Below are positions 1 through 64,000 of a stretch of DNA of 64,000 nt, one piece after another. Location: positions 248,001 through 312,000 of the forward strand of contig NZ_LT546028.1 in the NCBI RefSeq assembly GCF_900078305.2, given 5' to 3'. A model generated the notes under the pieces. It saw nothing but the letters and a program-made list of their open reading frames with translations, was not told the origin of the DNA and searched no databases. The stretch comes from Corynebacterium bouchesdurhonense. Lineage in GTDB: Bacteria; Actinomycetota; Actinomycetes; Mycobacteriales; Mycobacteriaceae. Position 1 is the stretch's first letter. Every line of letters begins with the position of its first letter. The translations under genes were made by a program, and so were the position numbers.

Positions 1-141
1 CGTGTCGATCGCATCCAAGATGGTGGATTTCCCCGCCTCGTTGCAGCCGTGGATGATAATCACCCCGGTATCCGGCAGGTTGGCCAGCTCGAGGTGCTCG
101 ATGCCGCGGAAGTTATCAATGGTCAGGGCGTGGATGCGCAT
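1..141 (-). CDS. SbcC-like AAA ATPase, N-terminal fragment
   Basis: The first 47 codons run off the window edge. The N-terminus reads as a RecF/SbcC-type ATPase: a short beta strand (MRIHALTIDNFRGIEHLEL), then a Walker A motif GCNEAGKST at about residues 32-40. SbcC-type ATPases pair with an SbcD-type Mn-dependent nuclease to process DNA ends and hairpins. The ATG at 141 lies 2 bp past the stop of the sbcD gene, so the two are very likely co-transcribed and translationally coupled. Only the first strand and the P-loop are visible, so the exact subfamily is inferred from the neighbour. Confidence 0.8.
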   Translation of the reverse strand, partial: MRIHALTIDNFRGIEHLELANLPDTGVIIIHGCNEAGKSTILDAIDT

Positions 142-143
142 GG

Positions 144-1307
144 TTAATTGGCCTCCTTGGACAGGCGGAAGAGCAGGTTGACGGCGTCCTTCGCGGCTTG
201 GGTGTCCGCGCCCGGCGCGGCGGCGAGCTCGACCAGCTCGCGCATCGCGTCGCGCGCGTACCCGGTCAGCGGCAGGTTTTCCATCTCCTCGGCGCCCGGC
301 TCGAGGTGCAGGCTCATCAGCCGCTCGCGCGGGTAGAGGGCAGCGAAGACCGGCTCGAGGGCCTCCAACCCCCGCTGCAGGGTGCCGGTGGCCTCCAGCC
401 CCAGGGTGCCGGTGAGCGCGTACTTGATCACGGTGCGGTCCTTGACCGGGTACTCGCGCAGCTCCGCAAGCACGGCGTCCACGTCCGCGGCGTCCGCCAC
501 CTCCCAGGAGCGGACCTCGAACGCCCAGCTGCCCGTGGCCGCCTTCTCCACCTCCACGGTCGAGTTCGTGCCCTGCTTGTCCACGCTCACCACTAGGGCG
601 TTGCCGGAATCCACCTCGCCGCCGGCTACTTCCCCCGCTCCGCGCTCCAGGTAGTCGGTGGTTTCGGGCGAGCCGGAGTACCAGATCTTCCCGGTCCGCC
701 CGAGGCTGTGGGTGGAGTGCGTGTCGCCCAAGGCGACGTAGTCCAAGGTGCCGTCTCTTAGCAACGGCTCCAACACGCCGATATCAATCACGGCCGCGGT
801 GTCCTCGTCACCGAACCCCTCCACGGCGCCGTGGCCCACTAGCACGCGGATGCGCTCGGTCGGCTCGAGGCCGCGCACGGCCCTAGCGCAGAGGTCCTCG
901 GCGGCGTGCTTGGCAGTGAGCGGCGCGCCGATAAGCTCCACCCCCTCGGCCACCTCCAGCGGCTGGGAATCGGTGATCACGTGCACGCCGTCCGCCTCGG
1001 CGGCGCGGGCGAGGATGGAATCCGCCACGAGCGGGTCATGGTTGCCGGGTAGCAGGTAGACGGGCACCGGCAGGGCGCGCAGTACCTCCTTTGCGCGGCC
1101 GAAGGTGGAGCTCTCCAGCGAGTTGTGTTCGAAGACGTCGCCCGCGACAACGATGAACTCCGCGCCGCGCTCCCGGGCGAGCTCCCCCACCCGCTCCACG
1201 GCGCGCAGCCGTGCATCGTCAAACCGCGATTGCGCCTCGGGGCGGAGGAACTTGCGCTTCATGCCCAGCTGCAGGTCCGAGGTGTGGATGAAGGTGGTTT
1301 TCGTCAT
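144..1307 (-). CDS. sbcD: SbcD-like metallophosphoesterase (DNA repair exonuclease)
   Basis: A 387-aa calcineurin-like phosphoesterase expected to be the nuclease partner of the SbcC-like ATPase just downstream. Metal-binding motifs in order are HTSDLQLG near the N-terminus, GDVFEHN, GNHD, GHG and GDTHS. The first motif has Gln where classical SbcD has His (D-x-H), a variation I believe occurs in actinobacterial members. The frame is open to 1358, but the ATG at 1307 is preferred because it starts directly before beta strand TFIHTSD and has a purine-rich GGTTGGGG upstream. An SOS-box-like sequence lies 44 bp upstream. Confidence 0.85.
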   Translation of the reverse strand: MTKTTFIHTSDLQLGMKRKFLRPEAQSRFDDARLRAVERVGELARERGAEFIVVAGDVFEHNSLESSTFGRAKEVLRALPVPVYLLPGNHDPLVADSILARAAEADGVHVITDSQPLEVAEGVELIGAPLTAKHAAEDLCARAVRGLEPTERIRVLVGHGAVEGFGDEDTAAVIDIGVLEPLLRDGTLDYVALGDTHSTHSLGRTGKIWYSGSPETTDYLERGAGEVAGGEVDSGNALVVSVDKQGTNSTVEVEKAATGSWAFEVRSWEVADAADVDAVLAELREYPVKDRTVIKYALTGTLGLEATGTLQRGLEALEPVFAALYPRERLMSLHLEPGAEEMENLPLTGYARDAMRELVELAAAPGADTQAAKDAVNLLFRLSKEAN

Positions 1308-1350
1308 GCCCCAACCTTTACCAGCCCCGCCCCACACGCACCCCACCCGA

Positions 1351-1366
1351 TCGAACACACGTACGA
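1351..1366 (-). promoter_or_regulatory. Candidate LexA (SOS) box upstream of sbcD
   Basis: The sequence tcgaacacacgtacga matches the actinobacterial LexA consensus TCGAAC-N4-GTTCGA with one mismatch. It lies between the SWIM gene and sbcD. It also sits inside a larger imperfect inverted repeat (ccacccgatcg/cgatccgggtgg, about 1344-1376), so a terminator hairpin for the SWIM gene is an alternative reading. Confidence 0.45.
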
Positions 1367-1376
1367 TCCGGGTGGG

Positions 1377-2258
1377 TTACTCGCGGCCGCTCATCAGGTC
1401 GTAGAGGTCCTCGATGTCCGCCACGGCGTTCAGCAGGTCGATGTTGGTGAAAGAGACGGTCTCCAGCGCGTGCCGCAGAAGGTCCGTGTCCGAATCGTCG
1501 ATCATCGGCGCCACCTTCGGCCGCGGCAGGTCCGGCAGCTCGCGCCCGGACCAGAAGAAGGGCGAGCCCTCGCTCGCGTTCTCCTGCGCCAAGGACCGCG
1601 CGCTGCTGCGCACCGTCTCCTCCACCACGGTGGGGCTCAAGTTGCGCAAGGTGAACAGGGAGAGCGGCTCCGCGTCGATGTTTTGGGCGAGCACCTCGGC
1701 GAGCGCCACCGAGTGCTTGCACACCGCGGCGGAATCCGGGCAGTCGCAGTAAAAGCGGAAGTCTCCTGCCTCCGGCGCCAGCAGCGCGTCGAGCACCTCC
1801 GGTGGGAAATCCCCGCGCGCCGCCCGCTCAGACGCCCCGGGGTGGGCGGCCATTGCGCGCAGCGCCTCCTGCAGCTCCTGCGGTGTGCGCGGGGGCAAGA
1901 GCAGGCCGGTGGCAAAGGGCTCGTTCTGGCTGCCCATCACCTCCGCGTCCACGCGGCCCGCGCCGAGACGGAGCGCAACCACGTTGCCGCCCTCGGCGTA
2001 AGCGCGGCCGCGCTTTACCCGCCCGGCATCCGTCTGGCTCGCCGCCGCGTTGACCACCCGCTCCGCCGCAGCTGACAGGCCCCCGCGCGCCGCATCTTTC
2101 AGGCCGCCGCGCGACGGGTGGACCGCCCCAGCAACTGACGGGCCCGTCTCCGCGGCTGACGCCACACGCGTCTTCGTGGTGAAGTTGGCGTAGATGACGT
2201 TATCGTCCCGGCCGTCCCGGCCGTCCCGGTCACCCCGGCCGTCGTTCGGCTTACTCAT
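1377..2258 (-). CDS. SWIM zinc-finger protein
   Basis: A 293-aa protein with a SWIM-type zinc motif, CDCPDSAAVCKH (CxCPx5CxH), at about residues 165-180. The N-terminus is low-complexity, with Asp-Gly-Arg repeats. SWIM domains bind nucleic acid or protein, and in actinobacteria they are often encoded beside SNF2-family helicases. That is the case here: its ATG overlaps the end of the helicase gene by 8 bp, suggesting translational coupling and a joint chromatin or DNA-repair role. The specific function is unknown. Confidence 0.85.
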   Translation of the reverse strand: MSKPNDGRGDRDGRDGRDDNVIYANFTTKTRVASAAETGPSVAGAVHPSRGGLKDAARGGLSAAAERVVNAAASQTDAGRVKRGRAYAEGGNVVALRLGAGRVDAEVMGSQNEPFATGLLLPPRTPQELQEALRAMAAHPGASERAARGDFPPEVLDALLAPEAGDFRFYCDCPDSAAVCKHSVALAEVLAQNIDAEPLSLFTLRNLSPTVVEETVRSSARSLAQENASEGSPFFWSGRELPDLPRPKVAPMIDDSDTDLLRHALETVSFTNIDLLNAVADIEDLYDLMSGRE

Positions 2259-5200
2259 CCTGCCCCCTGTACTGGATCAAGGTGGCCAGATCATCCGAGT
2301 CCAGCTCGGTGATCCAGCCCTCGCCTTCACCGACCACGGTGCCGGCGAGCTCCAGCTTGCCGTCGAGCACCTCCTGGATGCGCTCCTCCATGGTGCCGCG
2401 GGTAATCATCTTGTACACCGTCACGTCCTTATCCTGCCCGATGCGGTACGCCCGGTCCGTGGCCTGGTTCTCCACAGCCGGGTTCCACCAGCGGTCCATG
2501 TGCACCACAATGGACGCCGCCGTGAGGTTGAGCCCCGTGCCGCCGGCCTTGAGGCTGAGCAGCATCGCCGGCGGACCGTCGGCCGCCTGGAAATCCTCCA
2601 CCATCGCGTCGCGCCCGGACTTGCCCACCCCGCCGTGCAGGAAGGGGATCTCCCGGCCGTAGCGGCTGGAAAGGTAGGGCTGGAGGATGTCGCCGAAGGC
2701 CTTGTACTGGGTAAAAATGAGCACCCGCTGCCCGCTCGCGGCCGCCTGATCCAGGATCTCCACCAGCTTCTCCACCTTGCCGGAGCGGTGGCGGCCGTTC
2801 TCGGTCACCGCCGAGCCGTCGCCCAAAAAGTGCGCCGGGTGGTTGCAGATCTGCTTGATGCGAGTCAGCATCGACAGCACCAGCCCCTTGCGCGCCATGC
2901 CGCGGCGCACCTCGAGCTCGCGCTGCATCTCGTCCACCAGCGCCTTGTACAGCGCCGCCTGCTCCGCTGTCATGTCCACGCCGATGACGTGCTCGGCCTT
3001 CTCCGGCAGGTCATCAATAATCGCCGGGTCCGTTTTCAGCCGCCGCAGGATGAACGGCGCGGTGAGCCGCTGCAGCCGCTCCCCCATCTCCTCCGCCAGC
3101 GGGTCCCCCTGGCCGCGCTCGATGGCGCGCGCGAAGTGGTTGCGGAAGAACGCCTGCGAGCCGAGCAGGCCGGGGTTGACAAAGTCCAGGATGCTGCGCA
3201 GCTCGGAGAGCTTGTTCTCGATCGGCGTGCCCGTCAGCGCGAGGCGGTGCCGGGCCGGGATGGAGCGGGCGCTTTTCGACGCTCGCGTCCCCGCGTTCTT
3301 AATCGCCTGCGCCTCATCGAGCACGAGATGGTTCCAGGACACCCGGGCCAGGTCGGCCACGTCCCGGTTGAGCACGCCGTAGGAGGTGACCACCAGGTCC
3401 GCCTCCAGCGCGGCGGCCACCAGTTCGTCGCCCTTGGCGCGCTGGGCGCCGTGGTGCACCAGCACCCGCATGCCGGGCACGAAGCGCCCCGCCTCGCGCG
3501 CCCAGTTGCCCACCACCGAGGTCGGCGCGACCACCAGCGTCGGCCCGTCGGCCACGCCCGCCTCCTGCTCCACCGCCAGGAGGCTGAGCAGCTGGAGGGT
3601 TTTGCCGAGCCCCATGTCGTCGGCAAGCACTGCCCCCAAATTGTTCTTGGACATGAAGTAGAGCCAATCCACCCCGCGGCGCTGGTAGTCCCGCAGCTGC
3701 GCCTTGACGGTTGCGGGTATCTCCACCCGCTCCGGCGCGGGGCTCTCCGCGCCTCCGATGAGTGAGGAGAACCACGGCGAGCCCGTGAACTCGATAGGCG
3801 AGGCCGACCCCGCGTCCGCGTTGGAGTCCAGCGCAAGCTCCCGCAGGTCCGAGGCACTGACGGTGCCGGCCGCCGCCGCGTCCGCCTCGGCAAGCTCCTC
3901 GTACTCCGCGCGGGCGGCCTCGGCTGCGCGGGCCAGCTCCGCCGCGTCCGCGCTGCCCGCCTTCTCGGCCATCGCGGCGAGCACCTCCGCCGCGTCGAGC
4001 GCGGCCTTGGCCTTCTTCAGCGCTTGGGAGTGCAGGCTCTCCATGTATTTCCTGGTGCGCGCGAGCTCTGCAGTGTCCGCCAGCACCCACTCGTCGCGCA
4101 GCTTGACCAGCCCGGACTTCGAGCGCACCAGCTGTTCCATCTCCGCGTCGGTGAGGTCCACCCCGCCGACCGAAAGTCGCCAGTCATAGGCCATGAGGGT
4201 GTCGAAGCCGAGGTGCTTGACCGTGGAGGAATCGTACGGGTTCTCCTGCCGTGCCACGTTCAGCGTGGCCTTGGTCTGGGCGGTGGTCCAGGCCCTGGGC
4301 AGCATCACCGCGAAACCGGCCAGGCGCAGCCGCCCTGCCTCGGTGGTGGCGAAGCGGACAATCTCGTCCGTGGTGAGGTAGATGTCCCAGTCCCCCTCGT
4401 CCGCGGGCGCCGGCACGTGCGCGGGCCGCGGGTGGCGGGCGGGGTCGATGAGGTCCGAGCCGGCGGCGGCGAGCGCGCGCTGCAGCTCGGCCCGCAGCTT
4501 CTGGGCGGTCTGCCCGTCATAATCCAGCTGGCGCACCGGGCGCGGCGCGTCCGAGCCCGAGCGCACCTGGACGCGCACCGGCCACATCGCCGGCGCCCCG
4601 CCCCCGTCCGGGCCCCCGTCCGCGTCCTCGTACGGCTCGGTGGCGATGAACACCAGCTGCAGGTTCACGGCGGTGATCGAGCCGTTCCAGTCCCCCACCC
4701 GCTTGGACAGGGCGGCGCTGCCGCGGCGCAGCGGCAGGCCCAGGAGCAGGGAGCGGATGAAGTCGTGCTGCGCGTGGGGGCGGATGTGCTCCTCCGCCCC
4801 CAGGGACTCCAGCTTGGCCGCCACCACGTCGTGCGTGAGCGTTTTGGCCATGTCCTCGCTCAAGCCCGCGTTGTTGGCCACCAGCACACCCGGCGCCGCG
4901 GCCGTCATCTCCGCCAGCCAGCCGCGCTCCTCCACACCGGTGCCCAGCTGCCACTGCGCGTACCAGTGCCCGTCCCGGCGCGGCACGTGAATGCTCACGC
5001 GCCCGGCGGAGGCGAAGCGGTCCAGGCCGCGGTACATGCGGATCAGCCAGTACAGGTCCGGTGCGATCGCGGCGCGCTGCGAGGCGGTGGCTGCCGGGGA
5101 GCCGGCATCCAAGGGCTCCAGCGCGGCGAGGAACGCCACGGCTTGGCGGGGCGCGAGCGCCACAGTGGGGGCGAGGAGGTGCACCGTTTTGCCCCGCGGG

Positions 5201-5385
5201 GTTTGCAGCTCGATGCGGTTGCGTTGCGCGAACAGGGCTCCGTTAAGAAGCGAGTGCACAATCGGCGGAAAGGTGCCGGAAGGCACCTGCTCGAGGGTGA
5301 CCACCCTGTGGCCTTCGACCTGCTCAATCCACAAATTGAGGCCGGACTGCGGCAACCACAGACCGTGCAACAGGTAATCAGGCAT
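2251..5385 (-). CDS. SNF2/HepA-family DEAD-like helicase
   Basis: A 1044-aa SNF2-type ATPase. The N-terminal half (about 1-540) is the SNF2-associated region typical of bacterial HepA/RapA-like proteins. The C-terminal half carries the helicase motifs: ADDMGLGKT (Walker A, about residue 588), LDEAQ (motif II, about 688), TGTPIENKL (III), LIFTQY (IV) and DRAYRIGQ (VI). Such proteins translocate on double-stranded DNA or remodel nucleoprotein complexes. The ATG at 5385 is chosen over the open frame to 5427 because GGAGGGG lies directly upstream. It is the first gene of a four-gene DNA-processing operon. Confidence 0.9.
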   Translation of the reverse strand: MPDYLLHGLWLPQSGLNLWIEQVEGHRVVTLEQVPSGTFPPIVHSLLNGALFAQRNRIELQTPRGKTVHLLAPTVALAPRQAVAFLAALEPLDAGSPAATASQRAAIAPDLYWLIRMYRGLDRFASAGRVSIHVPRRDGHWYAQWQLGTGVEERGWLAEMTAAAPGVLVANNAGLSEDMAKTLTHDVVAAKLESLGAEEHIRPHAQHDFIRSLLLGLPLRRGSAALSKRVGDWNGSITAVNLQLVFIATEPYEDADGGPDGGGAPAMWPVRVQVRSGSDAPRPVRQLDYDGQTAQKLRAELQRALAAAGSDLIDPARHPRPAHVPAPADEGDWDIYLTTDEIVRFATTEAGRLRLAGFAVMLPRAWTTAQTKATLNVARQENPYDSSTVKHLGFDTLMAYDWRLSVGGVDLTDAEMEQLVRSKSGLVKLRDEWVLADTAELARTRKYMESLHSQALKKAKAALDAAEVLAAMAEKAGSADAAELARAAEAARAEYEELAEADAAAAGTVSASDLRELALDSNADAGSASPIEFTGSPWFSSLIGGAESPAPERVEIPATVKAQLRDYQRRGVDWLYFMSKNNLGAVLADDMGLGKTLQLLSLLAVEQEAGVADGPTLVVAPTSVVGNWAREAGRFVPGMRVLVHHGAQRAKGDELVAAALEADLVVTSYGVLNRDVADLARVSWNHLVLDEAQAIKNAGTRASKSARSIPARHRLALTGTPIENKLSELRSILDFVNPGLLGSQAFFRNHFARAIERGQGDPLAEEMGERLQRLTAPFILRRLKTDPAIIDDLPEKAEHVIGVDMTAEQAALYKALVDEMQRELEVRRGMARKGLVLSMLTRIKQICNHPAHFLGDGSAVTENGRHRSGKVEKLVEILDQAAASGQRVLIFTQYKAFGDILQPYLSSRYGREIPFLHGGVGKSGRDAMVEDFQAADGPPAMLLSLKAGGTGLNLTAASIVVHMDRWWNPAVENQATDRAYRIGQDKDVTVYKMITRGTMEERIQEVLDGKLELAGTVVGEGEGWITELDSDDLATLIQYRGQDE

Positions 5386-5553
5386 ACCCCTCCTTATACC
5401 ACCGGCCCCCAACCCTAACCCCGACACAGCCTCACACAGCGTTTATTTCGCGCGTGAAGCGGGTTTTAGCAAGGCCCCAATGCAGTAAACTCTAGCCATT
5501 TGCAGCACTGGCCGCGCATCGGCCACCGGACCTAGGGAAACGAGGTTGCGCGC

Positions 5554-7122
5554 GTGAGCGAGAACTTCTGGCTGGTTTTGGCCATCGTCTTGTATTTCGG
5601 CCTTATGGTGGCCATCGGGTTCTACTCCTGGCGCAAGACCGCGAAGTACGACGACTACGTGCTCGGAGACCGCGGGCTCAACCCGCTGGTGGCGGGCTTG
5701 AGCGCCGGGGCCTCCGACATGTCCGGGTGGCTGCTGATGGGCCTGCCCGGCGCGTTGTTCGTCTCCGGATTCAGCGAGCTGTGGATTGTGGTGGGCCTGT
5801 TCATCGGCACCTGGGCCAACTGGAAATGGGTCGCACCGCGCCTGCGCTCCTACACCGAGGTGGCCAGCAACTCGATCACCCTGCCCAGCTTCTTTGAAAA
5901 CCGCACGCACGACGCTTCCCGCGTGCTGCGCGTGGTCTCCGCCCTGATTATCATCTTCTTCTTCACCTTCTACGTCTCCTCCGGCATGGTCTCCGGCGGG
6001 CGCTACTACGAGTCCACCTTCGGCGGCAACTACACCACCGGCATGCTCATCGTCGGCTCGATCACGGTGCTCTACACCTTCGTCGGCGGCTTCCTCGCCG
6101 TGAGCTACACCGACGTGGTGCAGGGCGCGCTGATGTTCCTGGCGCTGGTGATCGTGCCCGTGATGGCCCTGGTTGCGCTGGACAACCCCGGGGACATCTT
6201 CAGCTGGGCCACCAACCACGCCTACGGCCCTTGGCCGGAGGGCAACCCGGACTACTTCAACATGGTCGCGGGCGTGTCGCTGGCCACGGTTGTGGGCAAC
6301 GTGGCGTGGGGCCTGGGCTACTTCGGTCAGCCGCACATTATCACCCGCTTCATGGCGCTGCGATCCCCCGCCGAGGCCAAGCAGGCGCGGCGCACGGGCA
6401 TGGTGTGGGTGCTGATCTGCTACCTCGGCGCCGTGTTCACCGCGCTGGTGGCCACCGTGTACTTCTCGCAGAAATCCGCGCGCGTGACGGACCAGGCGGG
6501 TTTTGAGACGGTCTTTCTGGACCTCGCGCGCCTGATGTTCCCCCCCCTGATCGCCGGCGTTATCCTCACCGCCGTGCTGGCCGCGATCATGTCCACCATG
6601 TCGTCCCAGCTGCTCATCACCTCTTCCGCCCTGATCGAGGACCTCTACCGCATTGCAAACAAGCAGCCCTCCCAGCGGGTGCTGCTCTTGGCCTCGCGCG
6701 CCATGGTGGTTGCGGTGGCGCTGGTGGCCATGCTCATGGCGCTCAACCCCTCCGACACCATCCTGGGCCTGGTCGGCTTCGCGTGGGCCGGCTTCGGCGC
6801 GGCGTTCGGGCCCGTGGTGGTCGCTTCGCTCTACTGGCGCAGGCTTACCGCACCCGGCGCCATCGCGGGCATGGTGGTCGGTGCCGTGACCGTCTTTGTG
6901 TGGGGCTCCGTGCCGGCGCTCGCGGATACCATCTACGAGATCGTGCCGGGGGTCGCCTTCGCCACCATCGCAATGGTGCTGGTTTCCCTGCTTACCAAGC
7001 CGAAGTCCGGTGTGGTTGAGGAGTTTGACCGCGCCGTGGCCGTGACCGACTACGCCGTGTCGCACCCGGAATCCACCTTTTCTGAGGCGCTGCGGAACCA
7101 CGGAGGTGTTTCGAACGTCTAA
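5554..7122 (+). CDS. putP: Sodium/proline symporter
   Basis: A 522-aa solute:sodium symporter (SSS family) with about 13 hydrophobic segments, closest in pattern to PutP. It starts with a membrane segment, and the conserved region GLSAGASDMSGWLLMGLPGA (first half of the core) is the PutP signature around the Na+ and proline sites. It would import L-proline as a carbon/nitrogen source or osmolyte. The start is GTG at 5554, with a weak AGGGAAACGAGG upstream. It has its own upstream region of about 170 bp after the divergent helicase gene. Confidence 0.92.
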   Translation: MSENFWLVLAIVLYFGLMVAIGFYSWRKTAKYDDYVLGDRGLNPLVAGLSAGASDMSGWLLMGLPGALFVSGFSELWIVVGLFIGTWANWKWVAPRLRSYTEVASNSITLPSFFENRTHDASRVLRVVSALIIIFFFTFYVSSGMVSGGRYYESTFGGNYTTGMLIVGSITVLYTFVGGFLAVSYTDVVQGALMFLALVIVPVMALVALDNPGDIFSWATNHAYGPWPEGNPDYFNMVAGVSLATVVGNVAWGLGYFGQPHIITRFMALRSPAEAKQARRTGMVWVLICYLGAVFTALVATVYFSQKSARVTDQAGFETVFLDLARLMFPPLIAGVILTAVLAAIMSTMSSQLLITSSALIEDLYRIANKQPSQRVLLLASRAMVVAVALVAMLMALNPSDTILGLVGFAWAGFGAAFGPVVVASLYWRRLTAPGAIAGMVVGAVTVFVWGSVPALADTIYEIVPGVAFATIAMVLVSLLTKPKSGVVEEFDRAVAVTDYAVSHPESTFSEALRNHGGVSNV

Positions 7123-7731
7123 TTGGTGGTGAAGCGCTACATCATCATTCTCATCTGCTGCTCCGCCGCAATTGCCCCGTTCCCCACGGGGCTTTTGCTT
7201 ATCGACGCCCCCGTAGCCCAAACCAGATTCACCGTGACCGGGTACGACCGCCAGCGCGCCTTCGGCCCGGGGTGGGCCCAGGGCCCCGGCGGCTGCGACA
7301 GCCGGCAGATCGCGATGGCCGAGGCTTGGGCGCAACCGTGCGCGGTGCCGTACACCCAGTGGGGCGCCGCCCCGATCTCGGATCCGTACACCAACGAGGA
7401 CCTCCTGCCCAGCGACGTGGAGCTGGACCACCTCTACCCGCTGGCGGCCGCCTGGGACATGGGCGCGCACGCCTGGCCGCAGGAGAAGCGCCTCGCCTTT
7501 GCCAATGACCCGCTGAACCTGGTGGTGACGTCCTCTCGGGCGAATCAGGCCAAGTCCGACAGCCTACCGTCCGAGTGGATGCCCCCGGCCAGGCGCAACC
7601 GTTGCGCGTACTCGCGGCGCTTGGCCCAAGTGGCCGCAAAGTACGAGCTCGCCCTGCCACGCGCGGATAGGAAGGTCATGCGCCGCTCTTGCGCGGGCTT
7701 GCGGGGGCTGACCTCCTCCAGCGTGTGGTGA
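7123..7731 (+). CDS. Secreted HNH-family nuclease (DUF1524/GmrSD C-terminal-like)
   Basis: A 202-aa protein with an N-terminal KR plus hydrophobic stretch that looks like a signal peptide. An HNH-type core follows: ELDHLYPL supplies the catalytic His pair region and FANDPLNL the distal Asn. Several Cys residues fit an exported fold. It is probably an extracellular or cell-wall nuclease for DNA scavenging. Start codons TTG 7123, GTG 7126 and GTG 7129 directly follow the putP stop, with no obvious Shine-Dalgarno. A terminator-like hairpin and a copy of the dispersed repeat sit inside the signal-peptide coding region (7174-7212), so the true start might lie further downstream. Confidence 0.7.
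   Translation: MVVKRYIIILICCSAAIAPFPTGLLLIDAPVAQTRFTVTGYDRQRAFGPGWAQGPGGCDSRQIAMAEAWAQPCAVPYTQWGAAPISDPYTNEDLLPSDVELDHLYPLAAAWDMGAHAWPQEKRLAFANDPLNLVVTSSRANQAKSDSLPSEWMPPARRNRCAYSRRLAQVAAKYELALPRADRKVMRRSCAGLRGLTSSSVW
7174..7196 (+). terminator. Terminator-like hairpin after putP
   Basis: The arms gccccg and cggggc (7174-7192) are separated by a short loop and followed by TTTT, in the position expected for putP termination. However, it lies inside the open frame of the HNH gene, so it may only attenuate read-through. Confidence 0.4.
7188..7212 (-). repeat. Dispersed stem-loop repeat, copy 1
   Basis: GGGGC, then the complement of the 14-nt core GTCGATAAGCAAAA, then GCCCCC. This is a near-ideal copy: perfect 5-bp stem and full core. 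Inside the HNH gene it encodes GLLLIDAP. Confidence 0.75.
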
Positions 7732-7752
7732 GAGCTTTACCCACATCTGCCG

Positions 7753-7758
7753 TACAGT
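7753..7758 (+). promoter_or_regulatory. -10 box TACAGT, leaderless start of the 7767 gene
   Basis: The hexamer ends 8 nt before the ATG at 7767 and no Shine-Dalgarno is visible, consistent with a leaderless transcript. Confidence 0.5.
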
Positions 7759-7766
7759 AGGCACAC

Positions 7767-8249
7767 ATGAATACCTTCTTTACCTTCCTCCACGTCGCCG
7801 CAGCGATCATCCTGCTCGGGCCCGTGGTTGTGGCAACCTCCATGTTCCCGGCGGAGGCCGGCAAGGCCCGCTCGGGCGGTGAGGAATCCACCGGCCGCGC
7901 CTCCGTCCTGCACCGCATCACCAAGACCTACGGCATGCTCTCCCTCTTGGTGCCGCTGCTCGGCGGCGTGGTCATGGCCTTCGACTGGGACACCCACGAG
8001 ACCAACTACTGGCTGCATACCGCCATCGTGCTCTCCGTGATCGCGTGGGGCATCCTCTACGGCATGGTCATCCCGCAGCAGCGCAAGTTGATGGGCTCCC
8101 TCGGTGCCCTCGATCCCGCTGACGCAGACCCGTCCGACGTGACCAGCAACTTTGAGAAGTCTAAGGCGCAGGCCGCAGCCGGCGCCGGCATCTTCAACCT
8201 GCTGTGGTTCCTGGTGCTGATTCTCATGTTCATCCCGGCACCGGCCTAA
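7767..8249 (+). CDS. Four-helix integral membrane protein (DUF2269-like)
   Basis: A 160-aa polytopic membrane protein. Hydrophobic segments lie at about residues 2-24, 55-72, 78-98 and 137-156, with an acidic linker (DPADADPSD) before the last. It resembles the DUF2269 family of small bacterial membrane proteins with no defined biochemical function. It is preceded by a -10 box at leaderless distance and followed by a strong bidirectional terminator, so it is a single-gene unit. Confidence 0.7.
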   Translation: MNTFFTFLHVAAAIILLGPVVVATSMFPAEAGKARSGGEESTGRASVLHRITKTYGMLSLLVPLLGGVVMAFDWDTHETNYWLHTAIVLSVIAWGILYGMVIPQQRKLMGSLGALDPADADPSDVTSNFEKSKAQAAAGAGIFNLLWFLVLILMFIPAPA

Positions 8250-8320
8250 CAAGCCGCGCAAGTCTACCAGGCCTCACGCAGCGCACTCAAACAGGCGTCA
8301 CGCGCGCACCCGGTGCATGC

Positions 8321-8364
8321 AAAAGCCGCACTCCCCGGAAACGATCCCGGGGAGTGCGGCTCTT
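8321..8364. terminator. Bidirectional intrinsic terminator
   Basis: A 14-bp GC-rich stem (8325-8338 with 8347-8360) has an 8-nt loop, with AAAA before and TTTT after. It serves the membrane-protein gene on plus and the DEAD-box helicase gene on minus, which converge here. Confidence 0.9.
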
Positions 8365-8422
8365 TTCGTGCGCTGTAGCGGTGCCAGCAGCACCGGCGGC
8401 GCCGGCGCCGCCCGTCCTGGAG

Positions 8423-10651
8423 CTAGTCGCGGTCCCAGCTGCGGCCGCGGCCGCCACGGTCATCGCGGTCATCGCGTCCGCGACCGCCACGGTAGCCACC
8501 GCGATCGCCTCGGTCCCCACGCCCGCGGTCGTCCCGGTCATCGCGCCCGCGTCCGCCGCGGAAGCCGTCGCGGCCCCCGCGTCCACCGCGGTAACCGTCG
8601 CCGTCGCGGAAACCGCGGCCGCCCCGATCGCCGCGGCCACCGCGGTCACGCGGCGGCGCACCGTGGTCGCGCTGGATGTTGATCAGCTGGCCGGAGATGC
8701 GGGTGTCCTCCAACCTGTCGAGCACCGCCTGGTCCAAGTTCTTGGGCAGCTCCACCAGGGTGAAGTCACCGCCGATGGTGATCCGGCCGAAGTCCTTGGA
8801 GTTCAGGCCGCCCTCGTTGGCCAGGGCACCCACGATGGCGCCCGGACGCACGTGCTGGCGCTTGCCCACGTCGAGGCGGTAGGTGTCAAAGTTCTCGTTG
8901 TCGCCCTCAAAGCGGCCGCGGCCCCGCTCGCGGCGGTCGTCGCGGTCGAAGCGGTCCCGGTCGCGCCGCCCACCGCGGTCCCGGTCGCGGCGGTCGTCGC
9001 GGTCGAAGCGCTCGCGGTCGCGGCGGTCGCGCTTGTCCTTCGGCGGCTCCTTCATCAAGAACTCGTCGCCCGCCTGCGCCTGGGTGGCCAGCGCCGCGGC
9101 GATATCGTCCATCGGTACGTTGTTGGCCGCGGAGTACTCGCGCACCATGGACTTGAACACCTGCAGGTCGGACTCCTCCAGGGAGGCCGTGATGGAGTCC
9201 ATGAACTTGCCCTTGCGGGACTCGTTCACCTCATCCACCGTCGGCAGGTCCATCTCGTCGATGGTCGCGTTCGTCACGCGCTCGATGGAGCGCAGCATGC
9301 GACGCTCGCGCGGGGTGACAAAGAGGATGGCCTCGCCGGAACGGCCCGCGCGGCCGGTGCGGCCGATGCGGTGGACGTAGCTCTCCGTGTCGTTCGGGAT
9401 GTCGTAGTTCAGCACGTGGCTGATGCGCTCCACATCCAGGCCGCGGGCGGCTACGTCGGTGGCAACCAGGATGTCCAGCCGACCGTCGCGAAGCTGGTCC
9501 ACGGTGCGCTCGCGCTGCGCCTGGGCAATATCGCCGTTGATGGCGGCCGCGGAGAACCCGCGGGCGCGCAGCTTCTCGGCCAGCTCCTCGGTCTCGTTCT
9601 TCGTGCGCACGAACACGATCATCGCCTCGAACTCCGTCACCTCGAGGATGCGGGTCATGGCGTCGAGCTTGTTGCGGTGCGCGGTGTAAAGGTAGCGCTG
9701 GGTGATGTTGGTGTTGGTGCGCGTCTCGCTCTTGACGGTCACCTCTACCGGCTCGTTGAGGTACTGCTTGGAAATGCGTCGGATTGCCCCCGGCATGGTT
9801 GCCGAGAACAGGGCCACCTGCTTGTCTTCCGGGGTGTCCTCGAGGATGCGCTCCACATCCTCCTGGAAGCCCATGTTGAGCATCTCGTCCGCCTCGTCCA
9901 GCACCAGGAAGCGCAGGTTGGAGATATCCAGCGAGCCCTTCTCTAGGTGGTCGATCACGCGGCCCGGCGTACCCACAATCACCTGAGCGCCGCGCCGCAG
10001 CCCGGAGAGCTGGATGCCGTACGCCTGGCCGCCGTAGATCGGCAGGATGTGCACCCCGCCGAGGTGGTCGGCGAAGGACTGGAAGGAGTCGGACACCTGC
10101 AGTGCCAGCTCGCGGGTGGGCGCGAGTACCAGCGCCTGCGGGTGGCGCTGCTTGGGGTCGATCTGGGAGAGCACCGGCAGCGCGAACGCGGCGGTCTTGC
10201 CCGTACCGGTCTGCGCGAGACCGACCACGTCGCGGCCTTCCATCAGCAGCGGGATGGTCTCCGCCTGGATCGGGGAGGGCTGCTCGAAGCCGACGCGCTT
10301 CACCGCGTCCACAACCCGCTCGGGCAGGCCCAAGTTTTCAAACCCGTGCGCGTCGTCGCCGGTCTCCTCCGCCGGCTCGGCCTCCTCCGCCGGCTCGGCC
10401 TCTTCTGCAGCAGGCTCCTGCGGCTCGTCAGCAGTTACACCGACAACATCGGCGACGCTCAGAATCTGCTCAGTCTCTTCAGTTTCGGCGTTGGCTGCGG
10501 CATCCACAGCGCCGGTGAGATCAGAAGCTCCCGCATCCCTGGTGTCCTCTGCGGCCTGCTCGGCCGCGACATCCTGCGGGTTTTCCTGATTTTCCGACAT
10601 GTTCACATCCGGCTCATTTTCGCCGCCGGTGGCGTTTTCGGAATTCATCAT
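8423..10651 (-). CDS. deaD: DEAD-box ATP-dependent RNA helicase with RGG tail
   Basis: A 742-aa DeaD/CsdA-type RNA helicase for ribosome assembly, RNA decay or cold adaptation. Order: an acidic N-terminal leader (about 1-100), a Q-motif region FENLGLPERV, AQTGTGKT, PTRELAL, DEADEML, SATMP, HRIGRTGRAGR, an Arg/Asp-rich linker, a DbpA-like RNA-binding domain (about 590-680), then a glycine-arginine tail of about 70 residues rich in RGG and RDDRD repeats. Two adjacent ATGs exist (10651 and 10648); AAGG lies just upstream and spaces better for 10648. The long disordered charged segments are typical of helicases that form RNA condensates. Confidence 0.93.
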   Translation of the reverse strand: MMNSENATGGENEPDVNMSENQENPQDVAAEQAAEDTRDAGASDLTGAVDAAANAETEETEQILSVADVVGVTADEPQEPAAEEAEPAEEAEPAEETGDDAHGFENLGLPERVVDAVKRVGFEQPSPIQAETIPLLMEGRDVVGLAQTGTGKTAAFALPVLSQIDPKQRHPQALVLAPTRELALQVSDSFQSFADHLGGVHILPIYGGQAYGIQLSGLRRGAQVIVGTPGRVIDHLEKGSLDISNLRFLVLDEADEMLNMGFQEDVERILEDTPEDKQVALFSATMPGAIRRISKQYLNEPVEVTVKSETRTNTNITQRYLYTAHRNKLDAMTRILEVTEFEAMIVFVRTKNETEELAEKLRARGFSAAAINGDIAQAQRERTVDQLRDGRLDILVATDVAARGLDVERISHVLNYDIPNDTESYVHRIGRTGRAGRSGEAILFVTPRERRMLRSIERVTNATIDEMDLPTVDEVNESRKGKFMDSITASLEESDLQVFKSMVREYSAANNVPMDDIAAALATQAQAGDEFLMKEPPKDKRDRRDRERFDRDDRRDRDRGGRRDRDRFDRDDRRERGRGRFEGDNENFDTYRLDVGKRQHVRPGAIVGALANEGGLNSKDFGRITIGGDFTLVELPKNLDQAVLDRLEDTRISGQLINIQRDHGAPPRDRGGRGDRGGRGFRDGDGYRGGRGGRDGFRGGRGRDDRDDRGRGDRGDRGGYRGGRGRDDRDDRGGRGRSWDRD
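8430..8670 (-). repeat. RGG/RDD-encoding low-complexity repeat
   Basis: Imperfect short repeats of cgcggtc/ccgcgg type encode the Arg-Gly-Gly and Arg-Asp-Asp-Arg-Asp tail of the DEAD-box helicase. A second Arg/Asp block lies at about 8920-9040. Such tracts are prone to length variation by slippage. Confidence 0.7.
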
Positions 10652-10701
10652 TGCCTTGCCACCCTACGCCACATGCCCGCTGTTCTGCTATTTCTCGGTT
10701 T

Positions 10702-10729
10702 GGGAGCACGTTTGCTTGTCGACGCCCCC
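10702..10729 (-). repeat. Dispersed stem-loop repeat, copy 2
   Basis: GGGAGC, a core ending TTTGCTTGTCGAC, then GCCCCC. Intergenic between the DEAD-box helicase and the citrate-type transporter, upstream of both divergent genes. Confidence 0.7.
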
Positions 10730-10784
10730 TTCACACCACCTCCCCACCCATGACCGCGGTCATGCTCGAGCGGTGACTGTGATT

Positions 10785-10790
10785 TAGGAT
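10785..10790 (+). promoter_or_regulatory. -10 box TAGGAT of the citrate-type transporter
   Basis: The hexamer ends 7 nt before the ATG at 10798 and overlaps the earlier ATG at 10789, which argues for 10798 as a leaderless start. Confidence 0.5.
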
Positions 10791-10797
10791 GCACCTC

Positions 10798-12147
10798 ATG
10801 ACTTCATCGCTGGCGCTGACCCTGATCGGGCTGACCATCATCGTGGTCACGGTGGGCCTCCTCCTCACGGGCAAGACGCACCCCATCGTGGCCATGACCC
10901 TCATCCCCATCATCGGCGCGGTGCTCACCGGCGCCGGCGTGGCCGAGATCTCGGACTTCTACCTCGAAGGCCTCGACCGCGTCATGAAGGTCGTGGTGAT
11001 GTTCATCTTCGCCATCATCTACTTCGGCGTCCTTTCCGACGTCGGCCTGTTCGACCCGGTAATCGCCAAACTCATCCGCTTCACTCGCGGCGATGTCGTC
11101 CGCGTCACCCTCGGCACCGCCGCGATCGCCATCGTGGCGCACCTGGACGGCTCCGGCTCCACCACGTTCCTGCTCACCATCCCGGCGCTCCTGCCCCTCT
11201 ACGAGGCGATGGGCCTGTCGCGATACACCTTGATCACCATCGTGGCCCTGTCCGCCTCCGTGATGAACATGCTGCCGTGGGGCGGGCCCGTCGGCCGCGC
11301 GAGCTCCGTCATCGGCCCCTCGCCCAACGAGATCTGGGCGCACTTGCTGCCGATGCAGGGCGTGGCCATTGTCATGGTCTTCATCGTCGCGGCGGTGTTC
11401 GGCATCGTGGAGCGCCGCCGCACCCGAGGCGCCGACGGCAGTTCGGGGCGCGTGGATGTGCACGAGATCGCCGACCAGTTCCTCAGCACCCAGGCTGAGC
11501 AGCGCGCCCGCCTGGACCTGAAGCTGCGCCAGGGCACGTGGGTCACCTGGGCCAACTCCATCATCACCCTAGCCCTGATCGGACTGCTCGTCTCCGGCAT
11601 GGTCTCACCGGCCCCGGCCTTCCTCGTCGGCACGGCGGTGCTGCTCGTGCTGAACTTTCCATCCATGGAGGGCCAGAACGATGTCTTGCGTCGCCACGCG
11701 CCCACTGCCCTATCCATGGCCGGCGTCATCCTCGCCGCAGCCATGTTCCTGGGCATCCTTGACGGCACGGGTATGCTGGAGGAAATCGCGCTGTCCCTGA
11801 TCGCCATCCTGCCGGCTGCCGTAGGCCCATACATCCACGTCATCGTCGGCCTGCTGGGCGTACCGCTGGACCTGGCCACCTCCACGGACGCCTACTACTT
11901 CTCCGTGTTGCCCATCGTGCAGCAAACCGCCGCGGCCTTCGACGTCTCCGGCATGGGTGCCGCCTCCGCCATGATCGTGGGCAACGTGATCGGCACTTTC
12001 GTCAGCCCCTTCTCCCCCGCCCTCTGGCTGGCGCTGGGCCTGGCCCGTGGCGAGATGGGCAAGTACATCCGCCTCGCCTTCCCACTGTGCTGGGGCTTCT
12101 CGGTGGTGCTGGTGCTCGGCGGCTGGGCCTTCGGCCTCTTCGCCTAA
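10798..12147 (+). CDS. CitMHS-family citrate/metal symporter
   Basis: A 449-aa transporter with about 11-12 hydrophobic segments, matching the CitM/CitH family that carries metal-citrate complexes with protons. The family-typical HLDGSGSTTFLLTIPALLPLY lies in the first half and MLPWGGPVGRA follows. A cytoplasmic charged loop of about 50 residues separates the halves (ERRRTRGADG to RQGTW). It would import citrate as a carbon source. Start 10798 is chosen over 10789 because a -10 box overlaps the latter. The permease gene follows with a short gap. Confidence 0.85.
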   Translation: MTSSLALTLIGLTIIVVTVGLLLTGKTHPIVAMTLIPIIGAVLTGAGVAEISDFYLEGLDRVMKVVVMFIFAIIYFGVLSDVGLFDPVIAKLIRFTRGDVVRVTLGTAAIAIVAHLDGSGSTTFLLTIPALLPLYEAMGLSRYTLITIVALSASVMNMLPWGGPVGRASSVIGPSPNEIWAHLLPMQGVAIVMVFIVAAVFGIVERRRTRGADGSSGRVDVHEIADQFLSTQAEQRARLDLKLRQGTWVTWANSIITLALIGLLVSGMVSPAPAFLVGTAVLLVLNFPSMEGQNDVLRRHAPTALSMAGVILAAAMFLGILDGTGMLEEIALSLIAILPAAVGPYIHVIVGLLGVPLDLATSTDAYYFSVLPIVQQTAAAFDVSGMGAASAMIVGNVIGTFVSPFSPALWLALGLARGEMGKYIRLAFPLCWGFSVVLVLGGWAFGLFA

Positions 12148-12181
12148 CCGGTACCGATATGCTCAAAAGGTGCACAGGCCG

Positions 12182-13582
12182 ATGACTTCCCCCGCCGTAC
12201 CCGCCAAGCCGCCCCAGAGTGCGCGCGGCCTCACCCACCGCCACATCCACTTCATCGCGCTCGGTTCCGCGATCGGCACCGGCCTGTTCTACGGCTCGGC
12301 CGGCGCCATCCAGGCCGCGGGCCCGAGCGTGCTGCTGGTCTACCTCCTCGGCGGCGCGGTGGTGTACTTCATGCTGCGCGCCCTGGGTGAGATGAGCGTG
12401 CGCCACCCCGTGCGCGGCTCCTTCGCCGTGTACTGCCGCGAACACCTGGGCGGCCTGGGCGGCTACATCACAGGGTGGATGTTCGCCTTCGAGATGATGA
12501 TCGTGTGCTTGGCAGACCTCACCGCCATCGGCATTTACATGAAGCTGTGGTTCCCCGCCACACCATCGTGGGTGTGGATCGCGGTCACGCTGCTCGTCAT
12601 CGGCGCAGCCAACCTGGCAAGCGTGCGGTGGTTCGGCGAGCTGGAGTTCGCCTTCACCATTATCAAAGTCGGCGCTGTGGTGGCCATGATCCTCGGCGGT
12701 GCCGCCATCCTGGCGTTCAACCTCGGCGAGAACCCGGAGCTCACCGGCATAGACAACCTCTGGAATGACGGCGGGTTCTTCCCAAACGGCGTCCAGGGCA
12801 TGATCGCCGCCTTCATCCTCGTGCTCTTTGCCTTTGGCGGCACGGAGATCATCGGCGTGGCCGGCACCGAGGCGGATGACCCGGATAGGGCCATCCCCAA
12901 GGCCGTCAACACCGTCCCCGCGCGCATCCTGCTCTTCTACGTCCTGGCCATCCTGGTCATCCTCATGCTCAACCCGTGGCGCACCATCGACGGCGAGCAG
13001 TCCCCTTTCGTGCAGATCTTCTCCACCCTCGGCGTGTCCTGGGCCGCGGGCCTGCTCAACCTCGTCGTAATCACGGCGGCCCTGTCCGCCATCAACGCGG
13101 ACCTCTTCGGCACCGGCCGCGTCCTCACTGGCCTGGCCAAGGAGGGACTCGCGCCGAAGGCGATGAGCCGCACGGTGCGCGACATCCCCGTGATGACCAC
13201 CGCGTCCCTCCTGCTAGTGCTCATCCTCGGCGTGGTGCTCAACGCCGCCTTCCCCAACGTCTTTGAAACCATCGCCGCGCTCGCAACCTTCGCCACCGTC
13301 TTTGTGTGGCTGATGATCCTCCTCGCACACCTTGCTTCTCGACACAACATGACCCCCGACCAGGTCGAAGCCCTGCGCTTCCCCGTCCCGTTCTGGCCCT
13401 ACGGCCAGTGGTTCGCTGTGGCGTTCATCCTCTTCACCTTCGGCATCATGGCGTGGCTGCCGCAGTACCACCTGGCGCTCGCGGTCGGCGTGGGCTTCCT
13501 GGTCCTGATGACGGCCCTGTACTTCATCACGGGCCGGAACAAGGCGGTCGCGCCCGCGGCTTCCGCGCACAATCGGAAGTAA
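12182..13582 (+). CDS. APC-family amino-acid permease
   Basis: A 466-aa amino acid-polyamine-organocation permease with 12 hydrophobic segments. The N-terminal ALGSAIGTGLFYGSAGAIQAAGP block is the substrate-binding helix-1 signature, and GELEFAFTIIKV is the helix-6/7 region shared with CycA, ProY and AroP. The substrate (D-serine/alanine/glycine or another amino acid) cannot be fixed from sequence. The ATG at 12182 has AAAAGG 11 nt upstream. A GTG at 12170, 6 nt behind a TATGCT box, is an alternative leaderless start. Confidence 0.85.
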   Translation: MTSPAVPAKPPQSARGLTHRHIHFIALGSAIGTGLFYGSAGAIQAAGPSVLLVYLLGGAVVYFMLRALGEMSVRHPVRGSFAVYCREHLGGLGGYITGWMFAFEMMIVCLADLTAIGIYMKLWFPATPSWVWIAVTLLVIGAANLASVRWFGELEFAFTIIKVGAVVAMILGGAAILAFNLGENPELTGIDNLWNDGGFFPNGVQGMIAAFILVLFAFGGTEIIGVAGTEADDPDRAIPKAVNTVPARILLFYVLAILVILMLNPWRTIDGEQSPFVQIFSTLGVSWAAGLLNLVVITAALSAINADLFGTGRVLTGLAKEGLAPKAMSRTVRDIPVMTTASLLLVLILGVVLNAAFPNVFETIAALATFATVFVWLMILLAHLASRHNMTPDQVEALRFPVPFWPYGQWFAVAFILFTFGIMAWLPQYHLALAVGVGFLVLMTALYFITGRNKAVAPAASAHNRK

Positions 13583-13591
13583 AGGGGCATG

Positions 13592-13620
13592 ATGGGGTTT
13601 GTAGGTAATACGAACCCCAT
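13592..13620. promoter_or_regulatory. 29-bp near-perfect palindrome upstream of ldh
   Basis: Arms of 12 bp (ATGGGGTTTGTA and TACGAACCCCAT) match at 11 of 12 positions around a 5-bp centre, GGTAA. It starts 10 bp after the permease stop and ends 38 bp before the ldh start. A TAATAC hexamer sits in its centre, so repressor binding would block a promoter there. No T-run follows on plus, which disfavours a terminator. Confidence 0.6.
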
Positions 13621-13658
13621 TGCCGCGTAGCCGGCGAGGAGAGAAGGGAACGAACCCG

Positions 13659-14651
13659 ATGACTGCCCCCACCAACCAGAACCAGCAGCCCGTCACCCCG
13701 GGCACCAAGGTCGTCCTCATCGGCGCAGGCGCCGTGGGCATCGCCTACGCCTACGCGCTTTTGAACCAGGGCTTGACTGACCACCTGGCCATCATCGACC
13801 TCAACGAGGAGCTGACCTGGGGGCAGGTCGAGGACCTCAGCCACTCCGTGCCGTTCAGCGGCAACAACATCAAGGTTTCCGTGGGCACGTACGAGGACTG
13901 CCGCGACGCGGCCCTCATTGTCAACTGCGCCGGTGTCGCCCAGCGCGACGGCGAGACCCGCCTGGACCTGGTGGCCCGCAACGTGAAGATCTTCGATTCC
14001 ATCAACTCGCAGATCATGGCCAACGGCTTCAACGGTATCTACCTGGTGGCCACCAACCCGGTGGACGTGCTCACCTACGTCACCTGGAAGCAGACCGGCC
14101 TGCCGTCCAACCAGGTCATCGGCTCCGGCACCGTGCTGGACACCGCCCGCTGGCGCCACAACCTCAGCAAGCACTTCGACATCGCCCCGTCCGCCATCCA
14201 CAGCTACATCATCGGCGAGCACGGCGATTCCGAGCTGCCCGTGATCTCCACCGGCTCCGTGGCCGGCGTACCCCTGGAGAGCATCCTCGACGACGAGGCG
14301 AAGCAGGACCCCGAGATCTACACCAAGATCGACGAGATGTTTGTGCGCACCCGCGACGCGGCCTACGACATCATCAAGGCCAAGGGCAACACCTCCTTCG
14401 GCATCGGCTCGGCGCTCGCCCGCATCACCAAGGCGATCCTGCGCAACGAGGACGTGGCCCTGCCGGTCTCCGCGCTGGTCAACGGCGAGTACACCCACAG
14501 CGACATCTACATCGGCACCCCGACCGTGCTCAACCGCAGCGGCGTGCGCAACGTAGTCGAGCTCCGCCTTTCCGAGGACGAGTTTGCCAAGTTCGACGCC
14601 TCCGCCAAGACCCTGCGCGAGGTCGTCGAATCCACCGGCCTGACCGACTAG
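13659..14651 (+). CDS. ldh: L-lactate dehydrogenase
   Basis: A 330-aa NAD-dependent L-lactate dehydrogenase that reduces pyruvate to lactate under oxygen limitation. It shows the Rossmann motif GAGAVGIAYAYAL, NAD-binding Asp in AIIDLNE, the active-site Arg loop AQRDGETRLDL, ATNPVDVLTY, and the catalytic His in IGEHGDSELP. Start ATG 13659 follows GAGAAGGGA. The frame is open to 13620, but the upstream codons lack a ribosome-binding site. A 29-bp palindrome upstream is a likely operator. Confidence 0.95.
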   Translation: MTAPTNQNQQPVTPGTKVVLIGAGAVGIAYAYALLNQGLTDHLAIIDLNEELTWGQVEDLSHSVPFSGNNIKVSVGTYEDCRDAALIVNCAGVAQRDGETRLDLVARNVKIFDSINSQIMANGFNGIYLVATNPVDVLTYVTWKQTGLPSNQVIGSGTVLDTARWRHNLSKHFDIAPSAIHSYIIGEHGDSELPVISTGSVAGVPLESILDDEAKQDPEIYTKIDEMFVRTRDAAYDIIKAKGNTSFGIGSALARITKAILRNEDVALPVSALVNGEYTHSDIYIGTPTVLNRSGVRNVVELRLSEDEFAKFDASAKTLREVVESTGLTD

Positions 14652-14664
14652 TCTCCGCTCACCC

Positions 14665-14689
14665 AAAAGCCTCCTCCGGGGGGCTTTTT
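14665..14689 (+). terminator. Intrinsic terminator of ldh
   Basis: aaaagcc and ggctttt arms around a short C-rich/G-rich loop, followed by a T-run. It merges directly into copy 3 of the dispersed repeat. Confidence 0.75.
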
Positions 14690-14710
14690 GCTTATCGACG
14701 CCTCCCTCCC
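14678..14710 (-). repeat. Dispersed stem-loop repeat, copy 3
   Basis: GGGGGGC, the complement of core GTCGATAAGCAAAAA (one extra A), then GCCTCCC. Intergenic, sharing its left stem with the ldh terminator. Confidence 0.75.
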
Positions 14711-14720
14711 CCGCTTCCCC

Positions 14721-14726
14721 TAAGTT
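14721..14726 (+). promoter_or_regulatory. -10 box TAAGTT of the NUDIX/helicase unit
   Basis: The hexamer ends 7 nt before the ATG at 14734 with no Shine-Dalgarno between, as for the other apparently leaderless genes here. Confidence 0.5.
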
Positions 14727-14733
14727 AAACAGC

Positions 14734-15129
14734 ATGGCGAAACACATCGATGTCGTTGGAGCCGTCATCGTCCGCGACGGGCTGGTCCTGGCTGCCCGAC
14801 GCGGCCCCGCTATGTCCATGGCGGGCTTGTGGGAGTTCCCCGGCGGCAAGATCGAGGCTGGCGAAACCAAGCAGGAATCCCTCGCCCGAGAGATCAGCGA
14901 GGAGCTCGGGGTAGCCATCGAGGTCGGCGAACACATCGTCACCACAAGTTACGAATACGGCTTCGGAACGGTGAACCTCTCGACGTACTACTGCGCGCTG
15001 GATGACTCGACCCCAGTAGCCCGCGAGCACGCCGAGCTTCGGTGGGTGGAACCTCGCCAGCTGCTCTCGCTCGAATGGGCGCCTGCCGACGTGGAGGCAG
15101 TCAACCTCGTCGTTTCGAGGTTCGGATAG
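14734..15129 (+). CDS. NUDIX hydrolase (MutT-like), first gene of helicase cassette
   Basis: A 131-aa MutT-type NUDIX pyrophosphohydrolase. The Nudix box spans about residues 34-56, from GGKIEAGE to REISEELG, with all Glu ligands present. It would hydrolyse a nucleoside diphosphate derivative such as an oxidised dNTP. Only 3 bp separate its stop from the next ATG, so it is coupled to the large PLD/helicase gene. NUDIX domains are, to my knowledge, found next to or fused with DUF3427 helicases, so the pair probably acts together rather than this being housekeeping MutT. Confidence 0.88.
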   Translation: MAKHIDVVGAVIVRDGLVLAARRGPAMSMAGLWEFPGGKIEAGETKQESLAREISEELGVAIEVGEHIVTTSYEYGFGTVNLSTYYCALDDSTPVAREHAELRWVEPRQLLSLEWAPADVEAVNLVVSRFG

Positions 15130-15132
15130 ACG

Positions 15133-18078
15133 ATGGGCCGCTCTCTCGAATCGCTGCAAAGCGATATTCAATTCGGATTTATCGATCGGAATGCCGAGGC
15201 CGCCTTCATCGAGAACCCGGCTCTCATCGCCAACGAAGACGAATCCACGATGTTCAGCTTCCTGCGCTCGGAGCTGGCAACTGCGGATAGCTTCATTTTC
15301 TCGGTCGCGTTTGTTTCAGCTGATGGCGTGGGTGCAATCAAACAGGATCTGCAAACCTTTAACGGCCGCGGCGTGATCGTCACCGGTACTTACCTCGACT
15401 TCAACGAGCCTGCGGCATTGCGTGAATTACTCACGCTGAAAAACGTTGATGTGTTCGTTATGGAAGGTGTGCCCCACCACGCCAAGGGCTACATTTTCAC
15501 CCATTCAGATCACATCACCGCGGTGATCGGGAGTTCTAACCTCACTCGAACTGCGCTGATCTCGAACCGGGAGTGGAATGTACGGTTCTCCACCCACAAA
15601 GACGGTGATATTGCCTGGCAACTGAAACAGGCCGCGCACAACCACCGTGCGAATGCGGTCCCACTGACCGAAGAATGGATTGCCAACTACGAACGGGAGC
15701 GCGAACCCAGACGCATTGTCATCAGAGACTCCCAGCCGGTAGCAATAACACCGGACGGAGAACAGATCGAGCCAAACGCCATGCAGGTGGAAGCGCTCTC
15801 GGCCCTGGATGAAGTCGTCCAGAAGGGCGGGAAGCGTGCACTCATCATCTCGGCGACAGGAACCGGCAAGACCATTCTCGCCGCACTCGCGGCGCGTCAG
15901 CTGCAGGCAAGCCGCATCCTGTTCGTAGTGCACCGCGAGCAAATCCTCCGGAGCGCCGCAGACTCTTTCAAACGAGTGCTCGGGCTTGAAGACGGTCATA
16001 TTGGATTTCTCGTCGGAAATCAGCGCGAAACAAACAGAAAGGTGGTCTTCTCGACTATCCAATCGCTGTCCAAGATGGAGACACTCGCCGAAATCTCACC
16101 CGTTCATTTCGACCTGGTGATCATCGATGAGGTTCACCGTTCCGGCGCTATCTCCTACCAGCGCGTACTGGATTATTTCCACCCAAAGTTCACGCTGGGC
16201 CTCACAGCGACTCCGGAGCGCTCCGACGGTTTCAACATTTACAAGCTCTTTGACTACAACGTGCCGTACGAGATCCGACTCGAGGGCGCGCTCGAAAACC
16301 ACATGCTGGTCCCGTTCGATTACTACGGGGTCACGGACTATCAGAACGCCCGCGGCTCCATCGGCGATTCCTCGAAGCTGTCTGATCTTCTTTCAACGGA
16401 GCGTGTCTCCTACATTGTGGAGGCAATACAGGACTATTCCTTCGCCGAAGGCAGCAAAGGGCTGATCTTCTGCAGCAGTAATAAGGAAGCCGCAGGCTTG
16501 TCGGCAGCGCTCAATATGCGGGACGCCCACGGGAAGCGCTTGCGAACGGAAGCGATTTCGGGATCCACCCCGGTCGACGAACGCCTTCGGGTCGTCAGCA
16601 GACTCGAATCTGGTGAGCTAGATTACATCCTCACCGTCGATATCTTCAACGAGGGCATTGATATCCCCGCGGTTAATGTGGTGATCTTCCTCCGCAGCAC
16701 AGAGTCTTCCATCATCTTCACGCAGCAGCTCGGGCGGGGGCTGCGGAAGGCCGACGGAAAGAAATCACTGCGAGTCATCGACTTTATCGGGAACTACGCG
16801 AACAACTACCTCATCCCGATTGCTCTTACAGGCGAGCACTCCGCAGATCCGGACAAAATCCGTGAGAAGGTCCGGAAAACCAGGCGGAACCCGGTAGCGG
16901 GAGGATCGACTGTCAGCTTCGATGAGGTTTCCACTGCCCGCATTGTCGAATCGCTGAAGAAAGCCCGCCTGACCAGTCAGGTGGCCAAGCGGAAGGAGAT
17001 CGCTGCGCTCGAATCGCGTCTCGGTCGGACTCCCATGCTCTCCGATTTTGTGATCCAACAGGCCATGGATCCATTTATCCTGGCTGCGACGACTGAGAAG
17101 GACGGTAAATCACGAAATTACTGGTCCCTTCTTCACAAATTGGGATTTGTAGAGGCTGGTCCATCCGCTCGCGAACAACAATTTCTGTCATTCGTGACGG
17201 TAGAGCTGCTCAACGGCAAACGCCCGCAGGAATTGCTTTTACTCCAAGAACTGCTGCGAGAGGGGCCCGACGGCATCGTCTCTACAGAGCGATATGCGGA
17301 GATTCTCACCCGATGGCACTCCAGCATCCAGGTCAGCGAGATAATGCTGCGGACCGTGGAGAATATTCTTTCGATCACATGGTTTAAAGACGCAGGCCGG
17401 AAGATGTACGGCGCTAGCCCGCTGGTGGAGCGCGACGAACGCGGTTTTCGGTTAGGTCCAGACTTCGCCGGGCTGTACTTCTCTTATTCTGGAAGCCATC
17501 CTTCGCCCGAGGCGAGCTTTAGACACCACGTGGACGACGTTATCAAGACCGGGCTCATGATTAATGCTCGGCGATATGGTCGATCCGATGAGCTGGTCGT
17601 CGGGGAGATATACACCCGCAAGGACGTCTCTCGACTTCTGAATTGGAGTTCGAATGGGCAATCTACGATGTTCGGGTACAAGGTTGATAAAGAAACGGGT
17701 ACCTGCCCTATCTTTGTCACGTACCACAAGGGAGCTGACGTAGCGGCAAGCATGCGCTATGAGGACACGTTGCTTGACACCTCCACCATGCGATGGTTCT
17801 CCCGCCACGGCTATCGGCTGGATAGCAAAGGGTTGCAACCCATCCTGGACGGCTCCGTCGACCTTCTTCTCTTTGTGAAACGCGAGGATGCGGAGGGAAC
17901 TGGTTTCTACTACCTCGGCCAAGTCGACGCTGAGAATGCGCGCCAAACTGTCATGCGAGGCAACGCGGGGGAAAACTTAGACGTTGTCATCACTGACCTA
18001 AAGATCCGCGTCCCTATTGAATCCTCGCTTTTCGACGTCATCACCGCTAACAAGCTCGTTGACCAGCACGGAAAGTAA
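15133..18078 (+). CDS. PLD-nuclease / DEAD-like helicase / DUF3427 protein
   Basis: A 981-aa multidomain enzyme. Residues about 30-170 form a phospholipase D-type nuclease domain: H116-x-K118 in HHAKGY, then GSSNLT. About 210-590 is a superfamily-2 helicase: SATGTGKT with K246, DEVH at 332-335, LTATPERSDG, FCSSNKEA, and QQLGRGLRK as motif VI. The C-terminal third matches the DUF3427 pattern (a YTRKDVSRLLNW-like element near residue 830, then TYHKG). The architecture is that of a DNA-targeting motor nuclease. Base composition is lower in GC than all flanking genes, a sign of transfer. A role in defence against foreign DNA is inferred. Confidence 0.88.
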   Translation: MGRSLESLQSDIQFGFIDRNAEAAFIENPALIANEDESTMFSFLRSELATADSFIFSVAFVSADGVGAIKQDLQTFNGRGVIVTGTYLDFNEPAALRELLTLKNVDVFVMEGVPHHAKGYIFTHSDHITAVIGSSNLTRTALISNREWNVRFSTHKDGDIAWQLKQAAHNHRANAVPLTEEWIANYEREREPRRIVIRDSQPVAITPDGEQIEPNAMQVEALSALDEVVQKGGKRALIISATGTGKTILAALAARQLQASRILFVVHREQILRSAADSFKRVLGLEDGHIGFLVGNQRETNRKVVFSTIQSLSKMETLAEISPVHFDLVIIDEVHRSGAISYQRVLDYFHPKFTLGLTATPERSDGFNIYKLFDYNVPYEIRLEGALENHMLVPFDYYGVTDYQNARGSIGDSSKLSDLLSTERVSYIVEAIQDYSFAEGSKGLIFCSSNKEAAGLSAALNMRDAHGKRLRTEAISGSTPVDERLRVVSRLESGELDYILTVDIFNEGIDIPAVNVVIFLRSTESSIIFTQQLGRGLRKADGKKSLRVIDFIGNYANNYLIPIALTGEHSADPDKIREKVRKTRRNPVAGGSTVSFDEVSTARIVESLKKARLTSQVAKRKEIAALESRLGRTPMLSDFVIQQAMDPFILAATTEKDGKSRNYWSLLHKLGFVEAGPSAREQQFLSFVTVELLNGKRPQELLLLQELLREGPDGIVSTERYAEILTRWHSSIQVSEIMLRTVENILSITWFKDAGRKMYGASPLVERDERGFRLGPDFAGLYFSYSGSHPSPEASFRHHVDDVIKTGLMINARRYGRSDELVVGEIYTRKDVSRLLNWSSNGQSTMFGYKVDKETGTCPIFVTYHKGADVAASMRYEDTLLDTSTMRWFSRHGYRLDSKGLQPILDGSVDLLLFVKREDAEGTGFYYLGQVDAENARQTVMRGNAGENLDVVITDLKIRVPIESSLFDVITANKLVDQHGK

Positions 18079-18113
18079 TTCCCTGTCGTCCGGGCGGGTT
18101 GCGCGTGGGTGAG

Positions 18114-18119
18114 ATAAGA
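18114..18119 (+). promoter_or_regulatory. Possible -10 box TAAGAT of the ParA-like gene
   Basis: It lies 30 nt before the GTG at 18150 in the only gap of the cassette, suggesting the ParA-like gene can be transcribed separately. Confidence 0.35.
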
Positions 18120-18149
18120 TCCGGCAGGTCGCAATGAACTGGAGGAAAC

Positions 18150-19232
18150 GTGTCTGGCGTCAGAACCCTGAGCTTTTTCAACAACAAGGGGGGCGTCGGC
18201 AAGACCACCCTTTCGACGAACGTTGCATACAACTTCTCCCAGAGGGGTAAACGGGTTCTCTACGTCGACTGTGACCCGCAGTGCAACGCCACGCAGCTCC
18301 TCCTAAACGAAAAACAGACCGCGGCCATCTACGACGGTGATGCTGACCCAAAGGACGCGCTCCAAAAATCCCTAGGCAAGACGGTTTACGGCCTGTTTAT
18401 TCCACTGCGCGAAGGTGAGCCCGAGATTGACCATGAAATCCCGGTGTATCGGTCTGAGCGCTTCAAAGTCGACGTGATGGCCGGGCATTCGATGCTGTCC
18501 CAGATCGAAGATGTGATGTCGTCCGCGTGGCAAGCGGCTCTCAGTAAGGAGACGGCGTCGTTCCGGCGCGTGCATTGGGCAGGTCAGCTGGTATCTGCAA
18601 TGGAGAAAGCGGATCGGTATGACGTGATCATGTTCGACGTGGGACCGAGCCTCGGTCCATTCAACCGGACAGTCCTGCTGGGTTGTGATGCATTTGTCAC
18701 CCCAACCGCGACCGACCTGTTCAGCTACCACGCATTTGGAAACTTGGCGCGCTGGTTCGACGCGTGGGTGTCGGAGTATTCCGAGATGGCAGAGGCAAAC
18801 GTCAGCCGATGGCGAGAGTTCAGTCCGAGTTACCAAAAGAAAGCACAAAGCCTGCGCATTCCTGGCCACGGTGGTAGCCAGCTCCAATACCTCGGCTACA
18901 CCACCCTGGAATACGTAAAGAAGAAAGCGAACGGCGAAGAAAAACTTGTTGGGGCATTCGAGCGATTCCGAGACAAGTTCTCGGACGAGGCGCGAACCAT
19001 TGGCCACACGCTGGGCCAGCGCGAAACCGAGTACCTGCTGGGTCACGTTCCCCACATGTTCTCAATGCCCGCAACTGCGCAAGATGTGCACGCCCCAATC
19101 GCGGACTTGCAGGCCAAGGACGGCGTACGTGGAGCTACGTTAAACCAGCGCGATAGTTACGCAGCCAAAATCAGGGACGTTGCGGACGCGGTGCACGACC
19201 GTCTCTTCACCCCAGAGGAGGCTAGCCAGTAG
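18150..19232 (+). CDS. ParA/MinD-family ATPase of the helicase cassette
   Basis: A 360-aa ParA-like ATPase. The deviant Walker A, KGGVGKTT with K13 and K18, follows a beta strand at the N-terminus. VDCDPQCNATQLL is the switch I region and MFDVGPSLGPFN the Walker B region. It is longer than chromosomal ParA (about 280-300 aa), with an insert around residues 210-290. No parB or parS is adjacent, so plasmid-style partition is unlikely. Start GTG 18150 has GGAGG 5 nt upstream. It shares low GC with the upstream helicase. A regulatory or spatial role in the cassette is inferred. Confidence 0.85.
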   Translation: MSGVRTLSFFNNKGGVGKTTLSTNVAYNFSQRGKRVLYVDCDPQCNATQLLLNEKQTAAIYDGDADPKDALQKSLGKTVYGLFIPLREGEPEIDHEIPVYRSERFKVDVMAGHSMLSQIEDVMSSAWQAALSKETASFRRVHWAGQLVSAMEKADRYDVIMFDVGPSLGPFNRTVLLGCDAFVTPTATDLFSYHAFGNLARWFDAWVSEYSEMAEANVSRWREFSPSYQKKAQSLRIPGHGGSQLQYLGYTTLEYVKKKANGEEKLVGAFERFRDKFSDEARTIGHTLGQRETEYLLGHVPHMFSMPATAQDVHAPIADLQAKDGVRGATLNQRDSYAAKIRDVADAVHDRLFTPEEASQ

Positions 19233-19236
19233 CCGA

Positions 19237-20430
19237 CTAGGGAGCTACAAGCTCCCGCTCGATGACCACCGCGTACTCCCCCACCTCGTCGGCGAAAGAG
19301 GCGTCGTGGCAGGTGAGGATAACGGCGGCACCGCGCGCTAGGGCATCCGCGATGAGGGCGTGGGCGCGGGCGCGGTTGGGGGTGTCGAGGCCTACGTCGG
19401 GTTCGTCGAGAAGCACAAGCTGACGCCCCTGCGAGAACACCTGCGCGAGCTGTACCAAACGCAGGTGCGCGGCCGGGAGATCGAGCGGGTGGGCGTCCGC
19501 GTCGAGCTCGACGCCGAGCTCGGCGAGGCGAGCGAGCGCCGCGTCGCTGCCTACGAAGTCACCCACGGTGGACTCGGCGAGTTGGTCGGCGGCGCGCTGC
19601 AGCGCAAGCGAGACGCTCACACCACGGGTGGCTAGGAGCCCGGGGTTGCTGTCCAGGCCGGCCATGGCGCGCAGCAGCGTCGTCTTGCCGGAGCCGTTCG
19701 CACCCCGCAGCCACAGCACCTCGCCGGGCACGACCCGGAGCGTGATTGGTCCCGCGGTAAAGGCGGGGTCTTTGGGCGCGCGGAACTGCCACCACCTGCG
19801 CTTTCCTCCCCCGCGGGTGGCGGAAACCTCGCCGAGATCAAGCGGGGGCAGCTGCGGAGGCTGCACGGGCGCGGGCAAGGCCGGGGCGGGTTGGGGTGTG
19901 GGAGGTGGTTGGAGGGTGGCGTCGATAAGCGAAAGCTCTATGGACGGGATTGGGCGAGCGCGGGTGCCGAGCAGCACCACGCGCGACGGCAGGGCCCGAA
20001 GCAGGTCCTGGATGCGGGCGGCGGAGTGCGGGTCGAGGCCGGCAAACGGGTCATCCAGCACGAGCACCTCGGGCTCCAGGACGGCAACGGCAGCGATGGC
20101 CACCCGGCGCGTCTGCCCACCGGAGAGCTTCGCGGGGTTGCGCTCGGCGAGGTCCGTGAGCCCGGCGGCGGCGAGGATGCGCTCGCAGCGGGCCTGCATC
20201 TCGGCGCGAGGGCACCCGCGCTGCTCGAGGCCGATGGCGATTTCCTCGATCACGGTCTCGCGCAGGTAGGTGATGTGCGCGACCGGGTCCTGGCCCACGA
20301 CGGCGGCGTGGGGCCACGTCTCGTGGATCTGGTTGGCCAGGCTGGTCAGGCCGGCGCCGGAATCGGCCGTGATCTGGACGGTGCTGTAGTCCGCGAGGGC
20401 CTGCTCGAGCGGAGCGAGGTCGAAGGTCAC
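19237..20430 (-). CDS. ECF transporter tandem ATPase (CbiO-CbiO fusion) with one degenerate site
   Basis: A 397-aa energy-coupling subunit with two fused ABC domains. Domain 1 has a ruined Walker A (SGAGLT, Leu for Lys) and Asp in place of the catalytic Glu (LDDPFAGLD), but an intact signature LSGGQTRR. Domain 2 has an intact Walker A (GANGSGKTT) and LLDEPDVGLD, but its signature is lost (LPAAHLR). A Pro-rich linker joins them. Together they leave exactly one canonical composite ATP site. The GTG at 20430 overlaps the T-component stop (GTGA), showing coupling. A dispersed-repeat copy encodes ELSLIDA before the linker. Confidence 0.85.
   Translation of the reverse strand: MTFDLAPLEQALADYSTVQITADSGAGLTSLANQIHETWPHAAVVGQDPVAHITYLRETVIEEIAIGLEQRGCPRAEMQARCERILAAAGLTDLAERNPAKLSGGQTRRVAIAAVAVLEPEVLVLDDPFAGLDPHSAARIQDLLRALPSRVVLLGTRARPIPSIELSLIDATLQPPPTPQPAPALPAPVQPPQLPPLDLGEVSATRGGGKRRWWQFRAPKDPAFTAGPITLRVVPGEVLWLRGANGSGKTTLLRAMAGLDSNPGLLATRGVSVSLALQRAADQLAESTVGDFVGSDAALARLAELGVELDADAHPLDLPAAHLRLVQLAQVFSQGRQLVLLDEPDVGLDTPNRARAHALIADALARGAAVILTCHDASFADEVGEYAVVIERELVAP
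19911..19938 (+). repeat. Dispersed stem-loop repeat, copy 4
   Basis: Core GTCGATAAGCGAAA (19921-19934), followed by GCTC and preceded by a G-rich arm. It lies in the ECF ATPase gene just ahead of its interdomain linker. Confidence 0.6.
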
Positions 20431-21107
20431 AGCCACAGCGCCACCGCCAGGCAGATCAGAGGCGCGGTCCATCGCACCGCGCGCTCGAGTGCGGAATCGG
20501 GCACGGGGCGCAGCACGGTTTTGGGGCCGGGGATGTCGTAGCCTGCGGTCTCCAGGGCGCGGCCGCGGTGAGAGCTGAGCGTGAGCAGCTCGGTGAGCAC
20601 CGGCATGATCAGGTTCGGCACCACGGTCTTGGCAGTGATGGGGCGCGCTTCGAGCCGGTTGGCGTCCCGGGTCACGCGCACCCGCTGCGTGCCCTGCGGG
20701 AAGAGCTGCAGGGTGGAGCCGGCGAGGTAGCTTAGCCGGTTGCCGCCGGGGAGCGCCTGCAGCGCCTTGGCCAGGTCCGGCACCCGCACAAACGCGCCCG
20801 CGGCCACCAGGCAGGCCATGAGCGCAGTGAAGCGCAGGGCTAGCTCGCCGGCGATAGCCGCACCGTCCGCGGTGAGCAGCGGCGCAATCCGCTCCTCGCC
20901 ATAGGGGGCGTGGATGATCAGCATGGACAGCGCCACGGGCAGGGCGAGGGCGATAACGGCGAACGCGGGCGCGAAGTTGCGCGTCTTGGCGGCGGCGATT
21001 GCTAGGGCGGCGATGACAATCGCCGCCGACGCCTGCGGGGTGTTGATCCCCATCACGAGGATCCACCCGGAGGCGCCGACGGCGAGCGCGGTGAGCGGGT
21101 TGACCAC
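20427..21107 (-). CDS. ECF transporter T component (CbiQ-like)
   Basis: A 226-aa membrane protein with about five hydrophobic segments, fitting the EcfT/CbiQ family that couples the ATPase to the substrate-binding S component. Two Ala-Arg-Gly-like coupling motifs are expected in a cytoplasmic region; HRGRALETAGY near residue 180 fits the second. Its stop overlaps the ATPase start by 4 bp, and it directly follows the S-component gene with no gap, so the three subunits form one operon. Confidence 0.8.
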   Translation of the reverse strand: MVNPLTALAVGASGWILVMGINTPQASAAIVIAALAIAAAKTRNFAPAFAVIALALPVALSMLIIHAPYGEERIAPLLTADGAAIAGELALRFTALMACLVAAGAFVRVPDLAKALQALPGGNRLSYLAGSTLQLFPQGTQRVRVTRDANRLEARPITAKTVVPNLIMPVLTELLTLSSHRGRALETAGYDIPGPKTVLRPVPDSALERAVRWTAPLICLAVALWL

Positions 21108-21932
21108 TTACGCAGTTGCGGCTGTCGCGCCCGCGGAACCCTGGCCCTCGCGCGGGGCGAAGGCGTCCACGGTGCGCTTGGGCAGCGCCTTCACCGTGGC
21201 GTAGGCGATGAGCATGACCAGGATCTTGTCCACCGGGTCCGAGATGAACGCCTGCGTGGTTACCGACGCGATCAGCGAGCCGCCCATCTCGCGGAACAGG
21301 CTCACCAGCGCGCCGGTGCCCACGCCCGCGGTGCCGCCGTAGACGAAGGCGGCCACCGGGGCGGCCACCATGCCGCCAACCAGGCCCAACAGCAGGCCGT
21401 AGAGCACCACGGTGCCGAGGTGCTTAAACGCGTGGAAGCGGTGGATGAACACGCCGGAGAGGTAGCCCACCAGCGCGGCGCCCGCGGCGAACGGCAGGGC
21501 CGCCGGGTTGAGCAGGCCCCACACCACGTTGTTCAGCGCGCCCGTGGTCATGCCGGCCACGGGCCCGGCCAGGGCGGCCACCAGCACGGTGCCGATGGTG
21601 TCCAGGTAGAGAGGCAGGCCGATGGAGCCCACGATCTCCCCCACCACCGAGTTGATGATCATCGCGATCGGGATCAGGCCCAGCGTGCGCGCCGGCAGCA
21701 CCGGCACGGTGGCGGCGAGCAGCAGGGCCGTGCCCGCACCGTAGCCCAGCAGGGTGATAATGCCCTGCGTGGAGCCGGTGACGTTCTCCCAGTCCGTCGG
21801 GCGGACCAAGACGAGGTATAGCCAGGTGGCAGCGATGATCGCGGCGCCGGCGATGACTAGGCCGCGCCGCGCGGGCGTCCATTCGGCGCCGCCGCGGCGG
21901 CTGGTGGCGGGTGCGGTAGTGACAGTGGGCAT
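21108..21932 (-). CDS. ECF transporter S (substrate-binding) component
   Basis: A 274-aa membrane protein with six or more hydrophobic segments, including GPVAGMTTGALNNVVWGLLNP typical of ECF S components with an extended loop. It determines the vitamin or nucleobase-like substrate, which cannot be read from the sequence. The next gene upstream in transcription encodes a nucleoside hydrolase, so a nucleoside-derived base or a modified base is a reasonable guess. Start ATG 21932 has GAAGG 6 nt upstream. The 91-bp leader (21933-22023) shows no riboswitch I can identify. Confidence 0.75.
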   Translation of the reverse strand: MPTVTTAPATSRRGGAEWTPARRGLVIAGAAIIAATWLYLVLVRPTDWENVTGSTQGIITLLGYGAGTALLLAATVPVLPARTLGLIPIAMIINSVVGEIVGSIGLPLYLDTIGTVLVAALAGPVAGMTTGALNNVVWGLLNPAALPFAAGAALVGYLSGVFIHRFHAFKHLGTVVLYGLLLGLVGGMVAAPVAAFVYGGTAGVGTGALVSLFREMGGSLIASVTTQAFISDPVDKILVMLIAYATVKALPKRTVDAFAPREGQGSAGATAATA

Positions 21933-22023
21933 GGGTACCTTCGGGTCGGAGGATGCGTGCGTGTACGGCCCGTGCCACCTATGTCACCTCGGTGGCGGCT
22001 CGTTCGGTGGAGCAGTGTAGCCG

Positions 22024-23016
22024 TTAATCCTCCGCCTTGCGGTGGTAGCCCGCCGCCACGGCCGCGTCCCCACCGAAGAAGCGCGCGTGCACCTCGCACG
22101 CCCGCTCGAACTCGCGCCACGCCGCGTCGATATCGGCGCCCGTGAGCAGGCGCGCATTGGGGTCGCGCTCCCACATGCCCCGCAGGTCCGCCACGGCGGT
22201 GCCGCGGGTGAGGGTGGAGGTGTGCTCCACGGCGAGCGTCGACAAGCAAAAGCTCCCCGGCACGCGCTCAAGCGCGACCATCACCGTGAGCAGGTCGTGG
22301 ATCTGCGCGCGGTAACCCTCGCCGACGTCCTCGTGGAACTCGAAGTAGAAGCGGGTGATTGCCTCAAGGTCCAGGGGGGTTGGGCCTAGCTTATCGACGA
22401 TCCCCTCCAACCGCCCCGGCTCCAACACCATCCGCTCCGTCACGTTGAGCGGGCACAGCGTGATCGGCGCCTCGGCCCGGTCGAACACCTCCGCGGCCGC
22501 GTGCGGGTCCACCCAGAAATTCCACTCGGCGGTTGGCGTGGTGTTGCCCGGGTAGTTCACCGCCCCACCCATTACCGTGATGTGTTGGAGCCGCGCGAAG
22601 TGGGCGGGGTGCAGGCGCGCGAACGCGGCGAGGTTGGTCATGGGCCCAGTGACGATGAGGTGGAGGTCGTCCGTGCCCCGCTCGATGGCATCGATCCACA
22701 GCGCTTCCCAGTCGTGCTCCACGTGGCGCTCGGGCGCGGTGAGGTAGCCCAGGCCAGTCTCCCCGTGCGTCTCCGGCGTGGTGGTGGCCTCGCACACCAG
22801 CGGCTCCGGCACGCCGGCCGCCAGCGGAATCATGCGCAACCCGCACTGCGTGAGCACATAGGCGGCGTTGCGAGCACACTGGTCCGCCTCCACGTTGCCG
22901 GTGGTGGTGGTTACGCAGTCCAGCTCCAGCTCGCCGGCGTGGTTGAGGGCCGCGAGATAGATCAGGGCGTACGTGTCGTCGATGCCAGGATCGCAATCGA
23001 GGATGACGCGGGTCAT
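22024..23016 (-). CDS. Inosine/uridine-preferring nucleoside hydrolase family protein
   Basis: A 330-aa IUNH-family enzyme. The N-terminal calcium/active-site signature is LDCDPGIDDTYAL, with the DxDxxxDD motif complete, and WNFWVDPHAAAEVF is the C-terminal metal-site region. It cleaves the N-glycosidic bond of a ribonucleoside. Its ATG overlaps the MFS transporter stop by 4 bp (ATGA), and the ECF transporter genes follow, so import, export and base release seem linked. A specialised substrate such as queuosine is possible but unproven. Confidence 0.88.
   Translation of the reverse strand: MTRVILDCDPGIDDTYALIYLAALNHAGELELDCVTTTTGNVEADQCARNAAYVLTQCGLRMIPLAAGVPEPLVCEATTTPETHGETGLGYLTAPERHVEHDWEALWIDAIERGTDDLHLIVTGPMTNLAAFARLHPAHFARLQHITVMGGAVNYPGNTTPTAEWNFWVDPHAAAEVFDRAEAPITLCPLNVTERMVLEPGRLEGIVDKLGPTPLDLEAITRFYFEFHEDVGEGYRAQIHDLLTVMVALERVPGSFCLSTLAVEHTSTLTRGTAVADLRGMWERDPNARLLTGADIDAAWREFERACEVHARFFGGDAAVAAGYHRKAED
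22234..22255 (+). repeat. Dispersed stem-loop repeat, copy 5
   Basis: Stem GAGC/GCTC around the exact core GTCGACAAGCAAAA. The stem sequence differs from GGGGC copies but still pairs, which suggests the pairing itself matters. Inside the nucleoside hydrolase gene. Confidence 0.75.
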
Positions 23017-24230
23017 CGCTGCATCGTCTCCTTGCCTTGGAAGAGGAACAGGACAAAGGCCGCGGCGGCGAGCGCCCCGCACAGCCCGAAGGCTGTGCCG
23101 AAGCCGGCCGCTTGCGCCACCGCGCCCAAGAGGATCGGGGCGAGGATCTGGCCGAAGTCCTGCGTCATCTGGTAGGTGGACAGCACCTTACCCCCGGAGC
23201 GGTCATTGCCGATGATGTCCGCCAGCGACGCCTGCACCGCCGGGCTCATCAGGCCGCCGCCCGCGCCCGCGAGCACGGAGATGATGATCAGGGGCCAGAA
23301 ACTGTGCGCCAAGCCGAGCACCCCGGTGAACACGCCCGCGGTGGCCAGGCCCGCGAGGATGAGTGGCCGGCGCCCCCGCGCGTCCGCGAGCCGACCCGAG
23401 AATTGCAGGGTGACGGCCATGCCCGCGGCGAACGCGGTGAGCGCGAGCCCCGAGGCCGCGCCGCCGTGCTCGAACACCGACGCTGCAAACAGCGGCAGCA
23501 CCGCTACGCGCGCGCCCATGTTGACGAAGCCGTTGGTGAACGCCGTGACCAGCAGCGCCCGGTAAGTGGGGCGGGCCCAAGCCTCGGCGAACCGCATCGC
23601 GGGCTTGGCCGGCGGCAGCGCCGCGCCCTCCCCCGCCGGCTTGTGGGTCAGCGCCCACACCAGCGCCGCCGCCACGCCCACGCCGATGCCGTAGACGGCG
23701 AACGGCACGCGGTACCCCAAGAAGGACAGCGCCGCGCCGATGATCGGCCCGAAGATGTTGCCCAGCAGGAAGGACGTGGCGTAGATGGCGTTGGCGCGGC
23801 CGCGGATTGACGGGTGCGTCACCCGCACGATAAGCGCCTGCGCAGAAAGCGTGAACATGGTGGAGCCGAAGCCCGCGATGAAGCGCAGCGCCACGATGTG
23901 CCAGTACGCCTGAGCGAAGGCCACGAAGAAGGTGGCCACCGCCACGATGCTCAAGCCCGTGAGGTAGACGGGACGGGACCCCAGCTTGTCCACCAGCACG
24001 CCCGCGCCCGGGGCGCCGAGCAGGCGCGCGAGCGCGAAGACGGAGACCACCGCGCCGGCCGCCGCCATGGACACGTTGAAGCTGCTGGCAAACTGCGGTA
24101 GCACCGGGGCGATGAAGCCGTAGCCCAGCGCGATGATGAACGCCGCCGCCGCGAGCACCCAAATGGTGCGCGGGATCTGGGGCTGGGGCTCGGTGCGGCG
24201 GGTTTGTTGGGGGTGCTCGGTTGTTGACAT
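23013..24230 (-). CDS. MFS transporter (drug/nucleoside efflux type)
   Basis: A 405-aa major facilitator with 12 hydrophobic segments. The cytoplasmic loop 2-3 motif GVLVDKLGSRPV is present, as is a motif-C-like element GPIIGAALSFLG in helix 5 characteristic of antiporters (DHA1 family). Likely an H+-driven exporter. Its stop overlaps the nucleoside hydrolase start, so it heads this operon. It is transcribed away from a 101-bp region holding two LexA-like boxes that primarily face the divergent gene. Confidence 0.85.
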   Translation of the reverse strand: MSTTEHPQQTRRTEPQPQIPRTIWVLAAAAFIIALGYGFIAPVLPQFASSFNVSMAAAGAVVSVFALARLLGAPGAGVLVDKLGSRPVYLTGLSIVAVATFFVAFAQAYWHIVALRFIAGFGSTMFTLSAQALIVRVTHPSIRGRANAIYATSFLLGNIFGPIIGAALSFLGYRVPFAVYGIGVGVAAALVWALTHKPAGEGAALPPAKPAMRFAEAWARPTYRALLVTAFTNGFVNMGARVAVLPLFAASVFEHGGAASGLALTAFAAGMAVTLQFSGRLADARGRRPLILAGLATAGVFTGVLGLAHSFWPLIIISVLAGAGGGLMSPAVQASLADIIGNDRSGGKVLSTYQMTQDFGQILAPILLGAVAQAAGFGTAFGLCGALAAAAFVLFLFQGKETMQR

Positions 24231-24272
24231 CGCCTGCCAACCCTAGCCCTAACTGGCCGAACTGCGGATTTA

Positions 24273-24288
24273 TCGAACCTTTGTTCTA
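24273..24288 (+). promoter_or_regulatory. LexA box 1 (distal)
   Basis: tcgaacctttgttcta fits TCGAAC-N4-GTTCKA and is centred 32 bp, about three helical turns, upstream of box 2. It would cover the -35 region of the divergent MFS/24332 promoter segment. Confidence 0.65.
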
Positions 24289-24304
24289 CTGTGTCGCGGG
24301 CGTG

Positions 24305-24320
24305 TCGAACCGGCGTTCTA
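24305..24320 (+). promoter_or_regulatory. LexA box 2, overlapping the -10 box TAGAGT
   Basis: tcgaaccggcgttcta fits the same consensus. Its last bases overlap TAGAGT (24319-24324), which ends 7 nt before the ATG at 24332. LexA here would directly occlude RNA polymerase. Confidence 0.7.
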
Positions 24321-24331
24321 GAGTTCGGGCC

Positions 24332-24914
24332 ATGTTCACTTCCACCATCAGCACCCCCGCCGCGCTGGCGGGCACGATCCTCGACCGCCACAGGGCCACC
24401 GTCGACGCCCTGGCCGCCATCATCCACCACCCCCGCTCGCTGGCCCGCCGTCGAAGCGGGGGAGCGACTTCACAGGCGGGCGCCAGGAGGCGGTGGGCAG
24501 CCGCCCACGGCCGCGACGCCCGCGGCGCGCCGGATGTATGGAAAGGCCCCCCCCCCCCCCCCCCCGGGGCGCCCGCCTGTGAAGTCGCTCCCCCGCTTCG
24601 ACGGCGGGCCGCAGCTCAGCGCGGCCGTCACCCGCCGGCGCGTCGGCCCGCGGGCGCGCGCCCGCATCCGCGGCTACGGCGAGACGCAGGTGCCAGCCTA
24701 CCTGGTCGAACTGCGCATCACCGACACCTCGGGCCTGCCGGCGGACCGCCGCTACACCGAGGCCTGGGTGCGCGCCCTCGTCCCGGAGGATGCGATCGAC
24801 GCGGTCCACGAGCTGCCGGCGGCGCGTGCCGCCAGCTACGTCTGGCTGGTGGACGGCCAATTCAACCCCATCGCCTCCCCGCCCTCCATGTTCGAGGGGC
24901 TGTCTGCGGCGTAA
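24332..24914 (+). pseudogene. SOS-controlled gene of unknown function, frame broken by a foldback
   Basis: The N-terminal part (MFTSTISTPAALAGTIL to IIHHPRS, from 24332) and a C-terminal part in another frame (from about VKSLPRFDG at 24578 to FEGLSAA, stop at 24914) look like one protein of about 150-190 aa. They are separated by a 43-bp inverted duplication and a 19-C run that are probably assembly artefacts. The C-terminal part has regular strands (YLVELRITD, AASYVWLVDG) but no family I recognise. Two LexA boxes precede it, so it is probably a DNA-damage-induced protein. It may be intact in the real genome. Confidence 0.5.
24442..24610. other. Foldback inverted duplication with poly-C run (likely artefact)
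   Basis: Positions 24442-24484 and 24568-24610 are perfect 43-bp inverted copies. Between them lies an 83-bp stretch with 19 consecutive C (24547-24565). The reading frame is lost across it. A homopolymer of this length next to a palindromic copy is typical of a chimeric or low-quality read end, and the window has a second proven artefact at 53845-53979. Confidence 0.7.
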
Positions 24915-24950
24915 CCCGCGGGTGCAAGCGGGCGCCGGCGGGCGGAGCGC

Positions 24951-25934
24951 CTAGATCTCGTCCTCGGCATCGACCTCGGTATCCGGGTCCAGCCCGGTCG
25001 GGCCGTCGACACCGTCGGACATCGCCTCGTCCGCCGGGTCGATGAAGTAGCCGTGGGTGGTGGCGTCCTCGCTGTCGTCGTCGCCGAAGTCGTCGTCGCC
25101 GAGGTCGTCATCCTCGAGGTCGTCGCTCAGCGCGTCGCCGAAGTCGTCGTCTGCGTCATCTTCGTCGTCCGCATCATCCTCGTTGTCCGCATCGTCTGCG
25201 TCCGCGGCGAACAGGTCGTAGACGTCGGGCTCGTCGAAGTCGTCCTCCACCGGCAGTAGCTGGGACTCCCAGTCCTCGGCCTGGTCGGCGGCAAGGGATA
25301 GCACGTCGAAGAGCCGGTCGAAGTCGGTGAACTTGCCCAGCTCGAGCACCTCGGAATCGTCGACAAGTTCGCTCTGGATCGCCTCGAAGAGGCGCAGGCG
25401 GTCCTCGTCCGTGAGCTCGGCATCGCCGTCGGACTCCCACAGCTCGCCGATCGCGTCATCGATCAGGTCGTCCTGGCCGTCGGAGAGGGCGACGAACTGC
25501 ACGGTGGCGCTCGGCACCCCGTCGGCCACCTCCACCAGCACCTGCAGCTCGGCGTTCTCGCCCACCTCGGCGCGCACCAGGTCCGGGTTCACGCGGTCCT
25601 GGAAAAACTCCAGGTCCCCGATACGCTCGTCCGTGCCCTCGAGCAGGTCGCGCAGCACGGTCACCACCTGGTCGGTGGCCATGTGGTCCGCCACGGTGCG
25701 CACCGCGTCCTCCACCGAGAACACCACGGAGACCAAGATCGCCTCGAACTCGTCGTCGTCCTCGTCCACGTCCGCCGCGGCGATGTAGACGTTGGCTGCG
25801 GGCAGGTGCGCGTCGATCTCCACGAACTGGATCTCCACGTCCGCCGTGATCGGCACGAACATGGTCTCATCGTGGACGCGCGACTCGATGCCGTCCCGGT
25901 CAAGGGCGGCGGCGATGTCCTCGAAAAAGCTCAT
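24951..25934 (-). CDS. Asp-rich acidic protein of unknown function
   Basis: A 327-aa, extremely acidic protein. Residues about 1-230 are folded-looking, with alternating hydrophobic strands and acidic loops. About 240-300 is a run of Asp/Glu repeats (DDEDDADDD type), followed by a short C-terminal segment. There is no signal peptide, Cys or catalytic motif. Sequence of this kind is seen in histone-like-protein chaperones, DNA mimics and calcium-binding proteins, but no homology is recognised. The N-terminal half, with paired strands (ETMFVPITADVEIQFVEI), weakly recalls YbjN-type chaperone-like folds. Monocistronic. Confidence 0.75.
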   Translation of the reverse strand: MSFFEDIAAALDRDGIESRVHDETMFVPITADVEIQFVEIDAHLPAANVYIAAADVDEDDDEFEAILVSVVFSVEDAVRTVADHMATDQVVTVLRDLLEGTDERIGDLEFFQDRVNPDLVRAEVGENAELQVLVEVADGVPSATVQFVALSDGQDDLIDDAIGELWESDGDAELTDEDRLRLFEAIQSELVDDSEVLELGKFTDFDRLFDVLSLAADQAEDWESQLLPVEDDFDEPDVYDLFAADADDADNEDDADDEDDADDDFGDALSDDLEDDDLGDDDFGDDDSEDATTHGYFIDPADEAMSDGVDGPTGLDPDTEVDAEDEI

Positions 25935-26021
25935 TTGGGCAAGTCCTTCCTCAGGGCGTCTCCCGCGGATGAAGACGGGCTCGCCCCAGCCTAGCCACGA
26001 AACACCAGCGGCGCGGGCGAA

Positions 26022-27623
26022 CTACTCGTCATCGTCCACCTCCGGCCCGGGCAGGTCTATGCCGAAGTACTCGGCCAGCATCTCCATCACGTCGTCGCGG
26101 CTGGAGCCCCACTCGCGCATGTCGAAGCTCTCCCACGCCAGGCGCTGCTCGGACTTCGGGTCCAGCTCGATGCGTAAATTCCGGTCGAACACGGCGGTGG
26201 CGCGGCCCGGTCGCTCATCCGAACGGAAGCCGTACACCGGCCACTCCGGCCCCGGCTTACCCGTGTGGAAGAAGTTGCCCCAGTGGTACTGCATCAGCTC
26301 GCTGACCTCCTCGAAGCCCTGCGGCGGGCCGAAGAGCTCGATGCGGGAGGCGCGGGTGCCAAACGGGTCGCCGAACACCGCCAGCAGGTCCGCGGTGTGC
26401 ATGGCGCCGAGGCCGAGCCGGCGCATCGTCTCAGAGGCGTACTCGAAGCGGTACATCCACGTCGGTGCAACCCGCCGGTGCGCGGTGGCAAGCATCACCG
26501 ACGGCGCCCAGAACACAGCGTCCGCGATCAGGTCGGCGAAGTCGGCGCGCCCGCCCACCTGCCCGTAGGCCTCCAGCACGCGGTGCACGTTATCCGGGTC
26601 GTACACGGCCAGCGCCCGGCGCGCCGCCTTCTGGCGCTGCTTGGTGGTTTGGTACAGCGCCTTGGCAAAGCTGGCCTCTCCCGAGTTGGTGCCGATGATC
26701 AGCGGCACCGGCGCTTGCCGGCCGCGCTCGAAGGTGTCGATGGGGTGCTCGGGCAGGCTCACCCCGTCCACGGTGGGCATGAAGCTGGTGTTGAGCTGCA
26801 CTAGCTCCTTGGAGTTGAGCAGCATCGACTGCCCCACGCGCACCAAGTCAGCCGCGTCGGCCGCGCGGAGATCGTCCAGGGTGGATAGGTGCGACATCCC
26901 CATGCCGTCGATAAGCCTGCGCACCCACATCGCGGCTTGGAGTCTGGAGTGCACGCTTGCCGACGGCGGGCTTTGCGCCACCGCCCCATGGAAGAGGCCG
27001 CGCGCCGCGGGCGCGCACATCAGGTGCACCACGGCGGCGCCGCCGGCGGACTCCCCCATGATGGTCACCCGGCGCGGATCCCCGCCGAAGTTGGCAATGT
27101 TGGCGCGCAGCCAGCGCAGCGCCAGGATCTGGTCCCACAGCGCCGGGTTGGCGTCGCAGTCGTTGCCGATGGAGCGGAAATCCAAGTAACCCAGCACGCC
27201 GAGGCGGAAGTTCACGGAGACGTAGACCACGTCCGTGGCGCGCGAGAGGTAGTAGCCGCGCAGCACCCGCTCGTTGGAGGCACCGGTGACAAACGTGCCG
27301 CCGTGGAAGTTGACTACTACGGGCAGAACGTCTTCCGTGTCCGGGCGAACGATGTCCAGGGTGAGGCAGTCCTCGGTGCCCACCACGGCATCCTTCCAGC
27401 CGTACGTGCCCTGCAGCGCCGGGGGCGCAAACCGCGTGGCGTCGCGCACCCCGCGCCACGGCTCGGCCGGCCGCGGGGCGCGGAAGCGGTCATTGCCGGA
27501 GGTGGGGCCGCCGTAGGGAATGCCGCGCCACGTGCGCACGCCGGTACGCCCGTGGTACATCCCGCGCACGCGCCCGCTGGTGGTAGGCACGTCGAACGCG
27601 GGGTCGCCTGCTGTCCCGCTCAT
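26022..27623 (-). CDS. Type-B carboxylesterase
   Basis: A 533-aa carboxylesterase/lipase of the cholinesterase-like family. GESAGG holds nucleophile Ser192; NFHGGTF (about 105-111) forms the oxyanion hole; EDCLTLDI is the family signature; TNSGEASF supplies the acidic residue and HTADLLAVFG the His region. There is no signal peptide, so it is cytoplasmic; it would hydrolyse carboxylic esters, possibly xenobiotics. Start ATG 27623 lies 7 nt after a TAGGCT box, consistent with a leaderless transcript divergent from the 27667 gene. Confidence 0.9.
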   Translation of the reverse strand: MSGTAGDPAFDVPTTSGRVRGMYHGRTGVRTWRGIPYGGPTSGNDRFRAPRPAEPWRGVRDATRFAPPALQGTYGWKDAVVGTEDCLTLDIVRPDTEDVLPVVVNFHGGTFVTGASNERVLRGYYLSRATDVVYVSVNFRLGVLGYLDFRSIGNDCDANPALWDQILALRWLRANIANFGGDPRRVTIMGESAGGAAVVHLMCAPAARGLFHGAVAQSPPSASVHSRLQAAMWVRRLIDGMGMSHLSTLDDLRAADAADLVRVGQSMLLNSKELVQLNTSFMPTVDGVSLPEHPIDTFERGRQAPVPLIIGTNSGEASFAKALYQTTKQRQKAARRALAVYDPDNVHRVLEAYGQVGGRADFADLIADAVFWAPSVMLATAHRRVAPTWMYRFEYASETMRRLGLGAMHTADLLAVFGDPFGTRASRIELFGPPQGFEEVSELMQYHWGNFFHTGKPGPEWPVYGFRSDERPGRATAVFDRNLRIELDPKSEQRLAWESFDMREWGSSRDDVMEMLAEYFGIDLPGPEVDDDE

Positions 27624-27630
27624 GTGCCAC

Positions 27631-27636
27631 AGCCTA
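27631..27636 (-). promoter_or_regulatory. -10 box TAGGCT of the esterase gene
   Basis: Ends 7 nt before the ATG at 27623. The divergent -10 box at 27654 is only 17 bp away, so the two promoters overlap. Confidence 0.5.
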
Positions 27637-27653
27637 GCGAGCCCGGATGGGAA

Positions 27654-27659
27654 TAGACT
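27654..27659 (+). promoter_or_regulatory. -10 box TAGACT of the 27667 gene
   Basis: Ends 7 nt before the GTG at 27667, the same geometry as the other leaderless starts in the window. Confidence 0.5.
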
Positions 27660-27666
27660 GTGCCGC

Positions 27667-28605
27667 GTGTTCGGACTCAACCGCAGTGACAATGACAAGC
27701 GCAATGACAAGCGCGAGGCGCAGAAAACCATCAACGACGTGATCGGGTCGGACCCGGCCGCCCTCGAGCGCGATGCCGGCCCGCTCGGCCGCGCCTTCAT
27801 TGCTGCGGTGGATACCGCGGTGCACCTGCAAACGGGCACCATCCGCGCCTACGTGAACTGGCTGCGCCGCCAGGACGAGGACGCCACCCCAGCCGAGATC
27901 CAGGAGCGCATGGCCAAGCACTTCCGCAACACCGTGACCGGCACCGGCGCGGGTGCGGGTGCGGCGGCGGCAGTGCCGGGCGTTGGGCTGGTCACCGGCA
28001 CCGCCGCCATCGCGGGCGAGTCCGTGCTGTTTTTGGATCTTGCCGCGTTCTACGCCGTGGCCTCCTCGTACCTGCGCGGGGAGGACATCTCGGACCCGGA
28101 GCGCCGCCGCGCCATCGTCCTGACCACGCTGATGGGCTCCCAGGGCCTGGCCATCGTGGACGCCATGCTCGGCGAGGACGCAAAGGGCCTGCCCGGCAAG
28201 CACACCATGGCAAAGTTCGCCGGGCCCCAGCTCGCCCAGACCAACAACGTGCTCACCCGCGCCGCGATGCGCTCGTTGAACAAGCGCCTGCGCCACGCCT
28301 GGCTGGACAAGCTGATGCCGCTCGGCCTCGGCGCGGCGGCCGGCACCGCCGCCAACCGCAAACTCGCCGACACCATCCTGGGCAACATCCAGTCCAGCCT
28401 CGGGCCGGTGCCGGACACCTTCCCGGAGCCGCTGCCGCCCAAGGACGCGGATACTGCGGATACCGATGGCGCCGACAACACCGATGAAAACGGCACTAAG
28501 GCGAAGCTCAGCGCCGACCCGCGGGAGTTCGCGGCGTGGATTTTGACCCTGTTCGGTCACGGCAAGGACGGGGGCAAGGGGGCGTCGGCAAGCAAGCGCT
28601 CCTGA
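27667..28605 (+). CDS. Conserved membrane-associated hypothetical protein
   Basis: A 312-aa protein. A charged N-terminus (NRSDNDKRNDK) is followed by a Gly/Ala-rich hydrophobic stretch (about 90-125, GTGAGAGAAAAVPG to ESVLFLDLAAFYAVA), resembling EcsC-type proteins, then a second hydrophobic part near residue 220. The C-terminus is acidic and ends in a copy of the dispersed repeat, encoding KGASASKRS. The GTG start is supported by a -10 box 7 nt upstream. Its stop overlaps the ABC exporter start (TGATG), so both are co-translated. I recall the same gene pair beside odhA in C. glutamicum. Confidence 0.75.
   Translation: MFGLNRSDNDKRNDKREAQKTINDVIGSDPAALERDAGPLGRAFIAAVDTAVHLQTGTIRAYVNWLRRQDEDATPAEIQERMAKHFRNTVTGTGAGAGAAAAVPGVGLVTGTAAIAGESVLFLDLAAFYAVASSYLRGEDISDPERRRAIVLTTLMGSQGLAIVDAMLGEDAKGLPGKHTMAKFAGPQLAQTNNVLTRAAMRSLNKRLRHAWLDKLMPLGLGAAAGTAANRKLADTILGNIQSSLGPVPDTFPEPLPPKDADTADTDGADNTDENGTKAKLSADPREFAAWILTLFGHGKDGGKGASASKRS
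28578..28602 (+). repeat. Dispersed stem-loop repeat, copy 6
   Basis: GGGGGC, core GTCGGCAAGCAAGC, GCTCC. It forms the last codons of the 27667 gene and ends 1 bp before its stop codon and the overlapping ABC start. Confidence 0.7.
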
Positions 28606-31600
28606 TGGCGAACCTCCTCACCCGCTCCCTGAAGGCGAACCCCGCGCCGGCGGCAGCGGCATTCGGCGCGGCTGCGGCGAGCGCGCTGCTGCAAACCTCG
28701 GTGCCGGCGCTGACGGGCCGCGCGGTGGACATTGCCACCGGGCAGGCCGCGGGATCCGTCACGCGCGTGGCGTGGCTGATGGTGGCCGTGGCCCTGGTCA
28801 CCTACGCCTGCAACTTCGTGCGGCGCTTCACCTCCGGCCGGCTCGCGTCCAGCTCGCAGCATTGGCTGCGCGTGGAGCTGCTGCGCACCCTGCACCGACT
28901 GGACGGGCCCGGCCAAGACAGCATCGAGGCGGGCCAGATCGTCTCACGCTCGATCACGGACCTGAACCAGTTCCACATGGTGCTGGCCAGCTCGCCCATG
29001 TTTGCCACCCGCGCGCTGCAGCTCGCAGCCACGCTGGTGGTCATGTTCGCCATGGACGTCCCGCTGACGCTCATGGCGCTCGCGCTGCTGCCGCTGATCC
29101 TGTGGGAGGCCAACCGCTCGCGCCGCGCGCTCTACGCCGCCACCTGGGCAAACCAGCAGGCCGCGGCGGACCTCACGCAGCACGTGGAGGAGACCGTCTC
29201 CGGCGTGCGCGTGGTCAAGGCGTTCGGCCAGGAGCAGCGCGAGGTAGACACGCTAGACCGCCTCGGCCGCGAGCTCTACGCGGTGAAGATGCGAGCCGCC
29301 AAGCTCACCGCCCGCTTCCAGCCGGTGCTGGCGCAGCTGCCCAAGGTGGCGCTGGTGGTCACCATCATCGCCGGCGGCCTCGCCGCGATCACCGGGCGCA
29401 TCACCATCGGCGGCTTCGTCGCGTTCACCGCGTACCTGAGCTCTATGACCGCGCAGCTCGCGGCCGTGACCAGCCAGTACGTGCGCCTGCAGATGGGAAT
29501 GAGTTCCGTCGACCGCCTCGAGGAGGTGCTACGGCTCGCCCCCGAACCCGCCCACGCGCCCACCGGCGCCGCGCCGGCGGGCCCGTGCGGCATCGCGTTC
29601 CAGGGCGTTACTTTCTCCACCGGCAGCCACCGGGTGCTAGACGAGGTGAGCCTCACCGCCGCCCCTGGCGAGCAGATCGCGGTGGTGGGCCCGCCCGGCG
29701 CCGGCAAATCCATGGCAGTGCAGCTCGCCGGGGGGTTCTACGAGCCGGATGCGGGGAGCATTTCGCTTGTGAGCGCCACCGGCCGCCCAACTCCCTACCC
29801 CAGCCTGCCCCTGGCCGAGATCCGCAGCAAGGTCACCTGCGTGTTCGACGAGGCTTTTCTGTTCTCGGCGTCCGTCTTCGACAACATCGCCCTGGGCGCC
29901 GGCGCTGGCGGCGCGGGCGCGGCGCTCACGCCCGCCGAGCTGGAGGCGGCCGTGCACCGCGCCGCGCGCCTGGCTTGCGCCGACGAGTTCATCGCCCGCC
30001 TGCCGGACGGCTACGCCACGGAGGTCGGCGAGCGGGGCCTGACGCTCTCCGGCGGCCAGCGCCAGCGCATCGCGCTCGCCCGTGCGCTCATGTCGCGCCC
30101 GCGCGTGCTGCTGCTTGACGACGCAACCTCCGCCATCGACGCCGTCACCGAGGCCGAGATCCTGCGCAACCTCACCGCCGAGCTGCGCGGCGTGACCGTC
30201 ATCTCGGTCGCGCACCGCCAGTCCACCGTGGACCACGCCGAGCGGGTAGTGGTGATGGATGCCGGGCGCGTCGTCGCCGACGGGCCGCGCGCCGAGATCA
30301 CGGCCACGCCCGCCTACCGCGCGCTGATGGACCCCGCGCCGGCCGCCGCGCCCGCTGCGCCGGCCACGGAGCCCGCCACGGAGTCAACCGCGCCCGCCGG
30401 CGCGCGCCCCTCACACGCCCAGCTCTGGCCCCCGGCACCGCCGGCCCCCGCGCGCGCTGCGGCGGGGATGAGCGATGAGCTCAAGGGGCGCGTCGACAAG
30501 CTTCCGCCCGCTACTGAGCAGCCGAACCTCACCGACGAACAGCTGCGGCGCCTGCGCGAGCTGAACGCCCGGGCGAGCGAGGAGTTCAAGGTGTCCAGCC
30601 TGTTCAAGGCGGTGCGCTGGCTCATCGCGGCCACAGTGGCGCTGTTGGTGGTGGGCGTGGCGGCGGACCTCGCGTTCCCCACCCTCATCCGCGCGGCGAT
30701 CGACCGCGGCATCGCCCCGGCGGACCGCGCGACCCTCGTGCGCGTGGGCGCGGCCGCGCTCGCGGTGGTGCTCGCGGCGTGGGCCGCGGACGCCGCGATG
30801 ACGGTGCTTTCCGCCCGCGCCGGGGAGCGGCTCCTCTACGCGCTGCGCCTGCGCTCCTACGCGCACCTGCAGCAGCTGGGCCTGAGCTACTTCGAATCGC
30901 GGCTCTCCGGCAAGATCATGACGCGGATGACCACGGACATTGACACCCTGTCCAGCTTTTTGCAGACGGGCCTGGCGCAGGCCATCGTGGCCGTGGGCAG
31001 CCTGGCGGGCGTGTCGGTGATGCTGGTGGCCACCGACATCCCGCTCACCCTGCTCGCGCTTGCGGCCGTGCCCGTCATCGCCGCGGCCACGGTGGTGTTC
31101 CGCTCCTTTTCCAAACGCTTTTACACCGAGGCCCGCCAGCAGGTCTCGGCCGTGAACGGGCAGTTTGCGGAGCTCATCGGCGGCATCCGCGTCACCCAGA
31201 TGCACCGCGGCGAGGCGCGCGCGGAGGAGGCGTTTGCCCGCGAGTCCGACACCTACCGCCGCCTGCGCATGCGCACCGTGACCACCATGGGCCTCTACTT
31301 CCCCGGTATGCAGGCCATCTCCCAGATCATGACGGCCGCGGTGGTGGGCGTCGGCGCCGAGCGGGTAGCGCAGGGTGAACTCAGCGTGGGCGTGCTTGTG
31401 GCCTTCACCATGTACCTCGGCCAGCTCTACAGCCCCATCCAGCAGCTCGGCCAGATCTTCGACTCGTGGCAGCAGGCCACCGTCAGCTTCGAGCGCATCA
31501 CCTCGCTGCTCGCCGAGCGCACCACCGTGCCCGACACCGGCACCGCTCCCGGCGCGCGGGAGGCGGCCAAGGGGGAGCTTTCGCTTGCCGACGCCTCCTT

Positions 31601-32303
31601 TACCTACCGCCCCACCGACCCCGCCGCCGCCATGGTGATCGAGGACATGGACCTGCGGCTGCGCCCCGGCGAGACCGTGGCACTCGTCGGTCCCACCGGC
31701 GCGGGCAAGTCCAGCGTGATCAAGCTGCTCGCGCGCTTCTACGACCCGTCGTCGGGCCGGGTCACCGCCTCCGGCGCGGACATCGCGCAGTTCCCGCTGC
31801 CGGCGTGGCGGCGGGCGCTGGCCCAAGTGCCGCAGGAGACGTACCTCTTCCAGGGCACGGTGGCCGAGAACATCGCGTACGGCGCGCCCGGTGCCTCCGA
31901 GGCCGAGATCGAGGCCGCGGTGGGGCGCATCGGCGCGCTCGGCGTCATCGCGGCGATTCCCGGCGGGTTCAACGCCCCGGTGGGCGGGCGCGGCCGGGGC
32001 TTGAGCTCGGGGCAGCGCCAGATCATCGCGCTCGCCCGGGCCGAGATGCTCGAGCCGGACGTGGTGCTGCTGGATGAGGCGACCGCCACCCTGGACCCCG
32101 CCACCGAGAAGGCGGTGCTGGACGCCGCCGACAGCGCCACCGCCGGCCGCACCTCGGTGATCGTGGCCCACCGCCTGGCCACCGCCGCCCGCGCCGACCG
32201 GATTGTGGTGGTGGACGCCGGGCGGATCGTGGAGGACGGCACCCACGCGGAGCTCGTGGCAGCCGGCGGCCACTACGCCCGGATGTGGGCAGTTCACCGA
32301 TAA
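28605..32303 (+). CDS. Fused type-IV ABC exporter (TMD-NBD-TMD-NBD)
   Basis: A 1232-aa single-chain ABC exporter. Half 1 has six membrane segments (about 15-300), then GPPGAGKSM, LSGGQRQ, LLLDDATSAID and AHRQ. A Pro/Ala-rich linker (about 570-640) follows, then six more segments and GPTGAGKSS, LSSGQRQ, LLDEATATLD and AHRLA. Both ATP sites look largely complete, though half 1 has Asp for the catalytic Glu and the half-2 signature is LSSGQ. Exporters of this build move lipids or drugs. Three copies of the dispersed repeat lie in the coding sequence (about 29754, 30485, 31571). Confidence 0.92.
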   Translation: MANLLTRSLKANPAPAAAAFGAAAASALLQTSVPALTGRAVDIATGQAAGSVTRVAWLMVAVALVTYACNFVRRFTSGRLASSSQHWLRVELLRTLHRLDGPGQDSIEAGQIVSRSITDLNQFHMVLASSPMFATRALQLAATLVVMFAMDVPLTLMALALLPLILWEANRSRRALYAATWANQQAAADLTQHVEETVSGVRVVKAFGQEQREVDTLDRLGRELYAVKMRAAKLTARFQPVLAQLPKVALVVTIIAGGLAAITGRITIGGFVAFTAYLSSMTAQLAAVTSQYVRLQMGMSSVDRLEEVLRLAPEPAHAPTGAAPAGPCGIAFQGVTFSTGSHRVLDEVSLTAAPGEQIAVVGPPGAGKSMAVQLAGGFYEPDAGSISLVSATGRPTPYPSLPLAEIRSKVTCVFDEAFLFSASVFDNIALGAGAGGAGAALTPAELEAAVHRAARLACADEFIARLPDGYATEVGERGLTLSGGQRQRIALARALMSRPRVLLLDDATSAIDAVTEAEILRNLTAELRGVTVISVAHRQSTVDHAERVVVMDAGRVVADGPRAEITATPAYRALMDPAPAAAPAAPATEPATESTAPAGARPSHAQLWPPAPPAPARAAAGMSDELKGRVDKLPPATEQPNLTDEQLRRLRELNARASEEFKVSSLFKAVRWLIAATVALLVVGVAADLAFPTLIRAAIDRGIAPADRATLVRVGAAALAVVLAAWAADAAMTVLSARAGERLLYALRLRSYAHLQQLGLSYFESRLSGKIMTRMTTDIDTLSSFLQTGLAQAIVAVGSLAGVSVMLVATDIPLTLLALAAVPVIAAATVVFRSFSKRFYTEARQQVSAVNGQFAELIGGIRVTQMHRGEARAEEAFARESDTYRRLRMRTVTTMGLYFPGMQAISQIMTAAVVGVGAERVAQGELSVGVLVAFTMYLGQLYSPIQQLGQIFDSWQQATVSFERITSLLAERTTVPDTGTAPGAREAAKGELSLADASFTYRPTDPAAAMVIEDMDLRLRPGETVALVGPTGAGKSSVIKLLARFYDPSSGRVTASGADIAQFPLPAWRRALAQVPQETYLFQGTVAENIAYGAPGASEAEIEAAVGRIGALGVIAAIPGGFNAPVGGRGRGLSSGQRQIIALARAEMLEPDVVLLDEATATLDPATEKAVLDAADSATAGRTSVIVAHRLATAARADRIVVVDAGRIVEDGTHAELVAAGGHYARMWAVHR
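30485..30509 (+). repeat. Dispersed stem-loop repeat, copy 7
   Basis: GGGGCGC, core GTCGACAAGCTTCC, GCCC. Located in the interdomain linker of the ABC exporter, encoding KGRVDKLPP, a region free to tolerate insertion. Confidence 0.55.
31571..31598 (-). repeat. Dispersed stem-loop repeat, copy 8
   Basis: GGGGGAGC, complement of core GTCGGCAAGCGAAA, GCCTCC. At the start of the second ATPase domain of the ABC exporter, encoding GELSLADAS. A divergent relative lies at about 29754-29780 at the equivalent domain of half 1. Confidence 0.6.
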
Positions 32304-32356
32304 TGGGGGTGCCGGTGCGCTGGGCCGACGCAGAATTGCTATAGAGCATCCCCTGT

Positions 32357-32371
32357 ACGAACATGTTTCGT
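32357..32371. promoter_or_regulatory. Inverted repeat upstream of odhA
   Basis: acgaacatgtttcgt reads nearly the same on both strands (CGAA/TTCG arms). It lies about 100 bp before the odhA start and just after a TATAGA hexamer (32340-32345), so it could be an operator. It resembles a weak LexA box but has an extra T in the right arm. Confidence 0.4.
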
Positions 32372-32398
32372 TAGAGTCGGTGTGAATAAACGCACATC

Positions 32399-32426
32399 GA
32401 TGGACGTTGATGTACGTAGATGAACG
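32399..32426 (+). promoter_or_regulatory. Three direct repeats GATGNACG at exact 10-bp period
   Basis: gatggacg, gatgtacg and gatgaacg begin at 32399, 32409 and 32419, placing each on the same DNA face. They end 29 bp before the odhA start, inside the presumed leader. A regulator binding cooperatively on one helix face is the simplest reading. Confidence 0.5.
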
Positions 32427-32455
32427 CAAATTAACAAGGAAGGCGATCACCTGCC

Positions 32456-35400
32456 GTGAGCAGCGAAAACACATTCGGCCAGAACAGCTGGCTGGTCGAC
32501 GAGATGTTCCAGCAGTTCCAAGAGGATCCGAGCTCCGTTGACCAGGAATGGCGCGAGCTCTTTGAAAGCAAGGGTGCGCCGGACACCGCGCAGGGCACCG
32601 AGCGCGTGACCCCGTCCGCGGACGGCGCCTCCGAGGCGAAGACGGACCCGAAGGTGGCCCGCACCACCGCCGCCCCGAGCCAGGACGGACGCGAGACCAA
32701 GGTGGACCAGGCGGCCGCCGAGGCCACCAAGAAGAACACGACCGTCCTGCCGAAGCCGAAGCAGTCCCCGCTGGACAAAATCGGCGCTGTCGAGGTCACC
32801 CCGGGCGAGACCCAGCTCAAGGGCGCGTTCAAGGCCATTGCCAAGAACATGAACGAGTCCCTCGAGGTTCCCACCGCCACCACCGTGCGCGACATGCCGG
32901 TGAAGCTGATGTTCGAGAACCGCGCGATCATCAACGACCACCTCAAGCGCACCCGCGGCGGCAAGATCTCGTTCACCCACATCATCGGCTACGCCATCGT
33001 CCAGGCCACCAAGCTGCACCCGGACATGAACAAGAACTACCGCGAGGAGGACAAGAAGTCCTTCGCGGTGCAGCCGGAGCACATCAACCTCGGCCTGGCC
33101 ATCGACCTGCCGGGCAAGGACGGCGCCCGCAACCTAGTGGTGGCCGCCATCAAAGAGTGCGAGACCCTCTCCTTCGACGAGTTTGTCAAGGCCTACGAGG
33201 ACATCGTCGAGCGCGCCCGCGACGGCAAGCTCACCATGGACGACTTCTCCGGCGTGACCATCCAGCTGACCAACCCGGGCGGCATCGGCACCCGCCACTC
33301 CATCCCCCGCCTGACCAAGGGCCAGGGCACCATCGTCGGCGTCGGCGCGATGGATTACCCGGCGGAGTTCGCCGGCGCGTCGGAGGACCGCCTGGCGGAG
33401 CTCGGCGTGGGCAAGCTGGTCACGCTCACCTCCACCTACGACCACCGCGTGATCCAGGGCGCGGAGTCCGGCGAGTTCCTGCGCGACATTTCGCAGTTGC
33501 TTATCGACGACAAGTTTTGGGACGACGTCTTCCAGTCCCTGGCCATCCCCTACTCGCCGTTGCGCTGGGCTCAGGACCTGCCGAACACGGGCATTAACAA
33601 GGACACCCGCGTCATGCAGCTCATCCAGGCGTACCGCTCCCGCGGTCACCTGATCGCGGACACCAACCCGCTGCGCTGGCACCAGCCGGGCCTGCCCACG
33701 CCGGACTCGCGCGACCTGCTTATTGAGACGCACGGGCTGACCATCTGGGACCTGGACCGCACCTTCCACGTCGGCGGCTTCGGCGGCAAGGAGACCATGA
33801 CGCTGCGCGAGGTGCTCACCCGCCTGCGCGCCGCCTACACCCTCCACGTGGGCGCCGAGTACACCCACGTGCTCGACCGCGACGAGCGCGAATGGCTGCG
33901 CGACCGCATCGAGGCCGGTATGCCCAAGCCGACCGGCGCGGAGCAGAAGTACATCCTGCAGAAGCTCAACGCCGCCGAGGCCTTCGAGAACTTCCTGCAG
34001 ACCAAGTACCTGGGCCAGAAGCGCTTCTCCCTCGAGGGCGCCGAGACCCTGATCCCGCTGATGGACGCCGTAATCGACACCGCCGCCGGCCAGGGCCTGG
34101 ACGAGGTTGTCATTGGCATGCCGCACCGCGGCCGCCTGAACGTGCTGTTCAACATCGTGGGCAAGCCGGTAGCCACGATCTTCAACGAGTTCGAGGGCAA
34201 CTTCAAGGCCGCGCAGCAGGGCGGCTCCGGCGACGTGAAGTACCACCTCGGCTTCCAGGGCGAGCATATCCAGATGTTCGGCGACGGCGAGATCAAGGTC
34301 TCCCTGGCCGCCAACCCGTCCCACCTCGAGGCCGTGGACCCGGTCATGGTGGGCATGGCCCGCGCCAAGACCGACCTCCTGCGCGCCACCGAGGGCCGCG
34401 AGGACTACCCGGTCGTGCCGCTCATGCTGCACGGCGATGCCTCCTTCGCGGGCCTGGGCATTGTCCAGGAGACCCTGAACCTGTCGCGCCTGCCGGGGTA
34501 TTCCGTGGGCGGCACCATCCACATCGTGGTGAACAACCAGATCGGCTTCACCACCACCCCGGATTCCGGCCGCTCCTCCTTCTACGCCACCGACCTAGCC
34601 AAGGGCTTCGACTGCCCCGTGTTCCACGTCAACGGCGACGATCCGGAGGCTGCCGCCTGGGTTGCCCAGCTGGCCACCGAGTACCGCCGCGAGTTTGGCA
34701 AGGACGTCTTCATCGACCTGATCTGCTACCGCCTGCGCGGCCACAACGAGGCCGATGACCCGACGGTGACCCAGCCGGTGATGTACGAGCGCATCGGCGC
34801 CCACGAGTCCGTGCGCACCCGCTACACCAAGGACCTGATCGGCCGCGGCGACATCACCGAGGACGAGGCGAAGATCGCCGCCCAGGACTTCCACGACCAG
34901 CTGGATTCCGTGTTCTCCGATGTCAAGGCATCTGAGGGCCAGCCCAGCGAGCAGACCGGCATCACCGACTCCCAGGAGCTCACCCGCGGTCTGGACACCT
35001 CCATCTCCGAGGAGACGTTCAAGCGCCTCGCTGAGGCGTACGCAGACCTGCCGGAAGACTTCACGCCGAACAAGCGCCTGAAGAACGTGCTGAAGAACCG
35101 CGGCGGCTCCTTCGAGTCCGGCGACATCGACTGGGGCTGGGGCGAGCTCCTCGCCTTCGGCTCCCTGGCGGAGCAGGGCAAGTTCGTGCGCCTCGCGGGC
35201 GAGGACTCCCAGCGCGGCACCTTCACTCAGCGCCACGCGGTGCTCTACAACCCGGAGAACGGCGAGGCGTTCAACCCGCTGGACCACGCCGCGATCGAGG
35301 CGGGCAATGACGGCCACTTCGTGGTCTACAACTCCGCCCTGACCGAGTACGCGGGCCTGGGCTTCGAGTACGGCTACACCATTGCCAATCACGACGCGGT

Positions 35401-36196
35401 GGTGGCCTGGGAGGCGCAGTTCGGCGACTTCGCCAACGGCGCCCAGACCATCATCGACGAGTACATCTCCTCCGGCGAGACCAAGTGGGGCGAGCTGTCC
35501 AGCCTCATCATGCTCCTGCCGCATGGCTACGAGGGCCAGGGCCCGGACCACTCCTCCGCCCGCATCGAGCGCTACCTGCAGCTCGTGGCCGAGGGCTCGA
35601 TGACCATCGCGCAGCCCTCTACCCCGGCGAACCACTTCCACCTCCTGCGCCGCCAGGCGCTCGGCGAGATGAAGCGCCCGCTGGTGGTGTTCACCCCGAA
35701 GTCCATGCTGCGCAACAAGGCCGCGGTCTCGCAGCCGTCCGACTTCATCGAGACCACCAAGTTCGAGTCCGTCATCGACGATCCGAACTTCGTGCAGACC
35801 GGCAACAAGAAGGTCGACGGCGCCAACCTGGATAAGGTGGAGACCATCCTCCTGTGCTCCGGCAAAATCTACTACGAGCTGGCCAAGCGCAAGGAGAAGG
35901 AGGGCCGCGATGACGTCGCGATCGTCCGCGTGGAGATGCTGCACCCGATCCCGTTCAACCGCATCAAGGACGCGTTTGCTAACTACCCCAACGCGAAGCA
36001 GGTGCGCTGGGTGCAGGACGAGCCCGCCAACCAGGGCGCGTGGCCGTTCTACAACGAGCACCTGCGCGAGCTGATCCCGGACATGCCGGAGATGGTCCGC
36101 GTCTCGCGCCGCGCCCAGTCCACCACCGCAACCGGTGTGGCCAAGGTGCACCAGCAGGAGGAGCAGTCGCTTATCGACGAAGCCTTTGCCAAGTAA
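32456..36196 (+). CDS. odhA: 2-oxoglutarate dehydrogenase E1 with fused acyltransferase domain (OdhA/Kgd)
   Basis: A 1246-aa multifunctional enzyme of the TCA cycle found in Corynebacteriales. Order: an N-terminal interaction helix (NSWLVDEMFQQF), an Ala/Pro/Lys-rich linker, an E2-type succinyltransferase domain ending in the catalytic TYDHRVIQG motif (about 325), then the thiamine-diphosphate E1 domains with GMPHRGRLNVL and HGDASFAGLG and NNQIGFTT. It oxidatively decarboxylates 2-oxoglutarate in a complex with pyruvate dehydrogenase subunits and is inhibited by OdhI in C. glutamicum. Start GTG 32456 follows AAGGAAGG. Three GATGNACG repeats lie directly upstream. Confidence 0.97.
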   Translation: MSSENTFGQNSWLVDEMFQQFQEDPSSVDQEWRELFESKGAPDTAQGTERVTPSADGASEAKTDPKVARTTAAPSQDGRETKVDQAAAEATKKNTTVLPKPKQSPLDKIGAVEVTPGETQLKGAFKAIAKNMNESLEVPTATTVRDMPVKLMFENRAIINDHLKRTRGGKISFTHIIGYAIVQATKLHPDMNKNYREEDKKSFAVQPEHINLGLAIDLPGKDGARNLVVAAIKECETLSFDEFVKAYEDIVERARDGKLTMDDFSGVTIQLTNPGGIGTRHSIPRLTKGQGTIVGVGAMDYPAEFAGASEDRLAELGVGKLVTLTSTYDHRVIQGAESGEFLRDISQLLIDDKFWDDVFQSLAIPYSPLRWAQDLPNTGINKDTRVMQLIQAYRSRGHLIADTNPLRWHQPGLPTPDSRDLLIETHGLTIWDLDRTFHVGGFGGKETMTLREVLTRLRAAYTLHVGAEYTHVLDRDEREWLRDRIEAGMPKPTGAEQKYILQKLNAAEAFENFLQTKYLGQKRFSLEGAETLIPLMDAVIDTAAGQGLDEVVIGMPHRGRLNVLFNIVGKPVATIFNEFEGNFKAAQQGGSGDVKYHLGFQGEHIQMFGDGEIKVSLAANPSHLEAVDPVMVGMARAKTDLLRATEGREDYPVVPLMLHGDASFAGLGIVQETLNLSRLPGYSVGGTIHIVVNNQIGFTTTPDSGRSSFYATDLAKGFDCPVFHVNGDDPEAAAWVAQLATEYRREFGKDVFIDLICYRLRGHNEADDPTVTQPVMYERIGAHESVRTRYTKDLIGRGDITEDEAKIAAQDFHDQLDSVFSDVKASEGQPSEQTGITDSQELTRGLDTSISEETFKRLAEAYADLPEDFTPNKRLKNVLKNRGGSFESGDIDWGWGELLAFGSLAEQGKFVRLAGEDSQRGTFTQRHAVLYNPENGEAFNPLDHAAIEAGNDGHFVVYNSALTEYAGLGFEYGYTIANHDAVVAWEAQFGDFANGAQTIIDEYISSGETKWGELSSLIMLLPHGYEGQGPDHSSARIERYLQLVAEGSMTIAQPSTPANHFHLLRRQALGEMKRPLVVFTPKSMLRNKAAVSQPSDFIETTKFESVIDDPNFVQTGNKKVDGANLDKVETILLCSGKIYYELAKRKEKEGRDDVAIVRVEMLHPIPFNRIKDAFANYPNAKQVRWVQDEPANQGAWPFYNEHLRELIPDMPEMVRVSRRAQSTTATGVAKVHQQEEQSLIDEAFAK

Positions 36197-36200
36197 TCCC

Positions 36201-36219
36201 AGGCGGTTCACCACCGCCT
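36201..36219 (+). terminator. Small hairpin after odhA
   Basis: aggcggt and accgcct arms around a 5-nt loop, starting 4 bp after the odhA stop. No T-run; it probably assists the larger terminator that follows. Confidence 0.4.
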
Positions 36220-36259
36220 CGGCCCCCGGGTGTTGCGCTTACACCCCGGGGGCCGTTTT
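36220..36259. terminator. Bidirectional terminator between odhA and the lipoprotein gene
   Basis: A 14-15-bp stem (36220-36233 with 36241-36255, one bulge) is followed by TTTT on plus. It contains the stop codon of the convergent minus-strand gene. Confidence 0.85.
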
Positions 36260-36919
36260 GGGTTCGGAGGGCGCAATCACGTCGCCGTCGTACGTGATGC
36301 CCGCGTACTCCAGCAGCCAGTCCCGCGTCGCGTTCGCCACCGGCTCCCCATCGCGCACGCGCTGCGCCATCTCGGCGATGTCCTCGGTGGCCATGACGCG
36401 GGTGATGAAGTTCAGGCGGTAGACGGCCCAGCGGTCGAGCTTGCCCTTGACCACCAGCGGGATGATGTTGCGGGGCAGCTTGCCTTCGCCGCCGCATCCC
36501 TGCGCCGGCGAAGGGTCCACGGTGCGCACGTCGGAGGGGAACGTCCCCACCACTGCGTCGTACGTGGCCACCGACAGGTCCGGCTCCTCGCGGTCGAGCG
36601 CCCGCGCCGCACGCGGGTCCCGCTCCTCGAGGAGGGTGCCGGTGCACGCGATGGTGAGATCCAGCTCCTCGGTGCGCAGCAGCTCCACCGGGTCCTGCGC
36701 CTCGCGGTCGCTCACGTCGGTCACGCTCACCGCGAAGCCCAGGCCGGTGAAGATCTCGTTGTAGATCTCCCCCAGCACGATCTGCTCGGGCGAGGTTGCG
36801 TCGATGCCGATCGCGAGCGGCGTGCGGTCCGGCTCAGCGGGGGCGCAGGCCGCGCACGCGGCCGACACCGCGGCGATCATTGCGGTGCCGACCGCGGCGC
36901 GCGGGAAAAACCCTCCCAT
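36239..36919 (-). CDS. Putative substrate-binding lipoprotein (quaternary-amine type)
   Basis: A 226-aa protein with a short signal peptide and a lipobox-like VSAACAAC around residues 18-25. The mature part (PLAIGIDATSPEQIVLGEIYNEIF) follows the pattern of periplasmic binding proteins for glycine betaine-type uptake systems (OpuAC-like), but it is shorter than the usual 290-300 aa and no transporter genes are adjacent. It may be a solitary solute-sensing lipoprotein. It follows the stress-protein gene by 9 bp and is probably co-transcribed with it. Confidence 0.65.
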   Translation of the reverse strand: MGGFFPRAAVGTAMIAAVSAACAACAPAEPDRTPLAIGIDATSPEQIVLGEIYNEIFTGLGFAVSVTDVSDREAQDPVELLRTEELDLTIACTGTLLEERDPRAARALDREEPDLSVATYDAVVGTFPSDVRTVDPSPAQGCGGEGKLPRNIIPLVVKGKLDRWAVYRLNFITRVMATEDIAEMAQRVRDGEPVANATRDWLLEYAGITYDGDVIAPSEPKTAPGV

Positions 36920-36928
36920 GTCCGCCCG

Positions 36929-37444
36929 CTACTGCTGGGGGGCGCCGCCCGCCGCCGCTGCCGCGATCATGTCGCGGGCCTGGGGCGCGGAATCCGGCTC
37001 GCAGAGCACGTCGTAGTGGCCGGCCACGATGGAGGTGGCGGAGGCGAAGTCGCGCTTGCCGCCCGTCACCCCGTACGCCATGGCCGCGAAGATGAGGCCG
37101 AAGAGCGCGCCGATGAGCAGCGACCAGAAGAACACGCCCCAACCGGTGCCGGGCTGCGCGAACAGGGCGAACAGCAGGCCGATGAAGATGCCGAACCAAG
37201 CGCCGGACAGTGCGCCGCTGCCCAGCACGCGGCCCCAGGTGAGCCGGCCCGTGATCGTCTCCACCTGCATCAGGTCCACCCCCACGATGGTGAGCTTCTC
37301 CACGGGGAACTGGCGGTCGGAGAGGGTGTCCACGGCCGCCTGCGCCTCGGCGTAGGTGGCAAAGGTGCCCACGGGCCAGCCGGTGGGCACGCGGCCGGGA
37401 CGCGAGTTGGGGTTCTGCAGCGATCGCGCACTGGTGGAAGCCAT
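36929..37444 (-). CDS. General-stress-protein-like membrane protein
   Basis: A 171-aa protein. The N-terminal soluble domain (about 25-65, GWPVGTFATYAEAQAAVDTLS and then KLTIVGVDL) matches the general stress protein 17M-like fold. A glycine-rich membrane segment pair follows (about 85-140, GALSGAWFGIFIGLLFAL and LLIGALFGLIFAAM), with a short cytoplasmic tail. Function unknown; related genes sit beside mrp in corynebacteria. It is divergent from mrp. Confidence 0.75.
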   Translation of the reverse strand: MASTSARSLQNPNSRPGRVPTGWPVGTFATYAEAQAAVDTLSDRQFPVEKLTIVGVDLMQVETITGRLTWGRVLGSGALSGAWFGIFIGLLFALFAQPGTGWGVFFWSLLIGALFGLIFAAMAYGVTGGKRDFASATSIVAGHYDVLCEPDSAPQARDMIAAAAAGGAPQQ

Positions 37445-37487
37445 GCGCGTAAGTCTACACACGTACCCCACCCCGCCCCGGCCCACA

Positions 37488-37493
37488 TATACT
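37488..37493 (+). promoter_or_regulatory. -10 box TATACT of mrp
   Basis: A near-consensus hexamer 11 nt before the ATG at 37505, giving at most a leader of about 5 nt. Confidence 0.5.
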
Positions 37494-37504
37494 TGCGCAC
37501 TGTC

Positions 37505-38638
37505 ATGGCTACACACGCACACATCACAGAAGAGGCCGTGCGCGAGGCGCTCTCGCGCGTGGAGGACCCAGAGATCGGCAAGCCGATCACCGAGCTGGAC
37601 ATGGTCGAGTCGGTTACCATCAGCGGCGCTGACGTCGCGGTGGGCATCTACCTCACCATCGCCGGCTGCCCGATGCGCGACACCATCGAGGGCAACGTCC
37701 GCGCCGTGCTCGAGGAGCTCGACGGCGTGGGCGCTGTCTCGGTTGCGCTGCACACGATGAGCGACGAGCAGCGCCGCGCCCTGTCGCTGAAGCTGCGCGG
37801 CGAGCAGACCGGCCCGGTCATCCCGTTCGCCGACCCGGATTCGCGCACCCGCGTCTACGCGGTCGCCTCCGGCAAGGGCGGCGTGGGCAAGTCCTCGATG
37901 ACGGTCAACCTCGCGGCGGCGATGGCGCGCCAGGGCCTCACGGTGGGCATCTTGGACGCGGACATCTACGGCCACTCCATCCCGGGCCTGATGGGCTCCG
38001 TGGACAAGGAAGTCACGGTGGTGGACGACATGATCATGCCGCCGATCACGCACGGCGTGCGCCACATCTCGGTCGGCCAGTTCGTGGAGGGCAACGCGCC
38101 GATCGTGTGGCGCGGGCCGATGCTCACCCGCGCCATCCAGCAGTTCCTCGCGGACGTCTACTGGGGCGACCTGGACGTGCTGTTCATGGACCTGCCGCCG
38201 GGAACGGGCGACGTGGCCATCACCGTCGCGCAGCTCGTCCCCAACGCCGAGCTGATCATCGTCACCACCCCGCAGGCGGCCGCGGCGGAGGTCGCCGAGC
38301 GCGCCGGCACCATCTCCCAGCAGACCGATCAGCGCATCGCGGGGGTGATCGAGAACATGGCGGGGCTTTTGCTTGCCGACGGCACCACCATGCACGTCTT
38401 CGGCGAAGGCGGTGGCCAACACGTGGCGGACCGCCTCACGCAGCTCACCGACAACGACGTCCCGCTGCTCGGCTCCGTGCCCCTGGATCCGACGCTGCGC
38501 CAGGGCGGCGACGCGGGCACCCCCGTCGTCCTCGCCGACCCGCAGTCCCCCGCCGCGAAGGCGATCGAGGGCATCGCCGCCACGCTGAAGGTGCGCCGCA
38601 ACTCCCTCGCCGGCAAGAACCTGGGCGTGCGCCCCTAA
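37505..38638 (+). CDS. mrp: Mrp/ApbC-family Fe-S cluster carrier ATPase
   Basis: A 377-aa P-loop ATPase. An N-terminal MIP18/DUF59 domain (about 1-95; IAGCPMRDTIE with a conserved Cys) is followed by the ParA-like core with the deviant Walker A SGKGGVGKSS (about 121-130), DADIYGHSIPG and MDLPPGTGD. These proteins load iron-sulfur clusters onto apo-enzymes. The usual C-terminal CxxC is not evident, which I have not verified against other corynebacterial members. A dispersed-repeat copy encodes GLLLADG near residue 290. Confidence 0.9.
   Translation: MATHAHITEEAVREALSRVEDPEIGKPITELDMVESVTISGADVAVGIYLTIAGCPMRDTIEGNVRAVLEELDGVGAVSVALHTMSDEQRRALSLKLRGEQTGPVIPFADPDSRTRVYAVASGKGGVGKSSMTVNLAAAMARQGLTVGILDADIYGHSIPGLMGSVDKEVTVVDDMIMPPITHGVRHISVGQFVEGNAPIVWRGPMLTRAIQQFLADVYWGDLDVLFMDLPPGTGDVAITVAQLVPNAELIIVTTPQAAAAEVAERAGTISQQTDQRIAGVIENMAGLLLADGTTMHVFGEGGGQHVADRLTQLTDNDVPLLGSVPLDPTLRQGGDAGTPVVLADPQSPAAKAIEGIAATLKVRRNSLAGKNLGVRP
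38362..38386 (-). repeat. Dispersed stem-loop repeat, copy 9
   Basis: GGGGC, complement of core GTCGGCAAGCAAAA, GGCACC. In frame within mrp at a surface-loop position. Confidence 0.65.
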
Positions 38639-38657
38639 GCCCCCGTAGGCCGCGGCG

Positions 38658-39104
38658 CTACGTCACGTCCTCCCAAGAGAAGCCCCCGCCGGCGCGGGTG
38701 CTGCCACCCTCCTGCGGTTTCGGCTGGGGTGTCTGCGTTGGTTTCTGCGCGGGCGGGCGCGGCCCAGAGGCCACGCGCGGGCCCTGCTCGTCCTCGTCCG
38801 CGAGGACGCGGCGGGGGTCGAAGCTTTGCAGGTACTCCTCATCGCCGTCGAAAAGCAGCGAAGACATCGCCCGCGCCGGCCCCATCGACGCGTACTTGGA
38901 CACCGCGCTCATGGGCTTGCGGAACTCCTCGAACTCCCCCATCTCCCCGTTGAGCTCGCGCTTCGCGTTGGCGATGCCCTTGCGCGCCGCGTAGACCGCC
39001 GCGCGCACATCCTCGATGACGCCGGGCAGCCGCTCGGGCCCGACGATGATCAGCCCCAGAACGAGGATTAAGAAGAACTCGCCCCATCCGAAACTCGAAA
39101 ACAC
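38658..39104 (-). CDS. tatB: Sec-independent translocase subunit TatB
   Basis: A 148-aa TatB. A short N-terminal membrane helix (FFLILVLGLIIVG) is followed by the conserved PERLP hinge and an amphipathic helix, then a Pro/Gln-rich disordered tail. TatB recognises twin-arginine signal peptides together with TatC. The GTG at 39104 gives the canonical extreme N-terminal helix; the longer frame to 39212 would bury it. Divergence of the SigE regulon next door is typical for corynebacteria. Confidence 0.9.
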   Translation of the reverse strand: MFSSFGWGEFFLILVLGLIIVGPERLPGVIEDVRAAVYAARKGIANAKRELNGEMGEFEEFRKPMSAVSKYASMGPARAMSSLLFDGDEEYLQSFDPRRVLADEDEQGPRVASGPRPPAQKPTQTPQPKPQEGGSTRAGGGFSWEDVT

Positions 39105-39114
39105 GCCGCTTACC

Positions 39115-39489
39115 TTACCCCCGGCGCCGAAGCGCGCGCAGCGCCGACTTCGCTGTGGACGGCACGCGGCGCGCGTCCTCGCCGCGGGCGCCGCCTGGCC
39201 CTCCGTCGTCAAGGCAGGAAAGCTTCTGCACCAGCGCGCTGGGGGCGTGCACCCCGTCGTCGGAGGAGCAGCGGCGCAGGCGGTCGGCGGCGCGCTGCTG
39301 GCAGATCACGTCAGCCAAGCACTCCGGGCACTGATCCACGTGGGCGCGGGCGCGGCGCTCCGCGGCGGGGGAAAGCTCGCCGTCCACCAGCGCGGCCACC
39401 GCCTCGGCGCTCAGGTGGTCCGTGGACGAGAAGCGCTGTGCCCTGGCAGCCGCCTGCCGAGCCGCGCGCCGCGGGAACCGTGCAACCAT
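39115..39489 (-). CDS. cseE: ZAS-type anti-sigma factor of SigE
   Basis: A 124-aa protein. A basic N-terminus precedes a zinc-binding anti-sigma (ZAS, zf-HC2) domain with His and HVDQCPECL, where Cys-x2-Cys and the His form the metal site, at about residues 25-60. It is encoded 45 bp after sigE and should hold SigE inactive until surface or oxidative stress. No membrane segment, so it is a soluble anti-sigma factor. Confidence 0.85.
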   Translation of the reverse strand: MVARFPRRAARQAAARAQRFSSTDHLSAEAVAALVDGELSPAAERRARAHVDQCPECLADVICQQRAADRLRRCSSDDGVHAPSALVQKLSCLDDGGPGGARGEDARRVPSTAKSALRALRRRG

Positions 39490-39534
39490 CGCCCATGGCC
39501 TCCTTTCTGAAACCCCTACACCGTACCCCCGCCG

Positions 39535-40167
39535 CTAGCGGGTGCGCAGGAGCTCCTGCACCGACGCGTCCCGGGCCGCCTCGCGCTCTAGGGACTCGCG
39601 CAGCTGGGCGCGCCCGCGGTGGATGCGGGAGCGCACGGTGCCGATCTTCACGCCGAGGGTCTCCGCGATCTCCTCGTAGCTCATGCCCACCACGTCACAC
39701 AGCACCACGGCCACGCGGAAGTCCGGGCTGAGGGCGTCGAGCGCGCGCTGCAACGCCGGGTCCAGGTTGGTGTCGGAGAACGCCTGCTCCGGGGTGGGGC
39801 CGGTGCCGGGCACGCGCTCGTAGTCCTCCGGCAGCTCCTCCATGCGGATCTTTGAGCGGTGGCGCGCCATATCCAGGAACAGGTTGGTGGTGATGCGGTG
39901 CAGCCAGCCCTCGAAGGTGCCCGGCTGGTATTGCTTCAGGTTGCGGAAGACGCGCATGAACGTCTCCTGCGTAAGGTCCTCCGCGTCGTGCTGGTTGCCG
40001 GAGAGGCGGTACGCCAGCCGGTAGACGCTGTCCGCGTGCTCCGCAACCAACTCGGACCAGGAGGGCATCTCCCCCGCCCCGGCGTCGAAGGCGGCGGTGC
40101 CGCGCAGCTCCTCCCCATCCCCGCCGCCGGGGGCTGGGTGCTCGGGGCGCGGGCGCACGAAACTCAT
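39535..40167 (-). CDS. sigE: ECF sigma factor SigE
   Basis: A 210-aa extracytoplasmic-function sigma factor. Region 2 ([26 protein letters not shown]) and region 4 ([27 protein letters not shown] then [12 protein letters not shown], the helix-turn-helix) are complete. The N-terminal extension of about 40 residues is variable. SigE governs envelope-stress genes, with CseE as its antagonist just downstream. It is divergent from the methyltransferase gene. Confidence 0.93.
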
Positions 40168-40272
40168 GCGGTCATTGTGTCAGACCCGCCCCACACCCGC
40201 CAAGCATTCACCTGCCAACTGCCTGTGCGCCGCTCCCTGCCCGCGGCAGGCCTGCCGAACGCGCGTGAAGTC

Positions 40273-40278
40273 TATGAT
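40273..40278 (+). promoter_or_regulatory. -10 box TATGAT of the O-methyltransferase
   Basis: Near-consensus; ends 7 nt before the GTG at 40286 and overlaps the ATGs at 40274/40277, so GTG 40286 is the likely leaderless start. Confidence 0.55.
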
Positions 40279-40285
40279 GAAGTGC

Positions 40286-40975
40286 GTGATTGAGACCGCG
40301 TCTGCCCAAGTGTTCGCCCAAATGTCTGCATATATCGCCGAGCGAAACTCGCGCGACGCCCTGTTCCCCGAGGCGGTCCGCGAAGGCCTGAGCCACGCCC
40401 ACGTGGAGGCGGAGGAGAACGGGCTGCGAGCCCCCTCGGCCGTGGTGGGGACGCTGCTGGCCACCCTCGCGGCGGGCGGCGCGTCCGGCCATTCCCAGGG
40501 CGCGGTGTGCGTGACCCCGGCGGCCGGCGTGGTGGGCCTGCACATCCTGCGCGGCCTGCCCGAGAAGGCGACGTTGACGTGCATCGAGCCGGAGGCGGCG
40601 CTGCAAAACTCCGCCAAACAGGCCTTCAAGCTGGGCGGCTACTCCCCCTCCCGCGCCCGCTTCCTCACCGCCCGCCCGCTGGACGTGATGGGTAGGCTCG
40701 CCGCCGATTCCTACCAGCTGATCTACGCGGACGTCTCCCCGCTGGAGCTCACGGCCTTCGCGGAGCGCGCCTGGCCGCTGCTCACCGCGGGAGGGACGCT
40801 CGTGTTCGCCGATTCGCTTCTCGACGGCACGCTTGCCGACGCCACCCGCCGCGACCGCGACACCGAAGCCGCCCGCGCCGCGGACGACTACGTAGACACC
40901 CTCGCGGCCGACCACGGCGCCGTGGTCACCCGCCTCCCCCTCGACGGCGGGCTGACCCTGGTGACCAAGCGCTAG
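40286..40975 (+). CDS. O-methyltransferase family protein
   Basis: A 229-aa SAM-dependent methyltransferase of the family-3 type. The SAM-binding region is [21 protein letters not shown] with a Glu at the end of the next strand (CIEPE), and [12 protein letters not shown] matches the metal-site strand. The glycine motif is unusual (TPAAGV for GxGxG). Its substrate is unknown. It is divergent from sigE in corynebacteria and may belong to that regulon. Its stop overlaps the glgC stop by 2-3 bp. Start 40286 is preferred because a -10 box overlaps the upstream ATGs. Confidence 0.8.
40830..40847 (-). repeat. Dispersed repeat, partial copy
   Basis: gcttgccgacgccacc carries the core end (GTCGGCAAGC complement), preceded 20 bp earlier by a related gcttctcgacgg. 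The stem is weak; inside the methyltransferase gene. Confidence 0.35.
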
Positions 40976-42189
40976 ACCACCTCGTTCTTGCCCACGACCA
41001 CCACGCCGCCGTCAGAGACGGTGTAGCGCTCGCGGTCGCGGTTGTGGTCCACGCCGATGATCTCGCCATCGGAGACGTAGACGTTCTTATCCAGGATGGC
41101 GTGGCGCACCACCGCGCCGCGCCCGATGCGGACGCCCGGCATGAGCACCGAGCCCTCCACGGTGGCGCCCTCCTCGACGCGGACGTCGGTGGAGAGCACC
41201 GAATTGCGCACCGTGGCGCCCGAAATGATGGAGCCGGCGGCCACGATGGACTCCTGCGCGATGCCGCCGAGCACGAACTTGGCGGGCGGCAGGTTCGAGT
41301 CCTCGGTGGAGTGGATCGGCCACGCCTTGTTGTAGAGGTTGAAGACCGGGTGCGAGGAGATGAGGTCCATGTGGGCCTCGTAGAAGGAGTCGATCGTGCC
41401 CACGTCGCGCCAGTACCCCTTGTCGCGGTCGGTGGCGCCGGGGACCTCGTTGCCGGAGAAGTCGTAGACGTTCGCCTCGCCCTTGGCCACGAAGTACGGG
41501 ATGATGTCGCCGCCCATGTCGTGCGAGGAGTCGTCGTTCTGCTCGTCCTCCAGCAAGGCCTTGATCAGCGCCTCGGTGGAGAAGACGTAGTTGCCCATCG
41601 AGGCGTACGTCACCTCCGGGTCGTCCGGGGTGCCGGGCGGGTCGGCCGGCTTCTCCAGGAACTCGGTGATCGTCCCGTCGTCGTCCGCCTGGATGCAACC
41701 GAACGCGGTTGCCTCGGAGCGCGGCACGCGGATGCCGGCCACGGTGGCGGACTTGCCGGAGGCGATGTGGTCCTCCACCATCTGCGAGGGGTCCATGCGG
41801 TAGACGTGGTCCGCGCCGAAGACCAGCACGTAGTCCGGCATGTCGTCGTAGATCAGGTTGAGAGACTGCACGATCGCGTCCGCGGAGCCGTTGTACCAGC
41901 GCTTGCCGCGGCGCTGCTGGGCGGGCACGGAGGCGATGTACTGCGGCGTCGGCCCGGAGACGTTCCACGCGGTGGCCACGTGGCGGTCCAGGGAGTGGGA
42001 CTTGTACTGGGTCAGCACCGCGATGCGCATGTAGCCGGCGTTGACCAGGTTGGAGAGGACGAAGTCGATGAGGCGGTAATTCCCGCCGAACGGGACCGCG
42101 GGCTTGGCGCGGTCGGCGGTGAGGGGGAACAAGCGCTTCCCCTCGCCGCCCGCGAGGACGATGGCGAGAACTCGGGGCTGGCTCTTCAT
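40972..42189 (-). CDS. glgC: Glucose-1-phosphate adenylyltransferase
   Basis: A 405-aa ADP-glucose pyrophosphorylase making ADP-glucose from ATP and glucose 1-phosphate for glycogen and maltodextrin synthesis. It has the nucleotide-binding [11 protein letters not shown] near residue 14, the substrate region [20 protein letters not shown] and, in the second half, the left-handed beta-helix regulatory domain with the hexapeptide-like [17 protein letters not shown] 42189 starts at the family-typical [15 protein letters not shown]; the frame to 42261 lacks support. Divergent from glgA. Confidence 0.96.
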
Positions 42190-42261
42190 ACCACTCAGCG
42201 TATTGAAATTGCCCCGCGCCTGCAGCGCTTTGGGGTGCATGCACGCCCGGTGAAACGTCAT

Positions 42262-42267
42262 TAAGCT
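42262..42267 (+). promoter_or_regulatory. -10 box TAAGCT of glgA
   Basis: Ends 8 nt before the glgA ATG in the 86-bp divergent region shared with glgC. Confidence 0.45.
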
Positions 42268-42275
42268 CGGCGGGC

Positions 42276-43436
42276 ATGAGAGTGGGAATGATGACCAGAG
42301 AGTATCCGCCCGAGGTGTACGGCGGTGCCGGGGTTCACGTGACCGAGCTGACTCGCTTCATGCGCCAGCTCGACGGCGTGGACGTGGACGTGCACTGCTG
42401 GGGCGAGCCCCGCGAGGAGCCGAACGTGTTCGCCCACGGCGCGGACCCCGAGCTCGCGGGCGCGAACGGCGCCATCACCACCCTCTCCACCGGCCTGCGC
42501 ATGGCCAACGCCGCCGAGGGCATCGACGTGGCGCACTCCCACACCTGGTACGCGGGGCTCGCCGGGCATCTTTCGGGCCAGCTTTTCGACGTTCCCCATG
42601 TCGTCACCGCCCACTCCCTCGAGCCCGACCGCCCCTGGAAGCGCGAGCAGCTCGGCGGCGGGTACGACATCTCCTCCTGGAGCGAGAAGAACGCCATGGA
42701 GTACGCGGACGCCGTCATCGCCGTCTCCGCGGGCATGAAGGACGCGATCCTGCGCGCCTACCCCCGCATCGACGCGGACAAGGTGCACGTGGTGCTCAAC
42801 GGCATCGACCCCGAGAAGTGGTACCCGGACACCGGCACCATCGCCGACGAGCTGGGCGTGGACACGACCCGGCCCGTTGCGTCCTTTGTCGGGCGCATCC
42901 CCCGCCAGAAGGGCGTGCCGCCCCTGCTGAAGGCGGCCCGCCACTTCGACCCGGAGATCCAGCTCATCCTCTGCGCCGGCGCGCCGGACACCCCGGAGAT
43001 CGCCGCCGAGACGGAGGCGCTGGTGGAGCAGCTGCGCGAGGAGCGCGACGGCGTGTTCTGGGTTCAGGACATGATGCCCGCCGAGCGCATCCGCGAGGTG
43101 TACTCCGCCTCCGACGTCTTCGTCTGCCCCTCCATCTACGAGCCGCTGGGCATTGTGAACCTGGAGGCCATGGCGTGCGGCACCGCCGTGGTGGCCTCGC
43201 GCGTGGGCGGCATCCCCGAGGTGGTGGCCGACGGCGAAACCGGCACGCTCGTCGACTACGACGAGGCCAGGCCCGAGGATTTCGAGCGGGGGTTGGCGGA
43301 GGCGGTGAACCAGGTGGCCGTCGACAAGCAACAAGCCCGAGCCATGGGTGAGGCGGGCCGCCTGCGGGCGGAAGCCGAGTTCTCGTGGGCCGCGATTGCG
43401 GAGCAGACCGTGGACATTTACAAGAAGTTGGTGTGA
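42276..43436 (+). CDS. glgA: Glycogen synthase / alpha-maltose-1-phosphate synthase (GT4 type)
   Basis: A 386-aa GT-B glycosyltransferase using ADP-glucose. The N-terminal [22 protein letters not shown] is the family start, HSHTWYAGL the donor-side loop, and the C-terminal Ex7E motif is in [18 protein letters not shown]. In mycobacteria the same family (GlgM) makes maltose 1-phosphate, so either product is possible. It is followed after 4 bp by a GH32-like gene. Confidence 0.93.
43316..43338 (+). repeat. Dispersed stem-loop repeat, copy 10
   Basis: GGCC, core GTCGACAAGCAACAA, GCCC; one base longer than the standard core. In glgA, encoding VAVDKQQAR. Confidence 0.5.
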
Positions 43437-43440
43437 CGCA

Positions 43441-44874
43441 ATGACTTTCAGACCTGAACTGCACGTCACCGCGGAACGCGGCATCCTCGAAGGGCCCGCC
43501 GGCGTCATCCGCCTCGGGGGGCCCGAGCACCGCGTCTGGCACATGTTCTACCAGTACCGCCCCACCCCCGACGGAGCCAGCCGCTGGGGCCACGACATGA
43601 GCGAGGGCGACCCGTTCAGCTGGTTCGAGTGCAACGACGCGATCGCGCCCACCGACGGCGAGCGCCACATCCGCGCCGGCGCCGTGGTAGGCGGCGCCGA
43701 GAGCGACGGCGGGGTGGACATGTACTTCACCTCCCGCGGGCCCGAGGGCAACACCATCCAGCTCGCGCGCGTGGACGACGTTGACGCGCTGTGCGAGGAC
43801 CTGGACGAGGACCTGGGCGAGGATCTAGACGGCGCAGCGCTGTCGGCCGCCGTCTCCCGCGTGGGCGTTGTGGTGGGCGACGGCGGCGGCTTCACCAACT
43901 TCCGCTCCCCCTGCGTGATCCCGGGCTGGAGCGAGCTGGACAACCGCGCCGGCGGCCACACCGGGTGGCTCATGCTCGCCGTGGCCGGCACCACCGACGA
44001 CCCGCAGCCGGTGGTGCTCAGCTCCGCCGACGGGCGCGAGTGGCGCGTGGACGGCGCGCTCGAATTCGACGGGGACCCAGGCATCGACCTCGACGCCTCC
44101 CTGGTGGCGCCGCGCCTGATCCGCCTGCGCGACGAGGTGGACGGCGAGATCTACGACGTGCTGTTCATCACCGTCGAGCGCGGCGGCAAGGATATTGCGA
44201 GCTACATCATTGGCAAGCTGGAGGGCAACCGCTTCCACGTGGTCACGCCCAGCCAGCTCTTCGACTACGGGCACGATTTCACCCGCCCGCGCAACACTAA
44301 CTACCCGCGCGCGGCGGCCGACGACCTGCAGCGCTACGAGCGGGCCTACATCTACGGGTTCATGACCAACTCCGGGCGCGCCGGCGACCCCACCAGAGAG
44401 CCCAACTGGGAGGCGGAGGGCTGGGCCAACGCCCTCACCCTGCCGCGGCGCGTCACCCTGCAGCACGGCCACCTCTACCAGGTGCCGGCGCCCGGCCTGC
44501 CCGAGGCCGTTGACCTAGCGCAGCGCGCGCTCATGTGGACGGGCCTGTGCTCCATCCCGGCGGGCTCAGACATCGTCGCCGAGGTGCTCGACGCGGCCGG
44601 CGAGCCCGCCGCGCGCATCACGCACGACGGCCAGCACATAGTCCTCGACCGCTTCGACGGCGAGCCGAAGACCGCGCCGCTTCACGACGAAGACGAGGAC
44701 AACATCACCATCATCGTCGACGGCTCCACCCTGGAGGTCTACGCCGGCGGCGGCAGCGTGGCCATGTCCTCGCGCTTCTGGCCCGCCGGCGGGGCGTCCG
44801 GGATCCGCACCCGAACCGACGGCGACGCGGAGATCTTCAGCGAGTGGCGCCGCGGCCACGCGGGGACCAGATAA
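43441..44874 (+). CDS. GH32-like protein with altered catalytic motifs
   Basis: A 477-aa protein with the overall pattern of glycoside hydrolase 32 (invertase/levanase): WHMFYQYRP near residue 38, TNFRSPCVIPGW near 155, a C-terminal beta-sandwich (IIVDGSTLEVYAGGGSVAMSSR). The three catalytic signatures are degenerate: the nucleophile motif NDPNG reads LEGPAG, RDP reads RSP, and the acid/base EC motif is not found. It may be a non-catalytic sugar-binding relative or a remodelled enzyme. Located 4 bp after glgA, so linked to glycogen or sucrose handling. Confidence 0.75.
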   Translation: MTFRPELHVTAERGILEGPAGVIRLGGPEHRVWHMFYQYRPTPDGASRWGHDMSEGDPFSWFECNDAIAPTDGERHIRAGAVVGGAESDGGVDMYFTSRGPEGNTIQLARVDDVDALCEDLDEDLGEDLDGAALSAAVSRVGVVVGDGGGFTNFRSPCVIPGWSELDNRAGGHTGWLMLAVAGTTDDPQPVVLSSADGREWRVDGALEFDGDPGIDLDASLVAPRLIRLRDEVDGEIYDVLFITVERGGKDIASYIIGKLEGNRFHVVTPSQLFDYGHDFTRPRNTNYPRAAADDLQRYERAYIYGFMTNSGRAGDPTREPNWEAEGWANALTLPRRVTLQHGHLYQVPAPGLPEAVDLAQRALMWTGLCSIPAGSDIVAEVLDAAGEPAARITHDGQHIVLDRFDGEPKTAPLHDEDEDNITIIVDGSTLEVYAGGGSVAMSSRFWPAGGASGIRTRTDGDAEIFSEWRRGHAGTR

Positions 44875-44914
44875 CGCGAGATAACCCGGAAACCCGGCGC
44901 GCGCCGAGGCCCGC

Positions 44915-45787
44915 CTACGCCTCGCCGGCCTTGCGCATGCGGATGAGCTGCGCTCGGGCCGTCACCTCGAGGCGCTCCGGCAGGGCGGCCACCCGCTCCG
45001 CCAGCGTGGCCGGGTCGAGGTGGCGCGCCGACGGGCTCATGCCCACCTGCGCGGCGATCGCCTCGCGTTCGAGCTGCATCGGGAACTCGATCAGCTCGGC
45101 GTCGGCCACCGGCTCGAGGTGCCCCTTCGCCTGCTCGAGCATGCGCTCAAGCTTCCCCTCCTCCACGCCGAGGATTCCAAGGGGCTCGCGCAGCTCGTCG
45201 AGGTGGCCCTGATCGGCGGTGAGGATGACGGCCTCGCCGCCGTCGACAAGCACGCGCCGAAACTCCTCCGGATTGCGCGGGGCGAAAACCACGGTGATGG
45301 CGTGCACCGATGCGTCGCGAAGCGGGATGCGCTCCCACACGTCCGCCACCACGGCCCCAGTGCGAGGGTGGGACTTGGCTAGGTGCTTCGCGGCCGGCAC
45401 CGAGATGTCCAGGCCGACGCCGCGCGCGCCGTCGATGCTGTCCAGCGTGTGGGCGAGGTAGTAACCCGTGCCGGCGCCCACTTCGAGCACCACCGGGTCA
45501 TCCACCTGCGCCGCGCTGCGCTCGATAACGTCCCCCACCGCGTCCGTCACCGCCTCCACGAACGGCGCGAAGTACCCCTGCGCCAAAAACGCCTCGCGCG
45601 AGCGGACCATCTCCAGGGAATCGCCGCCGTGGTTCAGCCCCTTGCCGCCCACGAGGGAGACGTACCCCTGGCGCGCCACGTCGTAGGAGTGGCCCGACTC
45701 GGAGACGAGGCGCGAAAAGCCGTCCTCGCCGCGTAAGCGCGTCAGATCGACCGGGTCCGCCAGCACGTCGACGATATTCGAAAGCAT
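44915..45787 (-). CDS. rlmA: RlmA-like rRNA (guanine-N1) methyltransferase, zinc site lost
   Basis: A 290-aa protein. SAM-binding LEVGAGTGYYLAHTLD (about 100-115), GLDISVPAAKHLAK, and the FAPRNPEEFRRVL segment typical of RlmA are present. Classical RlmA begins with a Cys4-type zinc finger; here the equivalent stretch (ADPVDLTRL to SESGHSYDV) has no Cys, so the RNA-recognition zinc module is absent or replaced. Start ATG 45787 follows TACTAT by 6 nt. Confidence 0.82.
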   Translation of the reverse strand: MLSNIVDVLADPVDLTRLRGEDGFSRLVSESGHSYDVARQGYVSLVGGKGLNHGGDSLEMVRSREAFLAQGYFAPFVEAVTDAVGDVIERSAAQVDDPVVLEVGAGTGYYLAHTLDSIDGARGVGLDISVPAAKHLAKSHPRTGAVVADVWERIPLRDASVHAITVVFAPRNPEEFRRVLVDGGEAVILTADQGHLDELREPLGILGVEEGKLERMLEQAKGHLEPVADAELIEFPMQLEREAIAAQVGMSPSARHLDPATLAERVAALPERLEVTARAQLIRMRKAGEA

Positions 45788-45793
45788 GTGGCA

Positions 45794-45799
45794 ATAGTA
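45794..45799 (-). promoter_or_regulatory. -10 box TACTAT of rlmA-like gene
   Basis: Ends 6 nt before the ATG at 45787, consistent with leaderless transcription. Confidence 0.45.
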
Positions 45800-45800
45800 C

Positions 45801-45842
45801 CGCAGCCCCGCCGCCGCGAAACGTCGCGGTAGCGGGGCTGCG
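45801..45842 (-). terminator. Hairpin after the DUF3117 gene
   Basis: Arms cgcagccccgc and gcggggctgcg (11 bp) enclose a smaller GC hairpin. It lies between the stop of the minus-strand DUF3117 gene and the rlmA-like promoter. The T-run is poor. Confidence 0.55.
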
Positions 45843-45863
45843 TGCGGTACGAGGCTCGGGCGG

Positions 45864-46031
45864 CTACTCGGAGGCGTCCAGCAGGAGCTGGCCCAACTCG
45901 CCGGCCTCTTCCTTGCTCAGCTCCACCACAAGCCGGCCGCCGCCGTCCGAGGGGATGCGCATCACAATCTTGCGGCTCTCCTCCACGGCCTCCATCGGGC
46001 CGTTACCGGTGCGCGGTTTCATTGCTGCCAT
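45864..46031 (-). CDS. DUF3117 small conserved protein
   Basis: A 55-aa protein, MAAMKPRTGNGPMEAVEESR at the N-terminus, then a strand-rich core RIPSDGGGRLVVELSKEEAGELGQLL. It is one of the most conserved small proteins in actinobacteria, with unknown function. Its start lies inside the end of the DivIVA-like gene (29-bp overlap in another frame), so it depends on that transcript. Confidence 0.88.
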   Translation of the reverse strand: MAAMKPRTGNGPMEAVEESRKIVMRIPSDGGGRLVVELSKEEAGELGQLLLDASE

Positions 46032-46398
46032 GCGTCGGGTCTCCTTCACTCTTTGCAATTGCTTCCGCCGATTCTACGCCAACTTGCGCGGGGGCCGCGG
46101 CCGCCGGCGCCGCCAGCTCGCGCCGCGGCGAAGCGTAGCCCTCGGACAGGTCCGCGCCCGTCAGCTGCGCAATGAGCGCGTCCACCTGGTCCATGCGGTA
46201 GCCGCGGTGCACCACCTCGAGCTGGATGTCGTCGAAGCGCCCCTCCTCCACGGCGGCGCGGTTCGCTCCCTTCACGTCCTCGGTGTCCTCCAGCGGCGGC
46301 AGCGCCTCGCCGCGGCCGAAGAGGGCGGAGAAGATCCAGAAACCCAGCACGCTGAACACGATCAGCGCGGCGATGAGCACGATCCAGGAAAGCAGCAT
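46003..46398 (-). CDS. Membrane-anchored DivIVA-domain-like protein
   Basis: A 131-aa protein. One N-terminal membrane helix (LLSWIVLIAALIVFSVLGFWIF) precedes a linker and the short DivIVA-type motif HRGYRMDQVDALIAQLTG near residue 70, then an Ala/Pro/Glu tail. Such proteins attach growth or division factors to the membrane in actinobacteria; the partner is not clear. It is 10 bp downstream of gpgS on minus. Confidence 0.75.
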   Translation of the reverse strand: MLLSWIVLIAALIVFSVLGFWIFSALFGRGEALPPLEDTEDVKGANRAAVEEGRFDDIQLEVVHRGYRMDQVDALIAQLTGADLSEGYASPRRELAAPAAAAPAQVGVESAEAIAKSEGDPTHGSNETAHR

Positions 46399-46408
46399 GC
46401 GCGCTATC

Positions 46409-47164
46409 TTAATCAGCCAGCCACGGCGGGCGCTGCAGCACCTCGTCCGCGCCCGTCGCGCCCGCCCGGGCGAGAATCGTGCGCGCCACCACGTCGGCCA
46501 TCGGCGCGAGTTCCGCGAGGGGCCGGTTGCGGTGCTCCCGTGAGCCGAGCTCGGCCTCAGCCACCGCTTCGGGGCCGTATTGCTTTGCGACGTCAACCAG
46601 CAACCCAACCTCCACCCCGTAGCCCGCCACGAACGGCAGGCGCAGCGCCGTGGAGCGCCGCACCGCGTATTCGCCGCTCAAGGGCTGGCGCACGTGCGCG
46701 AGCTCCGGGAAGAACGCGCGCAGCAGGGGCTTGGCCGTGAGCTCCGTGACCCGCCCGCCGCCGCGGCCGGTCTCGCCGGCGGCGCGCACGTAGTTGGCCT
46801 TGACCAGGTGCACCGCCGGGTCCGCGAGCGGGGCGGCGAGCGCCGGGAACCACCACGGCTGGGCGTTAACCACGTCCGCGTCGACGAAGACGACCACCTC
46901 CCCGCGCGCCGCCTTCACCCCGCGCCACAGCGCCTCGCCCTTGCCGGGCACCGGCTGACGGGGGTCCACGTCGCGCCAGTTCACCACGCGCGCCCCGGCC
47001 CGCTCGGCCGCCCCGGCGGTGCCGTCGGCCGAGTCCGAGTCGATGACCAGCACTTCACCGGCGCCCGAACGCAGGCAGGCGTCCACCACGCCGGCCACCG
47101 TGCGCTCCTCGTTGAGCGCCGGGATCACCACGCTGACCGCGGCGAGATCAACCGCGTCGCTCAC
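46409..47164 (-). CDS. gpgS: Glucosyl-3-phosphoglycerate synthase
   Basis: A 251-aa GT-A glycosyltransferase (GT81). VSVVIPALNEE is the first strand, VLVIDSDSADGT the nucleotide site, FVDADVV the metal-binding DxD-like motif, and HRNRPLAEL the C-terminal catalytic region. It makes glucosyl-3-phosphoglycerate, the first step to the methylglucose lipopolysaccharides of mycolic-acid bacteria. It is shorter than the mycobacterial enzyme (about 320 aa). GTG 47164 overlaps the folP2 stop by 4 bp. Confidence 0.87.
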   Translation of the reverse strand: MSDAVDLAAVSVVIPALNEERTVAGVVDACLRSGAGEVLVIDSDSADGTAGAAERAGARVVNWRDVDPRQPVPGKGEALWRGVKAARGEVVVFVDADVVNAQPWWFPALAAPLADPAVHLVKANYVRAAGETGRGGGRVTELTAKPLLRAFFPELAHVRQPLSGEYAVRRSTALRLPFVAGYGVEVGLLVDVAKQYGPEAVAEAELGSREHRNRPLAELAPMADVVARTILARAGATGADEVLQRPPWLAD

Positions 47165-47997
47165 GCCAGCCCCCGCACCGTGTGCAGCGGCGGTGCCTCG
47201 CCGGAGATCGCGGCGGTCATGCGGATCACGTCCACGGTCTCGCGCACCTGGTGCACGCGGAAGGCGGCCACGCCGCGGGCGGCGGCCCAGGCGGTGGCGG
47301 CGAGGGTGCCGGCCACGCGCTCCTCCACCCCGCGGTCCACCGTCTCGCCCACGAAGTCCTTGTTGGACAGCGCCATGAGCACTGGCCACCCGGTGGCCAC
47401 CAGCTCGTCCACGCGGCGCAGGATCTCGAGCCCGTGGTAGGTGTTCTTGCCGAAGTCGTGTGTCGGGTCGATGAACACCTTCTCCGCCGGCACGCCGAGG
47501 GCGACGGCGCGCTCGGCCAACGCGGTGGTCTCGCGGATCACGTCCGCGACCACGTCGTCGTAGCGCACGCGGTGCGGGCGGGTGCGCGGCACGGCCCCGC
47601 CGGTGTGGGAGCACACGTATCCCACCCCGGCGGCGCCCGCTACCTCCACCAGCTGCGGGTCGAAGCCCGCCCACGTGTCGTTGATCAGGTCCGCGCCCGC
47701 CTCGATCGCGGCCTCGGCCACCCGCGCCCGCCACGTGTCCACGCTCAGCGTCACACCCGGGTGGGCGGCGCGCACGGCGGCGATCACGGGCACCACCCGG
47801 CGGATCTCCTCGGCCGGGTCCACCTCGTCGCCCGGGCCCGCCTTGACGCCGCCGACGTCGATGATGTCCGCCCCGTCCGCGATCGCGCGGCCGGCGCGCT
47901 CCACCGCCTTATCCACGGCGAAGGTGGCGCCGCGGTCATAGAAGGAGTCGGGCGTGCGGTTCACTATCGCCATCACGCGGGCGAGCTGCTCGGCCAC
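47161..47997 (-). CDS. folP2: FolP2-type dihydropteroate synthase paralogue
   Basis: A 278-aa TIM-barrel of the dihydropteroate synthase family. VMAIVNRTPDSFYD matches the conserved first loop, but the loop-2 motif GGESTRPG of true DHPS reads GGVKAGPG. In mycobacteria the equivalent FolP2 lacks DHPS activity. Its consistent coupling to gpgS here suggests a role in glycolipid metabolism instead of folate. The GTG at 47997 is the first in-frame start; no leader is evident. Confidence 0.85.
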   Translation of the reverse strand: MAEQLARVMAIVNRTPDSFYDRGATFAVDKAVERAGRAIADGADIIDVGGVKAGPGDEVDPAEEIRRVVPVIAAVRAAHPGVTLSVDTWRARVAEAAIEAGADLINDTWAGFDPQLVEVAGAAGVGYVCSHTGGAVPRTRPHRVRYDDVVADVIRETTALAERAVALGVPAEKVFIDPTHDFGKNTYHGLEILRRVDELVATGWPVLMALSNKDFVGETVDRGVEERVAGTLAATAWAAARGVAAFRVHQVRETVDVIRMTAAISGEAPPLHTVRGLA

Positions 47998-48007
47998 GGG
48001 CGCAACC

Positions 48008-48814
48008 TTAGGCGTCGCGGGGGCGGCCGTCGTCGCCCAGGCGGCCGTCCGTCATCACCTGGTGGGCGCGCACGATGTGGTCCACGGCCTCCTCGACGGA
48101 ATCGGTGACGATAAAGAGCTCGTCATCGCCCTCCGAAATCAAACCTCGCGCGAGCTGCTGGCTGCGCATCCACTCCACCAGCCCGCACCAGAACTCCGTG
48201 CCCATCAGCACGATTGGGAAGTTGGTCACCTTGCCGGTCTGCACCATGCACAGCACCTCGAAGACCTCGTCCATGGTGCCGAAGCCGCCGGGCAGCGAGA
48301 TGAACGCCTGGGAGTACTTCAGAAACATGGTCTTGCGCGCGAAGAAGTAGCGGAAATTCAGGCCCAGGTCCACCCACTCGTTGAGGCCCTGCTCGAAGGG
48401 CAGCTCGATGCCGAGGCCCACGGACATGCCGCCGCTCTCGTGCGCGCCGCGGTTCGGGCCCTCCATCAGCCCGGGTCCGCCCCCGGTGATCACGGCGTAG
48501 CCCGCCTCGGCCAGCGCCTTGCCCACCTCGCGCGCCATCTCGTACTCCGGCGTGCCCTCGCCGAGGCGGGCGGAGCCGAACACGGTCACTGCCTTGGGCA
48601 GCTCGGACAGCGCGTCGAAGCCGGCCACGAACTCGGACTGGATGCGCATCACGCGCCACGGATCCGCGTGCTTCCAATCGTGGTCGGAGTGGCCGAGGGA
48701 TTCGAGCAGCCGCTGGTCGTAGGTGGTGGGCTGGTGCGCGTCGTCGCTGCGCACCATTATCGGCCCGCGCAGTTTGCGGTCGCGCTCGGGTTTCGGGGTG
48801 ATGTGGGGCGCCAT
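48008..48814 (-). CDS. LOG-family (TIGR00730) protein
   Basis: A 268-aa Rossmann protein. GGGPGLMEGPNRGA (about 126) and LPGGFGTMDEVFEVL (about 180) are the two LOG signatures; PGGxGTxxE binds the phosphate of AMP-type substrates. LOG enzymes release cytokinin-like bases from nucleotides (phosphoribohydrolase) or, in bacteria, act as nucleotide 5'-monophosphate nucleosidases. The start ATG 48814 has GAGACC upstream. It follows dapE. Confidence 0.85.
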   Translation of the reverse strand: MAPHITPKPERDRKLRGPIMVRSDDAHQPTTYDQRLLESLGHSDHDWKHADPWRVMRIQSEFVAGFDALSELPKAVTVFGSARLGEGTPEYEMAREVGKALAEAGYAVITGGGPGLMEGPNRGAHESGGMSVGLGIELPFEQGLNEWVDLGLNFRYFFARKTMFLKYSQAFISLPGGFGTMDEVFEVLCMVQTGKVTNFPIVLMGTEFWCGLVEWMRSQQLARGLISEGDDELFIVTDSVEEAVDHIVRAHQVMTDGRLGDDGRPRDA

Positions 48815-48825
48815 GTGGTCTCTTT

Positions 48826-48848
48826 CGCTTTTGCTTGTCGACGTTTCC
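48826..48848 (-). repeat. Dispersed stem-loop repeat, copy 11
   Basis: CGC, complement of the exact core GTCGACAAGCAAAA, then GTTTCCC; full core but a weak stem. Intergenic between dapE and the LOG gene. Confidence 0.65.
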
Positions 48849-48857
48849 CTTGCTGCC

Positions 48858-49961
48858 CTACTCCCCCGAAAGGTACGCGAGCAGCTGCGCGTGCACGCCG
48901 CGGATCTGGGAGACGGGGCACTGCTCGTCCTTCTTGTGGGCGAAGCCGGGGTCGCCGGGGCCGAAGTTGACGGCCGGGACACCCAGACTAGAGAAGCGGG
49001 CCACGTCCGTCCATCCGAATTTGGCGCGGAAATTGCCGCCCACGGCGCGCACCAGCTCGGCCGCCACCGGGTCGTCGAGGCCGGGCAGGGCGCCGGGCGA
49101 GGCGTCATCGTAGGTCAGCTCTAGCGGGCCGGCGAGGGCGAGCACCTCCTCCAGGTGCGCCTTGGCCTCTGGCAGGCTGCGGTCCGGGGCGAAGCGGAAG
49201 TTGATCACCAGCCGGGCGTGGTCCGGGATGGTGTTGGTGGCCACGAATCCCTCCATGCCCACCACGTTCAGGCCCTCGCGGTACTCGCAGCCCGCGATCG
49301 TGACAGTGCGCGGCTGGTACTCCGCCACGCGGGTGAGCACCGGGGCGAGCTGGTGGGCGGCGTTTTCGCCCAGCCAGCTGCGTGCGGAGTGGGCGCGGGT
49401 GCCGTGCGCGTCGACGAAGACGCGGATGGTGCCCTGGCAGCCCGCCTCGATCACGCCGCCGGAGGGCTCGCCCAGCAGCGCCAAGTCCCCCGCCAGAAGC
49501 TCGGGGCGGTCGCGCTCCAAGTGGGCGAGCCCGTTGTACCGCGCGGCCACCTCCTCGCCCTCGTAGGCGATCAGCGTCATGTCGAAGGCGCACGCCTGCC
49601 CGCCCCGGGAGGCGAGCCGGGCGAAGACGCTGAGGTAGCAGGCCAGGCCGGACTTCATGTCCACCGACCCGCAGCCGAAGAGCAGATCCTCGCCGTCCGC
49701 GCCGCGGCCGAAGTGGTGCGGGGTGTTGCCGGCCAGCGGCACCGTGTCGACGTGGCCGGCGAGCACCACCCGCTGCGGGTGCCCGAAGTGGGTGCGCGCC
49801 ACCACGGTGTTGCCGCTGCGGATCACCTCCACGCCCCCGAGGGTGCGCAGCGCCGCCTCGATCGCGTCCGCGATCTCGGCCTCGTGGTGGGAGGGGGACT
49901 CGATGTCGATGAGGGCGGCGGTGAGGGCAACGGGGTCGTCGAAAAGCAAAAGCTCAGTCAC
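48858..49961 (-). CDS. dapE: Succinyl-diaminopimelate desuccinylase
   Basis: A 367-aa zinc-dependent M20-family hydrolase in lysine and peptidoglycan precursor synthesis. GHVDTVP supplies a zinc His and the adjacent catalytic Asp; CGSVDMKSGLA the bridging Asp; AYEGEEV the catalytic Glu pair; FGPGDPGFAHKKDEQ the C-terminal His. GTG 49961 lies 7 nt after a TAGGAT box, so it is leaderless. It is divergent from the first permease. A dispersed-repeat copy encodes ELLLFDD at its start. Confidence 0.93.
   Translation of the reverse strand: MTELLLFDDPVALTAALIDIESPSHHEAEIADAIEAALRTLGGVEVIRSGNTVVARTHFGHPQRVVLAGHVDTVPLAGNTPHHFGRGADGEDLLFGCGSVDMKSGLACYLSVFARLASRGGQACAFDMTLIAYEGEEVAARYNGLAHLERDRPELLAGDLALLGEPSGGVIEAGCQGTIRVFVDAHGTRAHSARSWLGENAAHQLAPVLTRVAEYQPRTVTIAGCEYREGLNVVGMEGFVATNTIPDHARLVINFRFAPDRSLPEAKAHLEEVLALAGPLELTYDDASPGALPGLDDPVAAELVRAVGGNFRAKFGWTDVARFSSLGVPAVNFGPGDPGFAHKKDEQCPVSQIRGVHAQLLAYLSGE
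49932..49955 (+). repeat. Dispersed stem-loop repeat, copy 12
   Basis: GGGGTC, core GTCGAAAAGCAAAA, GCTC. It covers the first codons of dapE on the opposite strand, so in dapE sense it reads as the GCTTTTGCTTTTCGAC form right after the start codon. Confidence 0.6.
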
Positions 49962-49968
49962 CCCGCAA

Positions 49969-49974
49969 ATCCTA
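49969..49974 (-). promoter_or_regulatory. -10 box TAGGAT of dapE
   Basis: Ends 7 nt before the GTG at 49961. Only 14 bp from the divergent -10 box at 49989, so dapE and the permease share a very compact promoter. Confidence 0.5.
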
Positions 49975-49988
49975 CGTGGGGGGTGGTT

Positions 49989-49994
49989 TAGAGT
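49989..49994 (+). promoter_or_regulatory. -10 box TAGAGT of the first permease
   Basis: Ends 7 nt before the ATG at 50002. Confidence 0.5.
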
Positions 49995-50001
49995 TATCCG
50001 C

Positions 50002-51393
50002 ATGTCAACTTCCCTCGCGCGCGGGCTGAAAACGCGCCACCTGACCATGATGGGGCTCGGCTCCGCCATCGGCGCCGGGCTGTTCCTGGGCACCGGGGTG
50101 GGCATCGCCGCGGCCGGGCCGGCGGTGCTTCTGGCCTACATCATCGCCGGCGCCATCACCGTGCTAGTCATGCAGATGCTTGCCGAGATGGTGGCCGCCC
50201 GGCCCTCCTCCGGCACCTTCTCCACCTACGCCGAGCAGGCGTTCGGGCCCTGGGCCGGGTTCACCATCGGCTGGCTGTACTGGTTCATGATGATCATGAT
50301 CATGGCGGTGGAGATCACCGGCGCCTCCGCCATCATCGCCGCCTGGTTCGGGGTCTCGCCATGGATCCCCGCCCTGATCGCCATGGCCGCGTTCACCGCC
50401 ATCAACTTCACCGCCGTGAAGAACTACGGCGAGTTCGAGTTCTGGTTCGCCCTGATCAAGGTGGTGGTCATCGCCGCGTTCCTGGTGCTCGGCGCGCTGC
50501 TGTGGCTCGGCGCCCTGCCCGGCACCGGGTTCGTGGGGCTCACCAACGTCGCCGATGTGGGCTTCATGCCCAACGGCTGGGGCGGCGTTGCCACCGCCCT
50601 GCTCGCCGTGGCGTTCGCGTTCGGCGGCATCGAGCTGGTCACCATCGCCGCCGCCGAATCCGACGACCCGGAGGTGGCCGTCCACTCCGCCATTCGCACC
50701 ATCATCTGGCGCATCAGCTTCTTCTACATCGGCTCGGTGCTCCTGATCGTGCTGCTGCTGCCCTTCGACCAGATCGGCGGGGCCAGCGACGCCTCCGAGT
50801 CCCCCTTCACCGCCGTGCTGCGCATGGCCAACATCCCGGGCGCGGTGGGCATCATGGAGGCCGTCATCGCCGTGGCGCTGCTGTCCGCCTGCAACACCCA
50901 GATCTACGGCTCCTCGCGCTTCCTGCACAACCTCGCCGTGCGCGGCGACGCGCCGGCGGCCTTCGCCGCCACCGACGCCCGCGGCGTGCCCGTGCGCTCC
51001 GTGGTCGTGTCCGTCCTCTTCGGGCTCGCGGCCGTGGGGCTGCAGTACTGGAACCCGCCGGGGCTGCTCGCCTTCCTGCTCAACGCGGTCGGCGGCTGCC
51101 TGGTGGTGATCTGGTTCGCCATCGCGTTCTCCTTCCTGCGCATCCACCCGCAGCTGGAGGCGGACGGTGACATCACCGAGGTCCGCATGTGGGCGCCCGG
51201 TGTCCTGCCGTGGGCGACCATCGCCCTGGCCGGCGGCATCGTGGCGCTCATGCTCACCAACCCGGACGGGCGCTTCCAGGTGCTCGCCGTGGCCGTTGTC
51301 GTCGGCGTGATTGCACTGTGCGGCGCGGCGTGGACGCGCACGGAAACGTTCCAATCCAACCACAAGCAGCAAGGAGTTCGCGGCGATGAGTAG
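50002..51393 (+). CDS. AroP-type amino-acid permease, copy 1
   Basis: A 463-aa APC-family permease with 12 hydrophobic segments. MGLGSAIGAGLFLGTGVGI is the helix-1 substrate site and GEFEFWFALIKV the helix-6/7 signature, closest in pattern to AroP/CycA aromatic or neutral amino-acid permeases. It is very similar along its length to the next gene (51386), so the pair arose by tandem duplication. It sits between dapE and dapD. The stop overlaps the second permease start by 8 bp. Confidence 0.88.
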   Translation: MSTSLARGLKTRHLTMMGLGSAIGAGLFLGTGVGIAAAGPAVLLAYIIAGAITVLVMQMLAEMVAARPSSGTFSTYAEQAFGPWAGFTIGWLYWFMMIMIMAVEITGASAIIAAWFGVSPWIPALIAMAAFTAINFTAVKNYGEFEFWFALIKVVVIAAFLVLGALLWLGALPGTGFVGLTNVADVGFMPNGWGGVATALLAVAFAFGGIELVTIAAAESDDPEVAVHSAIRTIIWRISFFYIGSVLLIVLLLPFDQIGGASDASESPFTAVLRMANIPGAVGIMEAVIAVALLSACNTQIYGSSRFLHNLAVRGDAPAAFAATDARGVPVRSVVVSVLFGLAAVGLQYWNPPGLLAFLLNAVGGCLVVIWFAIAFSFLRIHPQLEADGDITEVRMWAPGVLPWATIALAGGIVALMLTNPDGRFQVLAVAVVVGVIALCGAAWTRTETFQSNHKQQGVRGDE

Positions 51394-52783
51394 CGCGGCT
51401 GGTACCAGGGGGGCGTCGGCAAGCACGAGCCCCCAAAACGAACTCGGCACGGGCCTTCAGCCCCGCCACCTCACCCTCATGGGCCTGGGCACGGCGATCG
51501 GCGCCGGGCTCTTCCTCGGCGTCGGCGTGGGCATCCGCGCCGCCGGGCCCGCGATTCTGCTCGCGTACGTGATCGCCGGCGCGATCGTCATCGCCGTGAT
51601 GCGCATGCTCGGCGAGATGGCCGCCGCCGACCCCTCCTCCGGCTCCTTTGCCACCTACGGGCGCCAGGCGTTCGGGCACTGGGCCGGGTTCCTGCTCGGC
51701 TGGCTGTACTGGTTTTTGCTGATCATGGTGTGCGGCGCGGAAATCACCGGCGCCGCCGCGATCATGGCCGGCTGGTTCGGCATCCCGCAGTGGATCCCCG
51801 CGCTGGTGGCCGTGGCCGTGTTCGCCGTGGTCAACCTCGCGCAGGTGCGCGGCTTCGGCGAGTTCGAGTTCTGGTTCGCCATGATCAAGATCGCGGTCAT
51901 CCTCGGCTTCCTGATCATCGCCGCGCTGCTGTGGCTCGGGCTGTGGCCGGGGCAGGAGTTCGTCGGCTTCAGCAACGTGCGTGAATCCGGGTTCGCGCCC
52001 AACGGCATCCCGGGCATCGCCGCCGGCCTGCTGGCCGTTGCGTTCGCATTCGGCGGCATCGAGGTGGTCACCATCGCCGCCGCGGAGTCCCAGAACCCGG
52101 CGCAGGCCGTGAAGAAGGCGGTCAACTCCGTGATCTGGCGCATCGCGTTGTTCTACGTCGGCTCCGTCATCGCCATTGTGCTGCTGCTGCCGTTCGCGCA
52201 GATCGACGGCGCGGATTCCGCCGCGGACTCCCCCTTCGCGCTCGTACTCGCCATGGCCAACATCCCCGGCGTTGTCGGCTTCATGGAGGCCGTGATCGTG
52301 CTCGCGCTGCTGTCCGCCTTCAACGCCCAGATCTACGGCACCTCGCGCATGGCGTACCAGCTCGCGCTCGAGGGCGACGCGCCGCGCTGGCTCGCGCGCA
52401 CCAGTGGCAACGTGCCGCGCAACTCCGTGTGGGTGTCCATCTTCTTCGCGCTCGTGGCCGTGGCCCTGCAGTGGTGGAACCCGCCGGGGCTGCTCGACTT
52501 CCTCATGAACGCCGTGGGCGGCTGCCTCATCGTCACGTGGATCATGATCACGCTCAGCTACATCCGCCTCCACCCCACCATCCGCGACTCCGCCGTGAAG
52601 GTTCACGGCGCCGCGTGGCTGCCGTGGGTGACGCTCGCCGCGCTGGTTGCGCTCATGGGGCTCATGCTTTTCGACGCATCCACACGCAACCAAATCATCT
52701 CCGTCCTGATCCTCTCCGCCGGCCTCATCGCCGCGTCGTTTCTGACCGGCCGGCGCGACCGGAGCGCCGCCCCTGGCCTGTAG
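51386..52783 (+). CDS. AroP-type amino-acid permease, copy 2
   Basis: A 465-aa paralogue of the upstream permease. The same motifs are present (MGLGTAIGAGLFLGVGVGI, GEFEFWFAMIKI, AAAESQNP) and about 60% or more of core residues look identical by eye. The N-terminal cytoplasmic tail is unlike copy 1: it contains a complete dispersed-repeat copy encoding RGASASTSP, so the element seems to have been captured in frame. Overlap with the upstream stop shows one operon. Confidence 0.88.
   Translation: MSSAAGTRGASASTSPQNELGTGLQPRHLTLMGLGTAIGAGLFLGVGVGIRAAGPAILLAYVIAGAIVIAVMRMLGEMAAADPSSGSFATYGRQAFGHWAGFLLGWLYWFLLIMVCGAEITGAAAIMAGWFGIPQWIPALVAVAVFAVVNLAQVRGFGEFEFWFAMIKIAVILGFLIIAALLWLGLWPGQEFVGFSNVRESGFAPNGIPGIAAGLLAVAFAFGGIEVVTIAAAESQNPAQAVKKAVNSVIWRIALFYVGSVIAIVLLLPFAQIDGADSAADSPFALVLAMANIPGVVGFMEAVIVLALLSAFNAQIYGTSRMAYQLALEGDAPRWLARTSGNVPRNSVWVSIFFALVAVALQWWNPPGLLDFLMNAVGGCLIVTWIMITLSYIRLHPTIRDSAVKVHGAAWLPWVTLAALVALMGLMLFDASTRNQIISVLILSAGLIAASFLTGRRDRSAAPGL
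51408..51434 (+). repeat. Dispersed stem-loop repeat, copy 13
   Basis: GGGGGGC, core GTCGGCAAGCACGA, GCCCCC: a perfect 6-bp stem. In frame in the N-terminal tail of permease copy 2. Confidence 0.8.
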
Positions 52784-52794
52784 CGGCGATGCTC

Positions 52795-52800
52795 TAAGGT
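52795..52800 (+). promoter_or_regulatory. -10 box TAAGGT of dapD
   Basis: Ends 7 nt before the ATG at 52808, supporting that ATG over the upstream GTG at 52799. Confidence 0.45.
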
Positions 52801-52807
52801 GCAAGGC

Positions 52808-53779
52808 ATGACTGCTCTCTCCGCGCAGGCCCGCGGCCTTGCCACCATCACCCACGACGGCACAGTTCTCGACGTTTGGTACCCGGCGCCGAAGGTTGGT
52901 GCAAAGGGTGCGTCGACAAGCACAAAGCGCTTGGAGGAGGCGGACCCGCGCTTCGCCGAGCTCGAGGGGCCCGACGAGGCCCGCGGGGTGGCGCGCGTGG
53001 CCGTGGAGACCACCATCGCGGACCTCACGCAGCCGGCCGTGGACGCGTACGACGTGTACCTGCGCCTGCACCTGCTATCCCACCGCCTGATCAAGCCGCA
53101 CGACGCCAACATGGACGGCGTGTTCGGGCTGCTGGCCAACGTGGTGTGGACCAACTACGGGCCGTGCGCGGTGGCCGACTTCCAGATGACGCGCGGGCGC
53201 CTCGCCGCGCAGGGGCCCGTGGTGGTCTACTCCGTGGACAAGTTCCCGCGAATGGTGGACTACGTGGTGCCGTCCGGCGTGCGCATCGGCGACGCGGACC
53301 GCATCCGCCTCGGCGCGCACCTCGCCGAGGGCACGACCGTGATGCACGAGGGGTTTGTGAACTTCAACGCGGGCACGCTGGGCGCATCCATGGTTGAGGG
53401 CCGCATCTCCGCCGGCGTGGTGGTGGGCGACGGCACCGACATCGGCGGCGGCGCCTCCATCATGGGCACCCTGTCCGGCGGCGGCAAGGAAGTGATTAGC
53501 CTGGGCGAGCGCTGCCTGCTCGGCGCGAACGCGGGTGTGGGCATTTCGCTTGGCGACGACTGCGTGGTGGAAGCCGGCCTCTACGTGACCGCAAGCTCCA
53601 AAGTCGTGCTGAGCGCGCCGGTGGCGGAGGCGCTGGGCAAGGAGGCGGGTGCCGAGGTGAAGGCGCTCGAGCTCTCCGGCAAGAGCGGGCTGCAGTTCCG
53701 CCGCAACTCGCTCAGCGGCGCCATCGAGGTGGTGCCGGCGAAGGGCATCGCGCTCAACGACGCGCTGCACGCGAACTAA
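52808..53779 (+). CDS. dapD: Tetrahydrodipicolinate N-succinyltransferase
   Basis: A 323-aa left-handed beta-helix acyltransferase of the DAP/lysine pathway, matching the actinobacterial DapD type. [28 protein letters not shown] and [14 protein letters not shown] are family segments. Residues 33-41 (KGASTSTKR) arise from a dispersed-repeat copy in a variable loop after VWYPAP. It starts at ATG 52808, behind a -10 box. In C. glutamicum dapC lies nearby, but here an adapter artefact follows 65 bp after the stop. Confidence 0.95.
52906..52930 (+). repeat. Dispersed stem-loop repeat, copy 14
   Basis: GGGTGC, core GTCGACAAGCACAAA, GCGC. In frame in a variable loop of dapD. Confidence 0.6.
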
Positions 53780-53844
53780 CCGTCCCAGTGTGCCGCCTTG
53801 GGGGTGGGCGGTCAAGGGGTTGGGTGGTGGTTGTGGATAACGGC

Positions 53845-53979
53845 GGGGGGGGGGGGGGGGGGGGGGGCGCCCCCCCCCCCCCCCGGGGCCGCCCCCCCCC
53901 GCCCGGGGGGTGGGGGGCGCGGCTGCCCGCGCGCTGACCACGATGAACGGGGGGAGCGTCGGAGGTGTATAAGAGACAG
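53845..53979. other. Sequencing-adapter artefact (Nextera mosaic end plus poly-G/poly-C)
   Basis: A run of 23 G (53845-53867) and one of 15 C (53870-53884) are followed by further G/C blocks. Positions 53965-53979 are gtgtataagagacag, the Tn5 mosaic end used in Nextera libraries. The bases to its left (AGCGTC at 53955-53960) fit the rest of the read-1 adapter with A/T-to-G errors, and gaccac at 53935-53940 may be part of the P5 region. Poly-G is the usual dark-signal output of two-colour Illumina instruments. This sequence is not biological, and the join here is unreliable. Confidence 0.9.
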
Positions 53980-54619
53980 GGGTGCGCGCCGCGTCGGCGA
54001 TCAGCGCCAACGGCGCGAGCGCTTCCTCCCACTGCGCCGGCGTGGAGGTGGGCGCGAGCTGCGCCAGCGCCCACGCGCCCTCGCACCACACGGCAGACAC
54101 GGCCGGCGGCAGCTCCGCCAGGGCGGTGCGCACGCGGACGTCGACGAAGCGGCGCACCGGGCCGGCGTCGGTGCCGAAGACGGTGAAGCCCTCCTCGCGC
54201 GCCACCTCAACCAGGTCCGTCGAGGACTCCACCGCGAAACCGTCGCGGCGCATGTCCACCACCACGGCCGAGGCCTCGCCGGTGGACATGGCGATCACCG
54301 TGGCGGCGCCCAGGTCGGCCACGTGCATGTCGTGCCCGTACACCTGCCCCGACACCACGTCGCGCGCCGTGCTTCCCGACGCCGCCGCCCCCCGCTGCCA
54401 CTCCCCCGCCAACAGGTCGTCCTCCCTGGCGAAGGCGAAGCCGCGCGCCTCCGCCCACGCCCGGCGCTCCCGCCGCTCCCGGCGCGACGCTCCCGGCAGC
54501 TGCAGACCGGGCTGGGGGGCGTCGACAAGCGAAGGCTCCCGCTCGCGCGCGTCCGCGTTCCACAACCACAGGCCGGCGGCGAGCGACACCAGCGCCAGGA
54601 GGATAAGTAGGTATGCCAT
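53980..54619 (-). CDS. Membrane-anchored hypothetical protein, 3' end lost in artefact
   Basis: About 213 codons are visible before the adapter. A single N-terminal membrane helix (YLLILLALVSLAAGLWLW) is followed by a basic segment (RRERRERRAWAEARGF) and a cytoplasmic domain of mixed strands (TVIAMSTGEASAVVVDM, FTVFGTDAGPVRRFVDVRV). No domain is recognised; related corynebacterial proteins of unknown function exist to my memory. The genuine C-terminus and stop are not in this window. A dispersed-repeat copy lies near the N-terminus, encoding SLVDAPQP. Confidence 0.7.
54514..54540 (+). repeat. Dispersed stem-loop repeat, copy 15
   Basis: GGGGGGC, core GTCGACAAGCGAAG, GCTCCC. In the coding region just after the membrane helix of the 54619 gene. 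Confidence 0.7.
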
Positions 54620-54662
54620 TGGGAACCGATGTTAGTGCCCCGCGCGGGGCCGGCTGGTATCG

Positions 54663-55505
54663 CTACAGGTCGGTGGAGACCGGGTTGCCCGGGTTGGCCG
54701 ACCACTGGGACCAGCCGCCGATGTAGTGGCGCGGCACCGGCAGGCCCGCGTGCGCCATGGCGGCGAGCAACAGCGCCGAGTGGTTGCCCGAGCCGGAGTA
54801 GAAGATCGCGTCCGCCGGGTCCGAGTCCTGCGTGATTCCGACCTCAGCCAGGCGCTCGCGGATCTCCTCGGCGGGCTTGACCGCGTTGCTGTCCTCCTCG
54901 AAGAGGTCACCCACCGGCAGGTTCACCGCGCCCGGGATGTGGCCCGCCTGCAGATCCAGGATCTCGCGGCGGCCTTGGAAGCGGCGTTGGGAGCGGGCGT
55001 CGACAAGCAAGCCCTCAAACTCGCGGACCTCCTCCATCTCCGCGGTGGGCAAGTGGCCCGTGGAGATCTCCACCTGGCGCGGCACGACCACGTTGCCCGG
55101 GCCCGCCACGGTGGGAAGCCCCCTCGCATCCCACTCGGCGAAGCCGCCGTCCAGGATCGAGACGTCTTCGATGCCCGCCCAGCGCAGCACCCACCACGCG
55201 CGGGCGGCGAAGAGGCCGTTGCCGCCGTCATAGATGAACACCGGGCGGCCCGGCTCGACGCCCCACGCGCGGACCGCCCTGCGCAGCGTCTCGACGTCCG
55301 GCAGCGGGTTACGCCCGCCACGGCGGCCCGGCATGCCCGTGAGCTGCGACGCTGGGTCGCAAAACACAGCCGTGGGGATGTGCTCGGATTGGAACTTCGA
55401 CCAGGACTGGCCCGATTTCGCTTCCCACAGCGACGCGAGAACGGTTTGGCGCTTTCCGGATTTAATGTGCTCGTGCAGGGTTTCCGCGGAGACGAAGACG
55501 CTCAT
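54663..55505 (-). CDS. Two-domain rhodanese-like sulfurtransferase, catalytic Cys replaced
   Basis: A 280-aa protein of two rhodanese domains, the thiosulfate or mercaptopyruvate sulfurtransferase type. Domain 1 is about 5-125 (FIYDGGNGLFAARAWW), domain 2 about 150-275 (LLVDARSQRRF, HIPGAVNLP). In the C-terminal active-site loop, where Cys starts the CGSGxxA-type loop, the sequence is FYSGSGNHSAL, with Ser (TCC) in its place. It is therefore probably inactive as a sulfurtransferase, or uses another nucleophile. The start ATG 55505 is the conserved MSVFVSAETL. Confidence 0.85.
   Translation of the reverse strand: MSVFVSAETLHEHIKSGKRQTVLASLWEAKSGQSWSKFQSEHIPTAVFCDPASQLTGMPGRRGGRNPLPDVETLRRAVRAWGVEPGRPVFIYDGGNGLFAARAWWVLRWAGIEDVSILDGGFAEWDARGLPTVAGPGNVVVPRQVEISTGHLPTAEMEEVREFEGLLVDARSQRRFQGRREILDLQAGHIPGAVNLPVGDLFEEDSNAVKPAEEIRERLAEVGITQDSDPADAIFYSGSGNHSALLLAAMAHAGLPVPRHYIGGWSQWSANPGNPVSTDL
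54995..55014 (+). repeat. Dispersed stem-loop repeat, copy 16
   Basis: GGGC, shortened core GTCGACAAGCAA, GCCC, in the sulfurtransferase gene. Encodes LLVDARS, a normal rhodanese motif, so chance resemblance cannot be excluded. Confidence 0.45.
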
Positions 55506-55531
55506 GGCGCCAAGTGTAGCCAGGGTTGGGC

Positions 55532-55610
55532 GGGCGCTCAGGGCGTGCGGGGTGGGCGCGGAGTTGGCGGCAGGGCGCTCAGGGCGTGCGGGGTGTTGGC
55601 GGCAGGGCGC
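55532..55610. repeat. Short direct repeat upstream of the sulfurtransferase
   Basis: A 23-bp unit beginning gggcgctcagggcgtgcg occurs at 55532-55554 and 55573-55595, 41 bp apart. A ttggcggcagggcgc segment is also duplicated. Likely replication slippage in the divergent leader. Confidence 0.75.
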
Positions 55611-55719
55611 CGGGGCGGAGGTTGGGTGCTCGATGCGGTGGTTACGCGGGGCAAAACCCAAATGATCATTAGTACCTGGTCATTAGTCGGGTAAAGCGCC
55701 CGGGTGAAGCGCGGCGCTA

Positions 55720-56406
55720 TCAAGCGGTGGTTGCACCACTTTGTGCTAGTTGTTGCATCATCTCACGCGGTGTCATGCCGTTGAAGATGACTCTGGGCGT
55801 GTCGTTGAGTTCGTCTTGGACCCAGGCGACGTGGTCGACGGTGACTTCTTTGAAGTCGGTGGCTTTGGGGTAGAACCGGCGCCGGATCTCGCCGTTGGTG
55901 TTTTCGTTGGTGGGGCGCTGCCAGGGTGAGTGCGGGTCGCAGAAGTACACCGCACAGCCTTCCGCAATTTTCACCTGGGCGGTCATCGCCATTTCTGCCC
56001 CTTGATCCCAGGTGATGGTCTTTAGCTGCTCTTTGTTGAGGTCTTTGACCATGTCCTGGATCGTTTCCACCACTGTCTTCGAGCTGTGGTCGTCTGGAAG
56101 GTGACCTAACAGGGTAAATCGGGTGGTGCGCTCAACCAGGGTGATCAGGGCACTCTTGCCGTTTTTGCCGATGACGAGGTCGCCTTCCCAGTGCCCGAAG
56201 ATGGCCCGGTCGTCGACTTCAGGGGGGCGTGTGGTGATTTCAGCACCCTTGATCCAGCCACGTCGGTTGGTCAGCAACCCAGCGGTGCGTTTGCGTGGTT
56301 TGCGTTGTGCCCCGCCGCGGATCAGCGCGTGTTGGTCTTTGATGTAGGCCTCGAGTTCTTGACGCAGGCTGCCGGCACCTTGAATGTAGATGGCGCTGTA
56401 GATCGA
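55720..56406 (-). pseudogene. IS30 transposase, C-terminal fragment
   Basis: Encodes about 227 residues with the catalytic core: FGHWEGDLVIG (first Asp), TWDQGAEMA (second Asp) and QRPTNENTNG (Glu). It continues the frame of the 57847-58908 fragment: HESI joins YSAIYIQ exactly when the inserted element and one TAGATCGA copy are removed. The current upstream codons (MKLLSDQ..., from 56457) come from the inserted element's left end, so any product would be a chimera. Confidence 0.85.
56399..56406. repeat. Target-site duplication TAGATCGA (left)
   Basis: Identical to 57848-57855; the 8-bp length is usual for IS256-family insertion. Confidence 0.9.
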
Positions 56407-57847
56407 GAGAGTGTCAGGAAGTTTGTGTGTGAGGCTCTGATCTGAAAGGAGTTTCACCGATAATGACTACGGTGTCACCGAAGAAAGGCTATGACCCGTC
56501 GAGGGTCAACGCGATCAGCGAGAAGCTGATGGATAACCCCGAGCTCGCAAAGCTCATCGGGGAGCTCTCCACCTCCACCGACGACGCCAGTGAGCTGGTG
56601 AAGGGGCTTTTGCAGGCATCGATCAACGCTGGCCTGCAGGCGGAGATGGACGCCCATTTGGGCTACGAGCACTCCGACCGCAAAGCCAAAGCCCAGGTAG
56701 ATACCGGTGATGGTGGTAACCACCGCAACGGGTCCTACACCAAAACCGTGGATTCTGGCTATGGCCCGCTGGAAGTGACCGTGCCCAGGGATCGGGCGGG
56801 GACGTTTCGCCCGCAGATGGTGCCCAAAGGTGTCCGCAGGCTCACCGAGCTTGATGACATGATCATCTCCCTGTACGCGGGTGGGATGACCGTGCGCGAC
56901 ATCCAGCACCACCTTGCAACCACCCTTGGGGTGGACATGAGCCCGGATACCATCAGCACGATCACCGACGCGGTGCTCGATGAGGTGATGCTGTGGCAGA
57001 ACCGCCAGCTAGATGAGTTCTACCCGGTGATCTTCCTCGACGCACTTAGAGTCAAGATCCGCGACGGCCACCGCGTGGTCAACAAGTCCTGCTACATGGC
57101 CGTTGGCGTGGACATGGACGGCATCAAACACATCTTGGGGTTGTGGATCGCTGATACCGAAGGTGCCGCATTTTGGGCATCCGTATGCGCTGACCTTGCC
57201 AACCGTGGGGTGCAAGACGTGTTCATCGTCTGCTGCGACGGACTCAAAGGCCTGCCCGAGGCGGTCGAAGCGACGTGGCCGAATTCCATGGTGCAAACCT
57301 GCATCGTGCACCTGATCCGGGCGGCGAATAGGTGGGTGTCCTACCAGGACCGCAAACCCGTCTCCCGAGCGCTGCGGAAGGTCTACACCGCACCGAATGA
57401 GGACACCGCCCGTGCCGCCCTAGACGCGTTCGAGGCATCTGAGCTTGGGCGCCGCTACCCGCAATCGGTGAAGGTGTGGCGCGACGCGTGGGACCGGTTC
57501 GTGCCGTTTCTGCAGTTCCCTCCGGCGGCCCGCCGGGTGCTCTACACCACGAACTCGATCGAGTCGCTTAATGCTGAGTTGCGCAAAGCCACCCGGAACC
57601 GGGGCCAGTTCCCGAACGATACCGCGGCGTTGAAGACGTTGTGGTTGATGATTTGCAACATCGAAGACAAGCGCGCCGCCCAGCGGGCGAAGAAAGCGAA
57701 ACGGGTAACCGAATCCAACGGCTATATTGAAGGGGCGAAAGCCACCGGGTGGAAACAAGCCATCAACCAACTAGCCGTGGCATACCCCGACCGATTCGCG
57801 GACTACTTGTAAACTAAGCCCCCGCACACAAACAATCGGACACTCTC
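56407..57847 (+). mobile_element. IS256-family insertion sequence inside IS30
   Basis: A 1441-bp element. Terminal inverted repeats of 23 bp (56407-56429 and 57825-57847) match at 19 positions, starting GAGAGTGTC. It is flanked by the 8-bp target duplication TAGATCGA and carries one intact transposase gene. The intact ends and perfect duplication suggest a recent insertion. Confidence 0.93.
56463..57812 (+). CDS. IS256-family transposase
   Basis: A 449-aa MULE-type DDE transposase. The catalytic residues lie in FLDALRVKIRD (first Asp), CCDGLKGLPEA (second Asp) and TTNSIESLNAELRK (Glu with the conserved NSIES context). The N-terminal helical domain carries DAHLGYEHSDR, a family hallmark. The frame is complete, with no stop or frameshift, so the element could be active. 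ATG 56463 starts 56 bp inside the left end. Confidence 0.95.
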   Translation: MTTVSPKKGYDPSRVNAISEKLMDNPELAKLIGELSTSTDDASELVKGLLQASINAGLQAEMDAHLGYEHSDRKAKAQVDTGDGGNHRNGSYTKTVDSGYGPLEVTVPRDRAGTFRPQMVPKGVRRLTELDDMIISLYAGGMTVRDIQHHLATTLGVDMSPDTISTITDAVLDEVMLWQNRQLDEFYPVIFLDALRVKIRDGHRVVNKSCYMAVGVDMDGIKHILGLWIADTEGAAFWASVCADLANRGVQDVFIVCCDGLKGLPEAVEATWPNSMVQTCIVHLIRAANRWVSYQDRKPVSRALRKVYTAPNEDTARAALDAFEASELGRRYPQSVKVWRDAWDRFVPFLQFPPAARRVLYTTNSIESLNAELRKATRNRGQFPNDTAALKTLWLMICNIEDKRAAQRAKKAKRVTESNGYIEGAKATGWKQAINQLAVAYPDRFADYL

Positions 57848-58908
57848 TAGATCGATTCGTGGGAGATGTGCATAGCCCCATCATCCGGGTAGCAGCTACG
57901 CAAACGCCGCTCGATGCGCTTAGGCGACCATCGCCTGGCTAAACCGGCCAGCACTTCTTGACGCAGTAGCAGGCAAACGTCAATCTTTCGGGGCTTGGGG
58001 CGCCGTTTGCGCTCGGCGGTGAGCTCTTCAGCGTGCTCAACGTTGTAGAAGGTTGTGACGGCCCCATCATGGTCGATGCAGGTGACGGCGTTTCGTTCTA
58101 TCTCACGCTTGACCACAGTGTGGTCGCGGCCTATATCCCGACCGATCGCGCGGATGCTGCGACCGGCTGCGATCCCTTCAGCAATGCGGATACGATCCAC
58201 TGTGCTCAAACGGGTTCCCCGCCCAACTTTCTCGCCGGCTTGGCTGGGTTGTGTGCTTACGACACGAGGCTCTGTGATCGTCATGGCCTCATTTTTCAAC
58301 CACAGGTATACAGTGGCCTCACTCAAGCTAAGCGTGTCGGCGATCTGGGGCACCCGCCACCCTCTATTTGCCAGTACGAGCGCTTCTGCTCGTTTCTTCG
58401 TGAAGTGCTTCTGGCTGCCCCGTGGGCCTTGCACACCCGCTTTGCCCATCCACACATACACTGCGTGCGCGCTGCGGCCGATCTCTTTCGCAACATGGTA
58501 AGGGCTACGCCCAGCACGCACCTGCGTCAACGCGTACTCCCGCTCCTGGGCAGTAGCGTTTTTCACCCCCGCCACCGCAATGGGTGATTCCTGGCGCAGC
58601 CGATAACACAACGCCCCCGGATCCATCCCAACCATTTGAGCAGCCTTGGCCTGGCTCATCCCTAGCGCGAGCAGCTTCTTCGCCTCAACGAACAACGCGT
58701 CATTAGCAGCCGCTTTAGCATTCTTCGGCGCAGGCACACCGGCTTTCCTCAACCATCTCCACACATTGTGCTTCGTGACGCCTAACGAAGAAGCAACCTC
58801 GGCAACCATCTCACCAGCCGCCACCCGAGCAACCGCCTCCCGGCGAACCTCCGCGGGGATCTCCTTCGAACCCACAACAACCACCTCTTTCTGTCTGAGG
58901 TGGTGCAT
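57847..58908 (-). pseudogene. IS30 transposase, N-terminal fragment
   Basis: About 353 codons with several repeated helix-turn-helix segments (EIPAEVRREAVARVAAGE, SQAKAAQMVGMD, YHVAKEIGRSAHAVYVW, RVPQIADTLSLSEATVYLW) and then the IS30-type STVDRIRIAEGIAAG with HISHESI. The many HTH repeats make this N-terminus unusually long for IS30, which commonly totals about 380-460 aa. It stops at a TAG created by the inserted element. Confidence 0.85.
57848..57855. repeat. Target-site duplication TAGATCGA (right)
   Basis: Second copy of the IS256 target duplication. It creates the stop codon that ends the N-terminal IS30 fragment. Confidence 0.9.
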
Positions 58909-59000
58909 TCACCACTTGACGGGACCCGCCCGCCACTCGACTAATGACCAGGTGCTAATGACCATTTGGCGCTAGGAGAGCCGGGAGGCGTCACGGGCGC

Positions 59001-59414
59001 CTAGGCCATGTAGCCGGGAGCCTGATGGATGGCGCCTTCCGACTCGAGACCATCGAGCCACTCCATAATGCCGTCGCGGGGACAGTCCGCGCCGATGCTG
59101 GCGGCGAGCATGCCGCCGGGGCCGACCTCCACGCGACACCCGAACGCCAGGAGCGTCTCGGCGATCTGATGCGGCTGGTCGGTTTCCGGGAGGATGCGCA
59201 CCGTCGACGCGCCGCCGCGCACCACCACCCTGTCTACGTGGAAAGACCCACCCACCAGCACGCACTCCACGATGTCGCCCACCGCAAGCGTGGTGTCCAC
59301 GAACGGGACACTGGCCACCACGAAATGGTTGCCGGTGAGCTGGTTCGCGGCGAGCTGCTCGTTCTCCACACCCGGGACTGCGACGCGGGTGGTGATGGTG
59401 GTGGTCGGCTGCAT
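59001..59414 (-). CDS. DUF4265-like protein
   Basis: A 137-aa protein. A strand-rich N-terminus (NHFVVASVPFVDTTLAVGDIVECV) and a CRVEVGPGGM motif are as in DUF4265 proteins of unknown function found in actinobacteria. ATG 59414 is chosen because the family-like sequence starts there; the frame is open to 59528. No signal peptide. It directly follows clpB on minus (gap 19 bp), so it may be in its heat-shock operon. Confidence 0.7.
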   Translation of the reverse strand: MQPTTTITTRVAVPGVENEQLAANQLTGNHFVVASVPFVDTTLAVGDIVECVLVGGSFHVDRVVVRGGASTVRILPETDQPHQIAETLLAFGCRVEVGPGGMLAASIGADCPRDGIMEWLDGLESEGAIHQAPGYMA

Positions 59415-59433
59415 GGGTGGCAGTGTATCGCGC

Positions 59434-62019
59434 CTAGCGGGCGGCGATGTCCCGGCTGGTGTCCCGGCTGGTGTCCCGGCGGATGTCCAGGCGCTCGCCG
59501 CCGTCCGCCACGTCCACGTGCACCGCATCGCCGTCGCGGATGTCGCCGGCCAGGAGCTTCTTGGCCAGCTGGTCGCCGATCGCTTGCTGGATCAGGCGGC
59601 GCAGCGGGCGGGCGCCGTAGGCAGGGTCGTAGCCGCGGTCCCCCAGCCAGTGCTTCGCCGCGTCGGACACCTCGAGGGTGAGGCGGCGAGCGGCCAGGCG
59701 GGAGGCCAGGTCCTGCAGCTGGATGTCCACGATGCCCACCAGCTGGTCGCTGGAGAGGGGCTCGAACACCACCACGTCGTCGAGGCGGTTGATGAACTCG
59801 GGCTTGAAGTGGTGCTTCACGGCGTCCATGATCTGCTCGCGGTTGCCGCCGGCGCCGAGGTTGGAGGTCAGGATGATCACGGTGTTCCTGAAGTCCACGG
59901 TGCGCCCTTGGCCGTCGGTAAGCCTGCCCTCGTCCAACACCTGCAGGAGGACGTCGAAGACGTCGGGGTGGGCTTTCTCCACTTCGTCGAAAAGCACGAG
60001 CGAATACGGGCGGCGGCGAACGGCCTCGGTGAGCTGACCGCCGGCGTCGAACCCGACGTATCCCGGAGGGGCACCGACGAGGCGGGCCACCGAGTGCTTC
60101 TCGCCGTACTCGCTCATGTCGATGCGGACCATGGCGGACTCGTCGTCGAAGAGGAACTCCGCGAGCGCCTTGGCCAACTCCGTCTTACCCACGCCGGTGG
60201 GGCCCAGGAAGAGAAAGGAGCCGATGGGGCGGTTCGGGTCCGCCACACCCGCGCGGGAGCGGCGCACGGCGTCGGACACCGCAACCACCGCGTCGCGCTG
60301 GCCCACCACGCGCTCGCCCAGCACGGATTCCATATTCAGCAGCTTCTCGGTCTCGCCCTGCATCATCTTGCCGGCGGGGATACCCGTCCAGGAGGACACC
60401 ACGTCCGCGATCGTGTCCGGCGTGACCTCCTCCTCCAGCATGGTCTTGGTGCTGGCCTGGGACTCGATCTCGGCCACCTCGGCCTCCAGCTCCGGGATGC
60501 GCCCGTAGCGCAGCTCGGACACCTTGGCGTAGTCCCCGTCGCGCTCGGCGATCTCGGACTCGTTGCGCAGCCGCTCCAGCTCCTCCTTCGCGGACTGCAC
60601 CCGGTTGATCTCGTCCTTCTCGTTCTCCCAGCGCGCCTTCATCTCGCCGAGTTTCTCGCGCTGGTCAGCGAGTTCTTGGCGCAATGCTTGGAGACGCTCC
60701 CTTGAGGCCTCATCAGACTCCTTCGTCAGCGCGATCTCCTCGATCTCGAGTCGGCGCACCACACGCTCCAGCGAATCGATCTCCTGCGGGGAGGAGTCGA
60801 TCTGCATGCGCAGGCGGGAGCCGGCCTCATCCACCAGGTCGATCGCCTTATCCGGCAGGAACCGGTTGGTGATGTAGCGGTTGGACAGCTCCGCCGCTGC
60901 CACCAGGGCCGAGTCCTGGATGCGAACGCCGTGGTGCACCTCGTAGCGCTCCTTCAGGCCGCGGAGGATACCGATGGTGTCCTCCACCGTCGGCTCACCG
61001 ATGTACACCTGCTGGAAGCGGCGCTCCAGCGCGGCATCCTTCTCGATGTACTTGCGGTACTCGTCCAGCGTGGTCGCGCCGACCAGCCGCAGCTCGCCGC
61101 GCGCCAGCATCGGCTTGATCATGTTGCCCGCGTCCATCGCGCCCTCGCCGGAGCCGCCGGCGCCCACGATGGTGTGCAGCTCGTCAATGAACGTGATGAT
61201 CTCGCCGTTCGAGCTCTTAATCTCATCGAGCACTGCTTTGAGACGCTCCTCAAACTCACCGCGATACTTCGCACCCGCAACCATCGAGCCGAGATCCAGG
61301 GAGATCAGCGTCTTGCCCTTGAGGGACTCCGGAACGTCGCCCGCCACGATGCGGCGGGCGAGGCCCTCCACAACGGCGGTCTTGCCCACACCGGGTTCGC
61401 CGATAAGCACCGGGTTGTTCTTAGTGCGGCGCGACAGCACCTGCACCACGCGGCGGATCTCCGTGTCGCGCCCGATGACCGGGTCGATCTTGCCCTCGCG
61501 GGCGCGCGCCGTGAGGTCCGTGGAGTACTTCTCCAGCGCCTGGAACTGGCCCTCCGGGTCCTGCGTGGTCACCTTCTTGCTGCCGCGGACGGAGGGGAAC
61601 GCGCCCTTGAGCACGTCGTACGTGGCGCCGCGCTTCTTCAGCAGCTCGGCGGCCTCGTCCGTGCCCTTTGCGATGGCCGCCAGCAGCACCTCGGTGGAGA
61701 CGTACTCGTCCCCCAGCTCGCCCGCCAGCTCCTGGGCGGCGTTGATGGCGCTCAGCGCGTCGCGGTTGAAGTTGGGGTTGGCCATGTTCTGGCCCTCCGC
61801 CTTGGGGTAGCCCCGGGTAATCTCCGCGGCCTCGCGCGAGACGGTGTCCGGGTCCACGCCCGTGGCCTTCAGCACCGGCGCGGCGATGCCCTCCTCTTGG
61901 TTCAGGATGGCCTCGAGCAGGTGCGCCGGCCGGATGTCCGGGTTGCCAGCGGCGGACGCCTTCTGCAGCGCCTGCTGGATCGCCTCCTGCGTCTTCGTTG
62001 TGGGGTTGAACGATCCCAT
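59434..62019 (-). CDS. clpB: ATP-dependent chaperone ClpB
   Basis: An 861-aa Hsp100 disaggregase. The N-domain spans about 1-145; AAA1 carries [10 protein letters not shown] (about 205) with [10 protein letters not shown]; a coiled-coil middle domain lies at about 410-530; AAA2 carries [10 protein letters not shown] (about 608). It resolubilises aggregates with DnaK. A HAIR-like operator lies upstream, fitting HspR control. ATG 62019 gives the standard ClpB N-terminus. Confidence 0.96.
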
Positions 62020-62082
62020 GGTGTTCGTGCTCCTTGCGTGTCTTTGTCTTGCGTCGATTACATCAGATGTAACGCGCGAGAA

Positions 62083-62103
62083 GTTGAGTCTGTTCCTATC
62101 AAG
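62083..62103 (-). promoter_or_regulatory. HAIR-like operator (HspR) of clpB
   Basis: gttgagt-N7-tatcaag resembles CTTGAGT-N7-ACTCAAG, the HspR-binding element, at 11 of 14 arm positions, with the exact 7-bp spacer. It lies 64 bp upstream of the clpB start. Confidence 0.6.
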
Positions 62104-62215
62104 CCGAAAAAGTTGCCAACGCGGCGCTCAACTGCGGCGCCACCCGCCTCGTTCGCTGCGACGCCCGGCGGATCCGTCGCCCCTGAGTTACGCTGAGCGC
62201 GGACCGGGGGCGGCG

Positions 62216-62257
62216 GGAAAACGGCGGCTAGGAAAACGGCGGCAGGAAAACGGCGGC
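62216..62257 (+). repeat. Three direct repeats GGAAAACGGCGGC
   Basis: Exact 13-bp copies at 62216-62228, 62231-62243 and 62245-62257, spaced 15 and 14 bp. They lie 38 bp before the palindrome and could be regulator sites or slippage products. Confidence 0.8.
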
Positions 62258-62294
62258 CAGGGAACCGTGGGGGGAATGTTCCGCAAACTCGAAA

Positions 62295-62348
62295 CCGGCA
62301 CATAGTTGCAATCCCGCACCAATATTCCGGATTGCAACTATGTGCCGG
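62295..62348. repeat. Perfect 20-bp inverted repeat with 14-nt loop
   Basis: 62295-62314 and 62329-62348 are exact reverse complements; with one mismatch the pairing extends to about 27 bp (cgaa/ttcg flanks). It would form a very stable hairpin in RNA or a cruciform in DNA. No T-run follows, so it is not a canonical terminator. Confidence 0.9.
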
Positions 62349-62448
62349 GTTCGCCAATTCGCATGCCACCACCCCTCTCCACGCACAGAAACTGCACAGA
62401 AAATGCACAGGAACCAGAAACTCAAGAACCAAGGAAGCGGGGGCCGAA

Positions 62449-63123
62449 ATGGGAACCGGAAACCAGGAAGCAAGCGGGGAAGCAAGCCGGGACAACGCCG
62501 GGGAGCGCGCGCCTTCCTACGAGGAGCGGCTCGAGGCCGAGCGGGATGAGCGCCACGCCAGGCTCAAGTGGATCGCAGACGCCGCGACGGAAGCGGGAGC
62601 GGAGGCGGCGCACCACCAGCGCGGCGGCGCAGGCGGCGCCGGCGGCGCAGGCGGGGCCGGCGGGGGCCAGCGCGTCGAAACGGCCATGCGCGGCGTCACA
62701 CTCTTTCGCATGATGCAGTGGCAGAAGCGCAACCAGGCCCGGGATTTCGCCTCCGCCTTGGGCGTGAGCGAGCGGTGCGCCCGCGAGTACCTCGCCCAGC
62801 TGCGCCGCGCCGGCTACAACATCCAGTGCGAGCCCGGAGTCAACGGCTACTACTGGCTGGCGCCCGGGGAGCAGCCCCCGCCGATTGCATTCACCTGGGA
62901 GGAGCTGGAGATGATCGTCATCGGGCTGCTCGCGTTCTCCGGCGCGGCCGACAGGGAGGACCCGCGCATCCCCGAGGCGCGAACCGTGGCAACGCTCGTC
63001 GCCTCGGCGTTGCCCTATCACCGGCAGGCGGAGGTGTTCGGGGAGGGCGAAAGGGTCAGCAGGAACGTGTTTCGCTGGTGGGTGACCGCGAAGGGTTTCG
63101 GCCGGGGGCGTGCGACGTTGTAG
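62449..63123 (+). CDS. HTH-domain protein with Gly-Ala repeat linker
   Basis: A 224-aa protein. A polar N-terminus (about 1-50) and a short Gly/Gly/Ala repeat (about 58-73) precede a winged HTH (LFRMMQWQKRNQARDFASALGVSERCAREYLAQL, then YNIQCEPGVNGYYW), similar to the N-terminus of WYL-type regulators. No WYL domain follows; the C-terminal 80 residues are unassigned. It is likely a transcription factor. ATG 62449 has GGAAGCGGGG upstream. The long palindrome 100 bp upstream may be its own operator. Confidence 0.7.
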   Translation: MGTGNQEASGEASRDNAGERAPSYEERLEAERDERHARLKWIADAATEAGAEAAHHQRGGAGGAGGAGGAGGGQRVETAMRGVTLFRMMQWQKRNQARDFASALGVSERCAREYLAQLRRAGYNIQCEPGVNGYYWLAPGEQPPPIAFTWEELEMIVIGLLAFSGAADREDPRIPEARTVATLVASALPYHRQAEVFGEGERVSRNVFRWWVTAKGFGRGRATL

Positions 63124-63147
63124 GGGCGTCGCTAAGCAAAAGCCCCC
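63123..63147 (+). repeat. Dispersed stem-loop repeat, copy 17
   Basis: GGGGC, core GTCGCTAAGCAAAA, GCCCCC: a perfect stem. It bridges two converging genes and supplies the stop codon (CTA on plus) of the nitrilase gene. Confidence 0.75.
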
Positions 63148-63977
63148 GTCTGGTCGGTGATCGCGATGAGCGGCAGCGCCTCGCGCGCGGCGGCAACCTC
63201 GGCCGCGTCGATGTCCACGATGAGCGTCTCGGGGGCGTAACCGGCCTCGGCGATGCGCCGGCCGTGCGGGTTGACGACGGCGGAGTGGCCGATGCCGGTG
63301 GGTCCGGACTCCTCGCCGGCGTGCTCCTCCCACTCGGGGCGGGCCTGGCCGGCGGCGGCGATGAACACGCCGGCGTCCAGCGCGCGGGCGGCGGTCAGCG
63401 CGCGCCACTGCTCGAGCTTGCCGGCGCCGTCGGCCCAGCTCGTGGGCACCACGATCACCTCGGCGCCGCGGCGGGCGAGCTCCTTGAACTGCTCGGGGAA
63501 GCGGATGTCGAAGCAAATGGCCACGCCCACCACCACGCGCTCGCCGGCGGCCTCGTGGGTGAATGTGACCAGCTCGCGGCCGGTCTGCACGGTGTCGGAT
63601 TCGCGGTAGTTGAAGGCGTCGTAGGCGTGGATCTTGTCGTAGCCCTTGTGCACGCCGCCGCCGGTGATGAGGGCGGTGTTGCGCACCCGGTGGAGGGTCT
63701 TCCCGTCGACGTTATTGACATCGCCCGGGCGGAACATACCGGCCACAACGGTCACACCCAGCTCGTCCGCGAGCCCGCGCATGGCGGTGGCGAACTCGCC
63801 GTCGAGCTCCTCCGCCTGCGTGTCCAATCTGCCCTGGTCAAAGGCTTGGCTGGCGGCCTCGGGGAGCACGATCAGGGTCGCGCCGGCGCGCGCGGCGTCG
63901 CGGATCAGCGGGGCGAGCGTTTCGATGTTTTCGCGCTTGTCCGCGCCGGTGACCGTTTGCAATAAGGCAATGCGCAT
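63132..63977 (-). CDS. Nitrilase-superfamily carbon-nitrogen hydrolase
   Basis: A 281-aa amidase of the nitrilase superfamily. The catalytic triad is E40 (VLPEA), K115 (YDKIHAYD) and C155 (ICFDIRFPE), all in place. It resembles Nit1/Nit2-like omega-amidases acting on small amides; the substrate is undefined. Standard family length. Start ATG 63977. The last codons and stop lie within a dispersed-repeat copy. Confidence 0.88.
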   Translation of the reverse strand: MRIALLQTVTGADKRENIETLAPLIRDAARAGATLIVLPEAASQAFDQGRLDTQAEELDGEFATAMRGLADELGVTVVAGMFRPGDVNNVDGKTLHRVRNTALITGGGVHKGYDKIHAYDAFNYRESDTVQTGRELVTFTHEAAGERVVVGVAICFDIRFPEQFKELARRGAEVIVVPTSWADGAGKLEQWRALTAARALDAGVFIAAAGQARPEWEEHAGEESGPTGIGHSAVVNPHGRRIAEAGYAPETLIVDIDAAEVAAAREALPLIAITDQTGAFA

Positions 63978-64000
63978 GTGGATAACTTTAGTGCGACCAA

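What the first reader, a model, noticed from the sequence alone, without database searches (positions are those of the whole stretch)
14734..19232. Candidate defence cassette: NUDIX + PLD/helicase/DUF3427 + ParA-like ATPase
Three co-directed genes, visibly less GC-rich than both flanks, lie between ldh and an ECF transporter operon. Gene 1 and gene 2 are 3 bp apart. The 981-aa protein joins a PLD nuclease domain to an SF2 helicase and DUF3427, an architecture suited to attacking DNA. A ParA-type ATPase without ParB or parS is an unusual third member. The PLD-helicase family is known to me, but I do not know this three-gene set as a described system.
Basis: partly seen in the sequence, partly recalled or inferred. 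Interest (0 to 1): 0.72.

Follow-up and report, generated by a model that had tools for sequence, protein, structure and literature searches.

The report
Methyl-DNA-cutting enzyme with nucleotide-cleaning partner
A bacterial enzyme that probably shreds DNA carrying methylated cytosine has, in most of the close relatives examined, a small partner enzyme that may destroy methylated building blocks before they enter DNA, which suggests how such cells could avoid cutting their own genome.

Summary
In detail: three co-directed genes, 56.7% GC against 67.9% for the window. Gene 2 is a full-length homologue of SauUSI, the type IV restriction enzyme that shreds 5-methylcytosine DNA; catalytic and 5mC-pocket residues are kept. 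Gene 1 (NUDIX, PADLOC PDC-S07) is its usual partner: present in 86 of 86 nuclease-bearing Corynebacterium genomes (84 adjacent) against 15 of 115 others, and within 4 kb in 79 of 80 loci of Actinobacteria and Bacilli, in three gene orders. Distant plasmid homologues lack it (6 of 6 checked). In nuclease-free genomes the NUDIX often stands by C5-cytosine methyltransferases (7 of 16, five with NaeI/NgoMIV-type nucleases); one plasmid copy is fused to an HNH nuclease whose HNH part resembles a type IV enzyme. Characterised relatives hydrolyse 5-methyl-dCTP. Reading: a pool guard that keeps 5-modified dCTP out of DNA, preventing self-restriction. Nuclease-bearing genomes hold fewer C5 methyltransferases (13/86 vs 69/115) but not fewer type I systems (38/86 vs 54/115). 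ParA is not part of the unit (10 of 86 nuclease-bearing genomes, 7 adjacent). The pairing is mentioned in print; I found no mechanism proposed in the papers searched. No activity was tested.

The parts
14734..15129 (+). NUDIX hydrolase (PDC-S07 family), predicted 5-methyl-/5-hydroxymethyl-dCTP pyrophosphohydrolase; intact Nudix box and D119 (aligned with D118 of NudG)
15133..18078 (+). [quoted passage not shown] Y849, F861, V862, D878, W888)
   Evidence: PMC7913695 sections 24 and 25
18150..19232 (+). ParA-like ATPase (3pg5 family); neighbour at the hot spot, not a constant member of the unit
14670..14683 (+). terminator-like hairpin + T run behind ldh
   Evidence: 7 such sites found in the region against 4.4 in shuffles, so weak alone

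Best explanation
Genes 1 and 2 form a two-gene type IV restriction unit. Gene 2 recognises 5-methylcytosine (and probably 5-hydroxymethylcytosine) with its SRA-like domain, translocates with its SF2 motor and shreds the DNA with a PLD nuclease dimer, as SauUSI does (inferred from full-length homology and kept residues). [quoted passage not shown] Polymerases take 5-methyl-dCTP much like dCTP, so free 5-methyl-dCTP, for example from degraded methylated invader DNA or made by a phage, would put 5mC at random into the host's own DNA and turn the nuclease on the host. The NUDIX keeps 5mC a mark that only an enzyme acting on DNA can write: a metabolic antidote to self-restriction. Beside C5 methyltransferase systems the same activity would stop 5mC from being placed by polymerases, for instance into invading DNA that should stay cleavable. 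ParA is a separate hot-spot gene. Likelihoods: SauUSI-type enzyme 0.95; functional NUDIX-nuclease coupling 0.9 in this subfamily; 5-modified dCTP as substrate 0.7; self-protection as the role 0.45 (lowered from 0.5 because distant homologues do without the NUDIX).
For: Gene 2: SauUSI (7clg, 953 aa; accession named in PMC7913695) aligned over 1-957, E 3e-192; PADLOC mREase_IV 657 bits; SauUSI H119/K121 and pocket Y831, F841, D858, W868 identical, I842 to V. Coupling: NUDIX in 86/86 nuclease-bearing and 15/115 other Corynebacterium genomes; within 4 kb in 78 of 80 fetched loci of the genus and 79 of 80 named loci, 69 of the 80 being non-Corynebacterium; three gene orders, at least 9 changes of order on a quick NUDIX tree; pair on plasmids of two Lactobacillaceae and a Hymenobacter; 6 of 7 phage-collection records with the NUDIX also hold the nuclease. 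5mC theme: 9 NUDIX genes within 4 kb of a C5 methyltransferase in 21 genomes with both, about 0.09 expected; NaeI/NgoMIV-type systems; none of 112 type I HsdR places within 10 kb of a NUDIX on the same contig; HNH-NUDIX fusion whose HNH part matches a type IV model. Substrate: solved relatives include NudG (2rrk), MutT2 (5zrc) and 3gwy; 3gwy/Q5LBB1 turns over 5-Me-dCTP and 5-hydroxymethyl-dCTP at 4.8e6 and 4.4e6 M-1 s-1, with much lower activity on canonical NTPs; NudG and MutT2 are reported best on 5-methyl-dCTP. C5 methyltransferases are rarer in nuclease-bearing genomes, type I systems are not.
Against: No activity was tested. The NUDIX does not go with every PLD-helicase-DUF3427 protein: of 22 plasmid records with a nuclease match (E <= 1e-30) only 5 also have a NUDIX match (E <= 1e-18), 4 of the 5 near-full-length ones and 1 of the 17 partial ones; 6 distant homologues looked at have no NUDIX within 4 kb by annotation or profile, nor has the full-length Fusobacterium homologue (L201). 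Such nucleases manage without this partner nearby. The window NUDIX is distant from the characterised enzymes (74-86 bits); MutT2 also acts on other dNTPs; 3ees, recalled to be the RNA pyrophosphohydrolase BdRppH, scores as well as MutT2. The PDC-S07 model also rings in E. coli and 4 other control genomes, probably on housekeeping NudG-like genes. In Bacilli 30 of 80 fetched NUDIX genes have neither nuclease nor C5 methyltransferase within 4 kb; of ten neighbours checked nine are housekeeping-like and one is an HNH. Association tests are not corrected for ancestry. G016 has a C5 methyltransferase at the ldh site and no PDC-S07 at E <= 1e-30. SauUSI M829 (intercalating residue) is F847 here, a variable column. 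A host kinase that would make 5-methyl-dCTP is not shown; PMC10742078 cites phage kinases.
Confidence: 0.6

Rival explanations
1. The NUDIX is a second weapon, not an antidote: it drains 5-hydroxymethyl-dCTP (or other modified dCTP) that phages make for their genomes, while the nuclease destroys modified DNA already made.
For: The characterised relative 3gwy does not discriminate 5-methyl- from 5-hydroxymethyl-dCTP. SauUSI also cuts 5hmC DNA (PMC7913695). The unit sits in a variable site and on plasmids.
Against: Draining the pool would remove the very mark that the nuclease needs. It does not explain why the same NUDIX stands beside C5 methyltransferases of ordinary restriction-modification systems.
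Confidence: 0.2
2. The NUDIX is a general sanitiser (8-oxo-dGTP or similar) or the retained edge gene of a hot spot, with no functional link to 5-methylcytosine.
For: NUDIX GC (0.636) is close to the chromosome while gene 2 is 0.554. At shared sites the left flank and NUDIX stay while the enzyme behind changes. Solo copies exist, above all in Bacilli. Distant nuclease homologues lack it.
Against: 100 of 115 nuclease-free Corynebacterium genomes have no PDC-S07 match at E <= 1e-30. The pair is on plasmids and in different gene orders. Partners include 5mC makers and 5mC cutters, and none of 112 type I HsdR places is near it. Fusion to an HNH nuclease.
Confidence: 0.15
3. The three genes are one new defence system in which ParA regulates or localises the nuclease.
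For: Co-directed genes; ParA directly behind the nuclease in 7 of the 80 fetched Corynebacterium loci, window included, and in C. stercoris (L118).
Against: 76 of 86 nuclease-bearing genomes lack this ParA at E <= 1e-60. It also lies by NUDIX-C5 methyltransferase-NaeI, DrmB-C5 methyltransferase and Z1 modules. None was found in the 69 loci of other genera (flanks of at most 5 kb).
Confidence: 0.04

Closest known systems
SauUSI (type IV restriction enzyme of Staphylococcus aureus, PDB 7clg)
   Same: Alignment of residues 1-957 to 1-938, same four-domain order, HxK residues and 5mC pocket kept. In the S. aureus sequence fetched (L197, a phage-labelled contig) the SauUSI-like gene has the NUDIX directly upstream, 97% identical to PDB 5x1x.
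   Different: About 38% identical to the S. aureus copy. E126 of the HxK(x)4E motif is T123 and M829 is F847 here; both columns vary among the 18 aligned sequences. The SauUSI structure paper has no occurrence of nudix, mutT or operon in its main text.
PADLOC PDC-S07 (phage defence candidate)
   Same: Gene 1 scores 169 bits over residues 1-127.
   Different: The model also rings in control genomes such as E. coli, where it probably finds housekeeping nudG.
NudG/Orf135, mycobacterial MutT2, Bacteroides fragilis Q5LBB1 (3gwy)
   Same: Catalytic Nudix-box residues and the equivalents of H99, W104 and D119 shared.
   Different: These are described as pool-cleaning enzymes; the window gene is tied to a nuclease. 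Its substrate is untested. The genomic neighbours of Q5LBB1 were not looked up.
CglI/NgoAVII restriction systems
   Same: PLD nuclease plus SF2 ATPase.
   Different: Two subunits, with a B3 recognition domain (PMC7913695, section 24); here one chain with an SRA-like domain and no C5 methyltransferase in the genome at E <= 1e-20.

Membership tests
SauUSI-type type IV restriction enzyme | PLD nuclease - SF2 ATPase - coupler - SRA/DUF3427 in one chain | tested here: met
SauUSI-type type IV restriction enzyme | catalytic H and K of HxK | tested here: met
   H116, K118, invariant in 18 of 18 aligned sequences
SauUSI-type type IV restriction enzyme | 5mC-binding pocket residues | tested here: met
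   Y849, F861, D878, W888 identical; I842 to V862; M829 (intercalating) to F847
SauUSI-type type IV restriction enzyme | no cognate C5 methyltransferase | tested here: met
   no PF00145 match in the own genome at E <= 1e-20
SauUSI-type type IV restriction enzyme | cleaves only modified DNA (S5mCNGS for SauUSI, recalled) | not testable with these tools
   needs purified enzyme
NudG/MutT2-type 5-methyl-dCTP pyrophosphohydrolase | Nudix box GX5EX7REUXEEXGU (motif recalled) | tested here: met
   window residues 38-60 by eye; its key residues invariant or nearly so in the nuclease-linked homologues
NudG/MutT2-type 5-methyl-dCTP pyrophosphohydrolase | reaches the curated NudG equivalog cut-off | tested here: not met
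   NF007834: 110.5 bits against 156, so related to but not filed as NudG
NudG/MutT2-type 5-methyl-dCTP pyrophosphohydrolase | prefers 5-substituted dCTP | not testable with these tools
   inferred from relatives
Three-gene system NUDIX + nuclease + ParA | conserved co-occurrence of all three | tested here: not met
   ParA in 10 of 86 nuclease-bearing genomes, adjacent in 7
ParA partition system | ParA ATPase with ParB partner | tested here: inconclusive
   ParA fold family and KGGVGKTT motif present; the following gene is on the other strand; parS and distant ParB not searched

The most novel reading that the evidence does not exclude
A dedicated guard of the nucleotide pool is an extra component of immunity built on cytosine C5 methylation. 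One NUDIX lineage that destroys 5-methyl-/5-hydroxymethyl-dCTP serves type IV nucleases of two unrelated folds and C5 restriction-modification systems alike, acting as a metabolic antitoxin that keeps polymerases from writing or blurring the self/non-self mark.
Probability: 0.42. Interest if true: 0.85.

Novelty: new variant of a known kind. Interest (0 to 1): 0.6.

Why it matters
Type IV enzymes have no methyltransferase to label self; their safety rests on the host having no target base in its DNA. If polymerases can insert 5-methyl-dCTP, that safety may need a guard of the nucleotide pool, and this small gene is a candidate that can be tested with ordinary enzymology. [quoted passage not shown] It would give a listed defence candidate a defined substrate and role.

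Tried and rejected
ParA as a constant third component: rejected. A novel helicase family: rejected. The NUDIX as an accidental neighbour: rejected for this subfamily; but, made while checking this report, show that distant homologues lack it, so an earlier wording that the pair is found almost everywhere was dropped and the odds for self-protection lowered. A tie to restriction in general rather than 5mC: not supported, as none of the 112 type I HsdR places lies within 10 kb of a PDC-S07 place on the same contig (nearest about 78 kb, G107; read by eye; distances across contigs cannot be told).

Led nowhere: the promoter scan found no sigma-70-type site; PMC3624529 (MutT2) and gkr098 (first SauUSI paper) are not held; searches for nudix with modification-dependent restriction and 5-methylcytosine, and for nudix with DNA methyltransferase and NaeI, gave 0 papers. 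PADLOC models gave nothing at E <= 1e-10 for 5 of 10 genes beside ParA and mixed labels for the rest. The structure-prediction jobs were not used: a solved homologue exists for each of the three proteins.

Rows left out or mixed in: 6 of the 86 nuclease-bearing genomes (G005, G006, G052, G093, G105, G190) were not fetched as loci; their coordinates place the NUDIX about 0.4-1.0 kb upstream on the same strand. The 86 include 36 of a second, 34%-identical group or fragments, a truncated copy (G097), a 664-aa frame (G160) and six matches with a stop inside (G004, G006, G061, G125, G137, G190). Of 89 Bacilli NUDIX places 78 were fetched, plus 2 from G203. Pfam was asked about neighbours of 10 of the 30 Bacilli loci without a partner. 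The tree holds some species twice. Of 17 partial plasmid homologues 6 were looked at. The NUDIX-methyltransferase expectation is a rough uniform model.

Full report
What is there. The window lies in a 2.26-Mb genome, G000. It is a Corynebacterium: G078, of the same genus, has a contig of the same length as C. wankanglinii CP061031.1. Three co-directed genes fill the space between ldh and genes on the other strand. The stretch has 56.7% GC against 67.9% for the window.

Gene 2 is a SauUSI-type enzyme. Its closest solved chain is 7clg, E 3e-192 over nearly the whole length; PMC7913695 gives 7CLG as the SauUSI structure. PADLOC's methyl-directed restriction model gives 657 bits. I read sections 24 and 25 of that paper: the PLD active site uses H119 and K121, and the SRA-like domain is modelled to flip 5-methylcytosine into a pocket of Y831, F841, I842 and W868, with D858 contacting the base. 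In the window these are H116, K118, Y849, F861, V862, W888 and D878; M829 is F847 and E126 is T123, both in variable columns. The own genome has no C5 methyltransferase at E <= 1e-20.

Gene 1 is its usual partner in the genus. In 201 Corynebacterium genomes the nuclease (E <= 1e-60) is in 86 and the PDC-S07 NUDIX (E <= 1e-30) in 101: all 86 nuclease-bearing genomes and 15 of 115 others (Fisher 1.5e-41; not corrected for ancestry). Of 80 fetched nuclease loci 78 have it within 4 kb: 77 upstream and 1 downstream, all on the same strand. The two exceptions, G166 and G097 (truncated nuclease), carry a PDC-S07 NUDIX elsewhere. In the six genomes not fetched, coordinates put it upstream too.

The pairing reaches other genera and is not due to one gene order. 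Of 80 loci from named genomes (11 Corynebacterium, 69 other Actinobacteria and Bacilli), 79 have the NUDIX within 4 kb: 69 upstream on the same strand, 9 convergent, 1 downstream. The exception, L184, ends at a contig edge. These 80 are the best matches of a capped search, so they favour close homologues. Pairs are on plasmids of Lactiplantibacillus, Latilactobacillus and Hymenobacter, and 6 of 7 phage-collection records with the NUDIX also hold the nuclease, while 6 of 9 nuclease records hold the NUDIX. On a quick tree of 264 NUDIX sequences gene order changes at least 9 times with adjacency kept (some species are in twice, 197 of 211 nuclease-linked sequences are distinct). The S. aureus NUDIX beside the SauUSI-like gene is 97% identical to the solved "Mutator mutT protein" 5x1x.

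Where the pairing ends. Of 22 plasmid records with a nuclease match 5 also have a NUDIX match: 4 of the 5 that cover at least 80% of the query, not Fusobacterium, and 1 of 17 partial ones. I looked at 6 of the partial ones (Pseudoalteromonas, Rhodobacter, Hymenobacter swuensis, Peptoclostridium, Spiroplasma, Paracoccus): none has a NUDIX annotated or found by profile within 4 kb. So the rule holds for SauUSI proper and for the second Corynebacterium group (about 34% identical), not for the whole PLD-helicase-DUF3427 superfamily.

The unexpected part. I fetched the neighbourhoods of the 15 NUDIX-bearing genomes without the nuclease, and of G166 and G097 (17 loci). The 15 genomes hold 16 such NUDIX genes: 7 lie within 4 kb of a C5-cytosine methyltransferase, 2 beside a Z1-domain ATPase, 1 beside a decayed nuclease, and 6 in other contexts, two of these at contig ends; G166 and G097 add two more of the last kind. 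Pfam confirmed C5 methyltransferase plus NaeI-type nuclease in L203, L204, L206 and L214 and plus NgoMIV-type in L213. By coordinates 9 NUDIX genes lie within 4 kb of a C5 methyltransferase in the 21 genomes with both, about 0.09 expected; in one of these, G009, the nuclease lies between. Of the 10 methyltransferase- or Z1-linked NUDIX sequences on the tree, 5 have a nuclease-linked one as nearest relative, and for the other 5 the first relative outside this set is nuclease-linked. In 8 of 8 Corynebacterium loci of this kind the flank upstream of the NUDIX matches the same side of at least one nuclease-linked locus (side checked): the enzyme behind a standing NUDIX has been exchanged.

Further partners. 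On a Paenibacillus polymyxa plasmid the NUDIX is fused to an HNH nuclease whose HNH part matches a type IV model at 83 bits; one Bacilli locus has an HNH gene 9 nt behind the NUDIX with 75 bits to the same model. Only the HNH part matches, so the reader domain is unproven. Less clear: a weak EVE match beside a Selenomonas NUDIX (18 bits, below its cut-off), an HNH with type II labels in Sphingomonas and an Eco57I-type enzyme in Lactobacillus.

Controls. Of 112 type I HsdR places in 92 of 201 genomes none lies within 10 kb of a PDC-S07 place on the same contig (read by eye). C5 methyltransferases are in 13 of 86 nuclease-bearing and 69 of 115 other genomes (p 7e-11); type I systems in 38 of 86 and 54 of 115 (p 0.78). 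This is as expected of a 5mC-dependent enzyme, with the caveat of shared ancestry.

Results against. In Bacilli, of 80 NUDIX loci taken from the NUDIX side, 49 have the nuclease within 4 kb (24 convergent, 21 with the NUDIX upstream, 4 with it downstream), 1 has a methyltransferase at 3.6 kb, and 30 have neither; of ten neighbours checked nine are housekeeping-like and one is an HNH. Family members thus also exist as solo genes, as nudG does. NUDIX GC is near chromosomal while the nuclease's is not.

Substrate. The closest solved relatives are 5x1x (no activity data seen), NudG (2rrk), 3ees (recalled as BdRppH), MutT2 (5zrc) and 3gwy. From passages of PMC5158307: 3gwy (Q5LBB1) hydrolyses 5-Me-dCTP at 4.8e6 and 5-hydroxymethyl-dCTP at 4.4e6 M-1 s-1, with much lower activity on canonical NTPs; NudG is listed with 5-methyl-dCTP far above CTP. 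[quoted passage not shown] polymerases incorporate 5-methyl-dCTP like dCTP; its source may mainly be degraded methylated DNA; phage kinases for 5-methyl-dCMP are reported. The catalytic Nudix-box residues and D119 are kept in the nuclease-linked homologues.

Mechanism. Shown: the pairing and its limits, the exchanges, the kept residues, the scarcity of C5 methyltransferases. Inferred: the nuclease cuts 5mC/5hmC DNA; the NUDIX removes 5-modified dCTP; the purpose is to stop self-restriction beside a type IV enzyme and to keep the methyl mark under methyltransferase control beside a C5 system. That distant homologues lack the NUDIX means either that they have another guard or another target, or that the guard is helpful rather than needed.

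ParA. This ParA family is in 22 of 201 genomes: beside the nuclease in 7, near other restriction modules (C5 methyltransferase with NaeI, DrmB or Z1; Z1 alone) in 5, the rest unclear. C. stercoris (L118, not seen among the 201) also has all three genes in a row. Its closest solved relative is 3pg5.

The site. Between ldh and the gene at 21108-21932, the window has NUDIX-nuclease-ParA, G002 NUDIX-nuclease, G009 NUDIX, a nuclease of the second group and a C5 methyltransferase, and G016 a C5 methyltransferase without NUDIX. These are the genomes, among the 31 searched, where both flanks lie within 16 kb of each other; none of the four sites is empty.

What is in print. PMC7641849 notes in one figure legend that small "DNA repair" proteins beside SauUSI homologues are MutT homologues (passages). 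PMC12813430 reports PDC-S07 and type IV systems co-localised in 23 of 23 occurrences in S. suis (passage). PMC11514479 lists PDC-S07 in two S. thermophilus strains (passages). Searches of an open-access library showed no mechanism for the pair in what I saw (listings and passages), which is not proof of absence elsewhere.

Noticed in passing
window 55720-58908: Second low-GC stretch (about 0.59-0.62): a 449-aa transposase (+, looks like the Mutator/IS256 type) lies between two pieces of what looks like one IS30-type transposase on the minus strand, i.e. nested insertion sequences. Family names are by eye, not searched.
   Followed up: partly
L372:3921-5381 (Paenibacillus polymyxa plasmid NZ_CP010270.1): One 487-aa protein joins an HNH nuclease to a PDC-S07 NUDIX; the first 265 residues are unidentified and could be a modified-base reader.
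   Followed up: partly
L292:4668-5495: HNH protein 9 nt behind a NUDIX; by eye its N-terminus has a YTGxG...DQ pattern like SRA domains (recalled, no Pfam match).
   Followed up: no
L322-L336: The 3pg5-type ParA lies near diverse restriction modules in several Corynebacterium genomes; it may be a restriction-associated ATPase in its own right.
   Followed up: partly
L114 (G009), 1926-6244: A nuclease of the second SauUSI-like group and a C5 methyltransferase are convergent neighbours, so this nuclease must tolerate that methyl mark, or one of the two is inactive.
   Followed up: no
PADLOC model PDLC04899 (PDC-S07): The model rings in E. coli and other control genomes, so the report of PDC-S07 in 99% of Enterobacter genomes (PMC12851794, passages) may be housekeeping nudG rather than defence.
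   Followed up: partly
L198:3541-8936 (Lactiplantibacillus plasmid): The NUDIX-nuclease pair is followed by a MazG-like protein and a GIY-YIG/SLFN-g3 helicase protein; the MazG-like DCTPP1 of man is a 5-methyl-dCTPase (listing).
   Followed up: no
L375:3785-9560 and L374:3962-9860 (plasmids): Distant nuclease homologues without NUDIX sit beside a SIR2-family gene or an ABC-three-component system (annotation), i.e. other defence-type neighbours.
   Followed up: no
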